A stretch of DNA of 64,000 bases, taken from an uncultured SAR202 cluster bacterium (GTDB lineage Bacteria; Chloroflexota; Dehalococcoidia; Lucifugimonadales; Lucifugimonadaceae). The stretch spans positions 124,001 through 188,000 of the forward strand of contig CACNIC010000001.1 in assembly GCA_902620405.1 (NCBI GenBank), in the 5' to 3' direction. How positions within the stretch are numbered: position 1 is the first letter of the stretch; each line of letters opens with the position of its first letter. The position numbers and the translations under genes are program-made. The notes under the pieces are model-generated. The model saw nothing but the letters and a program-made list of their open reading frames with translations, was not told where the DNA came from and did no database searches. This document shows positions 1 through 64,000 of the stretch, in pieces.

Positions 1-1
1 C

Positions 2-139
2 AAGGGAGAATCTCTAGAATTTTCAATAAGAAAATCAAAAGAATTTTTAACAAATGGTCTTAAAAATTCATATAGTGTTGGTGAAGGTCCTGGTCCAGTA
101 AACCATTTTTTCAACTTCAAAAATCATAATGAGATTTAA
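2..139 (+). CDS. C-terminal end of an unidentified protein (partial)
   Basis: An open frame runs in from the left edge and ends at a TAA at 137-139, overlapping the start of the next gene by 11 bases. About 45 residues are visible, with a Gly/Pro-rich stretch (VGEGPGPVNHFF) and no recognisable motif. The overlap suggests co-transcription with the following hydrolase. Ring-cleaving dioxygenases of the glyoxalase fold often sit beside such a hydrolase, but nothing visible here proves that identity. Confidence 0.5.
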   Translation, partial: KGESLEFSIRKSKEFLTNGLKNSYSVGEGPGPVNHFFNFKNHNEI

Positions 140-770
140 AGAAAAAAAGTCCACTAAATTAAGTTACCTTATTAGAATTCCAGATAATATTGATGATCTA
201 AAAAATGTAAATATTATTTTTTTTATGCATGGTTATGGGGACAGCATGAAAGGAATATCTCAAATAGGAAATTTATTAAATCCTGAAAACATACATGTTT
301 TTTTTAATGCCCCATTTAAGATGGATGTAGGTTTTGGCACAGAAGGCTTTAGATGGTTTGAGTTTCCATCTAATGAAGATGAGTTTAAGTTTTCTCAGCA
401 GGCAATAAGCCAAACAATATCTGAAATTTTAAATGATATTAAATTCAATATTAAAGGGATTTTTATTGGAGGATTTTCTCAAGGAGGCATGATGACTCTG
501 CACAATAACTATAATGAAAAAGTAGATGGCCTTATAATTCTTGGTTCACAATTACTTTACGAAAATAAAGAATTTAATTTAAATATGAAAACAAAAATTT
601 TTATGTCTCACGGAACATACGATCAGGTAATCCCTATTATGGGTTCAACTCAGACTCTAAATTTTTTAAGGAAAAAAGGTTTTAGCGTAGATTACAAAGA
701 ATACCCTATAGGACACGAAATTAGTTTGGATCAAATTAACGAATTAAATAATTGGATTGATAAAATTTAA
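129..770 (+). CDS. Alpha/beta hydrolase, phospholipase/carboxylesterase family
   Basis: A 213-residue cytoplasmic serine hydrolase of the Abhydrolase_2 type, with no signal peptide. An oxyanion-hole motif HGYGDS lies near residues 34-39. The nucleophile elbow GFSQGG places Ser at about 117, with Asp165 in HGTYDQ and His196 in PIGHE completing the triad. Length is normal for the family, which cleaves esters or thioesters of small acyl substrates. It overlaps the partial upstream gene, so the pair is probably an operon. The substrate cannot be read from sequence. Confidence 0.85.
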   Translation: MRFKEKKSTKLSYLIRIPDNIDDLKNVNIIFFMHGYGDSMKGISQIGNLLNPENIHVFFNAPFKMDVGFGTEGFRWFEFPSNEDEFKFSQQAISQTISEILNDIKFNIKGIFIGGFSQGGMMTLHNNYNEKVDGLIILGSQLLYENKEFNLNMKTKIFMSHGTYDQVIPIMGSTQTLNFLRKKGFSVDYKEYPIGHEISLDQINELNNWIDKI

Positions 771-771
771 A

Positions 772-1974
772 TTATTGCATTCCGCAAATATTTGAATTAA
801 TTAAAAATTTTATTTCATCAGATGGGTATCCTAATTCTTTAAGTATCTTTTTTGAATGCTCACCGTAAAGTGGTGCAGGCGTTTTTATTTCACCTGGGGT
901 TTTACTTAATTTAACTGCCACGCCAATGTTTCTGCTATTTTTTTGTTTTGGATGATCTAATTTTACATCCATATTTCTGTGCCTTACCTGCTCATCATTC
1001 CAAACCTCTTCCATATTGTATATGGGTCCGCTAGGAATACTATTCTCAATCAATATACTAATCCATTCTTTGCTAGACTTTGTAATAAATATTTCTTCAA
1101 GAATTTTTTCCAGTTTAACTTTATTTAATTGTCTATTCTTAGAATCTGAAAAATCAGGATCATCATTTAATTTTTCCATTCCTAATACTTTTATCAGTCT
1201 CTCCCAATTTGATTGATTTGCAGCACCAATATTGATATATCCGTCCTTTGTTTTAAAAGCTTGATAAGGAGCAGTTAATCTGTGAGCAGATCCATCAGGA
1301 GTAGAAATTTTACCGGTAGTAAAATAAATACTGCTTTCATACATAGTGTAAGCTAAAGCAGATTCCAGTAAAGAAACTTCTAAATATTGCCCTTCATTTT
1401 TCTTTAATCTGTGTATGTATGCAGATAAGATTCCCTGCATTGCAAACATTCCTGTATTTAAGTCAGCTATTGGAACACCAACCTTTACAGGAGGAGAATC
1501 TGGATGCCCAGTTATACTCATAAGACCACTCATTCCTTGAGCAATTAAATCGAAACCACCTCTTTTTGCATATGGTCCATCTGTGCCAAAGCCTGTAATT
1601 GAACAATATATAATTTTTGAATTTATTTTTTTGGTATCCTTATACCCAAAACCTAACTTATCCATTGTGCCGACCCTTGAGTTTTCAATCAAAACATCTG
1701 CATTTTTAATAAGTTTTCTTAAAATCTTCTTTCCTTGTTCTTCTTTGATGTCAAGAGAAATGCTTTCTTTATTTCTATTTAATTGTACAAATGCAGAAGA
1801 GTCCTTTCCTATAAATGGAGGCCCCCATGTTCTTACATCGTCGCCACCATTTGGTTTTTCAACTTTAATAACCCTTGCTCCGTGGTCAGCTAATAACATT
1901 GAACAAAATGGCCCAGCAAGAATTTGACTACAATCAATTACTGTTATTCCTTCCAAGGATTGATTAGATGGCAT
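772..1974 (-). CDS. CaiB/BaiF (family III) CoA-transferase
   Basis: A 400-residue family III acyl-CoA transferase, an enzyme type that moves CoA between carboxylic acids. The N-terminus has the family's ILAGPFCSMLLADHGA pattern, and the catalytic Asp is near residue 171 in PIADLNTG. Length is typical. It converges with the upstream hydrolase, leaving one base between stops, and is divergent from the SDR at 2019, so the two may share a control region. Substrate is unknown; family members handle carnitine, formyl, succinyl and aromatic acids. Confidence 0.9.
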   Translation of the reverse strand: MPSNQSLEGITVIDCSQILAGPFCSMLLADHGARVIKVEKPNGGDDVRTWGPPFIGKDSSAFVQLNRNKESISLDIKEEQGKKILRKLIKNADVLIENSRVGTMDKLGFGYKDTKKINSKIIYCSITGFGTDGPYAKRGGFDLIAQGMSGLMSITGHPDSPPVKVGVPIADLNTGMFAMQGILSAYIHRLKKNEGQYLEVSLLESALAYTMYESSIYFTTGKISTPDGSAHRLTAPYQAFKTKDGYINIGAANQSNWERLIKVLGMEKLNDDPDFSDSKNRQLNKVKLEKILEEIFITKSSKEWISILIENSIPSGPIYNMEEVWNDEQVRHRNMDVKLDHPKQKNSRNIGVAVKLSKTPGEIKTPAPLYGEHSKKILKELGYPSDEIKFLINSNICGMQ

Positions 1975-2018
1975 TGTTTAAATATCCTTAAGTTATATTT
2001 ATTTAGTAGGAGAATAAT

Positions 2019-2777
2019 TTGTTTAGCATAAAAGATAAAGTTTCAATAGTTACTGGGGGAAACGGAGGGATAGGAGAAGGTATTGCAAAGGGCTTTGCAG
2101 ATTCAGGTTCAATAGTAGCAATTGTCGGTAGAAATGATGAAAAATCGAAAAAGGTTAAGGATGATATTGTAGAATCAGGTGGTAAGGCAGAATATTTTAG
2201 TTGCGATGTTTCAAAATATGAATCTGTTAAATCTTGTATCGAAGAGGTTAACAGTAAGCTGGGCTCAGTTGATATACTTGTTAATAATGCTGGAATAGGA
2301 ATAAGAACTAAAGAGCCCCAAGAATTAACCGAAGATAATTGGCGTACCGTCATAGAAACAAATTTATCAAGTGTGCATTATTTTTCTTCTTTAATCATCG
2401 ACCAAATGAAAGAAAAAGGCTCTGGAAAAATAATTAATATTGGTTCAATGTTTTCTATTTTTGGAGGAGCTCATGCTTCTGTATATGCAGCAAGTAAAGG
2501 TGGAGTTGTTCAATACACTAAGAGTTGTGCAGTGGCATGGATTAAATATGGAATTCAAGTAAATGCTATTTTGCCTGGATATATTACAACAAATCTCACT
2601 GATGGATTTAAAGAATTTTTTCCTGAAGAAGCTAATTTAGTTACTACTAGGATCCCTGCTGGAAGGTGGGGAGTACCGAATGATCTTGCAGGCACAGCAA
2701 TATATTTAGCATCTCCAGCTTCAGATTATGTAACTGGAACATTTATCCCCGTTGATGGAGGGTATTCAATTAGGTGA
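2019..2777 (+). CDS. SDR-family oxidoreductase
   Basis: A 252-residue classical short-chain dehydrogenase/reductase. The nucleotide-binding motif TGGNGGIG is at residues 12-19, NNAG near 89-92, and the catalytic Ser143, Tyr156 and Lys160 are all present (YAASK). The C-terminus VTGTFIPVDGGYSIR is typical of 3-oxoacyl reductase or gluconate dehydrogenase types. The start is TTG at 2019 with an AGGAG Shine-Dalgarno about 7 bases upstream. It diverges from the CoA-transferase gene. Substrate unknown. Confidence 0.9.
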   Translation: MFSIKDKVSIVTGGNGGIGEGIAKGFADSGSIVAIVGRNDEKSKKVKDDIVESGGKAEYFSCDVSKYESVKSCIEEVNSKLGSVDILVNNAGIGIRTKEPQELTEDNWRTVIETNLSSVHYFSSLIIDQMKEKGSGKIINIGSMFSIFGGAHASVYAASKGGVVQYTKSCAVAWIKYGIQVNAILPGYITTNLTDGFKEFFPEEANLVTTRIPAGRWGVPNDLAGTAIYLASPASDYVTGTFIPVDGGYSIR

Positions 2778-4109
2778 TTAGTCCCAAGGGATATTTTCTT
2801 CTGGGATCACATCGTCTAATTGGTCAGGCACATCTTCCCATGGTATTTGCTCCCATGGTTTCATTTTGCCAAGCTTTCCTGTTAAAGAAGAAAGCCTGTC
2901 TTTTAAATCAAGCATCTTAGTTACAGGTATTTTATCAACTGGTAATTTATCAGCTGGAAAATTAACTTTATCTAGTGGAATTTTTTTCCAAAATTGTTCT
3001 TGTGAATCTCTCTCAGCATTTGCAAGTGAATTAGTTATTTCATTGCTACACTTCAAATATTCTTCATTCTCACAAAGAGTATATAAGCCAACCAACCCAA
3101 AATAATAAGAGGATTTATAGTGATTAGTAAAATCCCTCTTAGTAAATAAAATTGCAGTATTAATATCAGAAGGATCATACATATCTCCAGATTCATCAAT
3201 TTGAATTAACTCACCCACATGCTCATAAGGGATTAGCATTCCAGGAACTCTTGCTATTGGATCATTCGCAACAACTACCCTAAAGAGATTAATTGGCAAT
3301 TTTTCAAAAGCATTCCTAAAATCATTTGTCCCAACTCTTGGAGCTCCAAATGTCACTGTATTAACTTCTCTATTCAATGAAGAAGCAATATCAAAACTTG
3401 CAAGTGTAGCAAGTGCACCACCTAAACTGTGGCCAACAACATGAATTTCTTTATCAGGATGCTTATCAACATATTCAATTACTTTTTCTCTGAATAGAAT
3501 ATATTCGCTCACAAATCCTTCATGTGCTTTGATTTCTGATAATTCAGGATCATCAAGATAAGACATTTTCTTGAGTGTTGCGCGTGCATCGGTAAGCATG
3601 TTTAAAATTCTTTCCCATCTTTTATCACTACCAGTATCTCTAAATGCAACAATCACTTTATCCATCTCTGTTACCACATATGCCTGACCACCACTCATTA
3701 CTACACCATAATCCAAAAATTCAGCTTTCTTATCATTTCCTGGAACAATTGGTTCTCCAACAAGTTCGATTCCAGCAGATTCTAGATATTCCTTCATTTC
3801 ATTTGCTTCTGCCATAACCCAATATGTATGCTGAAGTGACCTCATGGCAATTTTTAATGTTTCAATTGAAAAAGAATTAAGTGAATCTAAAATTGGATTT
3901 GATAATAATTCCTTTTCATTGCTTTTTAATTGTTCTTTGTCAATGTTTAAGCTTAGAGTTTTTTGTTCTTTTGCTGATGATGTAGCTTTGAGATCTTTTT
4001 CACTTATTTCATTTCCTTCATTATCCGTTTTAGTAACATTACAACCAATCAAAAGAAACGCTAAAAGCATTAATTTAAAGAAAACAGAAAACTTTTTATT
4101 CGACATCAT
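2778..4109 (-). CDS. Class 3 lipase-like lipoprotein
   Basis: A 443-residue exported lipoprotein. The N-terminal hydrophobic segment ends in the lipobox LIGC with Cys23. A lipase_3 domain occupies roughly residues 130-310: nucleophile Ser228 in GHSLGG, followed by TFGAPRVGT and a likely acid in ANDPIAR. The last 60 residues are unusual, with a run of P-W/D-x-IP units (IPWEDVP, IPEENIPWD). It probably acts on lipids or esters outside the cytoplasmic membrane. It lies 3 bases downstream of the lactonase gene, consistent with one transcript. Confidence 0.85.
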   Translation of the reverse strand: MMSNKKFSVFFKLMLLAFLLIGCNVTKTDNEGNEISEKDLKATSSAKEQKTLSLNIDKEQLKSNEKELLSNPILDSLNSFSIETLKIAMRSLQHTYWVMAEANEMKEYLESAGIELVGEPIVPGNDKKAEFLDYGVVMSGGQAYVVTEMDKVIVAFRDTGSDKRWERILNMLTDARATLKKMSYLDDPELSEIKAHEGFVSEYILFREKVIEYVDKHPDKEIHVVGHSLGGALATLASFDIASSLNREVNTVTFGAPRVGTNDFRNAFEKLPINLFRVVVANDPIARVPGMLIPYEHVGELIQIDESGDMYDPSDINTAILFTKRDFTNHYKSSYYFGLVGLYTLCENEEYLKCSNEITNSLANAERDSQEQFWKKIPLDKVNFPADKLPVDKIPVTKMLDLKDRLSSLTGKLGKMKPWEQIPWEDVPDQLDDVIPEENIPWD

Positions 4110-4112
4110 TTT

Positions 4113-5204
4113 TTACCTCTTTAGAAACTTTATACATACTGGATATGGAATATCTATCTTGAAACCAGTTGGGTCAAGTTTTCCACTTTCCTTATTAATT
4201 TTAAATGTAAATATATCGCTTGAATCTTGATTTGCTGCTAATAAAAAATTTCCATTTGGGTCTATGGCAAAATTTCTTGGTGTTTTACCTAATGTAGACT
4301 GAAAATCAATATTTTCTAATTTTCTACCTTCATCTGATACTTTATAAATCGCAAGACTATCATGCCCTCTGTTTGATCCGTATAAATATTTTCCATCAGG
4401 ACTAATGTGGATATCTGCACAACTTTTCTGCTCATAATCTGGGGGCAAAGTTGATATAGATTGAATTTCATTCAATTTTCCATTATGGTCATCAAGATCA
4501 AACACAGATATATTTGCCCCTAGCTCATGAATGACGTAAACCACTTTTCCGTTAGGATGGAATTCTAAATGCCTTGGACCCATCCCGGGAGTTACTTTTG
4601 CAAATTCTGGCACATTAGATAAAAGTTTTTTTGATTCATTATCAATTTTATAAATAATCACTTTGTCAGTTCCTAAATCTGGGACAAGGGCATATTTGCC
4701 TGAAGGGGAAATATTTATAGAGTGCGCATGAGGCTCCATTTGTCTTTCAGGATTAATGCTTGAGCCTTGGTGTTGTATTACTTGGACATTTTCATTTAAA
4801 CTTCCATCATCATTTATTCTAGCTAATGTAGACGCTCCTCCGGCATAATTTGCAGCTAACAAAATAGAACCAGAAGCATCAGTCATTAAATGACAAGGGC
4901 CATTTGAACCGGTAGAAATAGAGTTAATAATGTTTAGTGATGCATTTTCTTTATCAACTAAGTATGAAGACAGAGCTCCACCTCTTTCATCATCTATTTC
5001 ACCTACAGAATAAAGATATTTTCCATCAGGTGAAACTGACAGAAAAGATGGGTTGTCCTTTTCGTACGCTGTATTTAATAGTCCTAATTCACCACTTTTA
5101 GAATTATAACCTAATATATAAATCCCTTTGCTTTTTAAACCTTCATTAACCACATTACCCTTTGTATATGTTCCAATAAATGCAAGGTAATCAAAATTGT
5201 CCAA
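4113..5204 (-). CDS. Beta-propeller lactonase (6-phosphogluconolactonase family)
   Basis: A seven-bladed propeller of the lactonase/YbhE family (363 residues from the chosen start). Blade signatures repeat as SPDGKYLYS, SPSGKYALV, HPNGKVVYV and SPDGKYLYG, and EPHAHSINIS is the typical active-face motif. I prefer the TTG start at 5204 because AAAGGAG lies six bases upstream. An in-frame ATG at 5237 would bury that ribosome site inside the gene. Family members hydrolyse 6-phosphogluconolactone or other sugar lactones. An intrinsic terminator sits in the upstream region. Confidence 0.85.
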   Translation of the reverse strand: MDNFDYLAFIGTYTKGNVVNEGLKSKGIYILGYNSKSGELGLLNTAYEKDNPSFLSVSPDGKYLYSVGEIDDERGGALSSYLVDKENASLNIINSISTGSNGPCHLMTDASGSILLAANYAGGASTLARINDDGSLNENVQVIQHQGSSINPERQMEPHAHSINISPSGKYALVPDLGTDKVIIYKIDNESKKLLSNVPEFAKVTPGMGPRHLEFHPNGKVVYVIHELGANISVFDLDDHNGKLNEIQSISTLPPDYEQKSCADIHISPDGKYLYGSNRGHDSLAIYKVSDEGRKLENIDFQSTLGKTPRNFAIDPNGNFLLAANQDSSDIFTFKINKESGKLDPTGFKIDIPYPVCIKFLKR

Positions 5205-5266
5205 AACATACTCCTTTAAATATTTAATAATTAGCATACATTAAAATAAGGAATTAAAAAAAGAGC

Positions 5267-5294
5267 AAAAAAAAAGTCCGGTTTTTGACCGAAC
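5267..5294 (-). terminator. Intrinsic terminator upstream of the lactonase gene
   Basis: On the minus strand GTTCGGT and ACCGGAC form a 7-bp stem (one G-U pair) with a short A-rich loop, followed by nine U. It begins only about three bases after the predicted start site of the promoter at 5304-5333. It may end transcripts of the upstream SDR gene, or attenuate transcription into the lactonase gene. Confidence 0.75.
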
Positions 5295-5303
5295 AATAAA
5301 TAT

Positions 5304-5333
5304 ATTATAACACAATTTTTTTTTCACTGTCAA
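5304..5333 (-). promoter_or_regulatory. Consensus sigma-70-type promoter before the lactonase gene
   Basis: On the minus strand a perfect TTGACA (5333-5328) and a perfect TATAAT (5309-5304) are separated by 18 bases. The start site would fall near 5297, immediately in front of a terminator hairpin. Confidence 0.7.
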
Positions 5334-5358
5334 TACATTAGGTTTGATAATTAAAATT

Positions 5359-6222
5359 TTATAAATTAATTCCTGTCAATTCTTGTGTTTTTTCCCATAA
5401 TAAATTTCTTAGCTCTCCATCATTGCAAATAGGATTAGGATCAACAATTACTGGATTGCCTTTCCATTGATTTTTAGTGTCAAATCCAATAAATTCCCCC
5501 CCATTCAAATGTTGATTAGTCATGGATTCATAAATAGGCTTTATACCAATAATTGTTGGAGGTAAAATTGGTAATGAGTATATAAGTTTAGAAATCCAAA
5601 CGTATCTTCCCAAGCTACTTTTTACTACACCAGGGTGACAGGCAATTGATTTAGTTTTAAAACCTCTCTGCCTTAGTTTATTTGAAAGTTCAATAGAAAA
5701 CATCAATCTGAAAAGATTAGTGTAAGAATATAATTCTCTTTTATATTTCAAATTATTGTGTGTTTTATTAGGATTAAAAAAATTCCAATCTAAACTTTTA
5801 ACGCTATAACTGGAAATACTTGAAACATTGATTATTTTAGAGTTACTATTTTTTTCTAAAAGATCAATTAATTTCAATGATAAGTAGTAATAGCCTATGT
5901 AATTAATAAAAAAAGTTACATTTATTCCATTTTTAAGAAAATAATTTGGATGAAACATTACTCCAGCATTGTTTACTAAATAATTTATATTTAATTTTTC
6001 ATGTCTTATCTGTCTAGAAAAAGTATCAATACTTTCATAATTTGATAAATCTATTTCTATAAATTTTGATCTTATTCCAAGCCTTTTTTCTGCATCTAGC
6101 CCCTTTTTTCTATTTCTACAAGCTAAAATAACAAAATAATTTTCTGAAATTAATTTCTTAGCTAATTCAAATCCAATACCACTGTTAGATCCTGTAATTA
6201 TCACTGTTTTATTTGATTTCAT
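5359..6222 (-). CDS. SDR-family protein with degenerate active site
   Basis: A 287-residue SDR resembling retinol-dehydrogenase/WW-oxidoreductase types. TGSNSGIG lies at residues 10-17 and NNAGV near 84-88, so nucleotide binding looks intact. Ser in VSSIS is present, but the catalytic YxxxK is YSYTN near 165-169, with Asn in place of Lys. That suggests lost or altered catalysis. It is a single gene flanked by AT-rich spacers and downstream of no obvious operon partner. Confidence is high for the fold, low for activity. Confidence 0.8.
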   Translation of the reverse strand: MKSNKTVIITGSNSGIGFELAKKLISENYFVILACRNRKKGLDAEKRLGIRSKFIEIDLSNYESIDTFSRQIRHEKLNINYLVNNAGVMFHPNYFLKNGINVTFFINYIGYYYLSLKLIDLLEKNSNSKIINVSSISSYSVKSLDWNFFNPNKTHNNLKYKRELYSYTNLFRLMFSIELSNKLRQRGFKTKSIACHPGVVKSSLGRYVWISKLIYSLPILPPTIIGIKPIYESMTNQHLNGGEFIGFDTKNQWKGNPVIVDPNPICNDGELRNLLWEKTQELTGINL

Positions 6223-6307
6223 ATTAATACTATTAAATTAATTAATACTATATAATATTATATATAGTAATTATGATTTTATTATTTATCTCGTTATAAT
6301 TTTATTC

Positions 6308-6400
6308 ATGTTTAATAATAAACTACCCACTTATATTTTTATAATTGCTGCAATCCTTGATGCCATTTTAATAATATTGGTTTTTACCTATTGCTTATAA
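6308..6400 (+). CDS. 30-residue single-helix membrane peptide
   Basis: A short ORF (starts MFNNKLPTYIF, ends FTYCL) consisting almost entirely of one hydrophobic helix, residues 9-29. Its TAA is directly followed by the ATG of the acetyltransferase gene, so the two should be translated together. A TATAAT at 6295-6300 would put the transcript start at or next to the ATG, implying a leaderless message. No family recognised. Confidence 0.5.
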   Translation: MFNNKLPTYIFIIAAILDAILIILVFTYCL

Positions 6401-6904
6401 ATGAAAATTAAAATAACAAAATTTATTAAAGAATATCAAAATCAAGTCCAATCTATGGTTTTTGATGGTTTAAATGATACAGCTAATAATCATAATAATA
6501 ATGTAAAACTTGCTATTAAAAATTATTTGAATAGATCTTTGAATGAAGATTTAGGTTCAATTTTTTCACATTTTAATGATAAAGGTATTTTTTATGTTGC
6601 TATAAATGAAAAAGGTGAAGTCGTTGGTTCTCTCGGAGCTGAATATGTAGATGGTAATAAGTTTAGACTAAAAAGGCTTAGTGTAAAAATTGGTTATAGA
6701 AATAACGGTATTGCAAAAGAACTGTTAAAAAAGGTTGAAAAATGGGTTTTAGATAACAATGGAAATGAATTAATATTAGGTACTTCAGAAATTCAAGAAA
6801 AAGCTTTTAATTTTTGGACATCTAATGGCTTCAAACTACTTAATACAGACATTTCTGATATTGGTATTAAATTATATTCTTTAAAGAAAGAGCTTAAACC
6901 TTAA
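6401..6904 (+). CDS. GNAT-family N-acetyltransferase
   Basis: A 167-residue GNAT acetyltransferase. The acetyl-CoA-binding core is visible as RLSVKIGYRNNGIAKELLKKVEKW around residues 94-117, followed by the usual NG..LILGTSE..A..FW..NGF C-terminal strand-helix pattern. The start abuts the stop of the 30-residue membrane peptide, and the 3' end overlaps the converging zinc-ribbon gene by 11 bases. Substrate unknown. Confidence 0.8.
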   Translation: MKIKITKFIKEYQNQVQSMVFDGLNDTANNHNNNVKLAIKNYLNRSLNEDLGSIFSHFNDKGIFYVAINEKGEVVGSLGAEYVDGNKFRLKRLSVKIGYRNNGIAKELLKKVEKWVLDNNGNELILGTSEIQEKAFNFWTSNGFKLLNTDISDIGIKLYSLKKELKP

Positions 6905-7424
6905 CCTTGTTTATTGATAAGTAAATTGTAATTGCAAGACTTATGAGCCAGTAAAAAAAGTCTACTTGAAATCCAAATGAAATTATTAAGTGCCCAGCAG
7001 CAGCACTTAAACCGGCAATTAAAGTTAAAGTTAAACTTTTTTTATATTTTGAAGTTCTCTCAATAATATTTCCTATTGCCCAGCCTAATAATGGAGGCAC
7101 AAGCAATAATAAGTAAAAAACAATTATTCCTGGAGCAACATTATTTATGATGTTCAAAGTAGCATTAATTCCTATTGAAAGAACTATTGAAGATGTGCTG
7201 CACACCACAAAGCTTAAAATAAGTTCTTTCGGGGTAGGATTAAAAGCAGGATTTTTTTTCAATTTTGCACACTTTCTACATTTAGGGACAGTTTTAGTCT
7301 GAATCATGCATTTTGGGCAAATAAATTCTTGGCAATCAGCATCACCACATTTTAAATTAGTATTTACTTTGCTTCCACATGCGCACTTGTTGAGTATTAT
7401 TCTTTTATCTAAAGTCTCTGTCAT
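6894..7424 (-). CDS. Zinc-ribbon membrane protein, unknown function
   Basis: 176 residues. The first 60 contain a cysteine-rich zinc-ribbon-like segment (CACGSK, DCQEFICPKC, CRKC), and the rest holds about four hydrophobic helices. No enzyme motif is seen. It overlaps the PlsY-like gene upstream by 20 bases, so it is the last gene of a leftward run. Proteins of this plan are common and uncharacterised. Confidence 0.7.
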   Translation of the reverse strand: MTETLDKRIILNKCACGSKVNTNLKCGDADCQEFICPKCMIQTKTVPKCRKCAKLKKNPAFNPTPKELILSFVVCSTSSIVLSIGINATLNIINNVAPGIIVFYLLLLVPPLLGWAIGNIIERTSKYKKSLTLTLIAGLSAAAGHLIISFGFQVDFFYWLISLAITIYLSINKVKV

Positions 7425-8010
7425 AAATAATTCTATTAATTATAATATTTATATCAAATTTAAACTGATTTCCAGTTACTCTTTTTAATATTGTTAAAAA
7501 TATACAAGCGAGATAGCAATAAAGCACATTTAACGAAAAGCCTATTGATATAAATGCAGTAATAGTTAGAGATATTATCCATGTTATTCCGCCATCTTTA
7601 AACTTACTAAAATAAAGTAACAAATATGTGCCATATAGAATGAGAGCTAATACAAAGTTGATTCCGAGCAAAGAGCCAATTGCTATTGCCATCCCTCTCC
7701 CACCTTTAAATTTTAAAAAAATTGACCAATTATTACCTATCATTTGAATAATTAAAATATATAAAAAAATATATTCATTATTAATATTCAATATATATTT
7801 GCATAAAAAAACAGGAAAAAATCCTTTAATTACACTATCTCCAAAAAATATTGTTAGCCCTGCAAATTTTGAATGATTACTCCAAATATATGATGAACCC
7901 AAATGATCATTTTTGTTAAATTCTAAATTTTTATAATTTGATAAATATTGAGTAGATAAATTAACTGAAGATAAGATAAAAATAATTGTTAAAAATATTA
8001 AAATTTCCAT
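7405..8010 (-). CDS. PlsY-like glycerol-3-phosphate acyltransferase, divergent
   Basis: A 201-residue integral membrane protein with about five helices. The PlsY motif 2 is recognisable as KFKGGRGMAIAIGS near 101-113, where the family has FKGGKGVAT. Motif 1 is reduced to LGSSYIWSN, and motif 3 to ILKRVTGNQ, where the family usually has an acidic residue at the last position. PlsY transfers acyl from acyl-phosphate to glycerol-3-phosphate in phospholipid synthesis. The several substitutions leave activity uncertain. It overlaps both neighbouring genes. Confidence 0.7.
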   Translation of the reverse strand: MEILIFLTIIFILSSVNLSTQYLSNYKNLEFNKNDHLGSSYIWSNHSKFAGLTIFFGDSVIKGFFPVFLCKYILNINNEYIFLYILIIQMIGNNWSIFLKFKGGRGMAIAIGSLLGINFVLALILYGTYLLLYFSKFKDGGITWIISLTITAFISIGFSLNVLYCYLACIFLTILKRVTGNQFKFDINIIINRIIYDRDFR

Positions 8011-8840
8011 TTTATTTTCCCATTTAATATTTTTTTTGCATTTGAATAAAAATGAATAAATTCTTCTTCAGATAAATTATTTTTTCCTAAGTAAGAATTT
8101 TTTCCTGGCCTGTGAAAATCACTTCCAGCAGTTTTTATTAATCCCATAGATATAAATTCTTCATCATCTTTATATATTTTTTTATTTTCTATAACTTCTA
8201 TTCCAGTTAATCCTTTCTTAACTAATTTGGGAATGATCTTTTCAGCATTATTTATTGTATGAGGATGTGCAATTGAGCAAACACCTCCAGCTGCATTTAC
8301 TATTCTAATAATTTCAGCGGTATTAAATTCATATTTTTCTGGATAATTACTTCTATATTTATTTAAATAAATATCAAATGCATCAGAAACCCTTTTTACT
8401 ATTCCTTTTCTTTGCATTGCGTATGCAATATGGAGCCTTCCTAATGAGCCATTAACATTAACTAGCAAATCTCCCCAATTGATATTAAACCCTTCCCCCT
8501 TAAGATTACTTAATGCATACTTTGCAAACTCATTCCTCCTCAGTTGCAGTTGTTTTAGAATATCATTTAAACCAGTATTATTAGCGTCAAAAAAATAACC
8601 CAAAAGATGAATACTAGATCCTTCAAAAGTTGTTGAAATCTCAACCCCAGGGATTAATAAAATTTGATTTGCATATGAGTCGTTAATAATTTTTCTAGCT
8701 TTTTTATATCCTGACAAAGTGTCATGATCTGTTATAGAAAGATATTTAATTTTTTTATCTATAGCTTCATTAATTATTTCAATTGGACTCAATTCTCCGT
8801 CAGAAAAATTAGTATGCGTATGAAGGTCTGCTAAATTCAA
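7998..8840 (-). CDS. PHP-domain phosphoesterase (YciV/TrpH-like)
   Basis: A 280-residue PHP-family metal-dependent phosphoesterase. Metal-binding motifs are visible in order: DLHTHTNFSDG at 5-15, TDHDT near 38, a Glu in GVEIS near 67, CSIAHPHT near 195 and a late GSDFH near 240. Relatives dephosphorylate 3',5'-bisphosphate nucleosides or trim RNA 5' ends. It ends 13 bases inside the PlsY-like gene and begins two bases after the RNase Y stop, so it probably shares the RNase Y transcript. Confidence 0.85.
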   Translation of the reverse strand: MNLADLHTHTNFSDGELSPIEIINEAIDKKIKYLSITDHDTLSGYKKARKIINDSYANQILLIPGVEISTTFEGSSIHLLGYFFDANNTGLNDILKQLQLRRNEFAKYALSNLKGEGFNINWGDLLVNVNGSLGRLHIAYAMQRKGIVKRVSDAFDIYLNKYRSNYPEKYEFNTAEIIRIVNAAGGVCSIAHPHTINNAEKIIPKLVKKGLTGIEVIENKKIYKDDEEFISMGLIKTAGSDFHRPGKNSYLGKNNLSEEEFIHFYSNAKKILNGKIKWKF

Positions 8841-8842
8841 AA

Positions 8843-10372
8843 TTATTGTGCTGTTTCTATAGATCTAGACTCTCTAATCACAATAACTTTTATTTGCCCT
8901 GGGTAGTTCAATGAAGATTCTATTTTTTCGACAATATTTTTAGCTAAAATTGATGTTTCGTCATCATCCACAATAACCGGGTCAACAAGTACGCGCAGTT
9001 CTCTTCCAGCTTCAATAGCAAAACATTTGTCAACACCTTCGAATCCTAATGCAATTTCTTCAATGTCCTTTAACCTTTTAACGTATGCTTCTGCAGAATC
9101 TCTTCTTGCTCCTGGTCTTGATGCACTAATTGCATCTGCGGCAGCTACAATAAATGATTCGGTAGTTGTGAATTCAGAATCATGATGTTCTCTTATAGTT
9201 GTAACAATTTTGGAATCAATTTCATATTTTGAAGCTAGCTGAGCCCCTATTTCAGCATGAGGGCCCTCAATCTCATGAGTCATGGCCTTACCTATATCAT
9301 GTAAAAAACCTCCAGTCCTGCAAACTTTGACATCTGCACCAATTTCTTCGGCCATTAAAGCACTAAAATTTGCAACTTCAACTGAATGTTGTAATACATT
9401 TTCACCATAACTGTACCTATATTTTAATCTACCAACGATTTCAATTATTTCAGAAGGTAAGCCTTTGACATTAGAATCAAATGTTGCATCTTCGCCAGCT
9501 TTTTTAATAGTTTTATTAATTTCACCTTGAACTTTCTTTGTTAGAGATTCAATTCTTGCAGGATGAATTCTTCCATCTTTTATTAGATCTTTGAGCAAAT
9601 TAATTGCCACTTGTCTTCTTATTGGATCAAAGCATGAAACAGTAACAGAATCAGGAGATTCGTCAACAATTAAATCTACCCCTGTTGTTTTTTCAATGGC
9701 ACGGATATTCCTTCCATCTCGACCAATTAACCTTCCCTTCATTTCTTCATTTGGAATCGATATTGCCTGAACAGTTTCTTCACCTACAACTTCCGAAGCA
9801 AATCTTTGTATTGCTTCAGCAATAACATTTTTGGCATGATCTTCAACCTTTTTTTCAAGTTCCTCTTCAGCAATTCGATATTTTTTGGCAACATTATGCT
9901 CTATATCTTCTTGGGCTTCTTTTAAAAGAATTTCTTTTGCCTCTTCTAATGTAATATCAGAAGCTTCCTCAATTTTTTTTGCATATATTTCTCTGTTCTC
10001 TTTTAATTCAGATTTTTGATTATTAATAAATTTTAACTGATCACTAATCTTTTTATTTTCCTTATCAATAAACTTTAATTTGTCATTAACTTCCTGTTTA
10101 ACTGACTCTAAATTATTCTTTTCTTGTGATAAATTATTTTTTTGATTATTTATTTCTTTCTCGGACTCTAATCGTATTTGAAGAGATTCTTCTTTAGCTT
10201 CAATCAAAATTTCCTGACTTCTCTCTTGAGCCATATTTATTTGTTGGTTTATTGCATTCTTGGAAGCTAATTGTGACTTTTGATCAATAATTAGTTTTAT
10301 TAAATAACCTGCAATTCCAGATAAAATTCCAGAAGCTAAAGCGGCAATAATTATGAGTGTTAAATCACTCAT
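8843..10372 (-). CDS. rny: Ribonuclease Y
   Basis: A 509-residue membrane-anchored endoribonuclease that starts mRNA decay. Domains in order: an N-terminal transmembrane helix (about 5-25), a long Lys/Glu-rich coiled coil to about 190, a KH RNA-binding domain with GRLIGRDGRNIRAIE, and an HD catalytic domain with HDIGKAMTHEIEG and a second conserved REHHD. Length and order are standard. An AGGAG ribosome site precedes the ATG. The PHP phosphoesterase follows at once. Confidence 0.97.
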   Translation of the reverse strand: MSDLTLIIIAALASGILSGIAGYLIKLIIDQKSQLASKNAINQQINMAQERSQEILIEAKEESLQIRLESEKEINNQKNNLSQEKNNLESVKQEVNDKLKFIDKENKKISDQLKFINNQKSELKENREIYAKKIEEASDITLEEAKEILLKEAQEDIEHNVAKKYRIAEEELEKKVEDHAKNVIAEAIQRFASEVVGEETVQAISIPNEEMKGRLIGRDGRNIRAIEKTTGVDLIVDESPDSVTVSCFDPIRRQVAINLLKDLIKDGRIHPARIESLTKKVQGEINKTIKKAGEDATFDSNVKGLPSEIIEIVGRLKYRYSYGENVLQHSVEVANFSALMAEEIGADVKVCRTGGFLHDIGKAMTHEIEGPHAEIGAQLASKYEIDSKIVTTIREHHDSEFTTTESFIVAAADAISASRPGARRDSAEAYVKRLKDIEEIALGFEGVDKCFAIEAGRELRVLVDPVIVDDDETSILAKNIVEKIESSLNYPGQIKVIVIRESRSIETAQ

Positions 10373-10435
10373 TTTTTCTCCTTTAATTCTTAAAATAAAT
10401 AAAAATTAAATTTAAAAAACAATAATATTCATATT

Positions 10436-11101
10436 CTAATTATCTGTGTCTCCAGATTCATCAGATTGTGGTGAATCTTCAGCACCTTCTTCAGCACCTT
10501 CTTCAGCACCTTCTTCAGCACCTTCTTCAACTTCAACCTCTTCCTGTACTCTAGGTGGTTGTATCCATGCCACTGGAATGTCTGGATCTCCGATTAATTC
10601 AACTCCTTCAGGAAGAACCAAGTCACCCCTCTTTATGTTAGTTTCTAGATCTACTAGAACAGAAACATCAGCCTGTATTTCACTTGGAACAGTAAAAGGT
10701 TTTGAAAGTACAGAAAGTGAATAAATTGCCTGTGTAACTGTCCCCGCTCCACCTCTTGTACCCGGAGCTTCACCAATTAGGACAACAGGCACCTCTACTT
10801 CGATAGCTTTATTCTCATCAACTCGCATAAAATCAACATGTTGAAGTTCTCCAGTTGCTGGGTGCTGATCAACATGTCTTACTAAAGTAGTGTGTTCTTT
10901 ATCAGAGTCAATTATTTTAACTGGGTTTGTTCTTCCAGCTTCTTGTAATACTTTTAAAACGTTATTAGTCTCAGATTGAAGAGCAATTGATTCCATACCT
11001 GGGCCGTATACATGTATAGGTAAAACTCCCTTTTTTCTCAAAGACCGTAATTTTTTACCGTATATTTCTCTTTTTTCAGTATTTAATATTATTGGATTCA
11101 T
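10436..11101 (-). CDS. rplY: Ribosomal protein bL25 / general stress protein Ctc
   Basis: A 221-residue long-form bL25, which binds 5S rRNA. The N-terminal L25 domain (residues 1-90: RKKGVLPIHVYGPG, VRHVDQHPATGELQHVDFMRV) is followed by the TL5-type beta domain (VPVVLIGEAPGTRGGAG). The tail is very acidic, with four copies of the four-residue unit E-G-A-E encoded by a perfect 12-bp tandem repeat. It diverges from the Rrf2 regulator gene. Confidence 0.95.
   Translation of the reverse strand: MNPIILNTEKREIYGKKLRSLRKKGVLPIHVYGPGMESIALQSETNNVLKVLQEAGRTNPVKIIDSDKEHTTLVRHVDQHPATGELQHVDFMRVDENKAIEVEVPVVLIGEAPGTRGGAGTVTQAIYSLSVLSKPFTVPSEIQADVSVLVDLETNIKRGDLVLPEGVELIGDPDIPVAWIQPPRVQEEVEVEEGAEEGAEEGAEEGAEDSPQSDESGDTDN
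10477..10524. repeat. 12-bp tandem repeat within rplY
   Basis: Four perfect copies of CTTCAGCACCTT (plus strand), with a partial fifth. They encode repeated Gly-Ala-Glu-Glu in the acidic C-terminal tail of bL25. The unit is a multiple of three, so copy-number change would alter tail length without a frameshift. Confidence 0.95.
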
Positions 11102-11142
11102 AATTTTAATTTTTTGCAGAACGTATAATACACAAATATGGG

Positions 11143-11171
11143 TGAATAATCCAATAACGTGTTATTATTCA
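11143..11171. promoter_or_regulatory. Nested palindromes, candidate Rrf2 operator
   Basis: Between the divergent rplY and Rrf2 genes, TGAATAAT (11143-11150) and ATTATTCA (11164-11171) form a perfect 8-bp inverted repeat. Inside it lies a second palindrome, AATAAC-GT-GTTATT (11153-11166). Rrf2 regulators bind AT-rich dyads and usually control their own genes, so this is the natural operator candidate. Confidence 0.5.
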
Positions 11172-11194
11172 ATAATGATTATGGAGATAAAATT

Positions 11195-11632
11195 ATGCTA
11201 GTACCTATGAAAATTGATTATGGAGTAAGAATCCTTGTGCATCTTGCCTCACTTGAACCTGATACTATTGTAAAAGCAACTGAAATTTCAAAAAAAAGAC
11301 ATATACCAGAAAAATTCCTTTTTCAAATATCAAATGAATTAATTGAAAAAAAATTTATAAAAAGTCTTAGAGGTCCAAATGGAGGATATTCACTTGCAAA
11401 GAATCCTTCTGAAATATCTATTGCTGATATCATGGAAGGTCTCGATAAAAGTAGGTCATTAGTATCCTGCTTATATAACTCTGATATATGTGTTATTTCT
11501 GGTCACTGCTCACAACAAGACATGTGGTCAGATGTAGAACAAACTCTTATTTCTAAGTTGCAAACTATAACTATCAAAGACTTAGCAGATAAGGACAGAA
11601 CAATTATCGATGCGGCAAAGTTGGAAAATTAG
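11195..11632 (+). CDS. Rrf2-family regulator with IscR-like cysteine triad
   Basis: An Rrf2 DNA-binding protein of 145 residues from the chosen ATG, which has GGAG eight bases upstream. A GTG 36 bases earlier is possible but lacks such a site. The winged-helix segment includes RGPNGGYSLAKNP. Cysteines at 92, 99 and 105 closely match the Fe-S-binding positions of IscR (92, 98, 104), so it may sense Fe-S or sulfur status. The gene ends in TAG and the next base starts a cysteine-rich leader ORF. Control of the downstream thiF-cysM genes is inferred from position. Confidence 0.85.
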   Translation: MLVPMKIDYGVRILVHLASLEPDTIVKATEISKKRHIPEKFLFQISNELIEKKFIKSLRGPNGGYSLAKNPSEISIADIMEGLDKSRSLVSCLYNSDICVISGHCSQQDMWSDVEQTLISKLQTITIKDLADKDRTIIDAAKLEN

Positions 11633-11677
11633 ATGAATTTTGCTAAGTTGTGTTGCATAAATTGTTGTATTTTATGA
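11633..11677 (+). CDS. Cysteine leader peptide upstream of thiF-cysM
   Basis: A 14-codon ORF, MNFAKLCCINCCIL, whose ATG directly follows the rrf2 TAG. Four of its 14 codons are Cys (two TGT/TGC pairs). A GGA eight bases upstream of the ATG and the abutting stop allow translation coupled to rrf2. It ends two bases before the 5' arm of an antiterminator and 26 bases before a strong intrinsic terminator, the classical arrangement of an amino-acid attenuator. Confidence 0.8.
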   Translation: MNFAKLCCINCCIL

Positions 11678-11678
11678 A

Positions 11679-11706
11679 GGGTATTTAAATTTTTACTCAA
11701 GTACCC
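11679..11706 (+). promoter_or_regulatory. Antiterminator of the thiF cysteine attenuator
   Basis: GGGTATTT (11679-11686) can pair with AAGTACCC (11699-11706) in eight consecutive pairs, one of them G-U. The 3' arm takes away the CCC that starts the terminator stem, so the two hairpins exclude each other. A ribosome finishing the leader at the TGA (11675-11677) would cover the 5' arm and favour termination. One stalled at Cys codons would leave it free. Confidence 0.75.
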
Positions 11707-11728
11707 CGAATATTCGGGGTTTTTTTTT
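11704..11728 (+). terminator. Intrinsic terminator in the thiF leader
   Basis: CCCCGAA-TA-TTCGGGG forms a 7-bp GC-rich stem (extendable into the loop), followed by nine T. It lies 11 bases before the thiF-like ATG. Its stem-loop core differs by a single base from the terminator core at 41415-41439. Confidence 0.95.
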
Positions 11729-11739
11729 GAAAGGAAAAA

Positions 11740-12555
11740 ATGTTTAATAAATTAACTCCAGATGAAGTAGATAGATATAGTAGACATATCATAATGCCTC
11801 AGGTTGGATCTGAAGGACAAAGAAAATTAAAAAATTCAAGTATTCTTATTGTTGGTGCTGGTGGCTTAGGATCTCCCGCTGCATTATATTTAGCTCTAGC
11901 AGGAGTAGGAAAAATAGGAGTTGCTGATTTTGATGTAGTTGACCGTAGTAATTTACAAAGGCAAGTTTTACATAGAGATTCAGATATTGGTAAAAGAAAA
12001 GTTGTTTCCGCAATGGAAACATTAAAAGCTTATAATCCTAACGTTGAAGTTATTATGCATGACGAACCCATTAATTCATCAAATGCTTTGCAAATTATAA
12101 ATAATTACGACGGGGTAATTAATGGTGCTGATAATTTTCCAACAAGATATTTAATTTGTGACGCTACATTTCTTTTAAAAAAACCTCTTTTTGACGGCAG
12201 CGTGTTAATGTTTGATGGTCAAGTTACAACATATGTTCCTAGTAAAAATTGTTACAGATGTATTTTTCCTGACCCACCACCACCGGGATCAGTTCCGAGT
12301 TGTTCTGAGGCAGGGGTTATTGGTGCTCTACCTGGATTAGTTGGAAGCATCCAAGCTATTGAAGCTGTTAAATATTTATTGGGTATCGGGGATGTGCTTG
12401 ATGGAAGAATGATCCTTATTGATGCTTTAAGCATGGAGTTCAGAACTGTCAAAATTAGGAGAAACAGTGATTGTGATTTATGTGGAGATGAACCTAAAAT
12501 ATCTGAATTAATCGACTACGAAGTTTTCTGTGGAATGCCTGCAGTTGAAAGGTGA
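11740..12555 (+). CDS. ThiF/MoeB-family E1-like adenylyltransferase
   Basis: A 271-residue E1-like enzyme that adenylates the C-terminal Gly-Gly of a ubiquitin-fold sulfur carrier. The ATP-binding GAGGLGS is at 39-45, followed by DFDVVDRSNLQRQ. Two CxxC pairs (CYRC and CDLC) form the usual zinc site. It has no rhodanese domain. GAAAGGAAAAA supplies a good ribosome site. The stop overlaps the cysteine synthase region, so the pair is one operon under the cysteine attenuator. In mycobacteria a related E1 loads CysO for CysM; no CysO or Mec homologue is seen here. Confidence 0.9.
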   Translation: MFNKLTPDEVDRYSRHIIMPQVGSEGQRKLKNSSILIVGAGGLGSPAALYLALAGVGKIGVADFDVVDRSNLQRQVLHRDSDIGKRKVVSAMETLKAYNPNVEVIMHDEPINSSNALQIINNYDGVINGADNFPTRYLICDATFLLKKPLFDGSVLMFDGQVTTYVPSKNCYRCIFPDPPPPGSVPSCSEAGVIGALPGLVGSIQAIEAVKYLLGIGDVLDGRMILIDALSMEFRTVKIRRNSDCDLCGDEPKISELIDYEVFCGMPAVER

Positions 12556-12557
12556 CT

Positions 12558-13487
12558 ATGCAAAAAAATATTGTTGAAACTATTGGTAACACTCCTTTAA
12601 TAGAAATTAGTGAAATAAGTCCCAACAGCGCAAAGATTTTTGCAAAACTTGAAAGCTCAAATCCTGCGGGAAGTATTAAAGATAGAGTTGCAAAATATCT
12701 TATTGAGTCTGCTGAGAAAAATGGAAATATAAAAAAAGGATCGACGATAATTGAGCCTACAAGTGGAAATACAGGAATAGCGCTTGCAATGATATCCAAG
12801 GTTAAAGGCTACAATATGATTGCAGTAATGCCAGACAATGTAAGCGATGAAAGAAAATCTTTACTTTCATCATTAGGTGCAGAAATTATTTTTTCAAATG
12901 GTGAAGAAGGAACCAACGGTGCTATTAGGCTTGCCCAAGAAATTGATAAAAATAATGATGATTATTTCATGCCATATCAATATGGAAACGAAGCAAATCC
13001 AAGAGCTCATTATGAGACAACGGGACCTGAAATTATAAAACAAATGCCTGATATAAATGTGTTTGTAGCAGGGCTTGGTACAGGTGGAACATTAATGGGT
13101 GTTGGAAAAGCTCTAAAAGAATATAATGAAGATATAAAAATCGTCGCTGCCGCACCTCATCCAGAAGAAGTTGTGCCTGCCTTAAGAAGCATTGAGCATG
13201 GATTTATACCTCCTATCTTAGATTTAGAAAAACTTGACTCCAGAATTCTTGTAGGGGAAGAAGAATCATTTTACTGGACTAAGGAATTGATGGACAAATG
13301 TGGGGTTTTCGCAGGCGTATCTTGTGGCGCTGTAACAGCGGCAGCAGTAAAAGTTGCGAAAAAAATTGAAAAAGGAAATATTGTTTTAATTATTGCTGAT
13401 TCGGGTGAAAGGTATCTTTCCAGTAGGTTATGGGACATGGAGTACAAAGAAATCAAAGAAATCGGTGATCAAAAAATATGGTGGTAA
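12558..13487 (+). CDS. cysM: Cysteine synthase (CysM/CysK family)
   Basis: A PLP-dependent cysteine synthase of about 309 residues that replaces the acetyl or phospho group of an activated serine with sulfide or a carrier thiocarboxylate. The PLP lysine lies in NPAGSIKDR near residue 41, with TSGNTGIA and GTGGT phosphate-binding loops. ATG at 12558 is preceded by AAAGG; a GTG at 12552 overlapping the previous stop is the alternative. Coupling to a ThiF-like E1 suggests the CysM type that uses a protein thiocarboxylate, but that is inference. Confidence 0.92.
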   Translation: MQKNIVETIGNTPLIEISEISPNSAKIFAKLESSNPAGSIKDRVAKYLIESAEKNGNIKKGSTIIEPTSGNTGIALAMISKVKGYNMIAVMPDNVSDERKSLLSSLGAEIIFSNGEEGTNGAIRLAQEIDKNNDDYFMPYQYGNEANPRAHYETTGPEIIKQMPDINVFVAGLGTGGTLMGVGKALKEYNEDIKIVAAAPHPEEVVPALRSIEHGFIPPILDLEKLDSRILVGEEESFYWTKELMDKCGVFAGVSCGAVTAAAVKVAKKIEKGNIVLIIADSGERYLSSRLWDMEYKEIKEIGDQKIWW

Positions 13488-13964
13488 ATTATTTTTTCAT
13501 CTTTTTCAAAAATAAAAATTTTTAAACCAATCTATTCTGTTTTAGGCATAGGTTACATTAAAATTGGCTCTGGTACTGTTTGTAGCTTAGTACCTTGTGC
13601 AATAATATTTTTTTTAGGAGAAAATATAAACTTTGTGAATAGGCTTATACTCTTAGCAATAATTTTAGTTCTTTCTTTTATTTCATTAAATATAAACTTC
13701 GAAGAAAATGGTATTGAAAACAAGGATCCGAGTTTTGTGGTCATTGATGAATTTGCAGGCATGTGGATTTCTTTAATTGTTTCTGATCAATTATTTCTTG
13801 TAATAATGTCATTTTTGTTATTTAGATTTTTTGACATTACAAAATTTCTGGGCATTAATAGAATAGAAAAGCTCAATGGTAGTCTTGGAATTATGCTTGA
13901 TGATATAGTTGCAGGGTTTTATACATTGATAATTGTTATTTTAATAAAAATATTTTTAGTTTAG
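13488..13964 (+). CDS. pgpA: Phosphatidylglycerophosphatase A, start codon non-canonical
   Basis: A membrane phosphatase of phosphatidylglycerol synthesis. Conserved acidic motifs VIDEFAGMWIS and LDDIVAG are present. Homology clearly begins upstream of the first ordinary start (GTG 13635): GIGYIKIGSGTVCSL is the family's N-terminal motif (GxGxxPxAPGTxGSL). The frame is open back to the cysM stop at 13485-13487 with no ATG, GTG, TTG or CTG. Initiation must be at a rare codon such as ATT (13488 or 13491), or reach this frame by a shift from ATG 13478. Confidence 0.75.
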   Translation: MIFSSFSKIKIFKPIYSVLGIGYIKIGSGTVCSLVPCAIIFFLGENINFVNRLILLAIILVLSFISLNINFEENGIENKDPSFVVIDEFAGMWISLIVSDQLFLVIMSFLLFRFFDITKFLGINRIEKLNGSLGIMLDDIVAGFYTLIIVILIKIFLV

Positions 13965-13977
13965 TTGAGGATGCAAA

Positions 13978-15141
13978 TTGCAATTACACGAATATCAAGC
14001 AAAAGAAATTCTAAATAGTAGTAAAGTTCCTATTCCGGATGGCAAAGTAGCAAAATCCGGAATTGAAGCAAAAGAAATAGCCTCATCATTTGGTGGAAAT
14101 TGTGTTGTTAAAGCACAGGTTCATGCAGGTGGAAGAGGGAAAGCTGGTGGTATAAAGCTTGCAAATAATCCTGATGAAGCTTCAGAGCATGCCGACAATA
14201 TGATAGGCTCATTTTTAAAAACTTTTCAATCTGGTGACACTGAATTCCCTATCAACGAAGTGTATATTGAGGAAGCTTCTAGTATTTTAAAAGAGTATTA
14301 TTTAGCTGTAACAATGGATTTTGATTTTAAATGCCCCGTAATAATTTTTTCTACTGAAGGGGGAATGAATATTGAAGAAGTGGCAGAAAAATATCCAGAT
14401 AAAATAATTAAAATTCACGTTGACCCTCTTGTTGGGCCTTCGCCATACAAAATTAGAAATCTGATAAGTGTTTTTAAATTTGATAAAGAAATTTCATCTC
14501 AACTTTATAAAATTATTAATCAACTTTATGGAATTTTTATATCGAATGATTGCACGCTCATTGAGATCAATCCTCTTGCTCTTGTAGAAGGAAATAATTT
14601 AGTTGCTCTTGATGCAAAAATTACAATTGATGATGATGCATTGTTCAGGCATAAAGACTTATTAAAGTTATTTGATGAAGCACAAATAAATAAGTCTGAA
14701 CTCAATGCTCAAAAAAATGACCTTGCATATATTAAATTAAGTGGTGGCGAGGTTGGGTGCATGGTAAATGGTGCTGGTCTAGCAATGGCAACTATGGACA
14801 TAACTATGAAGGCTGGCGCACTTCCCGCAAACTTCCTTGATGTTGGAGGTAGTGCATCAGAGGAAAGGATAATGGAAGCGTATAACATTATTACTTCTGA
14901 TGCTGATGTAAAGTTAATTTTGGTAAATCTATTCGGGGGAATATTGAGGTGTGATGTTGCTGCTAAAGGAATTATTGAAGGGTTTAAAAAATATAACAAA
15001 TCTGTTCCTATGGTTGTTGTATTGAGAGGAACAAATTCAGAAGAAGCTAAAAATATTTTAAAAGAGTCAAGTATGGAAATTTATTTTTCTGATGATCTGC
15101 CAAGTGCAGCAGAAGAAATTAACAAAAGGTTAGGAAAATGA
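13978..15141 (+). CDS. sucC: Succinate-CoA ligase, beta subunit
   Basis: The 387-residue beta subunit of the TCA-cycle ligase that makes ATP or GTP from succinyl-CoA. The N-terminal ATP-grasp region begins [10 protein letters not shown] and carries [18 protein letters not shown]. The C-terminal CoA-ligase part has [10 protein letters not shown]. The start is TTG with GAGG eight bases upstream. It overlaps sucD by four bases (ATGA). Full length, no anomalies. Confidence 0.96.
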
Positions 15142-16007
15142 AAAGTATATTAAATAAAGATTCGAATAAAGTTTTGGTTCAAGGTTTAGGGAGAGACGGG
15201 AGCTTTCAGACTCAAAAATGTATAGATTATGGAACTGAAGTCGTTGCAGGTGTTCACCCAACTAAAGCAGGTGAAAATTTTAATGAAATACCAATATTTG
15301 GAAGTGTAGAAGAAGCAGTAAAACATACTTCTCCTGATATTGGCCTAATCTTTGTGCCTGCACCATTTGCATCAGACGCAATAATTGAGCAGGTAGATGC
15401 AGGAATTGAAACAGTTGTTTGTATAACGGAAGGGATTCCAGTAAACGATATGTTAAAAGTAAATAATTATATCAAAGGGAAAAAGGTTAGGCTTATTGGT
15501 CCTAACTGCCCAGGATTTTTAATACCTAGGAAGAAACTAAAAGTAGGCATAATTCCAGGAAGCATAGTTTCTGAAGGAAAAGTTGGAGTTGTATCTAGAA
15601 GCGGAACTCTTACTTACGAAGCAATTGTTCAGCTGACTATGCTTGGAATAGGTCAAAGTGCTTGTGTTGGAATTGGAGGCGATCCTTTACATGGAACATC
15701 CTTTGTTGATGTATTACAAATGTTTGAAGAAGATCAAAATACCGAAGCAATTGTTATGATAGGTGAAATTGGAGGCACTAGAGAACAAGCCGCAGCAAAA
15801 ATGATAAAAGAGTCAATTTCAAAACCAGTTGTCGCTAGTATAGTTGGCCAAACTGCACCTGAAGGCAGAAGAATGGGTCACGCAGGGGCTGTAATTACTG
15901 GAAAGTCAGCTTTAGCTTCAGAAAAAATTAAATCATTGAAATCTGCAGGGGTTTATATAGCTGATTCACCGACAGAAATCGGGCTAAGACTAAAAGAGTT
16001 AATTTAA
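15138..16007 (+). CDS. sucD: Succinate-CoA ligase, alpha subunit
   Basis: A 289-residue alpha subunit forming the CoA-binding half of the enzyme. The phosphohistidine loop is [11 protein letters not shown] near 250, and [10 protein letters not shown] is the conserved phosphate-binding helix. The N-terminal Rossmann-like CoA domain has [12 protein letters not shown]. It starts inside the sucC stop and converges with the YeiH-like gene. Confidence 0.96.
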
Positions 16008-17029
16008 AGGTTAAATAAAGTTATTCCTATAGCTGCAAATCCTATCATCAACACAGAAGAAAATAGAACTGCAAACGAAATTTTTAATGCTGATACTTTT
16101 AAGTCTTTGAAAGCAACTGTAAGCCCTATCCCGGCCATAGATATAGAAAACAATATCTTGCTAATATTATTTATAATATTAATTAAGCTTTCTGGAATTA
16201 TCTCTATTGAACCTATTATTGATGCAAGAATAAATCCAACCACAAACCAAGGTATATAGGTACTAATCTTGTTATTTGAAAATACATCTGCATTATCTTT
16301 TTTATAAAACAACCCAACTATTAGTATTAAAGGACCCAGCATCAATACTCTTAGAAGTTTTACTTGTGTTGCAATTAAACCTGCTTCATTTCCGATAACA
16401 AATGAAGCAGCAACTACCTGTGGTACCGCATATACTGATAGGCCAGCAACTACGCCATACTGAAATTCAGTGATTGACATAACTGTAAATAATATAGGTA
16501 AGAAAATTACTTGAATTAGGCCAATGGCTGCACTAAAACTTATTGCAGAGGCAACGTGATTTGAAGGAGATTTAATCACCGAAGCCATTGCTGCGATAGC
16601 AGAATTTCCACAAATTGAATTTCCTGTTGCAACAAGTATTGATACAGTTTTATCAAGCCTTAAGATAGTACTGCACAATAAAAATATTAGGAGCATGCCA
16701 AAAAAAACAGAAATTACAGATATAGAAATTAATGAAATCCCGCTTTCTTTTAAAATAGAAAAATTAATATTAAACCCTAAAAGAATAACAGCAAATTCCA
16801 ATAAGTTTTTAGAAACAAATTTAGGAGCTTTATCTTCTCTTGAAAAAAAACTTGGAATATTTTTTGGAATATTTTTTACTAATATGCCAATTAATAATGA
16901 AATGATCAGGACATCAAAAATCTTTGAATTAAAAATTAAGGTTTCAATATATTGAAAAATATAGCTGACTATAGATATGGTTATGCATAAAAATAATCCT
17001 TTTTTATTTTCTAAAATAAATTTCATCAT
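16004..17029 (-). CDS. YeiH-family putative permease
   Basis: A 341-residue membrane protein of the YeiH/Cons_hypoth698 (putative sulfate exporter) family, with about ten hydrophobic helices. Family motifs include LLIGILVKN near the start, [14 protein letters not shown] in the middle and [14 protein letters not shown]. The real substrate of the family is uncertain; it is often placed near sulfur genes, and here it lies about 2.5 kb from the cysteine operon. Single gene. Confidence 0.85.
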
Positions 17030-17087
17030 GCTATTTTACATTTTTTTTATATTCAGTATGGGAAAAGAGCAAAATTAACATAATTAT

Positions 17088-18209
17088 ATGGAAAATACAT
17101 TTAATATATGGTTTCTTGAAAAAGGAGTATGGTTAATCCTTGTTGGTGTTGCTGGAATTGTTGGGGTGTGGGCAATTTCATTGTTAATTTTTAAAGGATT
17201 AAAGTTAGTTGGGATTGATTCTGAAAAAATTAGCGATCCCAGTTCAAAAAAAATAGTCGATAATGTAAAAAATATCAGTGTAATTATTATTGCACTTGTT
17301 GTTGTTGGAATTCCTAGTTTTTTCGGAATACTTTCAATATTAAATATTGGTGAAAGTGATGAAGGATTTAATTGGGCTTTAGGTGCTTCCTATAGATTAA
17401 TAATTTCAAATGGAGTCCCAATACTAATTGTTTTAATTCTTGCATACATATCTCTAAGAATTGCAGGAACTATTATGCCTAATTTAATTAAGCTTTATTT
17501 AAATTCAAGTAAACGATCAGATGATGTAGCAAAAGAAAATGAAAAAAGAGTAGAAACTTTTGCAATTGTTATACGAAGTGTATTAAGAATATTTGTAGTA
17601 CTAATAGCATTATTAACAATATTGTCTATACTTGGAGTGCCAGTTACTTCTCTTGTTGCAGGAATTTCAATTCTAGGAATTGCATTAGGTCTTGGCTCTC
17701 AAAGCCTAGTAAAAGATGTAATTCAAGGGATGTTGATTATAGCTGAAAATCAATTAAGAAAAGGCGATATAGTAAAAATTAATGGGAGGGCGGGTTTAGT
17801 GGAAGACTTAAATTTAAGAAGAATTCTTGTTAGAGATTTAGATGGGGCTCTACATATTATTCCAAATGGTTCAACAGATATAATTACAAATTTAACTAGT
17901 CAATGGTCTAGAGTAAATATCGAAATATATGTTTCTTATGAAGATAATTTAGAAAATATTATCAATATACTTAATAAAACTGGATCAAAAATATCAAATG
18001 ACCCAGATGTCGGTAAATTCGTAAAAGAAAGTCCAAAAGTATTTACGATAACTTCATTCTCTGACTCAGGAATAAAGCTGAAATTCGTCGGTGTAACTTT
18101 GCCCGGCAAGCAATGGGATGTTAGAACTAAGTTAATAAGAGATATCAAAATAGCTTTTGATGAAGCTGAAATTAAAATACCTTATAATCAAATAAGAATT
18201 GTTAATTGA
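17088..18209 (+). CDS. MscS-family mechanosensitive channel
   Basis: 373 residues with four or five N-terminal helices and the MscS core. The pore helix appears as GISILGIALGLGSQSLVKDVIQGMLI (about 195-220), followed by the beta domain with KGDIVKINGRAGLVEDLNLRRILVRDLDGALHIIPNG. It would release solutes under osmotic downshift. The 3' end overlaps the converging enolase-family gene by eight bases. Confidence 0.9.
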   Translation: MENTFNIWFLEKGVWLILVGVAGIVGVWAISLLIFKGLKLVGIDSEKISDPSSKKIVDNVKNISVIIIALVVVGIPSFFGILSILNIGESDEGFNWALGASYRLIISNGVPILIVLILAYISLRIAGTIMPNLIKLYLNSSKRSDDVAKENEKRVETFAIVIRSVLRIFVVLIALLTILSILGVPVTSLVAGISILGIALGLGSQSLVKDVIQGMLIIAENQLRKGDIVKINGRAGLVEDLNLRRILVRDLDGALHIIPNGSTDIITNLTSQWSRVNIEIYVSYEDNLENIINILNKTGSKISNDPDVGKFVKESPKVFTITSFSDSGIKLKFVGVTLPGKQWDVRTKLIRDIKIAFDEAEIKIPYNQIRIVN

Positions 18210-19404
18210 AATCCGGAAACCACTCTCTTTTAATTTCTAACCCAAAACCAGGTGCATCAGAAGGAGTAATTGTTCCATCTTTTGGAACTGGAGTTCCTGG
18301 AAACCTTTCTTTTTCTTCTAATGGAACCCCAATTGGTGTTATCACGGGACCTGAGCATTCAATCATAGAAATTCCTGTTAACCCATAAGATGCATGCTGA
18401 CCAAATGCCGAACCTCCTCCTCCATGGAGAATAACATCAATACCAGCCGCTTCTGCTATATGGACTATTTTTATTATTGCCGACAAACCACCAACCCACG
18501 TAATATCTGGTTGCAAAATATCTATAATACCTTTGGAGGCAGCATGAAAAAATGGATACACCCCATACCAATGTTCTCCCGTTGATAGAGTTTCGTTTGG
18601 AATTCTGCCCCTTAAAATTTCATATTGATTAATACTTTCAGAAATAAGAGCGTCTTCAATCCATTTTAATTTAAATGGTTTTAGTAATTGAGATAATTTT
18701 ACAGTTGTTTCTATGTCCATGCTAAGCCAACAATCTAGCATTAAGTCAGATTCATATCCGATTAGATCTCGAGTTTTAGCAATTTCATCTTCGGTTTTTT
18801 TTAAACCATCTATTCCATCTCTTGGTCCATATGAAATAAATCTTTTGAAATTTTTGAATCCTAATTCTTTTAGCCACTCAGTGTTATTTGAACTCGCATA
18901 GAGTGGTAATTTTTCAATAATTGATCCTCCCAATAATTCATATACTGGCTTTTCAAGAACTTTACCTTTTAAATCCCAAACTGCTAAATCAACTGCACTA
19001 ATGGCTCGTGATGAAAAAGAATTTGATCCAATTGGTGAAAGTATTCTTGTCATCATGTCATAAATTTTTTCAGTTTCAAAAATACTTCTGCCAATTAAAT
19101 TTGGAGCCAAATAATCATCAATAATTGATGCAGTTATTCTTCCTCTATCTGAAAACCCAAATCCCCAGCTGCCATCTTCGGCTTCAATAATACAACCAAC
19201 GTCTCGTTCAATTCCTACCCCAATATCTTTTCTCAATGCTTTGTCCCACCAATCATTTTTGTGGAAATATCGTCCGCCTAGGGAAGTAGACATAGGAGCA
19301 CCAGTAGCAATTTTTCCAGCAAACTTATCATTTTCTCTTGGTTTAGTTTTTTGAGGTATTCTAGGGTAATTATTACTTACTGCTTTTACACTTTTTATTT
19401 TCAT
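18202..19404 (-). CDS. Enolase-superfamily sugar-acid dehydratase, L-rhamnonate dehydratase-like
   Basis: A 400-residue member of the mandelate racemase/muconate-lactonizing enzyme group, closest in pattern to L-rhamnonate dehydratase. Shared features are DLAVWDLKGKVLEKPVYELLGG near 145, LDCWLSMDIETTVKLSQ, KWIEDAL, the metal ligand in TGEHWYG and the catalytic His in DVILHGGGGSAFGQH. It would dehydrate an aldonic acid to a 2-keto-3-deoxy acid. It is the last gene of the leftward catabolic operon, its start overlapping the 52-residue protein. Confidence 0.85.
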   Translation of the reverse strand: MKIKSVKAVSNNYPRIPQKTKPRENDKFAGKIATGAPMSTSLGGRYFHKNDWWDKALRKDIGVGIERDVGCIIEAEDGSWGFGFSDRGRITASIIDDYLAPNLIGRSIFETEKIYDMMTRILSPIGSNSFSSRAISAVDLAVWDLKGKVLEKPVYELLGGSIIEKLPLYASSNNTEWLKELGFKNFKRFISYGPRDGIDGLKKTEDEIAKTRDLIGYESDLMLDCWLSMDIETTVKLSQLLKPFKLKWIEDALISESINQYEILRGRIPNETLSTGEHWYGVYPFFHAASKGIIDILQPDITWVGGLSAIIKIVHIAEAAGIDVILHGGGGSAFGQHASYGLTGISMIECSGPVITPIGVPLEEKERFPGTPVPKDGTITPSDAPGFGLEIKREWFPDFN

Positions 19405-19559
19405 ACTTTATGCTTCCTTTTGCATAAACCTACCTTGTGCTTTGTTCCATTTTCATGATAACAGTAACCATCATTCCCATTTTTACCAGTACACTTTCCA
19501 TTGCATTCATGATGCTGAATTTCTTGAATTACTTTTATATTTAAAGGTTTGAAACTCAT
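19401..19559 (-). CDS. 52-residue Cys/His-rich protein in the catabolic operon
   Basis: A small ORF (starts MSFKPLNIKV, ends CKRKHKV) with ATGA overlaps at both ends, to the SDR upstream and to the enolase-family gene downstream. Its metal-ligand-like pattern is HHECNGKCTG, then GYCYHENGTKH and a last Cys. It is polar and basic with no membrane segment. The tight coupling shows it is a translated gene of the operon. Function unknown; a small metal-binding or ferredoxin-like helper is one possibility. Confidence 0.75.
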   Translation of the reverse strand: MSFKPLNIKVIQEIQHHECNGKCTGKNGNDGYCYHENGTKHKVGLCKRKHKV

Positions 19560-20305
19560 CTTGTTCTTATGCTTCCTCTTAGATAATCTGCTTCATCACT
19601 AATTATAAATGAAACTATTTTAGCAACACCTTCCGGATCACCAAGATCATTATTCTGGTCATCAAAAGCTTCTTTATCTCCAGTATTTTTAAATGCCTCA
19701 TTAAGTTGACCTTCCTTTAATGGAGATCTAATACTTCCAGGTAAAATATCATGTATTCTGATGCCTTTATTAGCTAAATATTGTTGAAGATGCAATGTAA
19801 GTCCATGTGTGCCGCCTTTACTAGAACTGTATGGCGCTGAAGAGCCAGGCCCTTCTACTCCAGCTCCAGATGAAGTTAATAATATAACTCCAGAATTTCT
19901 TTTTTTCATATGTTTAGCAACTGCTCTTGTAACATTATATGTTCCATTAAGATTAATATTTATTATCCTATTCCATGTTTCTGGGGTTAATTCATCTATA
20001 TCTACTACTGACCCTTCTAATACTCCAGCAAAATGAATTAAACAATTAATTCCTCCTTCAAACCATTGTTCAATTTTTTCAATTTTATCTTCTACTTCAT
20101 TTATAGAAGTCACGTCCATAAGGTCTGAAGTAAAGTTCGCGTTCATAGATTTTAATTTTTCAGATACTTCGTTAAGGCCATCTTGATTTATATCCACAAT
20201 AGATATGTTTGCTCCATGCTGTGCTAATTCTAACGCTGAAGACCTGCCCATACCGGTAGCAGCACCTGTAATCAATACATTTTTCTGTGAAAGATCTAAT
20301 TTCAT
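19556..20305 (-). CDS. SDR-family oxidoreductase
   Basis: About 249 residues from the ATG overlapping the preceding stop (TAATG). An in-frame start six codons earlier is less likely. GAATGMGR is the nucleotide-binding motif, followed by the catalytic Ser in LLTSSGAG and YSSSK. It is intact and typical of sugar or hydroxy-acid dehydrogenases. Its place between a TIM-barrel isomerase and a sugar-acid dehydratase suggests oxidation of a sugar-derived intermediate. Confidence 0.88.
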   Translation of the reverse strand: MKLDLSQKNVLITGAATGMGRSSALELAQHGANISIVDINQDGLNEVSEKLKSMNANFTSDLMDVTSINEVEDKIEKIEQWFEGGINCLIHFAGVLEGSVVDIDELTPETWNRIININLNGTYNVTRAVAKHMKKRNSGVILLTSSGAGVEGPGSSAPYSSSKGGTHGLTLHLQQYLANKGIRIHDILPGSIRSPLKEGQLNEAFKNTGDKEAFDDQNNDLGDPEGVAKIVSFIISDEADYLRGSIRTR

Positions 20306-21213
20306 TATTTGTAACTTTCCCATTCTATTCCAGCAGCATTAGAATACTCTATAGTTTCATGATATGAAGGTTTAAATTTATCTCTTGGAATGTGTTCTAC
20401 TAAGATATGAGCATCAGGGCAAATCTCATTCATTCTTTTTAAGAAATATGCTTGATCCATCATCCCGCTACCAATATATTCTTCTTCAAATCTTAATAAC
20501 AAGGTATCAATTATAGTAAAGTCTTTTAGGTGAGCACCTAAAGTATGCTTACCAAGCAAAGTAAAAAATTCTTCAAGGAATTCTCTAGTATTGTATGCTT
20601 GTTCAATACTAGAAATAAAATTTACCGGATCTTGATTAAATCCTAAGTTCTTTGACCCAACTGCATCAATAAATTCTTTTGCTCTTTTTGCTGAGAAAAT
20701 TGGAGAAACATACCCGCCTTCAAGGCTAAGCATAACACCCTCATTTTCAGCAACAGTTATTATTTCTTTTGTAGAATTAATAAGCCTGTCAAAAACTTTA
20801 TCAGTATGGTTTTCAGGGTGAGGAAGCCAAGGGCCATTTGTATTAATACTTCCTGGTCTAAGATATGTGTTAGGTGCTTCAAGTTTTGAGGTCAATTCAC
20901 ACATATCTTGAACAAATTTAATGCAGTTGCCCCTAATTGTTTGATCTGGGTTTACTAAATCTCCTCCATACCTGCCGTTGGTTTGGCCAATTATTAAAGA
21001 ATTTTTATTGAAGTTATCTTTTATTTTTTTTATGTCTTGATCAGATATCATATTAGGATCGTTAACAACAATATTATGAACTGTGTAACCTAAAGATGAA
21101 ACTTCTTTCAAGTCTTCATGTGTGAACTTTAATATATCAAAGTCTTCAGAAACACCATTATCTGAACCGTTTGAAGCAGTTGCACCAATCATAGATGCCG
21201 CGCCTAAATGCAT
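20305..21213 (-). CDS. TIM-barrel sugar isomerase/epimerase (AP_endonuc_2 family)
   Basis: 302 residues with the xylose-isomerase-like TIM-barrel pattern. Metal ligands are suggested by Glu in LSLEGGYVSP, Asp in GFNQDPVNF, His in GAHLKDF and Glu in ILVEHIPRD. GGAGAGG precedes the ATG. Such enzymes isomerise or epimerise keto-sugars or inositol derivatives. It is the third gene of the operon and overlaps the SDR. Confidence 0.85.
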   Translation of the reverse strand: MHLGAASMIGATASNGSDNGVSEDFDILKFTHEDLKEVSSLGYTVHNIVVNDPNMISDQDIKKIKDNFNKNSLIIGQTNGRYGGDLVNPDQTIRGNCIKFVQDMCELTSKLEAPNTYLRPGSINTNGPWLPHPENHTDKVFDRLINSTKEIITVAENEGVMLSLEGGYVSPIFSAKRAKEFIDAVGSKNLGFNQDPVNFISSIEQAYNTREFLEEFFTLLGKHTLGAHLKDFTIIDTLLLRFEEEYIGSGMMDQAYFLKRMNEICPDAHILVEHIPRDKFKPSYHETIEYSNAAGIEWESYK

Positions 21214-21225
21214 GATAACCTCTCC

Positions 21226-23493
21226 TTATTTTTTAGATAAGGCCTTTAGTATAACAGATGGTTTCATTGGAAGGTCATTTAGCCGTATTCCAAGCGCATC
21301 TTTTATTGCATTTGATATTGCACCTAACGGAGGGCAAATTGGGACTTCTCCAACACCCCTTACTCCAAAGGGTTGTTCTGGATTTTCATTTTCAACAAGT
21401 ATTGTATCTATCATTGGAAGGTCTAATGCAGTAGGCATCCTGTAATCAAGATAACTTGAATTCAACATTTTCCCTTTTTCATTTATGAAGTACTCTTCAT
21501 TTAAAGCCCATCCTATTCCTTGTGCAGCTCCACCTTGAATTTGACCTTCTACATAAGAAGGGTGAATTGCTCGCCCCACATCTTGTACTGCAGTGTATTT
21601 AATTATGTCAGTTTTGCCTGTTTCAGGATCTATTTCCAAATCAACTATGTGAGTGCCAAATCCGTGTGTACTTGAATCCAAGTCAACTGAACCGACAGAA
21701 CTCACAGGGCCACCAGTCCCATCAAGCTTTTTTGCTAGATCTCTTATATTAATTGAAAGTTCAGAGTCTGATTTTGATGAGAAATTACCATTGTCAAAAG
21801 CTATTTCTTCAGCCTCAATCTCCCATATCATGCTTAGACGATTTTTGAGTTCTTTGATCATATTTCTGGCTGCATTAACTGCTGCCCAACCAGTTGCAAA
21901 AGTTGTTCTACTTCCACCTGTCATTCCGTTGTATCCAACTCCATCAGTATCTGGAATTCTAGGAAACATTTCAGTAGCATTGAGACCTAATATCTCGGCT
22001 GCTTGCATTGCTATACTTGGTCTTGTTCCACCAATATCTGAGCTACCTTCAAGTAGCGTTACAGTTCCGTCATCATTTAATGATAAAGTCACTGAAGATT
22101 TTCCTCCTCCATTCATCCAATATCCACTAGCTATACCCCTTCCTACAAGCCTCCCATTTTTTGATTCAGGTTTATCACTATTCCAATGTTCAGATTTTTT
22201 GACAGCATCAAGAACATCGAGATTTCCAATTTTTGGGAATTTAGGTCCATCACCCCTTCTAGTTCCTTCTTTGGAAGCATTTTTAATTCTGAATTCTAAT
22301 GGATCCCAACCGTTTTCATTACATATTTCATCTATAGTAACTTCCATAGCGAAAGATACTTGAGGTGATCCAGGGGCTCTGTAAGCGGCAGATTTTGGTT
22401 TGTTTACAACCAGATCATATCCATCAATCTTTGTATTTTCGATTTCATAACATGAAAACACACATTTAGCTGATGCACCAACTGCTGAACCTCCAAATGC
22501 ACCTCCCTCAAGCCGAAGATCTGAATAAGCAGATTTAATTTTCATATCTTTGGTTACACCAATTTTAATTTTAATTTTTCCACCAGGAGCTGGTCCTGTT
22601 GCATCAAAAACAGATGGTCGGTCCATAACTATTTTCACTGGTCGATTAGATTTTTTAGATAGCATAGCTGCCAATGGTGTTAAATAAACTCTGGTTTTTC
22701 CTCCAAATCCTCCACCAATTTCAGCAGGCATAACCCTTACTCTTGATTCGGGCATACCTAAAATGCCTGCAGTTTGAGTCCTTACAGGAAAAGCACCTTG
22801 AGTTGAGGTCCATAATGTCAACCGACCGTCTTCTCCCCATTGAGCAACTGCAACATGAGGTTCAATGTAACCTTGGTGTACCATAGGCATTGTATACTCT
22901 TTTTCAATTACATAATCAGAATCTTTAAAACCTTTATCTACATCACCAAAGTTAAACTGAAAGTAATCAGCAACATTTTTCGAAGATAATTCACCATTAA
23001 TTTCAACACCTTTAAAGTCATCTTGAATAACAACCGAACCTTTTTTTACAGCTTCATCGACATCTAGTACTGGTGGTAATTCTTCGTATTCAACCTTTAT
23101 TTTCTTCAAAGCTTGCAATCCGGTATTCCTGTCTTTAGCTGCCACTGCTGCAACAGCATGACCAAAATAAACAACTTTATCTCTGGCCATAATATTCATA
23201 CTGTCCCATTTAAAGTTTGCAATCCCTTCACCAATTTCAATATCTTTATCAATTCCAGTTTGAAAATCTTTACCAGTTATTACTGCAAAAACACCATTAA
23301 GTTTTTCTGCTTCTGATGTATCAATTGAAACTATTTTTGCGTGAGCATATGGACTTCTAAGAATTGCGCCAAAAGACATATTTGGAAGCTGAACGTCAGC
23401 ACTATAAACAGCTTTGCCAGTTACCTTTTCAAGGCCATCATGCCTAATGGGTCTTGTTCCGATTACGTTATATTTATTATTTTTTAATATCAT
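21226..23493 (-). CDS. Xanthine-dehydrogenase/CO-dehydrogenase-type molybdopterin subunit
   Basis: A 755-residue large subunit of the xanthine oxidase family. Moco-binding signatures include GGGFGGKT near residue 260, AYRAPGSPQ and a C-terminal GVRGVGEVP with the catalytic Glu. No FAD (medium) or 2Fe-2S (small) subunit gene is next to it, which is unusual. Partners may lie elsewhere, or this may be a stand-alone hydroxylase or aldehyde oxidase using another acceptor. It sits between a LarA-like gene and an isomerase gene. Confidence 0.9.
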   Translation of the reverse strand: MILKNNKYNVIGTRPIRHDGLEKVTGKAVYSADVQLPNMSFGAILRSPYAHAKIVSIDTSEAEKLNGVFAVITGKDFQTGIDKDIEIGEGIANFKWDSMNIMARDKVVYFGHAVAAVAAKDRNTGLQALKKIKVEYEELPPVLDVDEAVKKGSVVIQDDFKGVEINGELSSKNVADYFQFNFGDVDKGFKDSDYVIEKEYTMPMVHQGYIEPHVAVAQWGEDGRLTLWTSTQGAFPVRTQTAGILGMPESRVRVMPAEIGGGFGGKTRVYLTPLAAMLSKKSNRPVKIVMDRPSVFDATGPAPGGKIKIKIGVTKDMKIKSAYSDLRLEGGAFGGSAVGASAKCVFSCYEIENTKIDGYDLVVNKPKSAAYRAPGSPQVSFAMEVTIDEICNENGWDPLEFRIKNASKEGTRRGDGPKFPKIGNLDVLDAVKKSEHWNSDKPESKNGRLVGRGIASGYWMNGGGKSSVTLSLNDDGTVTLLEGSSDIGGTRPSIAMQAAEILGLNATEMFPRIPDTDGVGYNGMTGGSRTTFATGWAAVNAARNMIKELKNRLSMIWEIEAEEIAFDNGNFSSKSDSELSINIRDLAKKLDGTGGPVSSVGSVDLDSSTHGFGTHIVDLEIDPETGKTDIIKYTAVQDVGRAIHPSYVEGQIQGGAAQGIGWALNEEYFINEKGKMLNSSYLDYRMPTALDLPMIDTILVENENPEQPFGVRGVGEVPICPPLGAISNAIKDALGIRLNDLPMKPSVILKALSKK

Positions 23494-23548
23494 GAGTTTT
23501 CTCCAAAATTAAATATCTATTATTATTTTACCTTAAAAATTAAATTTT

Positions 23549-24847
23549 TTAATTATTTTTCAATACAGGAATTGTTATTGGTCCTTCAGGAAGAACGCAT
23601 CCTCTAATATTTGTATTTTCTTTTACCTTTTGGTCAATGAATTTTTGTGGATCAGGAACATTAAACATAAATGCATTTTTAATTTCTATTTCTGATAGTC
23701 CTTCAGTGTATAAATTGATGTTAGATTTTTTTGCAATTTGAGAGAGAATCTGAACTTGCCATTGGTCTTGGCAATGAAAATTTGGATCAGACAACATTCC
23801 CTCTACATGTTCTGGGTCACTAAATTCAGAAAGTAAAGAATAAAATTTTCCATGACTTGGTATGCCATCTGAGCATTCAGAAAGGCATAATATTTCACCT
23901 TTATCTTTAACTATTTGAGATGCTGCTGAAAGACCTTTTACGGTTTGGTATAGATTTTGATCTAACGGATAACCAGAATTAGAAGTGATTACTAAATCGT
24001 ATGGTTGACTAACCTGGACCATGGCTGTTTCTCTAGCAAAATTACAAGCTTCATTATGAGAATCAATTAAGTCCCCACAAAAAACATTTGTAATCTTTTG
24101 GTCTCGATTTAAAGCTACATCTAATGTGAAATCAACTCCGGTCTCTTTTGCAATTTTTCTTACATCTTGCTGAATTGGATTTTTTTCAACTTCTCCCCAA
24201 ATTGAATTTGGATTATTTAACCTTTTGTAATTATGTAATTTCATTATTGTTTTCAAACCTGCTAATCCGGGTGCTACAAGCTTTGAACCCCCTGAAAATC
24301 CTGCAAAAAAATGAGGCTCTACAAATCCTGTAGTAATCCTAAAATCAGCATTAACCCAGTGTTTATTGAGTAATACGTTCACATCATCAAGTGAAGTGGG
24401 CATTTTAATTAACGACTCGTTATCATCACAAACATGATTAATGACATTTAATGTTCTAACAATGTCTTTGCCTAGCATTTCAATTAACTCTTCTTTTGTA
24501 TTTGGTCTATGGGTACCTGTTGCAATTAAAATCTTGATATTTGAAATTGGGATTAGATCTTTAATGTGCTCAACAATTGTTTCTATTACAACTTTTCTGG
24601 GTTGAGCTCTAGTAATATCGCAAACTGAGATTGCAATATCATTTTTACCTTCCAGTAATGACCTTAATGGCTTTGAGTTTGTTGGAGATAATAATGCCTT
24701 ATCAATTTCTTCTTTAGCACTCCCAACTTCTTTAATAAATTTTGGTTCTATAACATCAAAATTTTCAGGAACTTTTAATTTATAACCCTTTTTGCCGTAT
24801 GCTAATTGGACTTCGTTATATTTATTTTCTGAATTTATTAATATCAT
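23549..24847 (-). CDS. LarA-like nickel-dependent 2-hydroxyacid racemase/epimerase
   Basis: A 432-residue member of the lactate racemase (LarA, DUF2088) family. LarA residues are in place: CDITRAQP, His in TGTHRPN, His in EPHFFAGFSGG and the following GSK lysine, which in LarA carries the nickel-pincer cofactor. The family includes racemases of several 2-hydroxy acids. No larB, larC or larE gene is in the window, though a nickel/cobalt transporter gene is at 33154. It is the first gene of the operon. Confidence 0.88.
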   Translation of the reverse strand: MILINSENKYNEVQLAYGKKGYKLKVPENFDVIEPKFIKEVGSAKEEIDKALLSPTNSKPLRSLLEGKNDIAISVCDITRAQPRKVVIETIVEHIKDLIPISNIKILIATGTHRPNTKEELIEMLGKDIVRTLNVINHVCDDNESLIKMPTSLDDVNVLLNKHWVNADFRITTGFVEPHFFAGFSGGSKLVAPGLAGLKTIMKLHNYKRLNNPNSIWGEVEKNPIQQDVRKIAKETGVDFTLDVALNRDQKITNVFCGDLIDSHNEACNFARETAMVQVSQPYDLVITSNSGYPLDQNLYQTVKGLSAASQIVKDKGEILCLSECSDGIPSHGKFYSLLSEFSDPEHVEGMLSDPNFHCQDQWQVQILSQIAKKSNINLYTEGLSEIEIKNAFMFNVPDPQKFIDQKVKENTNIRGCVLPEGPITIPVLKNN

Positions 24848-24928
24848 TACTTTTCATTATTAAATTTAATTGATACTATCTTGTAGTCATATTATTAATA
24901 TTAAATCAAATATTATCAACATACTATT

Positions 24929-25135
24929 ATGAATATTAGAGAAAAATTAGGTTTAAAACCAAAAGCAACGCCTCAATTTGGGCAGAGTAGAAGCCATGCA
25001 ATGAATGCTTCCAAAAAGATGTTTAAACCTAACATACAAAATAAGACAGTCATCATTGATGGTAAAAAATATAAGGTTAAGCTTACTACTAGGGAGATTA
25101 GGACCCTTGATAAAAAAGGTATTAATCTTCTTTAG
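24929..25135 (+). CDS. rpmB: Ribosomal protein bL28, divergent N-terminus
   Basis: 68 residues. The central part FGQSRSHAMNASKKMFKPNIQNK matches the bL28 core (GNxVSHAxxKTKRRFxPNLQ), and the end KVKLTTREIRTLDKKGINLL matches its C-terminal helix. The usual N-terminal cysteine-bearing segment is replaced by MNIREKLGLKPKATPQ. It diverges from the larA-like gene and its 3' end overlaps the metX-metW gene by four bases. Confidence 0.8.
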   Translation: MNIREKLGLKPKATPQFGQSRSHAMNASKKMFKPNIQNKTVIIDGKKYKVKLTTREIRTLDKKGINLL

Positions 25136-26922
25136 TTTTTACTGAGCACAAATATCGCAGTATCGCAATTTAAATTAGGGTCTTCTTTAACTATCTTTTT
25201 TTCTTGTGTGTTCAAAAAATAATCCTCAATTATTTTTATAGCTTTGTCGTTACAGAATTCTTGAAAATCAAGTATTGTAGGAAATCTTCTGTTAGGAGTA
25301 TTGTACCAATTATATCCATACAAACCTTCAGCTTTAGGAGCTTTTCCTTGATTAAATAGCATTTCTCTCAATGGTTTATATGCAAAATTTGGAAAAGAAA
25401 TTATAGACCTTTTAGATATCCTTAAAATTTCTTCAATTGTCTCATCAACATTTTTTATGGATTGTAAGGTTTGAGACAATATCACCACGTCAAACTGATT
25501 ATCATTAAATCTTTTTAATCCAGTATTTATATCTAAATTGATTACTTCAATTCCTTTTGAAACACTTTCAACAACTTTCTTGTTATCAATTTCAACTCCA
25601 ACTAATTTCTTACAATTTTTTTTCTTTAATTCTTCAAGCAACGTTCCGTCTTCACAACCCAGATCAAGTACTCTTTCATTGTCATTAATTAAATTAGTTA
25701 TGAACTTCAAATCTATCCTCTCATCAAAAAATATATTTGTAGTTGACCTGCTTAGATTTTTTGATTTTTTTGATGAAGAAATTCCAGTAATATTTTCTAA
25801 GAAAGATGAAGAAAGTTTTCCATAACCTCTCTCAAGAAGAAATGCGTCATGACCAGCATTACTATTAATGCAACTATATGAAACAGGCTTATCCAAATTT
25901 ATTAATGCATTCACAATTTCTTCAGATTGAAACGGAGGGTAAAGCCAATCACTTGAAAAACTTATAACTAACCACTTGCAGTTACTTTTTTCTAGTGTTT
26001 TAGAGATCTCTGTAATATTTTGCCCAATATCAAAATAATCTACTGCAGTAGATAAAGTTATATAACTATTTGCATCAAAGCGGTTTACAAATTTTGAACC
26101 TTGGTATGCCAGATATGACCCAACAGAAAATCTATTTTCAAATTCAGTCGATATGTCCTTAGGGTCATACCTTGAATTATCAAACTTTCTTTTAAGTGAA
26201 TCATTTGACACATAAGTTATGTGAGCCAACATTCTTGCAATTGCAAGGCCATCTTCTGGCTTTTCATTAGATTGGTAATAATCTCCTTTTTTAAAATTAA
26301 GGTCAGTCTTGATTGCATTTCTACCAACAATATCAAAGGCCAATGCCTGATTAGTAAGCCTTGGAGAAGTTGCAATTGGTATTATGCTTTCTACTTTCTT
26401 TGGAAACTGGATAGCCCATTGCATTGACTGAAATCCACCCATTGAACCTCCAGTAACGCACAAAAGTTTTTCAATTCCAAAATAATCAAGTAACAATTTT
26501 TGGGCACTTACCATGTCTTCAACAGTTATTACTGGAAAAGAAGAACCAAACTCTTTACCTGTTTTTGGATTTATAGAATTTGGGCCAGTTGATCCACTGC
26601 AACCACCTATAACGTTGCTGCATATTACAAAGTATTTGTCAGTATCAATAGACTTTCCAGGGCCAACCATTATATCCCACCACCCAGGCAAATCTTGTTT
26701 ATCATGCCTAGCAACATGTGAATCTCCACTGATAGCATGGCAAACTAAAATAGCATTACTCTTTTCGTTGTTTAATTTGCCATAGGTTTCATAAGCTAAC
26801 TTTATTTCACTAAGTTTTTCTCCGGACGACAATTCAAAAGTATCCTTGTATTCAAAAAACTTTACATGATTTGATAGCTCACCTGTCCTATTAAGATCTG
26901 AATTAAATTTTTCTTCTGACAT
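25132..26922 (-). CDS. metX: Homoserine O-acetyltransferase fused to MetW
   Basis: A two-domain protein of about 596 residues. The first 380 are an alpha/beta-hydrolase acyltransferase that activates homoserine: nucleophile in GGSMGGFQSMQW, Asp in SSDWLYPP and His in NAGHDAF. Residues from about 405 form a MetW methyltransferase-like domain (VLDLGCEDGTLLEEL). MetX and MetW are usually separate neighbouring genes. I favour ATG 26922; an in-frame TTG at 26937 lies inside a hairpin. It follows metY in the SAM-riboswitch operon. Confidence 0.92.
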   Translation of the reverse strand: MSEEKFNSDLNRTGELSNHVKFFEYKDTFELSSGEKLSEIKLAYETYGKLNNEKSNAILVCHAISGDSHVARHDKQDLPGWWDIMVGPGKSIDTDKYFVICSNVIGGCSGSTGPNSINPKTGKEFGSSFPVITVEDMVSAQKLLLDYFGIEKLLCVTGGSMGGFQSMQWAIQFPKKVESIIPIATSPRLTNQALAFDIVGRNAIKTDLNFKKGDYYQSNEKPEDGLAIARMLAHITYVSNDSLKRKFDNSRYDPKDISTEFENRFSVGSYLAYQGSKFVNRFDANSYITLSTAVDYFDIGQNITEISKTLEKSNCKWLVISFSSDWLYPPFQSEEIVNALINLDKPVSYSCINSNAGHDAFLLERGYGKLSSSFLENITGISSSKKSKNLSRSTTNIFFDERIDLKFITNLINDNERVLDLGCEDGTLLEELKKKNCKKLVGVEIDNKKVVESVSKGIEVINLDINTGLKRFNDNQFDVVILSQTLQSIKNVDETIEEILRISKRSIISFPNFAYKPLREMLFNQGKAPKAEGLYGYNWYNTPNRRFPTILDFQEFCNDKAIKIIEDYFLNTQEKKIVKEDPNLNCDTAIFVLSKN

Positions 26923-26926
26923 TTTT

Positions 26927-26954
26927 TTCCGAGGCAATTATGATTGCCTCGGAA
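26927..26954 (-). other. Hairpin between metY and metX spanning the ribosome site gap
   Basis: A perfect 12-bp stem with a 4-base loop lies between AAAGGA (26960-26955) and ATG 26922 of metX. Folding would bring the Shine-Dalgarno to about four bases from the ATG; unfolded, they are more than 30 bases apart. No U-run follows on the minus strand, so it is not a terminator there. On the plus strand it is followed by a weakly T-rich tail. Confidence 0.65.
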
Positions 26955-26966
26955 TCCTTTCTTTTT

Positions 26967-28289
26967 CTAACTTTTACTTAATGCTTGTTCAAGGTCATCA
27001 ATAATGTCATCTGCGTCCTCGATTCCTACTGAAACCCTTATGTATTCTGGATTTACACCAGCAGATCTTTGTTCCTCTTCAGACAACTGACTATGAGTTG
27101 TTGAAGCTGGATGAATCACTAATGTTTTAGCATCACCTATATTAGCTAAATGACTTGCTAATTCAACATTATTAATAAACTTTATTGCTGAATCTTTTCC
27201 ACCTTTTATTCCAAATCCCAAAATTGCACCAGCACCATCAGGAAGATACTTCTTTGCATTTTCATGATGAGAATGACTTTCAAGGCCAGGGTAATTTACC
27301 CATTCAACTTTATCGTGAGACTCTAAAAATTTAGCAACTTTTAGAGCATTTTCACAATGACGAGGCATTCTAAGGTGTAATGTTTCAAGACCGAGTAGTG
27401 TAGACCATGCTCCAAAAGGACTCATCGTTGCTCCTGTATCTCTTAACCAGTGAACCCTGATATGAAGATTGTAAGCTATGTTTCCTAATGGTCTTAAAGC
27501 TTCCTCTAAGACAGCTCCATGGTAAGATTCAGAAGGTCCACAAAATTCTGGCCATTTTTCAGGATTGTCTGTCCATTTGAAATTTCCACTATCTACAATT
27601 GCTCCACCTATGTGAACACCGTGACCACCAATAAACTTTGTTGTTGAATGTATAACTATATCAACTCCATGCTCAATTGGCCTAAATAATGCAGGTGTTA
27701 ATACTGTATTGTCACAAATAGTTGGTAAGCCTAAATTATGACTAATATCAGTTATCTTTTTAAAGTCTGGTACATCATTTTTTGGGTTCCCAACACTTTC
27801 AAAATAAACACACCTTGTATTTTCATCGGTAAGTTCTTCAATTTTTTCTGGTTCATCTGGGTCAAAAAATCTTACTTCAATTCCTAACTTTTTGAATGTT
27901 TGAGTGAACAATGTCCATGTACCACCATACAAGCTAGTAGAAGAAATAAAATTTTGACCACTATGAACTATAGTTAGCAGAGCTGCATTTATTGCAGCCT
28001 GACCAGATGAAAATGCTAAACCAGTAGCTCCTCCATCCAAAGCTGCTATTCTTTGTTCAAGAATATCAGTCGTTGGGTTTTGCAATCTAGTGTATATGTT
28101 TCCAAATTCACTAAGCGCAAATAAATTAGCAGCATGGTCAGTATCATTAAACACATACGATGTAGTCGCATGAATTGGTACTGCCCTTGAATTTGTTGAT
28201 GGATCAGCACTTTGTCCAGCGTGTATAGATTTAGTGCCCAATCCGTGTTCTTTTTTTGGCGTATTAACAATGCCATTAATTCCAGCCAT
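26967..28289 (-). CDS. metY: O-acetylhomoserine sulfhydrylase
   Basis: A 440-residue PLP enzyme of the Cys/Met metabolism family that makes homocysteine directly from O-acetylhomoserine and sulfide. The PLP lysine is in HSTTKFIGGHG. SSGQAA, YESVGNP and the late IRVSVGIED are family signatures. Length (about 430) separates it from shorter cystathionine enzymes. AAGGAGG precedes the ATG. It is first in the metY-metX operon under a SAM riboswitch with a terminator. Confidence 0.95.
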   Translation of the reverse strand: MAGINGIVNTPKKEHGLGTKSIHAGQSADPSTNSRAVPIHATTSYVFNDTDHAANLFALSEFGNIYTRLQNPTTDILEQRIAALDGGATGLAFSSGQAAINAALLTIVHSGQNFISSTSLYGGTWTLFTQTFKKLGIEVRFFDPDEPEKIEELTDENTRCVYFESVGNPKNDVPDFKKITDISHNLGLPTICDNTVLTPALFRPIEHGVDIVIHSTTKFIGGHGVHIGGAIVDSGNFKWTDNPEKWPEFCGPSESYHGAVLEEALRPLGNIAYNLHIRVHWLRDTGATMSPFGAWSTLLGLETLHLRMPRHCENALKVAKFLESHDKVEWVNYPGLESHSHHENAKKYLPDGAGAILGFGIKGGKDSAIKFINNVELASHLANIGDAKTLVIHPASTTHSQLSEEEQRSAGVNPEYIRVSVGIEDADDIIDDLEQALSKS

Positions 28290-28334
28290 TATGACCTCCT
28301 TATTTAATATTATTTTTAATTAAGAAGTGCCAAT

Positions 28335-28365
28335 AAAAAAATCCGCGTATCTTTCGATACACGGA
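28335..28365 (-). terminator. Intrinsic terminator of the metY riboswitch
   Basis: On the minus strand TCCGTGTATC and GATACGCGGA form a 10-bp stem (one G-U pair) closed by a GAAA tetraloop, followed by seven T. It lies between the aptamer and the metY start. Its 5' arm can instead pair with the aptamer. Confidence 0.95.
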
Positions 28366-28427
28366 CACGTAATTTGCCTTTTAGCAGGTTTTTATAGTGT
28401 CCGCAAGCTGACTTTCAAATCAACACT
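28366..28427 (-). ncRNA. SAM-II/SAM-V-like riboswitch
   Basis: Read on the minus strand, AGTGT (28427-28423) and ACACT (28400-28396) close a stem around a TGATTTGAAAG loop. ATAAAAAC and the conserved-looking GCTAAAAGG follow. This order matches the SAM-II (metA motif) pseudoknot aptamer and its SAM-V relative. CGGACAC of the P1 3' side (28403-28397) is perfectly complementary to GTGTCCG (28368-28362) at the terminator 5' arm, giving an antiterminator that SAM binding would prevent. Placement before metY agrees. Confidence 0.7.
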
Positions 28428-28434
28428 TATATTC

Positions 28435-28464
28435 ATTATAACATAATTATTTTTTGTAATTCAA
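28435..28464 (-). promoter_or_regulatory. Promoter of the metY-metX operon
   Basis: TTGAAT (28464-28459) and a perfect TATAAT (28440-28435) are 18 bases apart on the minus strand. The predicted start site near 28428 coincides with the first base of the aptamer P1 stem. Confidence 0.7.
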
Positions 28465-28557
28465 GTCTTAAGTTTAATTTTTTAAAAATTTTAAAATTCA
28501 AACTCTTCTTTATACAAAGCTTAATTAATTGTTTAATTTTGCTGTTGAAAATAATTA

Positions 28558-29328
28558 ATGTATAAAGAGGTAATGGTAAAAATAAAAAAGAAAATCGGAA
28601 AAGAAATTATTTCAGTTAATTCTGTAACTAAAGAATTTGGCGACTTTAAAGCCTTGGATAGCGTAAGCGCAAAAATTTATGAAAAAGAAGTTGTAGTTGT
28701 CTTAGGTCCCTCAGGTTCAGGTAAATCTACATTTATAAGAACTATTAATGGTCTCGAGCCTCATGATTCTGGCAAAATTATTATAGATGGCACCGAAATA
28801 AATGATAATTTAAAGACGCTTCAGAAAATAAGGTCAAATGTTGGAATGGTCTTTCAGCAATTTAATTTATTTCCACACCTTTCCGTTTTGGACAATATAA
28901 TTTTAGCTCCAATGAAAGTAAGAGGCTTAAGTGAAAAAGAATGCAAAAAAATTGCCACCTCTTTATTAGAAAGAGTTGGCATTCCAGAACAGGCTGAAAA
29001 ATTTCCTAATCAGCTTTCTGGCGGTCAACAACAGAGAGTTGCTATTGCAAGGGCTCTCGCAATGAAGCCGAAAATAATGTTGTTTGATGAGCCTACATCT
29101 GCATTGGATCCTGAAATGATAAAAGAAGTTCTTGAAGTTATGACAGAGCTAGCTGAATCAGGAATGACAATGATCGTAGTTACACATGAAATGGGTTTTG
29201 CGAAAAATGTTGCAGACAGGTTTTTATTTTTTGATGAAGGCAAAATTATTGAAGAGGGAACACCTGACCATTTTTTTAAAAAACCCAAAGAAGAAAGAAC
29301 AAAGTTATTTTTAAGTCAAATACTTTAA
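28558..29328 (+). CDS. Polar amino-acid ABC transporter ATPase (GlnQ-like)
   Basis: A 256-residue ABC ATPase. Walker A is GPSGSGKST, the signature [15 protein letters not shown], Walker [14 protein letters not shown], with the switch His in VVTHEMGFA. The sequence is of the GlnQ/HisP polar amino acid type. No permease or binding-protein gene is adjacent, so its partners must be encoded elsewhere. It precedes an MFS transporter gene by 15 bases. Confidence 0.9.
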
Positions 29329-29343
29329 AAATAATTTCTAGTA

Positions 29344-30561
29344 ATGAAAATGTTCAATTTAAATGATGAAAGAACAAGGTGGGCTGTATTTTTTTCGATT
29401 TTTTTATCAGGGGCTTTAATTATCGGCTTGAATACCTATTCATTTGGCTTATTTGTTAAACCCCTTGAAAATGAGTTCGGGTGGACAAGGGAACAAATAA
29501 GTTTAGGCTATTCTGTCAGTTTTATTAGTAGCTTAATAGCTCCAATTGTAGGTAAATTTGTTGATATAAAAGGGACAAAGATTTTCTTAGTTGGCTCATT
29601 GTTTCTTATAGCTTTTGGTTTTATTTTGAGGCCACTTATGACTAACTTAAATCACTGGATAATACTGAATTCTATGGTTTTTGCTGGTTACCCTGGAACT
29701 TTGCTTCTAGCATCCGGAATTCTTATGCAGGTTTGGTTTCCTAAATCAAGAGGAAGGATGGTTGCTCTTGCTACCTCGGGGCACAATGCAGGAGGCCTTG
29801 TTATCCCCTTGATTACATTAGTAGTTATATTTTATTCTAGTTGGAAAATAGCTTATGTTTTTTTTGGTGGAATGCTACTTTTAGTAGCTATTTTAAGTTT
29901 ATTATTTGTAAAAGATTCACCTCAAAAAGAATATAGAAAAAAAGAAAAAGATATTCAAAAAGAGGGTATAAATTTCAATGATGCAATAAGAACAAAAAAA
30001 TTCATTTTTCTTACTCTTGGAATTACTTTTGCAATGTTTACATATAATGGAGTAATGCCACAAATGGCTCCCCATTTAGAAACTGAAGGGCTTTCATTAA
30101 AAGCTGCGACTATAGCAATGAGTTACATTGGGGCTATGGGCATTTTGAGTAAATTATTTTTTGGAAGATTGAGTGAAAAATACTCTTCAATTCTAATGAC
30201 TTGCATTTCAGTTTTACTTCAATCAATAGGGTTATCAGTAATTCTGTTGTCATTTGGAAATATTATAGGGATATGGATGGGTATTGTAATTTTTGGCATT
30301 GGGTTTGGTGGGTTAGGTGCACTAATTTCATTGAATATTACAGAATGCTTTGGATTGAAATCCTTAGGGAGTATATTCGGCACATTATCTTTCTTGGGTA
30401 TTTGGGCATCAGTTTCTGCGCCATGGATGATGGGCAGAATATTTGATGAAACTTCATCATATAGAAATGCTCACTTAATAGTTATAGCAATATTTATTCT
30501 TGGTATATTTTTTCTTCTTCTAACAAGATATGTAAATAAGAAAAACTATCTTTTAAGTTAG
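29344..30561 (+). CDS. MFS transporter
   Basis: A 405-residue major facilitator with twelve predicted helices. The loop 2-3 signature appears as GKFVDIKGTK, and WTREQISLGYSVSF near residue 43 is typical of the oxalate/formate or monocarboxylate transporter branch. It probably moves an organic acid. It lies directly downstream of the GlnQ-like ATPase and converges with a lipoprotein gene. Confidence 0.85.
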   Translation: MKMFNLNDERTRWAVFFSIFLSGALIIGLNTYSFGLFVKPLENEFGWTREQISLGYSVSFISSLIAPIVGKFVDIKGTKIFLVGSLFLIAFGFILRPLMTNLNHWIILNSMVFAGYPGTLLLASGILMQVWFPKSRGRMVALATSGHNAGGLVIPLITLVVIFYSSWKIAYVFFGGMLLLVAILSLLFVKDSPQKEYRKKEKDIQKEGINFNDAIRTKKFIFLTLGITFAMFTYNGVMPQMAPHLETEGLSLKAATIAMSYIGAMGILSKLFFGRLSEKYSSILMTCISVLLQSIGLSVILLSFGNIIGIWMGIVIFGIGFGGLGALISLNITECFGLKSLGSIFGTLSFLGIWASVSAPWMMGRIFDETSSYRNAHLIVIAIFILGIFFLLLTRYVNKKNYLLS

Positions 30562-31122
30562 TTAATCAACAAATTTAACAACTTCATTAAGCATATTACT
30601 GCAATTTAATATCGGGTCAGAAACACCGCTAACAGCAGAAGATTTTTCGCTGGGGCAAAGTACTATTACATTTCCAAAAATTACATAATCCATATATTTT
30701 GGAGTAATTGTTCCAAAAAAAGTTGTTCCCGACCTATCTTTTATCCCTTCCTTCCAGGAAGCTTCAGATTTTTTCAAAATTGCATCGCTTCCAGTCACTT
30801 CCTCCGCATAAAAAATTCCCGATTCCTTTGCAACTTTATTTGATGGATAAAATCTTAATTCGTAAGCTAATCTGTCAAAACTCTTTAATCCCCAAAATCC
30901 ATATACTGCACTAACTGCATCAGGAAGATTTTCAACATTGTAATCTTTGTTGAATTTAAATCCTATTTTTTCAAAGGATTCTTTTGATAAAAACAAATTA
31001 TCATAACTCCCATCCATAATATTTTCTTTTACTTTTTCGTCATCGTTATTTGAACATGAGGATATAAATAATATGGATAAGACTATTAAAGATTTAATTA
31101 TTATATATTTGTACTTCATCAC
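30562..31122 (-). CDS. Uncharacterised lipoprotein, paralogue of the one at 38151
   Basis: 186 residues with a signal peptide ending in the lipobox ISSC. The body has FYPSNKVAKESG and a late YVIFGNVIVLCP segment that resembles YKVFGNIIIMAEP in the lipoprotein at 38151-38768, suggesting a lineage-specific family. It begins inside the MOSC gene's 3' end, so it is translated with it. Function unknown. Confidence 0.7.
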   Translation of the reverse strand: MMKYKYIIIKSLIVLSILFISSCSNNDDEKVKENIMDGSYDNLFLSKESFEKIGFKFNKDYNVENLPDAVSAVYGFWGLKSFDRLAYELRFYPSNKVAKESGIFYAEEVTGSDAILKKSEASWKEGIKDRSGTTFFGTITPKYMDYVIFGNVIVLCPSEKSSAVSGVSDPILNCSNMLNEVVKFVD

Positions 31123-31570
31123 CTTTTCTTATAATGCCAGTTTCAAAAACATTTGCAAGAAGGCCTCTTTTTCCAATTATTAATTTAAGCATCTTTTCAT
31201 CAATTGAATTCAATGTAGCACAAGGTTGATTTTGACCTGTAATTTCCAGGATTACGTCATCACCAAATTTTAATTTATCACCTTTATTAAAATTTTCTAG
31301 GTAACCTAAACCTTCAATTAAAATGTTTTCACCTAATGACCCAGGAAATAATTTTTTTCCAATCAATCCATTAATTTCCTTTAATACCTCATTAGAGACT
31401 ATTGAAATTTGTCTGCCTAGATTATTTTTATTTGCATGAAAATTTACTTTTCCAGAATGATAGTCACCCTTAACACCAAATTTATATATCTCAATAAATT
31501 CTTTTTCGTATTTTGGTATACCGCTATTTCTACTTAAATTAGTAGAGATAACTTTTCCAACTTTCATCAT
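31094..31570 (-). CDS. MOSC-domain protein
   Basis: A 158-residue stand-alone MOSC domain. ISIVSNEVL, LGENILIEGL and QPCATLN with the conserved Cys are visible. MOSC domains carry sulfur to, or bind, the molybdenum cofactor. That fits a genome with the xanthine-dehydrogenase-type enzyme at 21226. It overlaps the downstream lipoprotein gene and abuts the membrane protein upstream. Confidence 0.85.
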   Translation of the reverse strand: MMKVGKVISTNLSRNSGIPKYEKEFIEIYKFGVKGDYHSGKVNFHANKNNLGRQISIVSNEVLKEINGLIGKKLFPGSLGENILIEGLGYLENFNKGDKLKFGDDVILEITGQNQPCATLNSIDEKMLKLIIGKRGLLANVFETGIIRKGDEVQIYNN

Positions 31571-31920
31571 TATTTTCTTATTCTTGCGTCGATAAAACTT
31601 TTAATAAAAATTACTAATGCCAATGTTGAAGTAGATATCATTGATATAACCCGAATTAAGCCCACTCCGCCATCATCAATAGATTTTGGCAATCTTACTA
31701 ATACTAGGGCTATCAAAATCAATATAGTAAAGGTAACTGCAATATGAGCAAATAATTTATTTAAAGAAGGTTTTGTTTTAGAAATTAAATAACAAATTAG
31801 CAATATGATTCCAAATACTGCAGGAATTAATGCTGTAGGGGAGGATAATTCTAAAAATCCCCAAAACCCCATAATGATTAGCACCAGTGAATTCAATAAA
31901 TTTGTGTTAGAAACATTCAT
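31570..31920 (-). CDS. Small four-helix membrane protein, unknown
   Basis: 116 residues with four hydrophobic helices (about 10-25, 29-45, 58-78, 88-108) and short loops. No family is certain. It shares a base with the MOSC gene start, so it is the first gene of a three-gene leftward unit with MOSC and the lipoprotein. Confidence 0.65.
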   Translation of the reverse strand: MNVSNTNLLNSLVLIIMGFWGFLELSSPTALIPAVFGIILLICYLISKTKPSLNKLFAHIAVTFTILILIALVLVRLPKSIDDGGVGLIRVISMISTSTLALVIFIKSFIDARIRK

Positions 31921-32014
31921 AACTTAATTATTACAGTTTATTTTGATTATGTACAAAGAAGTAAGCTTAGTTAACAAAATTTTAATATATAAAACAAATT
32001 TAGAAATATAAATT

Positions 32015-32043
32015 TTGAGCAGGCTAATTAATCTAAATTTAAT
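32015..32043 (+). promoter_or_regulatory. Candidate promoter for the structured RNA/fasciclin gene
   Basis: TTGAGC (32015-32020) and TTTAAT (32038-32043) are exactly 17 bases apart. The predicted start near 32050 falls at the 5' side of the folded RNA described next. Confidence 0.45.
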
Positions 32044-32044
32044 T

Positions 32045-32130
32045 AAGCTTCTCCTGAGAGTTCCTTAATCCCCAAACTCTCGGTTAAACCTCTTTGGTCC
32101 TCTTAGGAAAGCTTATTTTTAATTTTTTTT
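32045..32130 (+). ncRNA. Candidate structured leader RNA or small RNA, three-way junction
   Basis: AAGCTTCTCCT (32045-32055) pairs with AGGAAAGCTT (32105-32114) as a closing stem with one bulge. Inside, GAGAGTT (32056-32062) pairs perfectly with AACTCTC (32075-32081), and a short ACC/GGT hairpin follows. A U-rich tract (32115-32130) comes straight after, 13 bases before the next ATG. I could match it to no known riboswitch class. The reverse strand lacks a U-tract. Confidence 0.5.
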
Positions 32131-32143
32131 ATACAATTCTTCT

Positions 32144-33157
32144 ATGAGTAAATATTTAATCCCACTTTTTTTAGTTCTTATATCCTGTACATCTTCAATT
32201 GAAGAAGAATCTATTTCTAACCCTGTAACTTCTCCTACGCAAACACCTACCCCTGAAACAGAAATTGTGTCTAGCAACAAAAACGATGGTGAAATGAAGT
32301 ATAACCATCCTAAAATTGTTGACACCAAAGAAATAAAAGATCCTTCTTTGATGGATTTGCTTATTGTTAAACAAAAAGAAGAAAGTAAGTCTTTCAGTAA
32401 TTTTTTAAATTTGGCTGAGTTATCTGAAATCAATTTTAATGATTACGAAGATATAACATTATTAATTCCTGAAGATAAAGGATTTGAATCGATCAGCAAT
32501 GAAGTCAAAGAGCAAATTTTTTCTAATAAAGAATTTGCCTATGAAATTGTTAGTAATCATATACTACCTTTTAAATTTAAAGAAAGTAATTTAAAAAAAT
32601 ATTCTCATCTGGATACATTAAATGGAGGGAGCCTAGATATTGAAGTCTCTGATAGAAAATTAATTATTAATCAAAAAATTAGGGTTATTGAAAAAGACAT
32701 TAAAGTGCAAGAGGGGTTAGTTCATTTAATTGATAATCCAATTCTGAATAATAAAATAGACCAAGATAATCTTAATGCACCTACAATTAGCTTGAATCAA
32801 ATTCTGGAAAAATCATTAATTGCTATAAAAATGATTTCATCAAATGAATATAACTTTAATAATGAATATACTCTTGAGTTAAATTTTGATAACGAAGGTA
32901 GGTATTCTGGAAAATATTTATGCAATAATATTTTTGGAAATTATCAAATAAATGATTCGGGCAATATTAAAATGGATATTCCAGCTTCAACAAAGATGTT
33001 CTGCTTTCCTCCTAATGAGGATGTTGAGACAAATACTGATTTAATGATTGAATTTATTTCAAATAATGAAATGGAATTAAAGTCAAACGATGGTTCAGTA
33101 GATGAAATCTACTTTGAATCTGAAGGCAATAAGTTGTTCTTCAAAGTTACTAACTAA
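32144..33157 (+). CDS. Fasciclin plus META-like domain lipoprotein
   Basis: 337 residues. The signal peptide ends in lipobox LISC, followed by a Thr/Pro linker (SPTQTPTPE). A fasciclin (FAS1) domain covers about 65-205, with TLLIPEDKGFESI and IVSNHILPFK, and a META/HslJ-like beta domain covers about 225-335 (YSGKYLCNNIFGNYQI). FAS1 domains mediate surface adhesion. The gene follows a structured leader and converges with the nickel transporter gene. Confidence 0.8.
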   Translation: MSKYLIPLFLVLISCTSSIEEESISNPVTSPTQTPTPETEIVSSNKNDGEMKYNHPKIVDTKEIKDPSLMDLLIVKQKEESKSFSNFLNLAELSEINFNDYEDITLLIPEDKGFESISNEVKEQIFSNKEFAYEIVSNHILPFKFKESNLKKYSHLDTLNGGSLDIEVSDRKLIINQKIRVIEKDIKVQEGLVHLIDNPILNNKIDQDNLNAPTISLNQILEKSLIAIKMISSNEYNFNNEYTLELNFDNEGRYSGKYLCNNIFGNYQINDSGNIKMDIPASTKMFCFPPNEDVETNTDLMIEFISNNEMELKSNDGSVDEIYFESEGNKLFFKVTN

Positions 33158-33921
33158 TACCAAAGAACGTCAGTAAAACTAGTACCCAAAGCGATGTCTG
33201 ATCCAAGTGCTAACCCTAAAGCTATGCTTAAAAAACCGAAAGCACTAATAATATAATTACTTAGTTTTTCTGAAGAATTATATTTAAATGGAAGTGCCAA
33301 AATTATGGTCATTATTGACATTGATAACATTGTTCCAACAGAAAATAATATCAAGAATAATATTCCAGTAAATATGCTTGGAGTAGTTGGTAAAATTGCA
33401 AGCATCACTGCAGCGCTTCCTGCCATGCCGTGAATAAGCCCAATTACAAATGACTTAGGTCTAAAAAAAGGAAAAAGTGTAAGCAATGGATGCCGCTGAT
33501 CATGATGATCATCATCTTCATCGTCGTGATCATGAGATCCATGAAGATGTGTGTGATCATCATCATGATCATGTGAATGGATATGCATGCTGCCGTTGAA
33601 AAGTTTATAGAAAACTTGTGCACCTAATAGAACTAGCATTATTGCTACTCCAAATTCAAAATATGTTGCAACAGATTCATAAAATTCCATCAAACTTTCT
33701 TTAATAAATAAAATTAATGTTCCTAATATTAATAAAGGTGTTGAGTGACCTAAGCCCCAAGAGACACCGACCCATAAGGATTTAAAAATATTTTTAAAAT
33801 TCTTTGCCATCGTTGAAACAGCAACAACATGATCACCATCAGTCGAATGTTTAAAACCTAAAATTAAGCCCAAAAAAAGTGCTGAGAAAATTCCGGATAT
33901 TTGTATTAAATCGTTTTCCAT
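33154..33921 (-). CDS. Nickel/cobalt transporter with His-rich loop
   Basis: 255 residues, about six helices, of the UreH/RcnA-NicO-like family. Helix 1 carries GFKHSTDGDHVVAVS, matching the family's HxxxxDH metal site, and the central cytoplasmic loop is a His/Asp run (HSHDHDDDH, HGSHDHDDEDDDHH). It moves Ni or Co ions. Uptake would serve the nickel-dependent LarA-like enzyme; efflux is the alternative. Confidence 0.85.
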   Translation of the reverse strand: MENDLIQISGIFSALFLGLILGFKHSTDGDHVVAVSTMAKNFKNIFKSLWVGVSWGLGHSTPLLILGTLILFIKESLMEFYESVATYFEFGVAIMLVLLGAQVFYKLFNGSMHIHSHDHDDDHTHLHGSHDHDDEDDDHHDQRHPLLTLFPFFRPKSFVIGLIHGMAGSAAVMLAILPTTPSIFTGILFLILFSVGTMLSMSIMTIILALPFKYNSSEKLSNYIISAFGFLSIALGLALGSDIALGTSFTDVLWY

Positions 33922-33987
33922 TTGTTATCCTTTTTTACAACTTTTTAATTATAAAACAATAAACATGATTAGTGATAACATTTATTT

Positions 33988-35010
33988 ATGAAGGAAGCAT
34001 GGGCTATTAGAGATATTAACAATGAAGTGATTAGTACTTCAAAACAATTGGGGGTAAATAATTTTATTTATTATGGTGGCCCCGGAATATCAAAAATAAA
34101 TAAAAAACCATTAAATTGTTATCAAATTTATAAAGAAATTATTGAGAAATTAAAGTCTGTAGATATTAATTTAGTTGGAGTGGAAAGTGGTTTTTTTATA
34201 GATCCTTATTATTGGGATGTAGTTTCAGGTGGCCCAAAAAGAGATGAATTGATTGAAGACCTCATAGTGCAAATAAAAGATATGGCTAGGGCTGGAGTTT
34301 CTATTTTGGGATATAGCTGGATGCCATTAGGCCCAATAAGAACTGAACCAATAACAATCAGGGGCGATGCATCTGCAACTGCATTTAATGAAAAGAGTAA
34401 GAACCTTGAATTAGCTGGAAAAAATTCAATTAAAATACAGCATTCTGATGATTTTCCAATTAATGATATCTTGCACCTTACTAGTGACATGCTATGGCAA
34501 AATCTAGAATACTGGATCAAAGCAGTAACTCCTGTAGCTGAAGAAGAGGGTATAAGACTTGGTATACATCCAGACGATCCTCCCGTTGAAAACCTTGGTG
34601 GAGTCCCTAGAATAATGACGAATTTCGATGCGTTTAAAAGACTAATTGAAATCTATCCATCTGATTCAAACGCAATAGAATTTTGTCAAGGAACATTCTC
34701 TGAAATGGACGAAGACATATATGAAATGATCGAATATTTCGCATCAAGAAATAAAATTTTATATGTACATTTTAGAAATGTATCTGCGCCAACACCAAAT
34801 GAGTTTCATGAAGAATTTATAAATACTGGATACGTTGATATGGTAAAAGCTATGAAGACTTATAAAGATGCTGGATTCGATGGCTGCTTTATGGACGACC
34901 ATTGCCCAGACATATACAACGATCAAGAATTTCCTGGAAACCTTGGAGGATACAGATCTAGAATATTCGCTCAAGGCTACATACAAGGACTACTGGATTC
35001 AATCAGATGA
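33988..35010 (+). CDS. uxuA: Mannonate dehydratase
   Basis: 340 residues of the UxuA TIM-barrel type that turns D-mannonate into 2-keto-3-deoxygluconate. Active-site motifs include HPDDPPVENLGGVPRI, CQGTFSEM, VHFRNVS and the late MDDHCP. It adds a sugar-acid route parallel to the enolase-family dehydratases in the window. The stop overlaps a small membrane-peptide gene (ATGA). Confidence 0.9.
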   Translation: MKEAWAIRDINNEVISTSKQLGVNNFIYYGGPGISKINKKPLNCYQIYKEIIEKLKSVDINLVGVESGFFIDPYYWDVVSGGPKRDELIEDLIVQIKDMARAGVSILGYSWMPLGPIRTEPITIRGDASATAFNEKSKNLELAGKNSIKIQHSDDFPINDILHLTSDMLWQNLEYWIKAVTPVAEEEGIRLGIHPDDPPVENLGGVPRIMTNFDAFKRLIEIYPSDSNAIEFCQGTFSEMDEDIYEMIEYFASRNKILYVHFRNVSAPTPNEFHEEFINTGYVDMVKAMKTYKDAGFDGCFMDDHCPDIYNDQEFPGNLGGYRSRIFAQGYIQGLLDSIR

Positions 35011-35126
35011 GAATAACCCCTTCATCATCTAAATTAGCACTATTAGTTATTCTGGGAATTATTGTTTCAACAGTACTAATAGCCGTAATAACAACTTATA
35101 TAGGCTCTCAAATAAATTCAGGTTAA
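35007..35126 (+). CDS. 39-residue single-helix membrane peptide
   Basis: Begins within the uxuA stop (ATGA). After MRITPSSSK comes one hydrophobic helix, about residues 10-31, then a short polar tail. Its 3' end overlaps the converging glycosyltransferase gene by nine bases. The overlap supports translation. No family known. Confidence 0.6.
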   Translation: MRITPSSSKLALLVILGIIVSTVLIAVITTYIGSQINSG

Positions 35127-36182
35127 TTTTAAAATTGAACTTTCGAATATTTTGAAACATTCATTCCAATTAAATCTATCAATGCTATTTAATATTTTAT
35201 TTTTATCACAATTAAGACTATGTTTTATAGCAATTGATAAATCCTCATGGGTATATCCTGAAATATCATTTTTAATAATATCCGCCGGGCCATTTACTGG
35301 ATATCCTGCCACTGGTGTTCCACAAGAAATGGATTCTAAAATTGTATTTCCAAAAGTGTCATTCTTACTTGGAAAAACAGAACAGTCTGCGCTTGAATAA
35401 TATTTTGCCAGCTCTTTCCTAAATTTATATCCAGGAAAAATTATTTTTGGGAACTGATTAGCAAGCCTCTTTTTTAATGGACCATCACCCACCAATACAA
35501 ATTGGTAATTATTATTTTTTTTGCTTAACTCACATAGATTAATTAAGTTTTTTTCTTTACTAATTCTTCCAACGTACAGAATAACCTTTTCTTTATTTTT
35601 TGGGTTCATTAAATCCCTTATTTTTTTATCAAATGTTGGTCTGAAAATTTCTTTATCTATACCTCTTGTCCATTCAATTAGATTAGTAAATTTTAAAGAG
35701 ATCAATTCTTTTTTCATTGTTGGGGTATTCACAAGAGTTGATTCTGAGGCATTATGAAAATTTCTTATTACGTTATAAGTAAGTACTTTGGGCACCCAAT
35801 ATAAAGAAGATAAAAATTCTGGAAACTTTGTATGATAGCTCGTTGAAAATGAATAATTATTCTTTATGCAATAATTTCTTGCATACCATCCTAAAATGCC
35901 CTCCGTAGCAATGTGAATGTAATCAGGCTTCATGTGTTTAATCATATTAACTACTGTTTTATATCTAACCATTGGTAGCTTAATTTCTTTGTAAAAAGGC
36001 CAACTTATATTAGAAAAAAGAAAAGGGTGTATAATCTTTATATCCATATCATTTTTCTTAGATATCTTTATTAAATTTTTCCAAGTATTTACTACCCCAT
36101 TTATCTGTGGTGACCATGTATCCGTTATCAATAAAACTTTTTTCACATTATCAATGTTAACTACTTCTGCAGAAAATTCCAC
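35118..36182 (-). CDS. Glycosyltransferase family 4
   Basis: A 354-residue GT4 enzyme with two Rossmann-like halves. The N-terminal half has LITDTWSPQINGVVNTW and ATEGILGWYARNYC. The C-terminal half has LYVGRISKEKNL, LVGDGPLKKRL and the sugar-nucleotide motif FPSKNDTFGNTILESISCGTPV. The pattern resembles GDP-mannose-dependent alpha-mannosyltransferases acting on lipids. It diverges from the HMA-MauE gene. Confidence 0.88.
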   Translation of the reverse strand: MEFSAEVVNIDNVKKVLLITDTWSPQINGVVNTWKNLIKISKKNDMDIKIIHPFLFSNISWPFYKEIKLPMVRYKTVVNMIKHMKPDYIHIATEGILGWYARNYCIKNNYSFSTSYHTKFPEFLSSLYWVPKVLTYNVIRNFHNASESTLVNTPTMKKELISLKFTNLIEWTRGIDKEIFRPTFDKKIRDLMNPKNKEKVILYVGRISKEKNLINLCELSKKNNNYQFVLVGDGPLKKRLANQFPKIIFPGYKFRKELAKYYSSADCSVFPSKNDTFGNTILESISCGTPVAGYPVNGPADIIKNDISGYTHEDLSIAIKHSLNCDKNKILNSIDRFNWNECFKIFESSILKLT

Positions 36183-36234
36183 TTCTAATCAAATAAACTT
36201 TCTACACTTATCACTATAATTACCCTGATAAAAT

Positions 36235-36259
36235 CCAACAATACTTTGGACATTGTTGG
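36235..36259. promoter_or_regulatory. 8-bp inverted repeat, candidate operator
   Basis: CCAACAAT (36235-36242) and ATTGTTGG (36252-36259) form a perfect dyad around a 9-base spacer, between the divergent glycosyltransferase and HMA-MauE genes. A TATAAT at 36215-36220 lies just upstream on the plus strand. No U-run follows, so it looks like a protein site more than a terminator. Confidence 0.4.
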
Positions 36260-36326
36260 GGCAAGAAATTATTAAAAATAGTAAAATAACACAATTCAAA
36301 TAAATATTTTTAACAGAGAAAATAAT

Positions 36327-37037
36327 ATGAACGAAGTATATAAAGTAAGTGGAATGACTTGTGATAGTTGTGCAAACAGCATTAAAGAAGCTCTAGAGTT
36401 AAATAAATTTATTTCTTATGTAAATATTAGTCTTGAAGATGAAAATATAAATATAAGTTCTGACAAAAGTTTTACTGTCAATGAATTAAATTCATTGATT
36501 GATAATTTAGGTAACTACAAAATATATGAAGAAAAATTTACTTCAAAAATTATTGAATATTTTTCTTCAAAAAAGACTTTGTTATTGGCATTATTACTTG
36601 TTTTAATATCCTCTCTGTCATTACAGGTTTCTAAGGATAATTTTGAGTTAAATGAATGGATGATTTCTTATATGGGAATTTTCTTTCTAATATTTTCTTT
36701 CTTGAAGCTAATAGATGTAAAAGGTTTTAGTGGATCATTTAAAAAATATGACTTAATATCAAAAATAATGCCTGGTTATGCAGTTACTTATCCATTTTTA
36801 GAGTTATTTTTAGCATTAGCTTTTCTTTCAAGTTACTTTTTAATTACCTCATATATTATGACTCTTATTTTTATGACCTCTCAGTTTTTTGGAGTATTTA
36901 TTTCTCTTCAAAAGAAAGAAGTCATTAAATGTGCTTGTATGGGTTCTTCAATAAATATTGATATTTCAACATTAACTTTAATTGAAAATCTTGTAATGAT
37001 TTTGATGTCTAGTTACATGATTATAATTTTTATTTAA
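36327..37037 (+). CDS. Heavy-metal-associated domain fused to MauE-like membrane domain
   Basis: 236 residues. Residues 1-65 form an HMA fold with MTCDSCANS, the CxxC used for Cu or other soft metals or thiol exchange. Four helices with a MauE/DoxX-like layout follow, including GYAVTYPFLELFLALAF and a Cys-containing KKEVIKCACMGS segment. MauE-type proteins help disulfide or electron transfer. The combination suggests metal- or thiol-linked membrane redox. Followed directly by the acyltransferase gene. Confidence 0.75.
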   Translation: MNEVYKVSGMTCDSCANSIKEALELNKFISYVNISLEDENINISSDKSFTVNELNSLIDNLGNYKIYEEKFTSKIIEYFSSKKTLLLALLLVLISSLSLQVSKDNFELNEWMISYMGIFFLIFSFLKLIDVKGFSGSFKKYDLISKIMPGYAVTYPFLELFLALAFLSSYFLITSYIMTLIFMTSQFFGVFISLQKKEVIKCACMGSSINIDISTLTLIENLVMILMSSYMIIIFI

Positions 37038-38150
37038 ATGAGAAGATATGAAATAGATTCAATAAGATCAATTGCTTTAATTTTATTAATTTTTTACCAC
37101 ATAATTATTTCTTTTGTACCTGAGACAATAGCAATTGGTTTTATCATAAATAAAGAAAAAGATGATCTTGTAGATTTACTACTTTTATTATCTCCTGCTT
37201 TAAACATATGGAGGATGCCAATACTTTTTTTAATTGCAGGAATGGCTTTTTATTTTTCATCATTAAGAAGAAACAATAAGGAACTTTTTAAAGAAAGGTT
37301 GGTGCGTATAATTATGCCACTTACTTTTTGTAGTTTTTTTATCGTGCCTGCGGGATATTTTATTTCTGGAAACTATTACAATTCTGATTTTAAGTATTGG
37401 CCATTTCCAGCGTACTTATGGTTTTTAAATTCAATTTTTTACTATTCTTTGTTTTTACTTCCTTTAATTTATTTAAATAAAAAAAATACTAATTTATTCA
37501 AATTTTTTAATAACTTATTAAAGAATAAATATATTATGTTAATGATATTTTCTATACCAATGATAATAATTGCTGGAATATTTAATCCAAAAGATTATTC
37601 AAATTTTGTTAACTTTGCATCTCTTCCATTGTTACCATTAGGTGAGCTAAATATTCATGGATTTTTTGTTGGGTTGCTTTGTTTTCTTATTGGATTTATT
37701 TTTGCGTCATCTGGAGATATATTTTGGGATTCTGTAAGAAAGATAAAATTTATAACGTTAATTTTAGCGATTATTTTTTTCTCCCAAAGACTACTTTTTT
37801 TCCTTATTCCTTATTGGGAGGGTGAATCAACAGCATACTCATTACAAATATCAAATATTTTAACTGCTTTCGAGTCAGTATGCTGGATGTTATCTTTCAG
37901 CGGGTTTGCCTCTACTTACTTAAATAAAAAGAATAATTTTCTTTCTTATTTAACATTAGCAGTATTTCCAATTTACATTTTTCATATGCCAGTGCAATTT
38001 TTAATTTCAAGTTTTATATATCCAACATCGATTGCACCAACATTAAAATTTATAATTGTCTTCCTAGCAACAATTTTATCGTGCCTTGTAATTTATGAGA
38101 TTGTTAAAAGACTCAAAGGGATTAAGATTCTTTTTGGGATTAAGACTTAA
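37038..38150 (+). CDS. Acyltransferase 3 family membrane protein
   Basis: 370 residues with about ten helices. RRYEIDSIRSIALILLIFYH near the N-terminus carries the catalytic-type Arg and His region of OafA/YrhL enzymes. They acylate surface sugars or lipids. The ATG follows the TAA of the HMA-MauE gene with no gap. Confidence 0.85.
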   Translation: MRRYEIDSIRSIALILLIFYHIIISFVPETIAIGFIINKEKDDLVDLLLLLSPALNIWRMPILFLIAGMAFYFSSLRRNNKELFKERLVRIIMPLTFCSFFIVPAGYFISGNYYNSDFKYWPFPAYLWFLNSIFYYSLFLLPLIYLNKKNTNLFKFFNNLLKNKYIMLMIFSIPMIIIAGIFNPKDYSNFVNFASLPLLPLGELNIHGFFVGLLCFLIGFIFASSGDIFWDSVRKIKFITLILAIIFFSQRLLFFLIPYWEGESTAYSLQISNILTAFESVCWMLSFSGFASTYLNKKNNFLSYLTLAVFPIYIFHMPVQFLISSFIYPTSIAPTLKFIIVFLATILSCLVIYEIVKRLKGIKILFGIKT

Positions 38151-38768
38151 TTATTCTAGTAATTTGCTAGCAAGATTTTCAATAAATTTAGAAGTATCTT
38201 TTTCATCTTCAGTATTTAGAGGTTCAGCCATAATTATTATATTTCCAAACACTTTGTAGTGAGTGTAAAGAGGTTCTCTTCTTACACAAGGAGGTGCATT
38301 GTTGCTTAAGTTTTCTGATTCAGAAAATATTTGAAGTTTGTTAGTAATTATAATTCCATCTAGTCCTGGGTTAGACTCTGGAAGCTGATTTAATTTCAAT
38401 CCTCCTCGACCTGCAACACCAACACCAGGCTTGTAGCCTCTGCAAACTAATTTCTCAACATTTGGGCCATGGCCGATATTTTTTTCCACTATCTCAATCA
38501 TTTCTGTTTGCTGTTTTGCTGTTTCCAATCCATTAGTATTTGCTAGATCTAATGTTGGATAAACAATAAATGCAACCTCTCTACCTTTATAAAAACCATG
38601 CATTGATTCAGAAGATCCTTTAAATTCTGATTCAAAGTTACCGCGCATTTTAAATCCTGAAGATTTTACTTCTTCAGCTGTAAAAACTTTATCCGTTTCT
38701 AATACTGAACTACTTGATGAACAACTTATGAATGTAAAAATAAATACTATAAATAAAATATATTTCAT
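38151..38768 (-). CDS. Uncharacterised lipoprotein, paralogue of the one at 30562
   Basis: 205 residues with lipobox FISC. Features shared with the 30562-31122 lipoprotein include a VAFIVYPTLDLA strand and YKVFGNIIIMAEP near the C-terminus. It has two Cys (LVCRGY and PPCVR) that could form a disulfide. It is the last gene after the rhodanese gene in the sulfur operon, 23 bases away, but may not be functionally tied to it. Confidence 0.7.
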   Translation of the reverse strand: MKYILFIVFIFTFISCSSSSSVLETDKVFTAEEVKSSGFKMRGNFESEFKGSSESMHGFYKGREVAFIVYPTLDLANTNGLETAKQQTEMIEIVEKNIGHGPNVEKLVCRGYKPGVGVAGRGGLKLNQLPESNPGLDGIIITNKLQIFSESENLSNNAPPCVRREPLYTHYKVFGNIIIMAEPLNTEDEKDTSKFIENLASKLLE

Positions 38769-38791
38769 ATTTATAATTTATATCATTTTGA

Positions 38792-39721
38792 TTATCTTGT
38801 TTCAATCGGCAACGAGCTATCATTACCCCATTCTGTCCAAGATCCGTCATATACTTTTACATTTTTTTCACCTAGTAAATCAGTAAGTATGAACCATGTA
38901 TGCGTAGCTCTAACTGCAGTTTGGCAAAGAGTATAAATTGTTTCACCATCGGTAATTCCTGCATCTCCATATAATTTTTTAAGTTCATCTGCAGATTTAA
39001 ATTCTCCGGTGTCATTTACTCCCATAACCCAATTAACATTTTTAGAATTAGGTATATGACCACCTCTTTCAGCCCTAACATCTTTACCTGAATATTCTTC
39101 TGGAGACCTTGTGTCGCAAACAATTTTTGAAGGATCGTCTATCGATTCAATTATTTCATCAAGCCCGGCAATTAAGCTACTATTTATAGATGAGCTGAAT
39201 TTATAATTTGAAGATTTTGGATCTGGTGGTGAAGTAGAAATTTCTCTTCCTTCACTTTCCCATTTACCCCAAACCCCATCAAGAAGTTTTGTATTTTTGT
39301 GCCCGTATACTTCAAGGGCCCATAGCCCTCTTGAAGACCATAAATTTGAATTGCCATCATAAAAAACAATTGTTGAATTTGGTGTAGCCCCAGTAATACT
39401 TAAATTCTTTTCAATATGGCTAGCTGAAGGAAGCATGCCTTTGACGCCATCTATTTCTTGCTGGAAAACTTCTCCTGGAGTCATATGAAAAGCTCCTGGA
39501 ATGTGACCAGAGTCATACTGCTCTTTTTTTCTTACATCAATAACAATAACATCTTCATTATTTAGTTCATTTTGAAGCCATTCTGTACTGACTAATCTTG
39601 ACGAATCATTATAACCTCTATCATCAATTTCATTGTTAAGTGAATTATCATCAGAAGAGCAACCAAAAACAAATAAAGAGATGATTATTATGGTTGGTAA
39701 ATATTTTTTTAAGTTTTTCAT
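38792..39721 (-). CDS. Two-domain rhodanese lipoprotein (SseA-like sulfurtransferase)
   Basis: 309 residues with lipobox FGCS, so attached outside the cytoplasmic membrane. Two rhodanese domains follow. The first has YDGNSN where the active Cys would be, so it is inactive. The second has TLCQTAVRATHTW, an intact CxxxxxR loop. The family moves sulfane sulfur from thiosulfate or 3-mercaptopyruvate to a thiol. As part of the tsuA-tusA operon it probably handles thiosulfate on the outside. Confidence 0.9.
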   Translation of the reverse strand: MKNLKKYLPTIIIISLFVFGCSSDDNSLNNEIDDRGYNDSSRLVSTEWLQNELNNEDVIVIDVRKKEQYDSGHIPGAFHMTPGEVFQQEIDGVKGMLPSASHIEKNLSITGATPNSTIVFYDGNSNLWSSRGLWALEVYGHKNTKLLDGVWGKWESEGREISTSPPDPKSSNYKFSSSINSSLIAGLDEIIESIDDPSKIVCDTRSPEEYSGKDVRAERGGHIPNSKNVNWVMGVNDTGEFKSADELKKLYGDAGITDGETIYTLCQTAVRATHTWFILTDLLGEKNVKVYDGSWTEWGNDSSLPIETR

Positions 39722-39751
39722 TTTTATCCTTTACTTTAGTTAATTTAATTT

Positions 39752-39979
39752 TTAGTTTTTTGTTAAGTAAATTTTCCACTCACCATCATTTTCTTCTTCA
39801 ATTTCACAATCAAAGCCTCTTTTCATTGCTTCAGGGGGAATTGTTGATAAAGCTGGAGGGTGATCTAATATTATTTCCAATGAATTTAATTTTGGATTTG
39901 AATCTAATTCTTTATTAGTTATCATCATAGGATATGGACAAATCTCACCTCTAACATCTAATGATTTTTCAAATTTCAT
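39752..39979 (-). CDS. TusA-family sulfur carrier
   Basis: 75 residues. LDVRGEICPYPMM is the TusA signature with the sulfur-carrying Cys in CPxP, followed by the LEIILDHPPALSTIPPEA segment. AAAGGAGG precedes the ATG, which overlaps the previous gene's TGA. Next to a YeeE/YedE transporter it corresponds to TsuB/YeeD, which takes sulfur from imported thiosulfate. Confidence 0.92.
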   Translation of the reverse strand: MKFEKSLDVRGEICPYPMMITNKELDSNPKLNSLEIILDHPPALSTIPPEAMKRGFDCEIEEENDGEWKIYLTKN

Positions 39980-40191
39980 TTAGCCTCCTTTGCTATTAAA
40001 TTTACTCTCCAAGAGTTGTCAGTAAATTTCATTTTGCATTTAATTTTTTTGTCTAAAATTTGCATTGGTATCATTTTTATAATTGTTTCTTCATTTGTAA
40101 TTATTGAAGTTTCTGTAAAACTGCTTTCAATGATTTCATTAACTTTTTTTATTTGATCACTCAATTTTGTGTTTCTTAAATCAATTACCAT
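39976..40191 (-). CDS. TusA-fold protein lacking the catalytic Cys
   Basis: 71 residues from ATG 40191, two bases after the tsuA stop. The pattern VIDLRNTKLSDQIKKVNEII lines up with TusA VxDLRGLxCPxPxxKxxxxL, but the CPxP is LSDQ. The C-terminal SWRVNLIAK matches the TusA final strand. It may be an inactive partner or scaffold for the neighbouring TusA. Alignment is by eye, so this identity is an inference. Confidence 0.55.
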   Translation of the reverse strand: MVIDLRNTKLSDQIKKVNEIIESSFTETSIITNEETIIKMIPMQILDKKIKCKMKFTDNSWRVNLIAKEAK

Positions 40192-40193
40192 TT

Positions 40194-41414
40194 TTAAAAC
40201 CTGCTTATAATCTTTGTTCCTAAAAAGGCACCTATGGCCAGAGATAATCCGAATAACCACCCACTAAGACTCATTGAAGGTATTGCTGAAAAAAAGGATC
40301 CCAATGTACATCCAATTGCTAACCCTGCTCCATAACCCATAAGAAGCCCGCCGCCAAAAGATTGAACTAGTCTAACCGGATTTTTTGGCATTCTAATTTT
40401 GAATTCACCAGATAGTTTTGAAGCTAAAAAAGAACCAGGAATTATTCCATATGTTGCTGCAAAAGAATTAGAAAAATAATTTGAGTTTGATGCTGCATTT
40501 GCAACACAACCTCCAAGTTCACTCAAACCTTTTACAGCTGGTTCCAGCCCAATAATTCTTAAAATATCATTGGCAGATGAAAAAAGTTCTCCAGTAACAC
40601 CAAAAGGTTTCGATACCACAAGAAGAAAAGTACTAATTATTCCTAAAATTATTACTCCTGTAGGCATGTTCCAAGGTGTCTTAAATATTAAGTATAGTGG
40701 TGAGTAAAGCTTTTCTTTAAGAGAATTGAATTCGTTTGGTTTATTGGATATTTTAAATTCCTTGTAGCCTTTTTTATGTTCGTATATTGTTAACCCAATA
40801 TAAACAGCAATACCCAGAAATAAAGTAACCAAAAAAGCTCCAAAATAACCCATATTAAATAATTTAGGAAGCCATATTTTAGGTTCATTGGATATTAAAT
40901 TGTCCCACCACCAATCCCATGATAAAGAAAGTACTGATAAGCCAGTTATTACTCCTAAAATACTAAAAAGTGAAGCTATGTAACCTTCACCAATCCTATA
41001 CAGCGATCCTGATACACAACCTCCAGCAATTACCATTCCAATACCAAAAAGGACACCCCCAATAATTGTAGAAATGCCAAAAGGTAAAATATATGGATCA
41101 GAAGGAATAGATCCAATAGTTGGATTTTGTATTATGGATCTCATAACAAATATGAATAAAAAAGACGTTGTAATCAATCCTAGAATAATTGACTTTAACG
41201 TTTTCGTGCTACCAAAAAGAAATAGATCTCTAAAAGATGATGCGAAACACAGCCTGCTTCTCTGAAGAGTTATTCCAGCTATTACAGAAAAAATCCAAAT
41301 AATACCAGTTACACTACTTATCGAATTCAAATAAATACCAAAAATAATAATAAATAATATAGCCAATAATGATGTTGGCTTAAAAGATATTAAATTTTGT
41401 GCGATTTTTTCCAT
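40194..41414 (-). CDS. tsuA: YeeE/YedE-family thiosulfate transporter (TsuA)
   Basis: 406 residues, about nine or more helices in two YeeE repeats. Conserved sulfur-relay Cys sites are visible: GGCVSGSLYRIGEG near 126, LGGCVANAASN near 302 and AIGCTLGSFFSA near 374. TsuA imports thiosulfate by handing it along these cysteines. The ATG follows directly on the T-run of an intrinsic terminator, so expression depends on antitermination by the cysteine leader upstream. Confidence 0.9.
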   Translation of the reverse strand: MEKIAQNLISFKPTSLLAILFIIIFGIYLNSISSVTGIIWIFSVIAGITLQRSRLCFASSFRDLFLFGSTKTLKSIILGLITTSFLFIFVMRSIIQNPTIGSIPSDPYILPFGISTIIGGVLFGIGMVIAGGCVSGSLYRIGEGYIASLFSILGVITGLSVLSLSWDWWWDNLISNEPKIWLPKLFNMGYFGAFLVTLFLGIAVYIGLTIYEHKKGYKEFKISNKPNEFNSLKEKLYSPLYLIFKTPWNMPTGVIILGIISTFLLVVSKPFGVTGELFSSANDILRIIGLEPAVKGLSELGGCVANAASNSNYFSNSFAATYGIIPGSFLASKLSGEFKIRMPKNPVRLVQSFGGGLLMGYGAGLAIGCTLGSFFSAIPSMSLSGWLFGLSLAIGAFLGTKIISRF

Positions 41415-41439
41415 AAAAAAAGCCCCGAATTTTCGGGGC
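41415..41439 (-). terminator. Intrinsic terminator in the tsuA leader
   Basis: On the minus strand GCCCCGAA and TTCGGGGC form an 8-bp stem with a two-base loop, followed by seven T and then at once the tsuA ATG. Its CCCCGAAAATTCGGGG core differs by one base from the thiF-leader terminator. Confidence 0.95.
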
Positions 41440-41480
41440 CGTCCATAACTTTACTAATTTAAACGCAGTTATATGACCCC
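41435..41480 (-). promoter_or_regulatory. Antiterminator of the tsuA cysteine attenuator
   Basis: On the minus strand GGGGTCATATAAC (41480-41468) can pair with GTTATGGACGGCCCC (41449-41435) through about 12 pairs with two small bulges, taking the CCC that starts the terminator stem. The 5' arm contains the leader's last codons and stop, so a ribosome reaching the stop would block it. A competing 13-of-14 pairing joins 41505-41518 (leader codons 4-8) to 41451-41464. Confidence 0.7.
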
Positions 41481-41528
41481 ATTTAAGGGAGTACAACAAC
41501 AGCAGTTTGAATTAGTAATATTTTTCAT
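41469..41528 (-). CDS. Cysteine leader peptide upstream of tsuA
   Basis: A 19-residue ORF, MKNITNSNCCCCTPLNGVI, with four consecutive Cys codons (TGC TGT TGT TGT at 41504-41493) and a TAA at 41471-41469. The promoter at 41539-41567 would start transcription about four bases before the ATG, so it is nearly leaderless. The position of the Cys run relative to the antiterminator and terminator is that of a classical attenuator responding to charged tRNA-Cys. Confidence 0.85.
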   Translation of the reverse strand: MKNITNSNCCCCTPLNGVI

Positions 41529-41538
41529 ATCAATGAGG

Positions 41539-41567
41539 ATAGTAATTTTTATATATCCATATGTCAA
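41539..41567 (-). promoter_or_regulatory. Promoter of the tsuA sulfur operon
   Basis: A perfect TTGACA (41567-41562) and TACTAT (41544-41539) are 17 bases apart on the minus strand. The predicted start near 41532 is a few bases before the cysteine leader ATG. Confidence 0.65.
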
Positions 41568-41631
41568 TATGTATTATTATATTTATTTTTAAATTAGAAT
41601 TAAGAAAATAGTATTTAGTAAGGAGATTTAT

Positions 41632-42468
41632 ATGGTTCACGGTGGTTTTTTTAATAGGGTTTCCAATACTTTTAAAATGATGAAGTCATGTTTGGATGTA
41701 TTAAAGAAAGACAGAGAATTAATTCTTTTCCCGGTTTTTGCAGCTATATCTGTTGCCATATTTGTATTAATTATGTCTGCAGGTGGGTACCTAGATAATC
41801 TTGACACAGAACAAGGTGGGTCTCTTGCACCATTAATATTGTTGATATTTGGTGCAAATTTTTTAATAGTTTTTTTTAATTCTGCATTAGTATCCGCGGC
41901 ATTGGAAAGATTGAGAGGCGGTGATCCAAATGTTAAATCTGGACTGTCTCATGCAATCAAACATATTCACCATATTTTTTTCTGGTCAATTATTGTTACT
42001 ATAGTTGCAATTTTAATTGCAATTATTAGAGGAGATAGGAGAGAAAATAGTATTTTTAGAGAAATTTTTGCAAGTATAATTCAAGCTGGTTGGGCTATGA
42101 TGACATTCTTTGTAGTACCAATTATTGTTTCTGAAAATATTGGCCCAATAAATGCCATTAAAAGATCAACAAGTTTATTTAAGCAGACTTGGGGAGACCA
42201 AGTAGTTGCAAATTTTGGATTTGGAATTTTTCAGTTGTTTGGAGTATTGCTTGGAGTTGTTGTTGGCTGGTTTTTTGGATTATTTAGTCCAGTTTTAGGT
42301 GCATTTCTTGGAGGTTCGATAGCTGTTATGTCCGTTGCGATTATATATACCTTAGAAGGTATTTATAAGGCAGCCCTCTATGAATTTGCTCTTGGTGAAA
42401 AACCTCTTGAATTCCAGCAAGAAGATTTAAGAACTGCTTATCAAAGAAAAGTTGCATCAGCATTCTAA
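41632..42468 (+). CDS. DUF6159-like membrane protein
   Basis: 278 residues with five or six helices. The N-terminal FNRVSNTFKMMKSCLDVLKKDRELILFPV resembles the opening of the DUF6159 family, and SENIGPINAIKRSTSLFKQTWGD is a conserved-looking amphipathic segment. AAGGAG precedes the ATG. The next gene starts two bases after the stop. Function unknown. Confidence 0.75.
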   Translation: MVHGGFFNRVSNTFKMMKSCLDVLKKDRELILFPVFAAISVAIFVLIMSAGGYLDNLDTEQGGSLAPLILLIFGANFLIVFFNSALVSAALERLRGGDPNVKSGLSHAIKHIHHIFFWSIIVTIVAILIAIIRGDRRENSIFREIFASIIQAGWAMMTFFVVPIIVSENIGPINAIKRSTSLFKQTWGDQVVANFGFGIFQLFGVLLGVVVGWFFGLFSPVLGAFLGGSIAVMSVAIIYTLEGIYKAALYEFALGEKPLEFQQEDLRTAYQRKVASAF

Positions 42469-42470
42469 GT

Positions 42471-43679
42471 ATGAGCAATTTTAGCTGTGATAGTTTTGGG
42501 CAAATTGAAAAAAATTTAGACAAATTATTTGTTCCAAAATATTATCCTGGTTTCATTTTATCTATTTATGAAAATGGAAATGAAAGCTTTTTTTTAAATA
42601 AAGGATATGATGACATTTTTAAAAAAATAGAATACAAAAAAGATTCGATTTTTAGAATTTATTCAATGACTAAGCCAATTGTATCTACTGCTGCAATGCA
42701 ACTTATAGAAAATAAAAAATTGGGTTTAGATGATGATGTTACTAAATATATTCCTGAATGGGATGACGCAGTTTTTTATAAATCTAACAATAAAAATGTT
42801 ATTACTATAAAGGATTTGTTTATACATACATCCGGACTAACTTATGCGTTTCAAGGTCAAAGTGAAGTAGATAAAAAGTATAAAGTAAGCGGAATAAATT
42901 CCATTGTTGATTCTGAATTATCTTCTCAAGAAATAATAAATGAATTATCAAATATTCCTTTAGAATTTTCTCCAGGCAGTTTTTATAATTATTCTATTTC
43001 AATAGATATTTTAGGATTTATTATTGAAAGAATTTCAAATAAAACTTTGAATGAATACCTTTATGAAAATATATTTAATATTCTGGGAATGAATGATACT
43101 TCTTTCACTTTAGATACTTCAAAGACTGAAAGATTAGCCATGTGCTATCGATGGGATGAAGAGAAAAAGAAATATGAGGCTCATGACTTAAAAACTAAGC
43201 CCAACATTGAAGTAAAAAGTTATTTAAAAAAACCTAGTTCTTATTCTGGCGGTGCTGGGCTACTCTCAACAATGAATGATTACCAGCTATTTGGCTCAGC
43301 TATTTTAGATGCCAAGAAAGGAAGAAAAAATCCTTTGATAAATAAAGATACCGCAAATTTGATGATGAAAAATCATTTACCAAACAATAATCATATAGAC
43401 CAATTATCTAAATATCCATTAAAAGGTGAGCAATACTATCGAGGGCTTGGATTTGGACTTGGAGGTTCAATTTGCATTGATGAAAATGTAGGCCTTAGTA
43501 ATAGTAATGCGGGAGATTTTGGTTGGGGAGGAGCTGCTTCGACTTCATTTTATATTAGTGATAAATACGATTATTCACTTGTTTTTTTAACTCAAGTGCT
43601 TGAATCTGAAGAAACAAGAAAGTTAAACAGTGAGATTAAAAAGCTTGTTAATGGTTGTCTTGATGTTCACAAAGAATAA
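42471..43679 (+). CDS. Serine hydrolase, class C beta-lactamase family
   Basis: 402 residues without a signal peptide. The SxxK nucleophile motif is in YSMTKPI near residue 65, and the Tyr motif is YNYS near 175. Family members include esterases, D-aminopeptidases and carboxypeptidases; without an export signal it is more likely a cytoplasmic esterase than a beta-lactamase. It follows the DUF6159-like gene by two bases and overlaps a small membrane-peptide gene. Confidence 0.85.
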   Translation: MSNFSCDSFGQIEKNLDKLFVPKYYPGFILSIYENGNESFFLNKGYDDIFKKIEYKKDSIFRIYSMTKPIVSTAAMQLIENKKLGLDDDVTKYIPEWDDAVFYKSNNKNVITIKDLFIHTSGLTYAFQGQSEVDKKYKVSGINSIVDSELSSQEIINELSNIPLEFSPGSFYNYSISIDILGFIIERISNKTLNEYLYENIFNILGMNDTSFTLDTSKTERLAMCYRWDEEKKKYEAHDLKTKPNIEVKSYLKKPSSYSGGAGLLSTMNDYQLFGSAILDAKKGRKNPLINKDTANLMMKNHLPNNNHIDQLSKYPLKGEQYYRGLGFGLGGSICIDENVGLSNSNAGDFGWGGAASTSFYISDKYDYSLVFLTQVLESEETRKLNSEIKKLVNGCLDVHKE

Positions 43680-43749
43680 TTTAAAAATTTTTATTGTTGC
43701 TATTATTACTTTTCTTGTTTTAATTTTAATTACTGAACTTACTAATTAG
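43663..43749 (+). CDS. 28-residue single-helix membrane peptide
   Basis: Its ATG lies 17 bases before the end of the serine hydrolase gene in another frame. MFTKNNLK is followed by one hydrophobic helix (about 9-24) and ELTN. It overlaps the converging dehydrogenase gene by eight bases. Third such peptide in the window, all attached to larger genes. Confidence 0.5.
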   Translation: MFTKNNLKIFIVAIITFLVLILITELTN

Positions 43750-44878
43750 AAGTTAATTTCCAGATTGATGAATTTGATTCATCTGTAATAATAAATATTT
43801 CTCCTTCTGAATTTATATCAACATCTCTAAGTCGACCTATCTCGTCTTTAAAAATAATTTGATTATTTAAAATATTTCCATTTTGATAATCAATTTTTAT
43901 TAATAATTTATATTTCAGTGAAGTAACTAAAATATCTCCATTCCAGTCTGGGAACTCATTTCCATAGTAAAAAATTAAATCGCTAGGTGCTATAGATGGA
44001 ACCCATGATAAAAGAGGGTATTTAAATTCCTCTTTAAATGGGGCTCCGTCACCAATCTTTGTGCCAATATAGTTTGTTCCTCCCCAACCTATTTCATTCC
44101 ATCCATAGTTAGAGCCAGCTTCAACCTCCCCAATAAAATCACCACCTTTTGCTCCATGATTTGATATCAATAATTTTCCTTCTTTTGATAATGCCATTCC
44201 TTGAGGATTTCTGACACCAATCATATATATTTCATTTAATTCTCCATCAAATGGATTCTTTGGGATACTTCCATCCAAATTAATTCTAATAATGCTTCCA
44301 GCATGTGAATTAAGATTTTGAGCTACATCACCTTGGCCTCTTTCTCCAATAGTTGCAAAAAGATAATTATCTTTAATGATAATTCTTGATCCAAAATGTT
44401 TTCCGCTTGAATAAAATGGTTCTGCTTTAAAAAGTATTATGAAATTATCAAGTTTTTTAAAATCATCACTTAGCTTACCTTTTCCAATTGCAGTAGTGTA
44501 TTTGTCATCATCATTTTTGATAGAAAATGAAACATAAAGATAATCATCATAAAATTTTATGTCTAATAAACCGCCTTGCCCAATACTTGCTATAGGTATT
44601 TTGTGAATAATTTTATGATTCTTGTTAGTTTTTAGGTTGGCATAAATTAAATTACCATTTTTTTCGGTAATTAATATTTCATTATCATTAATAAATTCTA
44701 AAGCCCATGGATTATTTAATGTAGTACCAATATCAAGTTTTGATAAGTTAATTAATTTGTCATCAATAATTTCGTAATTTTCGTAATTTTCAATAATACT
44801 TTCAGATTGTTGCTCAATTGGTTCATTGCAACTCACAAATAGTAAAGCAAATAATATAAATATTAGTTTAAATGTCAT
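43742..44878 (-). CDS. PQQ-dependent sugar dehydrogenase-like lipoprotein
   Basis: 378 residues with lipobox FVSC. The soluble aldose/glucose dehydrogenase (GDH-like) beta-propeller is recognised by LDIGTTLNNPWALEFINDNEILITEK, IGERGQGDVAQNLNSHAGSIIRIN, GVRNPQGMAL and GSNYGWNEIGWGG. Relatives oxidise aldoses with PQQ and Ca2+. No pqq genes are in the window. Confidence 0.88.
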   Translation of the reverse strand: MTFKLIFILFALLFVSCNEPIEQQSESIIENYENYEIIDDKLINLSKLDIGTTLNNPWALEFINDNEILITEKNGNLIYANLKTNKNHKIIHKIPIASIGQGGLLDIKFYDDYLYVSFSIKNDDDKYTTAIGKGKLSDDFKKLDNFIILFKAEPFYSSGKHFGSRIIIKDNYLFATIGERGQGDVAQNLNSHAGSIIRINLDGSIPKNPFDGELNEIYMIGVRNPQGMALSKEGKLLISNHGAKGGDFIGEVEAGSNYGWNEIGWGGTNYIGTKIGDGAPFKEEFKYPLLSWVPSIAPSDLIFYYGNEFPDWNGDILVTSLKYKLLIKIDYQNGNILNNQIIFKDEIGRLRDVDINSEGEIFIITDESNSSIWKLTSN

Positions 44879-44942
44879 AAAATTTTTTGTTAATTATTGG
44901 TAATTGTATATCATTATTATTAACAATCTATAAAGGAGAAAT

Positions 44943-45587
44943 ATGACGAGTATAGATATGAAAAAACTTGCAGGTTATGCATTAATTTTCGGACCAATTA
45001 TAGCTTTGACAAGTTATTTTATTCAGCCGGGAGGTGTTTTGGGAATTGGGGGGACAGCAGACCCAACAATTTCTGAAGAAGTTATAAAAATATTATCTGA
45101 AAACTCTGCATTAGGAATTATAAGTGCGATGACTGTAATGATTGGATTGCTTACAATTTTTTCAGGATACGTATATCTAGCAAATTCAATGGAAGGTGGG
45201 AGTGGATATGCTGTAGCTAAACTAGGCATAGTCATAAATGCTTTTGGAATATTTGGTTTTTGTATTGGTAGTTCTATGGGGCTTGGAATTGCTTCAGGAG
45301 TAATTACTGACAACGTAGTACCAGACATTTTATGGGCAGTAAGTACTGGCGCAACAACAGCTTTTGGTTTAGGCGGGATGTTAATTTGGATAGGGTTATC
45401 ATCCAGAGATGAATATAATAAAAATATATCTTTATCGGTTGTAGTTGCAAGTGCAGTAGTTTTTATTGCACCATTTATTGCTGCTTTTGGGCCAGAAAAT
45501 ACAAGATTAGTGAATAGTATTACTGGAATATGTTTCTTTGTAATAACTCTTGCATCAATATATGTTGGAAGAATACTTTCAAAATAA
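44943..45587 (+). CDS. Six-helix membrane protein, unknown
   Basis: 214 residues with about six hydrophobic helices, rich in Gly and Ile, and no charged motif that would mark an enzyme or transporter. AAAGGAG lies before the ATG. It diverges from the lipoprotein dehydrogenase. Not recognised. Confidence 0.65.
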   Translation: MTSIDMKKLAGYALIFGPIIALTSYFIQPGGVLGIGGTADPTISEEVIKILSENSALGIISAMTVMIGLLTIFSGYVYLANSMEGGSGYAVAKLGIVINAFGIFGFCIGSSMGLGIASGVITDNVVPDILWAVSTGATTAFGLGGMLIWIGLSSRDEYNKNISLSVVVASAVVFIAPFIAAFGPENTRLVNSITGICFFVITLASIYVGRILSK

Positions 45588-45659
45588 TTAGATTAATTTA
45601 AATAATTGTTTCAATTTATAGATTAGGTATTTAGATACTTTTAAAGTTCCCCTAGCCAT

Positions 45660-45863
45660 TTAATCTACATCTTGTTTGTTAGTATAATTTTCATCGGATG
45701 TTTTTGATTTAAATCTTAAAAGGTAAACACCCAGAACCATAAGAGAAATGGATATAAATAAATCGCCTATTGTTAAGCCTGTTCTTAGCCTGTAAAGAGT
45801 GTAAATAAAACTAAGCAGGACGTAGAAAGCTCCAAGTATTCTTCTGTAATAAAATCTGATCAT
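45660..45863 (-). CDS. 67-residue two-helix membrane protein, unknown
   Basis: Basic N-terminus (MIRFYYRRILG) followed by two hydrophobic helices, about 10-24 and 33-49, and a polar tail. It lies 14 bases after a small zinc-ribbon gene on the same strand. No family recognised. Confidence 0.5.
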   Translation of the reverse strand: MIRFYYRRILGAFYVLLSFIYTLYRLRTGLTIGDLFISISLMVLGVYLLRFKSKTSDENYTNKQDVD

Positions 45864-45877
45864 CTTTTTACTCTCAA

Positions 45878-46045
45878 TTATTTATCAGAATTTAATGACC
45901 TTGTTTTGAGTAAAATGTCTTTACATTGATCACAAATCACTTTTCCATCAGGTTGAGGGTTATAGCTTTTCCAAATAAATAACCATTCTTCTATTTCTTC
46001 TTCGCAGTAATTACATATCTTTGATTTATAAAAAAAATCACTCAT
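45878..46045 (-). CDS. 55-residue two-CxxC zinc-ribbon protein
   Basis: ATG overlaps the TAA of the preceding basic peptide gene (TAATG). KICNYCEEE and VICDQCKDI give two CxxC pairs about 30 residues apart, the pattern of a small zinc ribbon. No other domain. It may be a nucleic-acid-binding or regulatory peptide. Function unknown. Confidence 0.65.
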   Translation of the reverse strand: MSDFFYKSKICNYCEEEIEEWLFIWKSYNPQPDGKVICDQCKDILLKTRSLNSDK

Positions 46046-46179
46046 TATTTTCTTTTTCCAGGCCTATTTGTCCTTAAATCGACTCTACCCTTTCTTTTAG
46101 AGATATGTATTTTTTTCCTTTTTTCTCTTCTGTATGATGCTATTAAAGCTTTTTCATCTTTTTCAAATGTATTAGTCAT
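46045..46179 (-). CDS. 44-residue strongly basic protein
   Basis: About a third of its residues are Lys or Arg (YRREKRKKIHISKRKGR, RPGKRK). It overlaps the zinc-ribbon gene by TAATG and lies eight bases after the 121-residue gene, so the three look like one unit. The composition suggests RNA or ribosome binding. No ribosomal family could be matched. Confidence 0.55.
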   Translation of the reverse strand: MTNTFEKDEKALIASYRREKRKKIHISKRKGRVDLRTNRPGKRK

Positions 46180-46186
46180 TATTAAT

Positions 46187-46552
46187 TTATTGTTTATTTA
46201 ATGGGGGCATAGAAATCCACTCCCTATTATATTTTACCCATATTTCTTCTCCGTGGGACGTTAGGAAATATTTTTTCTCTTTATTTATCTTGATTATTCC
46301 GTTTTTAATCAATTTGCCTAAGTTATTATCAATTAAAGATTCTCGTTGATTTTTTAAATTTTCAGAGTCTATGAATCCTAAGTTTTTGATCAAATCATTA
46401 TATTCTTTGCAATTTTTAACATGCTCATGAATCATTACTCTTCTTATTCCTGATTTAATATTTTTTTTAATTGAATCAATAATTAAACCAAATATTATTG
46501 ATCTATCAAATCTACTTAATCTTTTATAATTTTTTTTTATCTTTCGTTTCAT
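46187..46552 (-). CDS. 121-residue basic protein, possible winged helix
   Basis: A Lys/Arg-rich N-terminus, then a helical region, and a C-terminal part (LGKLIKNGIIKINKEKKYFLTSHGEEIW) that reads like the recognition helix and wing of a winged-helix fold. No family is certain. It heads a unit of small basic and zinc-ribbon proteins, downstream of the surface-sugar cluster. Confidence 0.55.
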   Translation of the reverse strand: MKRKIKKNYKRLSRFDRSIIFGLIIDSIKKNIKSGIRRVMIHEHVKNCKEYNDLIKNLGFIDSENLKNQRESLIDNNLGKLIKNGIIKINKEKKYFLTSHGEEIWVKYNREWISMPPLNKQ

Positions 46553-46580
46553 TAATATGTTAAAAATTTAATTAGATAAA

Positions 46581-47804
46581 TTAGTCTATATCAATGATTC
46601 TTAAATCTGGAATAGGAATAATTAATTTTCCATTAAAGTTAAAATTATTTTTTAAATCATCAATAATTTCTTTTGAAAAATTCCAAGCAAAAAGGAAAAT
46701 GTAATCTGGTTTATCATATTGTATTTCAGAAGGATCTTTAATTTTTATTGATGTTCCTGGTAAATATTTTCCTTGTTTTAAGTGTGATTTATCATAAATA
46801 TATTTTAAATTATTTTCTCCTATAAAGTTAATCAATGTTGATGCTTTTGCAGGAGCTCCATACCCATAAACTATCTTTTCATCATTGGATATTTTTTCAA
46901 ATAAGTCCAATAAATTTGATTTAATTTTTAAAACTTTTTTGCAGAATAGTTTTAATTTTTTTCCAATTAAATCTTCCTTTTCTTCTTTATCTAATAAATC
47001 ATTTAATGACTTAGTTTTTTTATATTTTTTACTCTTTGATAAATATATTCTTAATTGTCCATGATGAACTGGTAATACGTATGCATCAAAAATATTTAAA
47101 CCAAATTTTGAAAATAAATTGTTTAAATTATTTAGGGACCAGTAAGAAAAATGTTCATGATAAATAGTATCAAATGAATTGTCGTCGATCATTGAGCCTA
47201 AATAATGTATTTCAATTATAATTACTCCTTCATCAGATATTAATTCTTTCATGCCTTCAACAAAATCATTTATCTTGGGGGTATGAGCAAATGTATTGGT
47301 TGATATAATGAAATCTGCACTTCCATATTTATTTTTTATTTTTTTTGCAAGTTTATGAGAAAAAAAATCGTTTATAGTTCTAATGCCTTTTTTATTGGCA
47401 ATGTCTGATAAATTTTTTGCAGGATCTACCCCAAGGATATTTTTAGAAAAATTAGAAGCAGATTCTAAAAAAGTTCCATCATTTGAACCAATATCTAAGA
47501 TAAAAGTATCACTTTTAATTTTAAATTTTTTATTAATTTCCTTAGAGATTTCTTTTAAATGATTTGTTAATGTTTTAGATACAGATGGCATATAAAAATA
47601 GTCATTAAAAATTTTTTTTTGATCAATAATTTCGCTAATTTGTACATGATTACACCCTGACCTGCAAACGCTTAAATTAAGCGGATATTTTTCTGCGGTC
47701 TGAGACTGATCAATATCTATTTCTAAATTATTAGCTATTGGGCTCATTCCGAGATCAAGAATTGTTTCAGATGAATTTTTATTACATATAAAGCATTTAT
47801 TCAT
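46581..47804 (-). CDS. Sugar C-methyltransferase (NDP-hexose type)
   Basis: 407 residues in the three-part layout of NDP-deoxyhexose C-methyltransferases. An N-terminal zinc module has CFICNKN and a later CRSGCNHVQ. A SAM-binding domain carries FILDIGSNDGTFLE. The C-terminal domain has YGAPAKASTLINF. The product would be a branched sugar. It overlaps the epimerase gene by eight bases and ends the CDP-sugar cluster. Confidence 0.88.
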   Translation of the reverse strand: MNKCFICNKNSSETILDLGMSPIANNLEIDIDQSQTAEKYPLNLSVCRSGCNHVQISEIIDQKKIFNDYFYMPSVSKTLTNHLKEISKEINKKFKIKSDTFILDIGSNDGTFLESASNFSKNILGVDPAKNLSDIANKKGIRTINDFFSHKLAKKIKNKYGSADFIISTNTFAHTPKINDFVEGMKELISDEGVIIIEIHYLGSMIDDNSFDTIYHEHFSYWSLNNLNNLFSKFGLNIFDAYVLPVHHGQLRIYLSKSKKYKKTKSLNDLLDKEEKEDLIGKKLKLFCKKVLKIKSNLLDLFEKISNDEKIVYGYGAPAKASTLINFIGENNLKYIYDKSHLKQGKYLPGTSIKIKDPSEIQYDKPDYIFLFAWNFSKEIIDDLKNNFNFNGKLIIPIPDLRIIDID

Positions 47805-48702
47805 AATAATTTTTATAGTTTGATTTTATCCATTCTACAGTATTAGATAATCCTTTTATTAAGCTTGTTTTTGGATGCCAATTAAATTTTTCTTGGGCAA
47901 TAGAAAGGTCAGCTTTCATAAATGAAATTTCTTCTTCACTAATGTTTTCTTGAATATTAATTTCTTCTTTTATATTCATAATTTTATAGATCTCTTTAAT
48001 AACATCTAATATAAAAACTGGATTAGAACTACCTATATCAATAGTTTCAATTTTTTGATTTGAAAATATAACCTTTTCCATAACTTCAATTACATCATCA
48101 ATGTAAATAAAATCTCTTCTAGAATTTGGATTTTTGATTAGAGGATGTTTTCCATTAAGTAAATCAATTGTAGATGATTGAATTAATCTGTATTTATAGT
48201 CATGAGGTCCATATGGAGTGAATAGATTAATTTCAGTGCCTAAAATGTCTTTATTTTTAATTGATTTATGAAATAATTCAGATGAATTTTTTTTTGAAAA
48301 TGTATAGCTGTCATTATCTTCATTTGAATTAAGTTTTGATGCGCCACTGTTTACAAATATTATTTTTGGATTTAATTTATTTTGACTACAAGCTGTTATA
48401 AGATTTTTTATTCCATTTGTATTAATGTCAAAATGATCTTCATTGTTGACAGGAGCAGGAAAATATCTTGATGATGCCATGTATATAATAATATCGGCAT
48501 TTATTTCTTTAATTATTGATGAAATTTCACTCAAATATCTTACATCACACTTCCTAAAAGATAATTTATTACTCGAGAAATTATTAGATAAATTATTGTT
48601 TAAATATGTACATATAATTTTTTCTACATTATTGTCATACACTAATTTATTTAATAAATGTGAACCTATAAACTTAGAAGACCCTATTAATAAAATGTTC
48701 AT
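47797..48702 (-). CDS. NAD-dependent sugar epimerase/dehydratase
   Basis: A 301-residue extended SDR. The GxxGxxG is relaxed to LIGSSKFIGSHL. In the catalytic YxxxK motif, SYTFSKKNSSELF has Tyr with Lys four residues on. RRDFIYIDDVIEVM is the usual sugar-nucleotide segment. It probably reduces or epimerises the 4-keto CDP-sugar made upstream. Confidence 0.85.
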   Translation of the reverse strand: MNILLIGSSKFIGSHLLNKLVYDNNVEKIICTYLNNNLSNNFSSNKLSFRKCDVRYLSEISSIIKEINADIIIYMASSRYFPAPVNNEDHFDINTNGIKNLITACSQNKLNPKIIFVNSGASKLNSNEDNDSYTFSKKNSSELFHKSIKNKDILGTEINLFTPYGPHDYKYRLIQSSTIDLLNGKHPLIKNPNSRRDFIYIDDVIEVMEKVIFSNQKIETIDIGSSNPVFILDVIKEIYKIMNIKEEINIQENISEEEISFMKADLSIAQEKFNWHPKTSLIKGLSNTVEWIKSNYKNYYE

Positions 48703-48704
48703 AC

Positions 48705-49115
48705 TTAATTCCAGTCGAACATTAGCTCATTGATATCTATCTGTTCTGCTTCATCATCATTGTGTTCTTCATTTGAAATATTAACAAGGAGGCCTATTTC
48801 TTCAGTTATGCATTGGAAACCAAACCAAAAATTTGGAGGAATAGTAATCATCTTGTAATTGTCCTTTGATAATATTTCAGTTAAATAGTTTTTATCCTTT
48901 TTTTGAATTACAATTTTTATCTTTCCTCGTACAGCAATCAGATTGCAAGTCATTGTTTTGTGCCTTTTCCAAGCCTTTATTTCATATGGGTTAATTTCAG
49001 TGAAATATACTTCATTAACATCAATAGCTTTATTTTCTGATTTCAAAAAACCTTTTAATAAGTCACCCTTTTCATTGTTTATAACAGAAAGATTTTTAAT
49101 TTTTATTTCATCCAT
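48705..49115 (-). CDS. Cupin sugar 3,5-epimerase/isomerase-like protein
   Basis: About 136 residues with the RmlC/WxcM-like cupin pattern: EVYFTEINPYEIKAWKRHKTMTCNLIAVRGKIKIVI, then PPNFWFGFQCI. The ATG at 49115 overlaps the preceding stop (TAATG). Such proteins epimerise or isomerise 4-keto-6-deoxy sugar nucleotides. The His of KRHK matches the catalytic region. Confidence 0.8.
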   Translation of the reverse strand: MDEIKIKNLSVINNEKGDLLKGFLKSENKAIDVNEVYFTEINPYEIKAWKRHKTMTCNLIAVRGKIKIVIQKKDKNYLTEILSKDNYKMITIPPNFWFGFQCITEEIGLLVNISNEEHNDDEAEQIDINELMFDWN

Positions 49116-50227
49116 TATTTTGTCCAAGAATAATTTTTTCCCTTTGCAATTTTTATATAGTTTTTAATTTGATTTTCAGAAGCAAGAACCATTCCTTCTA
49201 AGTCATTAGTATCATAAAATTCTTTATACCAATCTGCAGATAAATTTATCATTTGATCAAAGGATAAGTTGGGTTTCCAATTAAGTATGTTATTAGCCTT
49301 AGAACAATCAAGCTGGAGTAAGCCAGCTTCATGAAAATCGTCGGTATGCCTGATTGAGTATGAATCACTTTCTTCTTTAAAGCCCCACCTTTTAGAAAGT
49401 TTATCAATCAAATCTTTTACAGTTTTATTACTTGTTCCATTTGGGCCAAAATTAAAATTCTCGCCATTTAAATTTTTATCTAAATAGAGTTTACTAGCCA
49501 ATGTTAAATAGCCACTGATAGGTTCTAATACATGTTGCCAAGGTCTTGTTGAAAGTGGATTCCTAATTGATAATTTTTTATTTTTATTCCATGATGTTAC
49601 TGCATCTGGAATAATTCTATCCTTGCCCCAATCACCACCACCAATTACATTTCCTGCTCTGGCTGAAACTACAGTAGATTTGTATTCATGATTTTTAAAA
49701 AAAGAATTATAAAAAGATTTAATTATTAACTCTGCAGCACCTTTTGATCCGCTATAAATATCTTTACCGCCAAGCAAATCCTTCTCGTTATAACCTCTTT
49801 CTAATTCTAGATTATCGTAACATTTGTCACTTGTAATTATTACAGAAGTAACTTCTTTTTTAAGATCTTTAATTGAACTTAATATGTTTGCTGTTCCGAG
49901 CACATTAGTTTTGATTGTGAACAGAGGATCTTGATAGGAAACTGAAACTAAAGGCTGAGCTGCTAAATGAAAAACAAAGTCAGGATTAATTATGTTGACA
50001 ATTTTATTAACTTCATATTGATTTTCAGCAATATTTAATTTATGAAAAGATTCGATTTTATTTTCAATCCCTAAAGATTCAAACATGTTAGTTTTAGAAG
50101 GAGGCATATAAGATATACCATGCACTTCAGACCCAAGATTTCTGAGCCACAATGTTAACCAACTTCCTTTAAACCCAGAGTTTCCAGTAACTAAAACTTT
50201 TTTTTGGTTAAATATATTTTCAAACAT
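49115..50227 (-). CDS. rfbG: CDP-glucose 4,6-dehydratase
   Basis: A 370-residue extended SDR. VTGNSGFKGSWLTLWL is the characteristic RfbG nucleotide-binding stretch, followed by DFVFHLAAQPLVSVSYQDP and YSGSKGAAELI (YxxxK). It makes CDP-4-keto-6-deoxyglucose. It overlaps rfbF upstream by eight bases, and their pairing confirms the CDP pathway. Confidence 0.93.
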   Translation of the reverse strand: MFENIFNQKKVLVTGNSGFKGSWLTLWLRNLGSEVHGISYMPPSKTNMFESLGIENKIESFHKLNIAENQYEVNKIVNIINPDFVFHLAAQPLVSVSYQDPLFTIKTNVLGTANILSSIKDLKKEVTSVIITSDKCYDNLELERGYNEKDLLGGKDIYSGSKGAAELIIKSFYNSFFKNHEYKSTVVSARAGNVIGGGDWGKDRIIPDAVTSWNKNKKLSIRNPLSTRPWQHVLEPISGYLTLASKLYLDKNLNGENFNFGPNGTSNKTVKDLIDKLSKRWGFKEESDSYSIRHTDDFHEAGLLQLDCSKANNILNWKPNLSFDQMINLSADWYKEFYDTNDLEGMVLASENQIKNYIKIAKGKNYSWTK

Positions 50228-50936
50228 TTTTCTTTAGCCAAGGTGTATTTTTTGTTTTTATCATTTCATCTAAATATTCTTTTTCACGAATATTATCCAT
50301 ACATTGCCAAAAACCATCATGTTTGTAAGCATATAATTTCTTTTCATGAGCAATTACATCAAGTGTTCCATATTCTAAATCACAATCATCCCTGTCATTA
50401 AGATAATTAAATATAACTTTATTAAATAAAAAAAATCCACCATTTATAAATCCGGACTGCATCTGCGGTTTTTCTTCAAATTCATCAACAATATTTCCGT
50501 CTAAAGAAACAAATCCAAATCTTGATGGAGGCCTTACAACAGTCATAGTATGCACACCATCATGATTCTTATGAAAGTCGACAAGTTTGTTTATATTTAT
50601 ATCACTTACACCGTCACCATAAGTTACATGAAAATCTTCAGAAATAATATGTTTTTCAACTTTTTTTAATCTTGCACCTTTTTCAGAATCAATTCCAGTT
50701 TCAACAAATTCAATACTCCAGGATTCATTAGTTAAATTGGTATTAAACCATTCTTTAATTACTGAGCCCTTATATCCTAAAGTTAAAATAAATCGGTTAA
50801 ATCCAAAATTAGAATACATTTTCATTATGTGCCACAGAATGGGTTTGTCTCCAATATTGATCATAGGCTTTGGCTTATCATAAGTTTCATCACTCATCCT
50901 CGAGCCTCTGCCTCCACAAAAAATTATTACATCCAT
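50220..50936 (-). CDS. rfbF: Glucose-1-phosphate cytidylyltransferase
   Basis: A 238-residue nucleotidyltransferase making CDP-glucose. GGRGSRMSDETYDKPKPMINIGDKPILWHIM is the CTP- and sugar-phosphate-binding segment, and VTYGDGVSDI carries the metal-binding Asp. GGAGG precedes the ATG. First gene of the leftward CDP-sugar operon rfbF-rfbG-cupin-epimerase-C-methyltransferase. Confidence 0.94.
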   Translation of the reverse strand: MDVIIFCGGRGSRMSDETYDKPKPMINIGDKPILWHIMKMYSNFGFNRFILTLGYKGSVIKEWFNTNLTNESWSIEFVETGIDSEKGARLKKVEKHIISEDFHVTYGDGVSDININKLVDFHKNHDGVHTMTVVRPPSRFGFVSLDGNIVDEFEEKPQMQSGFINGGFFLFNKVIFNYLNDRDDCDLEYGTLDVIAHEKKLYAYKHDGFWQCMDNIREKEYLDEMIKTKNTPWLKKNV

Positions 50937-51045
50937 ATAAAAACCTCCAAAGATTTACTTTATATTATCCTGTTTTTAATTGATCTTGCTAATTATTTAA
51001 GAAAGCACTACAAGTGGTTAATTTCAAAATTAATAATAATTTAGC

Positions 51046-52545
51046 CTATTCAATTAATATAAATTCTTCTTGATTGCTTGCATTCCAGAATTGAAGGTTT
51101 TCTTTATTTTTAAAATTAATATCAAAGCAAGTTCTTAATAAAGTAGGAATAATATTTATATTTGTATTAATTGAATCTATTTCTTTTGTGCAAAAATTTG
51201 GGACATAGATATAGCTAATAGTTGAAAATAACTCTTCATATATATCTTTAGGGAGTTTTCCATTTATTAGATTGTCGGTGCCTGACATATTATTAATTCC
51301 ATGATCAGAGTGAATAATGATTATTACATTATTTGAATTAGATAAAATTTGCCTAATTACTTCAATAATTTTTTTGTTTACATATTTTAATTGATTAATA
51401 AAATTAACTTTTTCTTCAATTGTCCAAGAGTCACTTAAGTCTTCGGAGAATGTATTATATGGATTAGCATTCAAATTTTTTGAACCATTTTCATTAAAAA
51501 TAAATGGAGGGTGAGGTGGCCTGCTGTAGAAATATGTCCAAGTCTTGTTGGGATCATTTGAAATATCATTTAATTTTTCTATATTTTCTAAAAAATATTT
51601 TTGATTTTTATTAATCCACAAGTTATGAAGAGGGATTGGGGAATCATCTATTACCCTTAATAAGTTTGTTCTTACAAAGACTCTCGAAAAGTCTCCTAAA
51701 AATGAAGAATGAAAACCACTCACGTCATTTGTAGATATTTCATTTACACGATAACCCAATTTCTTTGCTATTTGTCCCTCAACTGATTTATGGAATTTTT
51801 TTAAAGTTTCCTTCATATAAATGATTTCATCTGGACTCGAGTTGTAGAAATGACTCATGTTAAATGTAGAAGGCAAAGAGTACATAGTTCTTATATAATT
51901 AGCTTTTAAATCTTCATTCCTGAATCCCAATAAATTTAATTCTTCAGAAAATTTATCATTATTAAAATTGAATCTTGACTCAAGGATTTCATTTGTAGGG
52001 TACATGTCAAGCACTAGATGAAAGACGTCTGGTGAATTTTCACTTTTTTTATATTCAATATTTAGGTTTTCAGTTAAAGTACTTGATGTTTTTTGGTTGA
52101 AAGAAATTATTTGAAATATGTTAATTAAAATTAAACAAGTTATGGATAAAAAAATAATTCTGGAAAGACCATTTAAATCTCTATCTTTTCTTCTTAAATA
52201 AAATAATAAAAAAACATAAAACAATAATATCAATGGCACTAGGTATCTGTGCCTAAATATATCCCCCAGAAAGTCTATTTGGTTAAATAAATCATAAAAA
52301 TAACCATATGATAAAAATATAAACATAATAATCGTTAATAAGATTGAAGATTTTGGTAGGTCACTAAATATGATAAATAAAATTATGAATATAATGGCTT
52401 CAAACAAGGTCACAATTAATATTAATGAAAATAACTCAAGAGGAATAATTATTTCACCTAGATTTGATGAAAAAAGAAGCAAAACAAAGAAAATTCCAAG
52501 AATGATTGGATTTAAAATATAAATTAAATTACTTATCTTCATCAT
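51046..52545 (-). CDS. Membrane-bound sulfatase-fold protein
   Basis: 499 residues. About five N-terminal helices (residues 5-150) precede an extracytoplasmic alkaline-phosphatase/sulfatase fold. DVFHLVLDMYPTNEI holds the first metal Asp, and VIIIIHSDHGIN the DHG metal site. The layout resembles phosphoglycerol or phosphoethanolamine transferases of the cell envelope. The stop of the upstream nucleotidyltransferase overlaps its start. Confidence 0.75.
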   Translation of the reverse strand: MMKISNLIYILNPIILGIFFVLLLFSSNLGEIIIPLELFSLILIVTLFEAIIFIILFIIFSDLPKSSILLTIIMFIFLSYGYFYDLFNQIDFLGDIFRHRYLVPLILLFYVFLLFYLRRKDRDLNGLSRIIFLSITCLILINIFQIISFNQKTSSTLTENLNIEYKKSENSPDVFHLVLDMYPTNEILESRFNFNNDKFSEELNLLGFRNEDLKANYIRTMYSLPSTFNMSHFYNSSPDEIIYMKETLKKFHKSVEGQIAKKLGYRVNEISTNDVSGFHSSFLGDFSRVFVRTNLLRVIDDSPIPLHNLWINKNQKYFLENIEKLNDISNDPNKTWTYFYSRPPHPPFIFNENGSKNLNANPYNTFSEDLSDSWTIEEKVNFINQLKYVNKKIIEVIRQILSNSNNVIIIIHSDHGINNMSGTDNLINGKLPKDIYEELFSTISYIYVPNFCTKEIDSINTNINIIPTLLRTCFDINFKNKENLQFWNASNQEEFILIE

Positions 52546-53501
52546 ATTATCTTATTTTCAAGAATCTTGATATGAATATTGTCGTTAATTAAGGTGGTAT
52601 TTTTACTTAAAATACAATTAATTAAATGATAATTTTTTATTTTAGATTGATCTAATATTACGCAATTTTCTATTTTAGAATTTTCAATAACTACATCTTT
52701 GCCAATTGACGAATACTTTATTATTTCTGAATCTATTAATTTAGTATTTCTGTAGCAAAAAAAATCTTTATTGGTACTTAAATTTTTATTATTTGATTCA
52801 ATTATCATAAATTTATTAGCCAATAAATAATCATTATGACTACCTGTATCAATCCACCAGCCATTATTAATTATTGATTCAACATTATTAAACTTTATTA
52901 ATAATTTAATTGCATCTGTTATCTCATATTCTCCTCTTTCCGATATAGAAATTTTATCTATAAATTCAAAAACGATATTTTTAAATGCGTATATTCCTGT
53001 GACTGCAAAATTACTTTTTGGGACTTTTGGTTTTTCAGTTATTCTTACAAGAATTCCTTTGTCATCAATTTCTGCAACTCCGAATCTTCTAGGGTCTTCT
53101 ACCGACTTTAAAGAGATAATATTATTTTTGCTCTTTGAAAATTTTTTTACTAAGTTAATTATTCCATTTTCGAAAAGATTGTCTCCTAGGTATAAAATGA
53201 AATCGTCATTTTTAATGTATTCTTTTGAGATTTTTACTGCATGTGCAACTCCTAATTGCTTATTTTGCACTATCAAATTGATTTCTATGTCACTATAATT
53301 ATCTTTAATAAATTTAAAAATTTGATCGTAATTATCTTTTGAAACTACTATGCCAATATTTGAAATTCCACTTTTTAGAATTTCATCAATAATATAATTT
53401 AGTGTTGCCTTGCCAGCCAAAGGCATCAATGGTTTTGGGGTTGACTTAGTTGCAGGAAATAACCTTGTCCCTTTTCCAGCAGCTAAAATTAAGGCTTTCA
53501 T
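52542..53501 (-). CDS. Sugar-1-phosphate nucleotidyltransferase (RmlA-like)
   Basis: 319 residues. KALILAAGKGTRLFPATKSTPKPLMPLAGKATLNYIIDEI is the full NTP-transferase signature, YLGDNLFENG holds the metal Asp, and the C-terminal 80 residues carry hexapeptide-like repeats (IGKDVVIENSKIENC). It is of the long glucose-1-phosphate thymidylyltransferase type. It supplies a second activated sugar besides CDP-glucose. Confidence 0.88.
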   Translation of the reverse strand: MKALILAAGKGTRLFPATKSTPKPLMPLAGKATLNYIIDEILKSGISNIGIVVSKDNYDQIFKFIKDNYSDIEINLIVQNKQLGVAHAVKISKEYIKNDDFILYLGDNLFENGIINLVKKFSKSKNNIISLKSVEDPRRFGVAEIDDKGILVRITEKPKVPKSNFAVTGIYAFKNIVFEFIDKISISERGEYEITDAIKLLIKFNNVESIINNGWWIDTGSHNDYLLANKFMIIESNNKNLSTNKDFFCYRNTKLIDSEIIKYSSIGKDVVIENSKIENCVILDQSKIKNYHLINCILSKNTTLINDNIHIKILENKII

Positions 53502-53624
53502 ATGATTAATTAATAGTTTATTGCAATACCTAACAGTGATATGATTATTATTAATCTTATAAATAAAAATATTATAGGGAAAGTGTTAATTTAAATTTAA
53601 TTGTTCAATAAGGAGTTATAAATT

Positions 53625-54278
53625 ATGAGTAAGTTTACATTATATGACTACGATAGCTCTAAATTTCCATTTAAAGAAACAGTTCAAAAAATGATGGATG
53701 TTGACCAGCTTGATATGATTCATGAAATTTTCGAATTTCCAGAAAAATTAGAAATAATTAAAGATCAAAATACAATTTTGCATGATAAGTTTTATGAGGA
53801 GATGAAAAAGGATGAATTTACTAATCTATATAGAAACTTTGTAAGTAGTTATATAAGCAATCTTGAAATCTTTAGAGGCGAACAAATTCTATATCAAACT
53901 TACCCTTCATTTAGAATACATCAACCAAATAATATTGCTGTGGGGCAGTACCATAAAGACTCAGATTTTGGACACAACACTCATGAAATGAATTTCTGGT
54001 TACCTTTCACTAATGCTTGGGACACTAATGCAGTTTGGATAGGAGATCCTGATTCTGATGACCATGTATGTATGGAAGTTGATTACGGCCAGGTTGCCAA
54101 TTTTGACGGTGCTAATTCACTTCATGGCAATAAAGATAATTTGACAGGAAAATCTAGGTTAAGTATTGATTTTAGAATTTTTCCATTAAAATTTTATAAT
54201 CAACAAGAACAAGAACAGACTCAAACTTTAACCCAAAAAAAGAAGTTCGTTATTGGGGAATATTGGTCAGAATTATAG
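53625..54278 (+). CDS. StrG-like 2-oxoglutarate/Fe(II) oxygenase-type protein
   Basis: 217 residues. GQYHKDSDFGHNTHEMNFWLPFTNAW and NSLHGNKDNLTGKSRLSIDFRIFPL give a likely iron triad (HxD...H) and a 2-oxoglutarate-binding Arg. The pattern matches proteins annotated as streptomycin biosynthesis StrG-like. It is followed after 17 bases by an aminotransferase gene, as in aminosugar pathways. Confidence 0.75.
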   Translation: MSKFTLYDYDSSKFPFKETVQKMMDVDQLDMIHEIFEFPEKLEIIKDQNTILHDKFYEEMKKDEFTNLYRNFVSSYISNLEIFRGEQILYQTYPSFRIHQPNNIAVGQYHKDSDFGHNTHEMNFWLPFTNAWDTNAVWIGDPDSDDHVCMEVDYGQVANFDGANSLHGNKDNLTGKSRLSIDFRIFPLKFYNQQEQEQTQTLTQKKKFVIGEYWSEL

Positions 54279-54295
54279 ATAATTAGGTTTTGCAG

Positions 54296-55444
54296 ATGAA
54301 TGAAAAAGGCTCAAGAAGAATTCCATCTGCAGGACCATCTATAACGCAGGCTGAGATCGATTTAGTTTCTCAAGCTATTAAAGATGGATGGGGACCTAAA
54401 ATGTCATATTATATTGACGAGTTTACTGAAGAATTTTCAAATTATATAGGATATAAATACTGCCTTCCGACATCACATTGTACAGATGCTATTCACTTAG
54501 CCATGCTAACTTTAAATTTAAATCCAGAAGATGAAGTTATAGTACCTGATATGACTTGGGTTGCTTCGGCAGCACCAGTAATTTACGTTGGTGCAAAGCC
54601 TGTTCTTGTAGATGTAGATCCAGATTCTTGGTGCATTACTGCTAGTCAAATTGAAAAATCAATAACTAAGAATACCAAGGCTGTAGTCGTTGTTGATTTG
54701 TTAGGAAATATGCCAGAATGGGATGAAATACTAGATGTTTGTAGAAAAAATAACTTATTTATTATTGAAGATGCATCAGAGGGCATTGGGGCTAAATACA
54801 AAGGTAATTTAGCTGGCACATTTGGAGACATTTCATTATTTAGTTTTAATGCTACGAAGCTAATTATGTCAGGCCAAGGCGGTATGCTTTGCACAAACAA
54901 CCAGGATTTGTACAATTCTGCCAAACTTATGTCCCATCATGGAATGGATAAGCCAAAAGACGGAAAAGGAAAATATTACTGGTCAGATGTATTAGGATTT
55001 AATTACGGATGGACCAATATACAGGCAGCACTAGCACTTGCTCAACTTAGAAGAATTAATGAATTGATTGAATATAAAAAATGGTTATTTGGTGAATACC
55101 AAAAAAGACTTTCTACTGTACCGAATCTAAAATTGAGTCCATCAACAGATAATGTTGATCATACATATTGGATAACAACAGCATTATTAAAAGATTATCG
55201 AATAAAAAAAGAAGACTTTAAGGTTATGCTTGATGAACATACAATAGATATGAGGCCTTTATTTTATCCTTTAAGTGCAATGCCACCATTTAAAAATTAT
55301 GTAAATAAAAACATGCGCGATGAAAACCCAATAACATATGAATTATCAGACTACGGAATATGCTTACCTAATGGAAACAACCTTAGTGAAGATGACATTG
55401 ATTACATTTGTTATCACTTTAAAAATGCTTTGGGAGTCAGTTAG
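54296..55444 (+). CDS. DegT/DnrJ/EryC1/StrS aminotransferase
   Basis: About 382 residues of the PLP-dependent sugar aminotransferase family, which aminates keto sugars. SHCTDAIHLAM, MTWVASAAPVIYVGAKPVLVDVD and EDASEGIGAKYKG are standard. The usual PLP lysine lies in FNATKLIMSGQGGM. I prefer the ATG at 54296 (AGG eight bases upstream) over a TTG two codons earlier. Pairs with the StrG-like gene. Confidence 0.92.
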   Translation: MNEKGSRRIPSAGPSITQAEIDLVSQAIKDGWGPKMSYYIDEFTEEFSNYIGYKYCLPTSHCTDAIHLAMLTLNLNPEDEVIVPDMTWVASAAPVIYVGAKPVLVDVDPDSWCITASQIEKSITKNTKAVVVVDLLGNMPEWDEILDVCRKNNLFIIEDASEGIGAKYKGNLAGTFGDISLFSFNATKLIMSGQGGMLCTNNQDLYNSAKLMSHHGMDKPKDGKGKYYWSDVLGFNYGWTNIQAALALAQLRRINELIEYKKWLFGEYQKRLSTVPNLKLSPSTDNVDHTYWITTALLKDYRIKKEDFKVMLDEHTIDMRPLFYPLSAMPPFKNYVNKNMRDENPITYELSDYGICLPNGNNLSEDDIDYICYHFKNALGVS

Positions 55445-56364
55445 TTTTTCTGAAAAAAACTTTTAATATCAATTACTAGAGCATGCCTTTTTTTATAAAT
55501 AAAGATTGTCAATAAGTATATACTCATAATTAAATTTATAGGATTCAGAATTGTTTTTATTCCAATTTCAAATAATATTTTCCAGCACATAAATAAAACA
55601 GGAAAATATAAAAAAATACTCGGTTTGGAATCACCTATTTCTCTGGGCCCACGAAATCTTTTAGTTAAATGTTTATATTTTGATTCCCAAGAGTCAAAAC
55701 TACTTTCATCTTCCCTGAAATATCTCCTACTTCTTAAAACTTCATCTACCCTTTTAATTTTTCCGATGCTGGCTAATTGGTAAACCAAAAAAACATCCGC
55801 CCATAAAACTGATTTGGAAAATAAATCTGTTTTTTTTAATTTTTCCATTTCAAACATCCCCATGACAATATCTCCACTTCCCTTAATTGCCCAAGGGAGC
55901 TTTAGTAACCTTATAAATTTACTATTGTGTATTAATTCGAAACCCGTATCTTTTTTTTCAATTATTACTTCATTATTACTCCCAATGTTTGACACATTTG
56001 AAAAAACTACTGAAGTCTTATCGTCTTTAATTATTTTTGATAAAAGTTTTTCGACATAAAATTTATTATAAATATCATGCGCTCCAATCCAAGAAAAATA
56101 TTTTCCTTCAGATTTTTTTGTAAGTAAATTAAAATTATTTGACAACCCTATATTCGCATCGTTCCTATATACTTTTAATCTTCTATCTTTTTCTGAATAT
56201 TTTTTTAAAATGTCGTAACTGCTATCAGATGAACAATTGTCAATTGCAATAATTTCTAAATTTGAATAACTCTGATTCAATAAAGACTCAATTGTGTCTT
56301 TTAAAAATAAGGATTCATTATAAACGGGAATACCTAAACTTACTTTTATAACTTTGTTCAACAT
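55441..56364 (-). CDS. Glycosyltransferase family 2
   Basis: 307 residues. KVSLGIPVYNESLFLKDTIESLLNQSYSNLEIIAIDNCSSDSSYDIL is the GT-A nucleotide-binding start, and SWIGAHD replaces the DxD region. A hydrophobic helix near 255-290 indicates membrane association. Overlaps the aminotransferase gene by four bases at the 3' end. Confidence 0.9.
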   Translation of the reverse strand: MLNKVIKVSLGIPVYNESLFLKDTIESLLNQSYSNLEIIAIDNCSSDSSYDILKKYSEKDRRLKVYRNDANIGLSNNFNLLTKKSEGKYFSWIGAHDIYNKFYVEKLLSKIIKDDKTSVVFSNVSNIGSNNEVIIEKKDTGFELIHNSKFIRLLKLPWAIKGSGDIVMGMFEMEKLKKTDLFSKSVLWADVFLVYQLASIGKIKRVDEVLRSRRYFREDESSFDSWESKYKHLTKRFRGPREIGDSKPSIFLYFPVLFMCWKILFEIGIKTILNPINLIMSIYLLTIFIYKKRHALVIDIKSFFQKN

Positions 56365-56366
56365 TT

Positions 56367-57398
56367 TTATTTAATTTTTCCAATAATGTGTTGGTAAGAA
56401 AAGTTAATATTTTCTGAAGACTTATTTAGTATTTTTCTTAAATTGCTTTTAATCATTTTTCTTAAACTCATATTGTTATTTAATGGATTAATATCGGTGT
56501 AAGTAATATTTAGTAACTTTATAAAATTAATTTCATAATGATCAGAAATAATTTGACTAACTGATCTTTTTAGGTCAGCGTTATTCTTATTAAGATCTCT
56601 GTTTAAAGAGTAGATAAATTTAGATTTTTGATTACTTACTTTTTTAATGTATTCCTCTACTTGCGGTGATGTCATTTCTTGAAAAGAACATAAATTTACT
56701 GTCAGATCAATTTCACCTTCGAAATCTATAAATTTACTGCTTGGCATTAGTAAAAAATCACACTCATTAAGTGAAGATGCTTCATAATTAAATAACTTAA
56801 CCTCTTTATTTGGGTATAGTTCTGAAAGATAAAGGTAAGAAAATATTAATGTTTCTGCTAAATCTACTATTACAAACTTTGAATTATTGATAGACTCTGT
56901 GAGGCAGTGAGTAAAACCTCCCCAACCAGCACCAATTTCACAAATAACAGGATTGCTTATTTCATTTATTTCATTTAAGAGTCCATATTTTTTTAGTGCA
57001 ATTAGTGATTCATGATATTTTAAAGTATCTTTATTGATTAATTTTCCATTAATATTATGACCAAATCCACCTAAGATATTTGGCTCAGGAACTAAAATAT
57101 CTTCTTCTAATAAAGTGTTTAATAATTCAAGTTTAGATTTAAATTTCGGCGCATTATAATTATGATGATCCCTGTATTCATAAGGTAATTCGCCTGTAAT
57201 ATGATGACAATGATGCCTTAAATTATTAATTATTGATGGACTAGCCTCAAAAATATATTCAAACCCATTAATTTCTTCTGACCAATAATTGCTAATTGAA
57301 TTACTACTATCAAAAACTAATTCTTTAAAAAATGGCAATACTCTCAGATAGTTTTTATAGACCTCAGTATTTTGGTTTGATAAATTTTTTTTATTCAT
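56367..57398 (-). CDS. SAM-dependent methyltransferase, putative sugar O-methyltransferase
   Basis: 343 residues. The SAM-binding motif is NPVICEIGAGWGGFTHCLTES near 165, with an acidic residue after strand 2 in FVIVDLAETL. The N-terminal region (HHCHHITGELPYEYRDHHNY) is His-rich. It belongs with families annotated as putative sugar O-methyltransferases. It lies two bases upstream of the GT2 gene in the same operon. Confidence 0.75.
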   Translation of the reverse strand: MNKKNLSNQNTEVYKNYLRVLPFFKELVFDSSNSISNYWSEEINGFEYIFEASPSIINNLRHHCHHITGELPYEYRDHHNYNAPKFKSKLELLNTLLEEDILVPEPNILGGFGHNINGKLINKDTLKYHESLIALKKYGLLNEINEISNPVICEIGAGWGGFTHCLTESINNSKFVIVDLAETLIFSYLYLSELYPNKEVKLFNYEASSLNECDFLLMPSSKFIDFEGEIDLTVNLCSFQEMTSPQVEEYIKKVSNQKSKFIYSLNRDLNKNNADLKRSVSQIISDHYEINFIKLLNITYTDINPLNNNMSLRKMIKSNLRKILNKSSENINFSYQHIIGKIK

Positions 57399-57488
57399 AT
57401 TTCTTATACTAACAAAAATAATTCAAGCCCCCCAATTTTGAAATATCTACTACCATTGTCAGAGTATTAGGTTTAAAATATGCCCTTA

Positions 57489-57564
57489 GCCCCTGTAGCT
57501 CAGAGGATAGAGCACCGGTTTCCTAAACCGGGTGTCCCGTGTTCGAATCACGGCAGGGGCGCCA
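57489..57564 (+). tRNA. tRNA-Arg (anticodon CCT)
   Basis: A complete 76-base cloverleaf. GCCCCTG pairs with CAGGGGC in the acceptor stem. The D arm has AGCTCAGAGGATAGAGC, the anticodon loop TTCCTAA sits in a CCGGT/ACCGG stem, and the T loop is GTTCGAATC. The 3' CCA is encoded. It reads AGG codons. Confidence 0.97.
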
Positions 57565-57682
57565 TATTTTTAAGTTTGAAAATTATTGATATAAATTTTT
57601 TCTTAGTAATTAAAAATAATAAATTAGATTAAATTATTTATGCAACCCTAATCCTTTTACAAAGGTCACCTAATAGAATCAT

Positions 57683-57714
57683 CTTTGATTGTGGTTTTAA
57701 AATTAAAATCAAAG
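57683..57714. promoter_or_regulatory. 8-bp inverted repeat upstream of the enolase-family gene
   Basis: CTTTGATT (57683-57690) and AATCAAAG (57707-57714) form a perfect dyad with a 16-base spacer, about 75 bases before the ATG. The stretch from the tRNA end to 57789 has no other gene; this dyad and a GAGG ribosome site are all I see in it. Confidence 0.4.
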
Positions 57715-57789
57715 AAGGTAATATAGAATTATGGCCTATTCAAAATAATATTTAGATCCATAAATGATTGTTATATAAGTTGAGGGAAA

Positions 57790-58980
57790 ATGAAAATTAC
57801 GGATGTTCAAATTATTAGATTCTCAGTTGAATCTGAACAATATAGCACTAAATGGGGTTATGGAAAAATAGGATCAAAGAGGCGTGTACCTAATGGTCTT
57901 ATTAAGGTAATTACAGATGAAGGGGTCAATGGCTTTGATACTGTATACGGCTGGGGATCGTATTATGAACCTCCGTCAATAGATATTACAGAAAACATCA
58001 TTAAGCCCTTACTCGTCGGGCAAGATCCTAGAAATATTGAAAGATTATGGCAATGGATGATGGCACATAGAGGTTTTTCAGAAACTGCTGTCGGATCTGT
58101 TGATTGTGCATTATGGGACATCATGGGTAAAATAGCTAATTCTCCAACTTATAAGGTACTTGGAGGGGCAAGAGATAAAGTTTTAGCTTATGCTAGCACT
58201 TATCCTAATTTAGGGGATCCCGATGTTTATGCCCAACATGCTAAAGATGCGGTAAAAAGAGGATACAAAGCTTTTAAAGTGCATGCTTATATTTTTTGGG
58301 ATCCTGTAAATAAATGTCCAGCACCAGGAAAACCCAGTTTTCCAAAAAAAGATATAGAAGTATGTGAAGCAGTAAGGCAAGCTGTTGGGGATAATATTGT
58401 TTTAATGCTTGATCCTTGGAGTGTCTATACATACCAAGAATCTATTATGGTGGGGAGGCAGCTAGAAAAATTAGATTATTATTGGCTCGAACATCCAATG
58501 GATGAAAGAAGGATAGAACCTTATAAACAATTAACCAAGGAACTTAAAATAAATATTTTAGGACCTGAAATGGAGCCTGGTAGTTTTTATAGCAGAGGAA
58601 ATTGGGCTTTCCAAAGGGCATCTGATATGGGAAGAATAGATGTGAGTTTTGGTGGAATTACAGGTAATAAAAAAGCTATAGCAATGTATGAATCTTTAGG
58701 TATGCAATGTGAAATGCATGTTGGAGGATATGGCAACCTAGCTATTCTTGGGTCTACAGTTGAAGAACAATGTGAATATTATGAAAGAGGTCTTACAAGG
58801 CCAGGGGAAGATCGAGATCAATGCCCTCCATTTCTTAATAACCCTTGTGACCCAATGGATGATGATGGATATGTAAAAATACCTCAGGGGCCAGGATTAG
58901 GGATAGAATTTAATTGGGACTACATTAAAGATAATTTTTTACCAGATTTAAGTAGTAAAAATGTTAAATTTGAAGATTAG
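57790..58980 (+). CDS. Enolase-superfamily (mandelate racemase group) enzyme
   Basis: 396 residues. CALWDIMGKIANSPTYKVLGG marks the family N-terminal junction, YKAFKVHAY replaces the common KxK by KxH, LDPWSVYT and EHPMDE carry metal ligands, and QCEMHVGG supplies the catalytic His. It would dehydrate or epimerise a sugar acid; the substrate is not readable. It is distinct from the 18202 paralogue. The gene lies between tRNA-Arg and a tRNA T-arm-like fragment. Confidence 0.88.
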   Translation: MKITDVQIIRFSVESEQYSTKWGYGKIGSKRRVPNGLIKVITDEGVNGFDTVYGWGSYYEPPSIDITENIIKPLLVGQDPRNIERLWQWMMAHRGFSETAVGSVDCALWDIMGKIANSPTYKVLGGARDKVLAYASTYPNLGDPDVYAQHAKDAVKRGYKAFKVHAYIFWDPVNKCPAPGKPSFPKKDIEVCEAVRQAVGDNIVLMLDPWSVYTYQESIMVGRQLEKLDYYWLEHPMDERRIEPYKQLTKELKINILGPEMEPGSFYSRGNWAFQRASDMGRIDVSFGGITGNKKAIAMYESLGMQCEMHVGGYGNLAILGSTVEEQCEYYERGLTRPGEDRDQCPPFLNNPCDPMDDDGYVKIPQGPGLGIEFNWDYIKDNFLPDLSSKNVKFED

Positions 58981-59008
58981 TTATTAAGATTTCTTTGCCT
59001 GATACCCA

Positions 59009-59021
59009 GTGTTCGAATCAC
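59009..59021 (+). other. tRNA T-arm-like fragment
   Basis: Thirteen bases, GTGTTCGAATCAC, are identical to the T arm of the tRNA-Arg at 57539-57551. There is no complete tRNA around them. The fragment lies just after the enolase-family gene and may be a decayed tRNA end or an attachment-site remnant. Confidence 0.45.
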
Positions 59022-59033
59022 TTCAATGGATCT

Positions 59034-60419
59034 CTAATTTAGTTCTTTAAAAGATTTAGTTAATGAATCTATAGAGTTTTTTGCGTCACCAAAAAACATA
59101 ATAGTTTTTTCATTATAAAAAATATCATTATCAAGACCAGCAAAACCTGGGTTCATTGATCTTTTAATAACAACAATTGATTTTGATTTTTCAACATCTA
59201 GTATTGGCATACCATAAATTGGGCTACTTTCATCTAACTTTGCTGCTGGATTAACAACGTCATTTGCTCCTATTATTATAGAAACATCAGTCTGAGAAAA
59301 CTTTTCATTAACTTGGTCAAGATCTAATAAAAGTTCATAGTCAATATTTGACTCAGCTAACAATACATTCATATGCCCAGGCATCCTTCCCGCTACAGGA
59401 TGAATAGCAAAAATTACATTTTTACCTTGCTTAACTAAAATATCCAATAATTCTTTAATTGAATGTTGAGCCTGAGCAACTGCTAGACCATACCCAGGAA
59501 CAATTATTATTTTTTCTGAATATTCTAAAATAGATGCTACATCATCACTTGATCCAGATTTATAGGTTTTATCAGATACTTCTTGATTACTTGTTTCAGT
59601 TGTTGCACCAAACCCGCCAAGAACCACATTTGCCAGAGATCTATTCATAGCTTTAGTCATAATTCTTGTCAGAATTAGACCTGAAGCGCCAATTAGAGAT
59701 CCGCTAATTATTAGAGCAATATTGCCAAAAATAAATCCTGTAAAAGCTGCAACAATTCCTGAATATGAGTTTAATAATGCTATTACAACAGGCATATCAG
59801 CCCCACCTATTGGCAATACAATTAAAATTCCCAGTAAAAGGCAAGAGCTAATTAAAATGTAAAAAAGAAATGTGTATTCGACAAAAAAGAAACTAGTAAT
59901 CATCAAAGCAATTATTGAAATTAAAAGAATAAAATTTAAATAATTTCTTAATGGAATTAGTATTGGCTTACCGGTAATTATTGATTGCAATTTTAAGAAA
60001 CCGGTAATACTTCCTGAAAATGTCACTGACCCAATAAGAATACTTATAAGTATACTGACAGAAATTATATTTAAAGAAATGGTTGTATCAGATTTAATTA
60101 TTTCTGAAAATGCAATTAATGATGAAGCTAATCCTCCAAGCCCATTAAATATCGCCACCATTTGAGGCATAGAGGTCATTTGAACTTTTTTAGCAAAAAT
60201 TAAGCCAATAATCCCTCCAGAAAAAATCCCTGAAGCAATAAATATAATTGATCTCAAATTATAATTAACAATAAGTAGGGTAGTAGTTACGGCAATTATC
60301 ATTCCTAAAAAAGAAATAAAATTTCCTCTTCTTGCTGTAGCAGGACTACTTAACATCTTTATGCCTAAAATAAAAAGTATAGAAGAAATAAAATAAAAAA
60401 TTATATATATTGAATCCAT
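59034..60419 (-). CDS. pntB: NAD(P) transhydrogenase, beta subunit
   Basis: 461 residues. Eight or nine membrane helices are followed by the NADP(H)-binding domain III, with VPGYGLAVAQAQHSIKEL, FAIHPVAGRMPGHMNVLLAE, GANDVVNPAA and KRSMNPGFAGLDN. The complex uses the proton gradient to make NADPH from NADH. The ATG touches the stop of pntAB. Confidence 0.96.
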   Translation of the reverse strand: MDSIYIIFYFISSILFILGIKMLSSPATARRGNFISFLGMIIAVTTTLLIVNYNLRSIIFIASGIFSGGIIGLIFAKKVQMTSMPQMVAIFNGLGGLASSLIAFSEIIKSDTTISLNIISVSILISILIGSVTFSGSITGFLKLQSIITGKPILIPLRNYLNFILLISIIALMITSFFFVEYTFLFYILISSCLLLGILIVLPIGGADMPVVIALLNSYSGIVAAFTGFIFGNIALIISGSLIGASGLILTRIMTKAMNRSLANVVLGGFGATTETSNQEVSDKTYKSGSSDDVASILEYSEKIIIVPGYGLAVAQAQHSIKELLDILVKQGKNVIFAIHPVAGRMPGHMNVLLAESNIDYELLLDLDQVNEKFSQTDVSIIIGANDVVNPAAKLDESSPIYGMPILDVEKSKSIVVIKRSMNPGFAGLDNDIFYNEKTIMFFGDAKNSIDSLTKSFKELN

Positions 60420-60715
60420 TATTTTTTACCCTGATTTTTAGGTTTTTTAAACATTTCTAACATTCTGTCAGTAACAATAAATCCACCGAAAACATTTATA
60501 CTGCTTAATAATAGAGATGCAAAACCTAAAATATTAATTAGTAAACTGGAACTACTTGTTATAACTAAAATCGAACCTATTATTACAATTCCTGAAATCG
60601 CATTTGTTCCAGACATTAGGGGAGTGTGTAAAGTTGGTGGAATTTTTTTTATGAGTTCATATCCAAGCATCATTGCCATCACAAATACTATAATTAAGTA
60701 AATTTCATTATTCAT
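60419..60715 (-). CDS. pntAB: NAD(P) transhydrogenase, alpha subunit part 2
   Basis: A 98-residue membrane part of the alpha subunit, encoded separately as in Rhodospirillum-type systems. IPPTLHTPLMSGTNAISGIVIIG is the conserved second helix region, and GGFIVTDRMLEMF the end. Overlaps pntAA by eight bases. Confidence 0.94.
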   Translation of the reverse strand: MNNEIYLIIVFVMAMMLGYELIKKIPPTLHTPLMSGTNAISGIVIIGSILVITSSSSLLINILGFASLLLSSINVFGGFIVTDRMLEMFKKPKNQGKK

Positions 60716-61799
60716 CTGATTCTCCCAAATTAAGATTGGTGGATTTTATAATTTCATCGTTTAAATCTAACTTAATTTTATTCTCTTTAATTATTAAATT
60801 TAAATATGATTCAACATTTCTTGAAAAAACTAAACTCGAGTGCTCTGCAACCATATTTGTTATATTTTTTGGTTTATTAATTATTACACCATAATGGGTC
60901 TCAACATCGCCATATTTTCCTAATTCGCAATTTCCTCCACTTTCTCCAGCTAAATCAATAATTACACTTCCAGGATTCATATTTTGAACATTATCACTTG
61001 TTATAATCTTTGGGGCTTTTTTCCCGGGAATAGCGGCAGTTGTAATTACACAATCAGAATTTTCTATATATTTAGAAAGCATTTCATTTTGTTTTTTTTG
61101 TATTTCATTTGACTGCTCTTTTGCATAACCTTGTTTATCTGAATCATTATATTCATAATCCAGTTGTAAAAATTTACCTCCTACACTCTCTACTTGCTCC
61201 TTAGTGGACTCTCTAACATCAAATCCAGTAACCTTTGCTCCCAGTCTGTTGCAAGTTGCTATTGCTTGTAAACCAGCTACGCCAGCACCCACTACTAAAA
61301 TTTTTGCCGGAGAAATAGTACCAGCAGCAGTTATAAGCATTGGAAAGTATTTATTTAAATGATTAGCTGCAAGAAGGGATGCTTGATAGCCTGCAATTGA
61401 AGCTTGAGAGGAAAGTATATCCATTGACTGCGCTCTTGCAATTCTTGGGATTTTTTCCAAAGCCAAAAAAGTAAATCTACTATCCGGAACAGAATTGTTA
61501 AAGTTAAAATTTCCAATAAATATTTTTGAATTAATATTTTTTGAAATGTCATTAAAATTTATATCTAGAGGATTTATAGATAATATAATATCTGATTTTT
61601 CAATTAGAGATTCTCTGGTTTTAAATGTTTTTGCTCCTGCATCAATATAATTGTCATTGCTAAATCCAGATTTTAATCCACAATCTTCTTCAATGTGGAC
61701 ATTAATGTTTTTGTTAATTAATTTTCTTGAAGTTTCTGGAGTAATAGATACTCTAAAGTCATTATCATTATTTTCTTTTATACATCCAACAGATAGCAT
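60708..61799 (-). CDS. pntAA: NAD(P) transhydrogenase, alpha subunit part 1
   Basis: A 363-residue soluble NAD(H)-binding subunit. RVSITPETSRKL, ARAQSMDILSSQASIAGYQA and VVGAGVAGLQAIATCNRLGAKVTGFDVR are family signatures. It is first in the pntAA-AB-B operon. Nothing missing. Confidence 0.95.
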   Translation of the reverse strand: MLSVGCIKENNDNDFRVSITPETSRKLINKNINVHIEEDCGLKSGFSNDNYIDAGAKTFKTRESLIEKSDIILSINPLDINFNDISKNINSKIFIGNFNFNNSVPDSRFTFLALEKIPRIARAQSMDILSSQASIAGYQASLLAANHLNKYFPMLITAAGTISPAKILVVGAGVAGLQAIATCNRLGAKVTGFDVRESTKEQVESVGGKFLQLDYEYNDSDKQGYAKEQSNEIQKKQNEMLSKYIENSDCVITTAAIPGKKAPKIITSDNVQNMNPGSVIIDLAGESGGNCELGKYGDVETHYGVIINKPKNITNMVAEHSSLVFSRNVESYLNLIIKENKIKLDLNDEIIKSTNLNLGESDE

Positions 61800-61842
61800 T
61801 ATTTGATTTTATATTATTTCTTTAATCTTATTAATAAAAAAA

Positions 61843-62193
61843 TTATTTTAATTCTCTTTCTAATCTGATTGACACTGTTTCGTCATTTTCATATACAGAG
61901 GGTTTAAATAATTCAAGATTTATTTTTTTTACTCCAAATTTTTCAATTATTTTTTTTGCCAGATTATCTCCAAGAGTTTCAATTAAATAATAATTTGTTC
62001 CAGAAATGAATTTCTTTGTGAACTTATAAATCTCAGAGTAATTAATTGTTTTTTTAATATCATCATTTAAGTTTGAAAAATCATGAAATATTGTCATATT
62101 AATAATTATTCTTTGCTTTATTTTTCTTTCATGATCATTAATGCCTATAATGCATTCAGATTTAAGACCTTTTAATATTATTTGATCCTTCAT
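61843..62193 (-). CDS. folB: Dihydroneopterin aldolase
   Basis: A 116-residue FolB of folate synthesis. LKSECIIGINDHERKIKQRIIINM is the usual opening (family C/G-x-IGV..E), and YLIETLGDNLAKKI contains the conserved Glu. Overlaps folE by four bases, so the two act in one pathway from one transcript. Confidence 0.88.
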   Translation of the reverse strand: MKDQIILKGLKSECIIGINDHERKIKQRIIINMTIFHDFSNLNDDIKKTINYSEIYKFTKKFISGTNYYLIETLGDNLAKKIIEKFGVKKINLELFKPSVYENDETVSIRLERELK

Positions 62194-62756
62194 AAAATAT
62201 TTTTTTCTATATGACTTAAGAATTCTTGCCTAGTCTTAGAATTGCTTCTAAACGAACCATGCATTGAGCTTGTAATTAAATTTGAACTTGAAAAATTATC
62301 ACCCCTCATAATTGAACAGGTATGTCTCGCCTCCACAACAACACCCAGACCATGTGGAGATATTATTGAGTCTAAAGCAGATGAAATTTGATTAGTTAAA
62401 TTTTCTTGAACTTGAAGTCTTTTAGAAAAAATTTCAATAATTTTTGGAATTTTTGAGAGGCCAATTATCTTTTTATTTGGTATGTAGCCTAAATTTACCA
62501 TGCCAAAAAAAGGTGTCATTTCATGCTCACAAATACTTGAAAATTCGATATTTTTAACCACAATCATGTCATCTAATGTTGTTTTAAATAAAGAATTATT
62601 TACTACTTCATTAATATCCTTTTTATAACCTGATAACAGTTCTTCATAAAGATTTGCAACTCTCTCTGGAGTGCCCTTTAAGCCATCTCGAGTATGTTTG
62701 TCTCCAGATTCTTGTATGATTAATGATATTAACTTTTTTATATTTTCTTTGTTCAC
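62190..62756 (-). CDS. folE: GTP cyclohydrolase I
   Basis: A 188-residue FolE1, first step of folate synthesis. ICEHEMTPFFGMVNLGYIPNKKIIGLSKI has the zinc Cys and catalytic His, and VVVEARHTCSIMRG the second zinc Cys. It also contains the GTP-site LQVQENLTNQI. Standard length and followed at once by folB. Confidence 0.95.
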   Translation of the reverse strand: MNKENIKKLISLIIQESGDKHTRDGLKGTPERVANLYEELLSGYKKDINEVVNNSLFKTTLDDMIVVKNIEFSSICEHEMTPFFGMVNLGYIPNKKIIGLSKIPKIIEIFSKRLQVQENLTNQISSALDSIISPHGLGVVVEARHTCSIMRGDNFSSSNLITSSMHGSFRSNSKTRQEFLSHIEKNIL

Positions 62757-62858
62757 CTTTTGATTTTAGAGAATTAAATGATAAGTAAAAAGATATTTAT
62801 AAATTATGAATATATTAAATCAGATAATTTTATTTCCACAAAATATTAATCTGTAGAT

Positions 62859-63542
62859 TTAATTTTCTTTATCGTACTTGTCTAAATTACTTAAAATGAT
62901 CTCAAACTGATCTTTTGTATAAGATCCAGATAACCTTGTAACAATTTCTCCATCGCTATCTATCAAAACCCAAAAAGGAAAACCTCTTATTCCGAAGTGC
63001 TGAGCTACGCCATTTAATTCATTATCTGTAAAAGACTGAAAACTCCATCCTTCTGAATTTAGCCATTTATCAGGAGGGTAATTAGGTTGAGAAGAATTAA
63101 TTGAAGTTAATATTGAAAACATTTTTACACGACCCATATCACCACCATCTTCAATCCAGTCTTGTATTTCTTTAACTTCAACTTGGCAGTAACCACACCA
63201 ATGAGCTAAAAATAATAATATTGTGGGTGAATTATTTTCAGATGTTATTGTATTTCCATTTAAGTCAGTTCCATTGATTACTGGGGCCTTCATATTTGCT
63301 GCTGGTTCAAGTTGTTGGCAAAAATTTAAGTTTTCAAAAAAAACACAATCCCTATTAAAATCTATGGAAAGGTCAGGCAGTTGATCACCAGTAACATTAA
63401 TATTTCCGCCTAAATAGTTTTCTTCAGATGAAGGTTGGATAAAAAATAGAGCAAGAAAAAAAATCAGTACTAGACCAGCTATTGCACCAACAAATATCGG
63501 AGTTAAATTTCTTTTAGTTTTTATATTTTTACGTGTCGCCAT
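62859..63542 (-). CDS. Membrane-anchored thioredoxin-like protein (TlpA/ResA type)
   Basis: 227 residues. One N-terminal helix (about 14-32) anchors an extracytoplasmic thioredoxin fold. The active site is HWCGYCQVE (CxxC) and the cis-Pro loop is IRGFPFWVLID. It likely reduces or oxidises disulfides in exported proteins. It overlaps the DsbB-like gene by 14 bases, suggesting that the two form a redox pair. Confidence 0.9.
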   Translation of the reverse strand: MATRKNIKTKRNLTPIFVGAIAGLVLIFFLALFFIQPSSEENYLGGNINVTGDQLPDLSIDFNRDCVFFENLNFCQQLEPAANMKAPVINGTDLNGNTITSENNSPTILLFLAHWCGYCQVEVKEIQDWIEDGGDMGRVKMFSILTSINSSQPNYPPDKWLNSEGWSFQSFTDNELNGVAQHFGIRGFPFWVLIDSDGEIVTRLSGSYTKDQFEIILSNLDKYDKEN

Positions 63543-63999
63543 AATTTTTTATTTTAGGTATTAATAATAATACAGAAATAAGTAAAAAAGTTGATAATGC
63601 CATAAATGGCATAGTAACGAATCCAAATTCTTTTATCCATGTTCCTGTGCAGCTAACTTCTGTTGAGCATGTTGGTGAATTTTGATTTGGAAACATTTGC
63701 AATTGATAATGATAAATAGTTATTAGTAAACCTATAATTGATAATGGCAAACCATATAACCATGATTTATTGTCTTTGATTAGTATTCCTATTCCAAGCA
63801 CAATAACTAGAGGGTACATTGCAATTCTTTCATACCAACAGTAGGTACAAGGAACAAAACCAGATATTTCTGAGTAAAATAAGCTTCCAATTGAAGCTAA
63901 AGAAGCAATTGTCCATGCAAATAGAATATGGTAATCATTGATACTATTTTTTAAAAAAATTATAAATTTATTTTTAGGCTTTTTAAGAAAAAAAACCGC
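63529..63999 (-). CDS. DsbB/BdbC-like disulfide oxidoreductase (partial)
   Basis: The frame is open from the right edge to the stop at 63529, giving 157 codons including the stop; the start may lie outside. PCTYCWYERIAMYP holds the DsbB CxxC with its adjacent WYxR, and CSTEVSCTG the second Cys pair. Four helices pass the membrane. An in-frame ATG at 63819 comes after the first Cys pair and cannot be the true start. It would re-oxidise the neighbouring thioredoxin-like protein using quinone. Confidence 0.88.
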   Translation of the reverse strand, partial: AVFFLKKPKNKFIIFLKNSINDYHILFAWTIASLASIGSLFYSEISGFVPCTYCWYERIAMYPLVIVLGIGILIKDNKSWLYGLPLSIIGLLITIYHYQLQMFPNQNSPTCSTEVSCTGTWIKEFGFVTMPFMALSTFLLISVLLLIPKIKNYGDT

Positions 64000-64000
64000 A

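Follow-up and report, generated by a model that had tools for sequence, protein, structure and literature searches.

In a 64,000-nucleotide stretch of SAR202 DNA (hereafter the window), the region between rrf2 and thiF very probably encodes a cysteine-specific, ribosome-mediated transcription attenuator of thiF and cysM, a reading to which we assign a probability of about 0.88 from the sequence and its comparison with relatives. The element apparently belongs to a set of cysteine attenuators that precede sulfur genes in this SAR202/Dehalococcoidia order. The locus is organized as follows:

11195–11632, plus strand: rrf2, for an Rrf2-family regulator (Pfam PF02082, 4.7e-32; NCBIfam rrf2_super), likely on the same transcript as the leader and thiF; stop codon TAG at 11630–11632
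11633–11677, plus strand: leader ORF MNFAKLCCINCCIL, with its ATG at 11633 abutting the rrf2 stop (TAG-ATG) and its stop TGA at 11675–11677 (sequence; Cys-rich leader in 9/9 genus members)
11651–11656, plus strand: putative regulatory Cys codons TGT TGC (sequence)
11663–11668, plus strand: putative regulatory Cys codons TGT TGT, the last starting 13 nt before the antiterminator arm
11679–11686, plus strand: antiterminator 5′ arm GGGTATTT (folding, spacing tests)
11699–11706, plus strand: antiterminator 3′ arm AAGTACCC, overlapping the terminator by 4 nt (folding)
11703–11720, plus strand: intrinsic terminator hairpin ACCCCGAA-TA-TTCGGGGT (terminator scoring, folding, alignment)
11720–11728, plus strand: nine-T tract of the terminator (sequence)
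11729–11739, plus strand: 11-nt spacer before thiF, with a Shine-Dalgarno-like AAAGGA (sequence)
11740–12555, plus strand: thiF/moeB-like gene for an E1 adenylyltransferase, putative first regulated gene (Pfam PF00899, 2.2e-80; NCBIfam MoeB/MoeZ/UbaA relatives)
12558–13487, plus strand: gene for a cysM/cysK-type cysteine synthase, putative second regulated gene (NCBIfam cysKM, 2.4e-107, above cut-off)

Four of the 14 leader codons specify Cys (starting at 11651, 11654, 11663 and 11666), and the ORF begins on the base after the rrf2 TAG, exactly as stated in a preliminary description of this site. The terminator reported there, CCCCGAA-TA-TTCGGGG followed by nine T and ending 11 bases before the thiF ATG, is present as such, and is the top-scoring terminator-like site between 10300 and 14000 (ΔG about −11.5 to −11.8). 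It overlaps by 4 nt an antiterminator of eight pairs, including one G-U (ΔG about −7), and the claim that the two helices exclude each other was thus confirmed. The leader stop lies one base before the antiterminator 5′ arm, rather than the two bases originally given. The cysteine synthase operon announced downstream was recovered as thiF-cysM by Pfam and NCBIfam matches. In mycobacteria, CysO, CysM and Mec constitute a protein-thiocarboxylate route to cysteine; a ThiS-family and a JAB-family protein are also encoded in the genome of the window, and would be compatible with a route of this kind.

In the proposed mechanism, translation of the leader peptide by a ribosome would go on while RNA polymerase is transcribing the leader region before thiF-cysM. 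With ample Cys-tRNA, the ribosome would reach the TGA and cover GGGTATTT, allowing the CCCCGAA/TTCGGGG terminator to form and transcription to end at the T-run before thiF. With scarce Cys-tRNA, it would stall at the Cys codons, leaving GGGTATTT free to pair with AAGTACCC once the latter is transcribed; the terminator would then be blocked and thiF-cysM transcribed. The ORF with its Cys codons, the two exclusive helices and their spacing, the conservation and the genes downstream are seen directly in the sequences and their comparison, whereas leader translation, stalling, termination, readthrough, the response to cysteine and co-transcription with rrf2 are inferred.

The spacing of the element fits these two ribosome positions. 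If the footprint of a ribosome reaches about 13 nt beyond its A-site codon, its edge would fall at 11679, the start of the 5′ arm, when the A site holds the last Cys codon, and at 11688 when it holds the stop; the arm itself begins 13 nt downstream of the last Cys codon and 4 nt downstream of the first base of the stop. On geometry only, a ribosome halted on the final Cys codon leaves the arm free and one at the stop codon covers it, in agreement with the earlier suggestion that a ribosome finishing the peptide would force termination. Equilibrium folding prefers the terminator (about −11.8) over the antiterminator (−6.8), even with a stalled ribosome, and the RNA without translation likewise folds into the terminator. 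Because the terminator is the more stable structure at equilibrium, antitermination would have to be kinetic, won before the GGGG arm is made. A competing hairpin, GGGTA/TACTC, is also present in the window. The "textbook" geometry first attributed to the element holds for the core components, all of which are present and conserved, but not for the remainder: folding gave no clear 1:2 protector hairpin in the window element, and neither a promoter nor a clear Shine-Dalgarno sequence was found upstream of its leader.

We compared the locus with metagenome-assembled genomes of the SAR202 cluster and Dehalococcoidia (Chloroflexota), the same-genus contigs including those of SAR202 cluster bacterium OSU_TB34. 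A Cys-rich leader followed by a terminator precedes thiF in 9/9 genus members with a thiF match. The leader peptides (MNFAKLCCINCCIL in two species, MNFAKFCHINCCSF, MFVEIKIRKFCLCCKF, MSIEMKNRKFCLCCHL, MFVAIRNKKFCLCCSATYEGHLI, MFIEAKNKFFCMCCNVTYDGHLI, MIFDLIQDCCCCQYDNGVSTRI and MNIYCLCKNNNFCLPCTRCRLSCL) diverge among these members, and the Cys codons are retained. The preliminary description had suggested looking for close relatives that lost the ORF and kept the terminator; since all nine members keep both, the genus contains no such case. In a second genus (g6), the device precedes thiF without rrf2 directly upstream (L010, L012, L013 and L183–L185), and the overlap of its antiterminator with the terminator core is minimal. 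Among 99 distinct thiF upstream regions, 12 contained a Cys-Cys leader plus a terminator, three the leader alone, four the terminator alone and 80 neither, a co-occurrence with a Fisher p of about 8e-10 that includes related, non-independent sequences. The Cys-Cys filter behind this count overlooked the leader of L009, which is present; L009 showed no good antiterminator.

Position 11703 is a switch nucleotide, paired in both the antiterminator and the terminator. Across the 7/7 aligned species it occurs as A with T/T, G with T/T or G with C/C (antiterminator/terminator partners), and both partners seem to have changed from T to C in one evolutionary event, which is suggestive rather than proof. 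Because a covariation test by letter shuffling was not significant, covariation is claimed for the switch nucleotide only.

The thiF leader starts 0–2 nt after the rrf2 stop in seven genus members, and this position, together with the lack of a promoter and of a clear Shine-Dalgarno sequence, makes it apparently nested in the rrf2 operon. Such a start, kept in seven species, suggests stop-start coupling, in which case the leader would be translated by ribosomes that finished rrf2. Attenuation at thiF thus probably takes place within an operon, with the leader translated through coupling. A dyad, AATAAC-GT-GTTATT, lies 5′ of rrf2 at window positions 11153–11166, and is a candidate autoregulatory operator.

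The preliminary description had counted the thiF element as the second in the window, and the first also proved to be real, with a minus-strand leader before a TsuA/YeeE-like gene:

41469–41528, minus strand (leader read from 41528 to 41469): leader MKNITNSNCCCCTPLNGVI, predicted near-leaderless from TTGACA-N17-TACTAT (sequence)
41421–41440, minus strand: terminator GGCCCCGAA-AA-TTCGGGGCT, then a T-run abutting the tsuA ATG (sequence)
40194–41414, minus strand: tsuA, for a TsuA/YeeE-like sulfur (possibly thiosulfate) transporter, putative regulated gene of this sister element (Pfam Sulf_transp, 1.7e-61; TsuA models below cut-off)

A pattern of Cys-Cys plus terminator matched two loci in the genome of the window, thiF and tsuA, and its reversed form, used as control, matched nowhere. 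Independently of this pattern, tsuA orthologues were collected by protein homology and their upstream regions read by eye; a Cys-rich leader was present in 13/19 genomes.

Across the order, we searched for Cys-Cys followed by a CCCC/GGGG terminator, using the reversed pattern as control. Matches occurred in 70 of 250 genomes, as compared with six for the control, and some of them, chiefly in large G+C-rich genomes, will be due to chance. They often lie upstream of sulfur genes, which were named by reading the sequences, not all being run against family libraries. In the clear cases, genes downstream of Cys leaders include those for sulfite reductase (L112, L170), PAPS reductase (L124), O-acetylhomoserine sulfhydrylase or a similar enzyme (L192, L193; mixed Met-Cys leader MMCCDMGCCMN), a thioredoxin-like protein (L165, L166), an ATP-grasp enzyme resembling glutathione synthases (L111, L164, L167) and a DUF4395-like protein (L121, L136). 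The leaders of L121 and L136 contain up to seven consecutive Cys codons, with 1:2, 2:3 and 3:4 pairings seen by eye; a GAAAC/GTTTC pairing noticed in the same way in L121 is a candidate protector hairpin. A class-wide search with TGCTGY matched 23/393 genomes, mostly, it seems, by chance.

In 36 elements we then located the 5′ arm of the helix that forms while the terminator is still incomplete. Measured from the first base of the run's last Cys codon, the start of this arm lies at a median distance of 15.5 nt (within 10–18 nt in 32/36), and in 34/36 the arm would be covered by a ribosome positioned on the stop codon. All the elements used contain the terminator, and most of them an antiterminator. 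In 25/36, this 10–18 nt spacing is combined with coverage of two or more nucleotides of the terminator core, where interval shuffles expect 2.7; these elements are not all independent, and of the 16 groups defined by gene and clade about 12 had a passing member. L195–L197, before an AprB-like gene, were dropped since their Cys run resembles the end of the preceding gene, and the matches of g12 (e.g. L177) were set aside for their different layout. Exclusions were made after the first folding test, and counting the excluded elements as failures gives 25/40.

In most leaders other than that of thiF, a promoter −10 box ends 6–10 nt before the ATG (e.g. TTGACA-N17-TACTAT for tsuA), and these leaders are therefore predicted to be leaderless or nearly so. 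The same distance was observed in L139–L142, L150, L189 and L190, so that leaderless poly-Cys ORFs are predicted in Chloroflexota.

Four other explanations were weighed against transcription attenuation. The one that survives best, that the leader acts mainly on downstream translation and the hairpin hides the ribosome-binding site, is in our opinion unlikely. It has a precedent in mycobacterial poly-Cys ORFs, described as translation attenuation (PMC13236596), and the GGGG of the tsuA terminator 3′ arm could form part of a ribosome-binding site; nevertheless, the AAAGGA of thiF itself lies clear of the hairpin, and T-runs, the mark of intrinsic termination, follow the hairpin in nearly every element.

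Alternatively, the hairpin could be an ordinary transcription terminator of rrf2, directly 3′ of this gene as it is in seven genus members, and the Cys ORF a chance ORF. This we consider quite improbable, because the 11-nt spacer between terminator and thiF is too short for a promoter, leaving no space for one before the ATG. Besides, all nine genus members retain the Cys-rich ORF, the device is also found in front of unrelated sulfur genes and, in another genus, with no rrf2 before it, and the antiterminator spacing is far above chance.

A Cys-rich nascent peptide might instead arrest the ribosome by sensing metal, redox or Fe-S status, perhaps in connection with Rrf2. Cys-rich peptides are able to bind metals, and the neighbouring Rrf2 protein has three Cys near residues 90–105, placed like Fe-S ligands. 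Beyond the Cys codons, however, the peptide is hardly conserved and its Cys differ in number and order, as codon counting would predict and a folded sensor would not, and the genes regulated would be mainly sulfur and cysteine genes; we regard this possibility as very improbable. A riboswitch or T-box reading cysteine, tRNA or a sulfur metabolite directly would use similar terminator control, and a SAM-II riboswitch does occur elsewhere in the window, but an Rfam scan of the whole 64-kb window found only tRNA and SAM-II and no family at the attenuator site, and neither a T-box nor any known aptamer would fit into the roughly 30 nt that separate the leader from the terminator, making this explanation hardly credible.

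Transcription attenuation by a translating ribosome thus stands as the preferred reading. A more far-reaching version, to which we give somewhat less than even odds, is that the leader is translated only by ribosomes coming from rrf2, so that Rrf2 would always be made and thiF-cysM only under cysteine shortage, and that the element belongs to a regulon of Cys (and Met) leader peptides which, throughout the order, stands in for control of SAR202 sulfur genes by proteins or riboswitches.

Classical leader-peptide attenuators are those of the trp, his, leu and ilv operons of Proteobacteria. Like them, the window element combines a short ORF rich in codons for the product amino acid, an antiterminator exclusive with an intrinsic terminator, and a biosynthetic operon downstream; unlike them, its signal is cysteine, its host belongs to the Chloroflexota, it is apparently nested behind rrf2, and no 1:2 protector hairpin was seen in it. 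Leader-peptide attenuators of trp are also found in Actinobacteria, and a 2005 study predicted Cys leader peptides that lack terminators in Mycobacterium, Propionibacterium and Bifidobacterium (PMC1262725). More recently, the mycobacterial ones have been presented as attenuators that respond to cysteine at the level of translation (PMC9094748, PMC13236596), both papers citing Canestrari et al. 2020 on Cys leader peptides. In both SAR202 and Actinobacteria, cys genes are preceded by short ORFs in which Cys codons occur in runs, and one genome has such ORFs at several of its sulfur operons; many SAR202 leaders, including those of tsuA and most other elements, are also predicted to be leaderless like the mycobacterial poly-Cys ORFs. 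The two differ in that the actinobacterial leaders show no conserved terminator hairpins and are described as attenuating translation, whereas the SAR202 elements used here carry terminators and mostly antiterminators; the window thiF leader further departs from the leaderless mycobacterial ORFs in starting at the rrf2 stop, with no promoter found. The SAR202 elements supply the terminator and antiterminator missing from actinobacterial leaders, and thus make cysteine attenuation testable in a simple reporter.

In Rhodobacterales, the uORFC-8-2 element, a Cys uORF plus intrinsic terminator before cysS, is predicted to work by transcription attenuation (PMC8632094). It resembles the SAR202 elements in its tandem Cys codons and terminator, and like them is a predicted attenuator. 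Unlike uORFC-8-2, which precedes one gene, cysS, in one proteobacterial order, the SAR202 set covers sulfur assimilation and transport genes, has another RNA layout and occurs in another phylum, with the window element preceding thiF-cysM. In the literature surveyed, no paper on leader-peptide attenuation in Chloroflexi or SAR202 was found. This kind of attenuator is known, and what is new is its occurrence in this phylum, the set of several sulfur genes that it precedes and the position of a leader at the rrf2 stop, apparently inside an operon, or, taken together, the combination of poly-Cys leaders and complete terminator/antiterminator pairs before many sulfur genes of Chloroflexota.

In the literature surveyed, ribosome-mediated attenuation is documented mainly in Proteobacteria and Actinobacteria, with isolated cases in Firmicutes. 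If our reading is true, an abundant uncultured ocean lineage would run much of its sulfur and cysteine economy in this way. The elements would also offer a sequence-only readout of the genes that cells treat as cysteine genes, among them uncharacterized ones such as the DUF4395 gene.

Several further arrangements were observed. In g12, the longer leaders of L172–L174, L177, L178, L181 and L198 contain two Cys clusters (CTCMCTC...CCTC), and ACAGGGGTT, between the clusters, can pair by eye with the terminator arm AACCCCTGT, as in a possible two-step attenuator. One class member (G269) contains an identical 69-bp stretch at many sites (38 pattern matches), perhaps the end of a mobile element. The SAM-II (SAM_alpha) riboswitch of the window, at 28361–28436 on the minus strand, has an apparent terminator and precedes an O-acetylhomoserine sulfhydrylase-like gene. 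Before a gene of this type in g6 (L132, L138 and L186), Met-rich leaders (MSMMMTFSKGDV, MNMNMMMTFSKGDV) are followed by a terminator, likely constituting a methionine attenuator where the genome of the window uses SAM-II.
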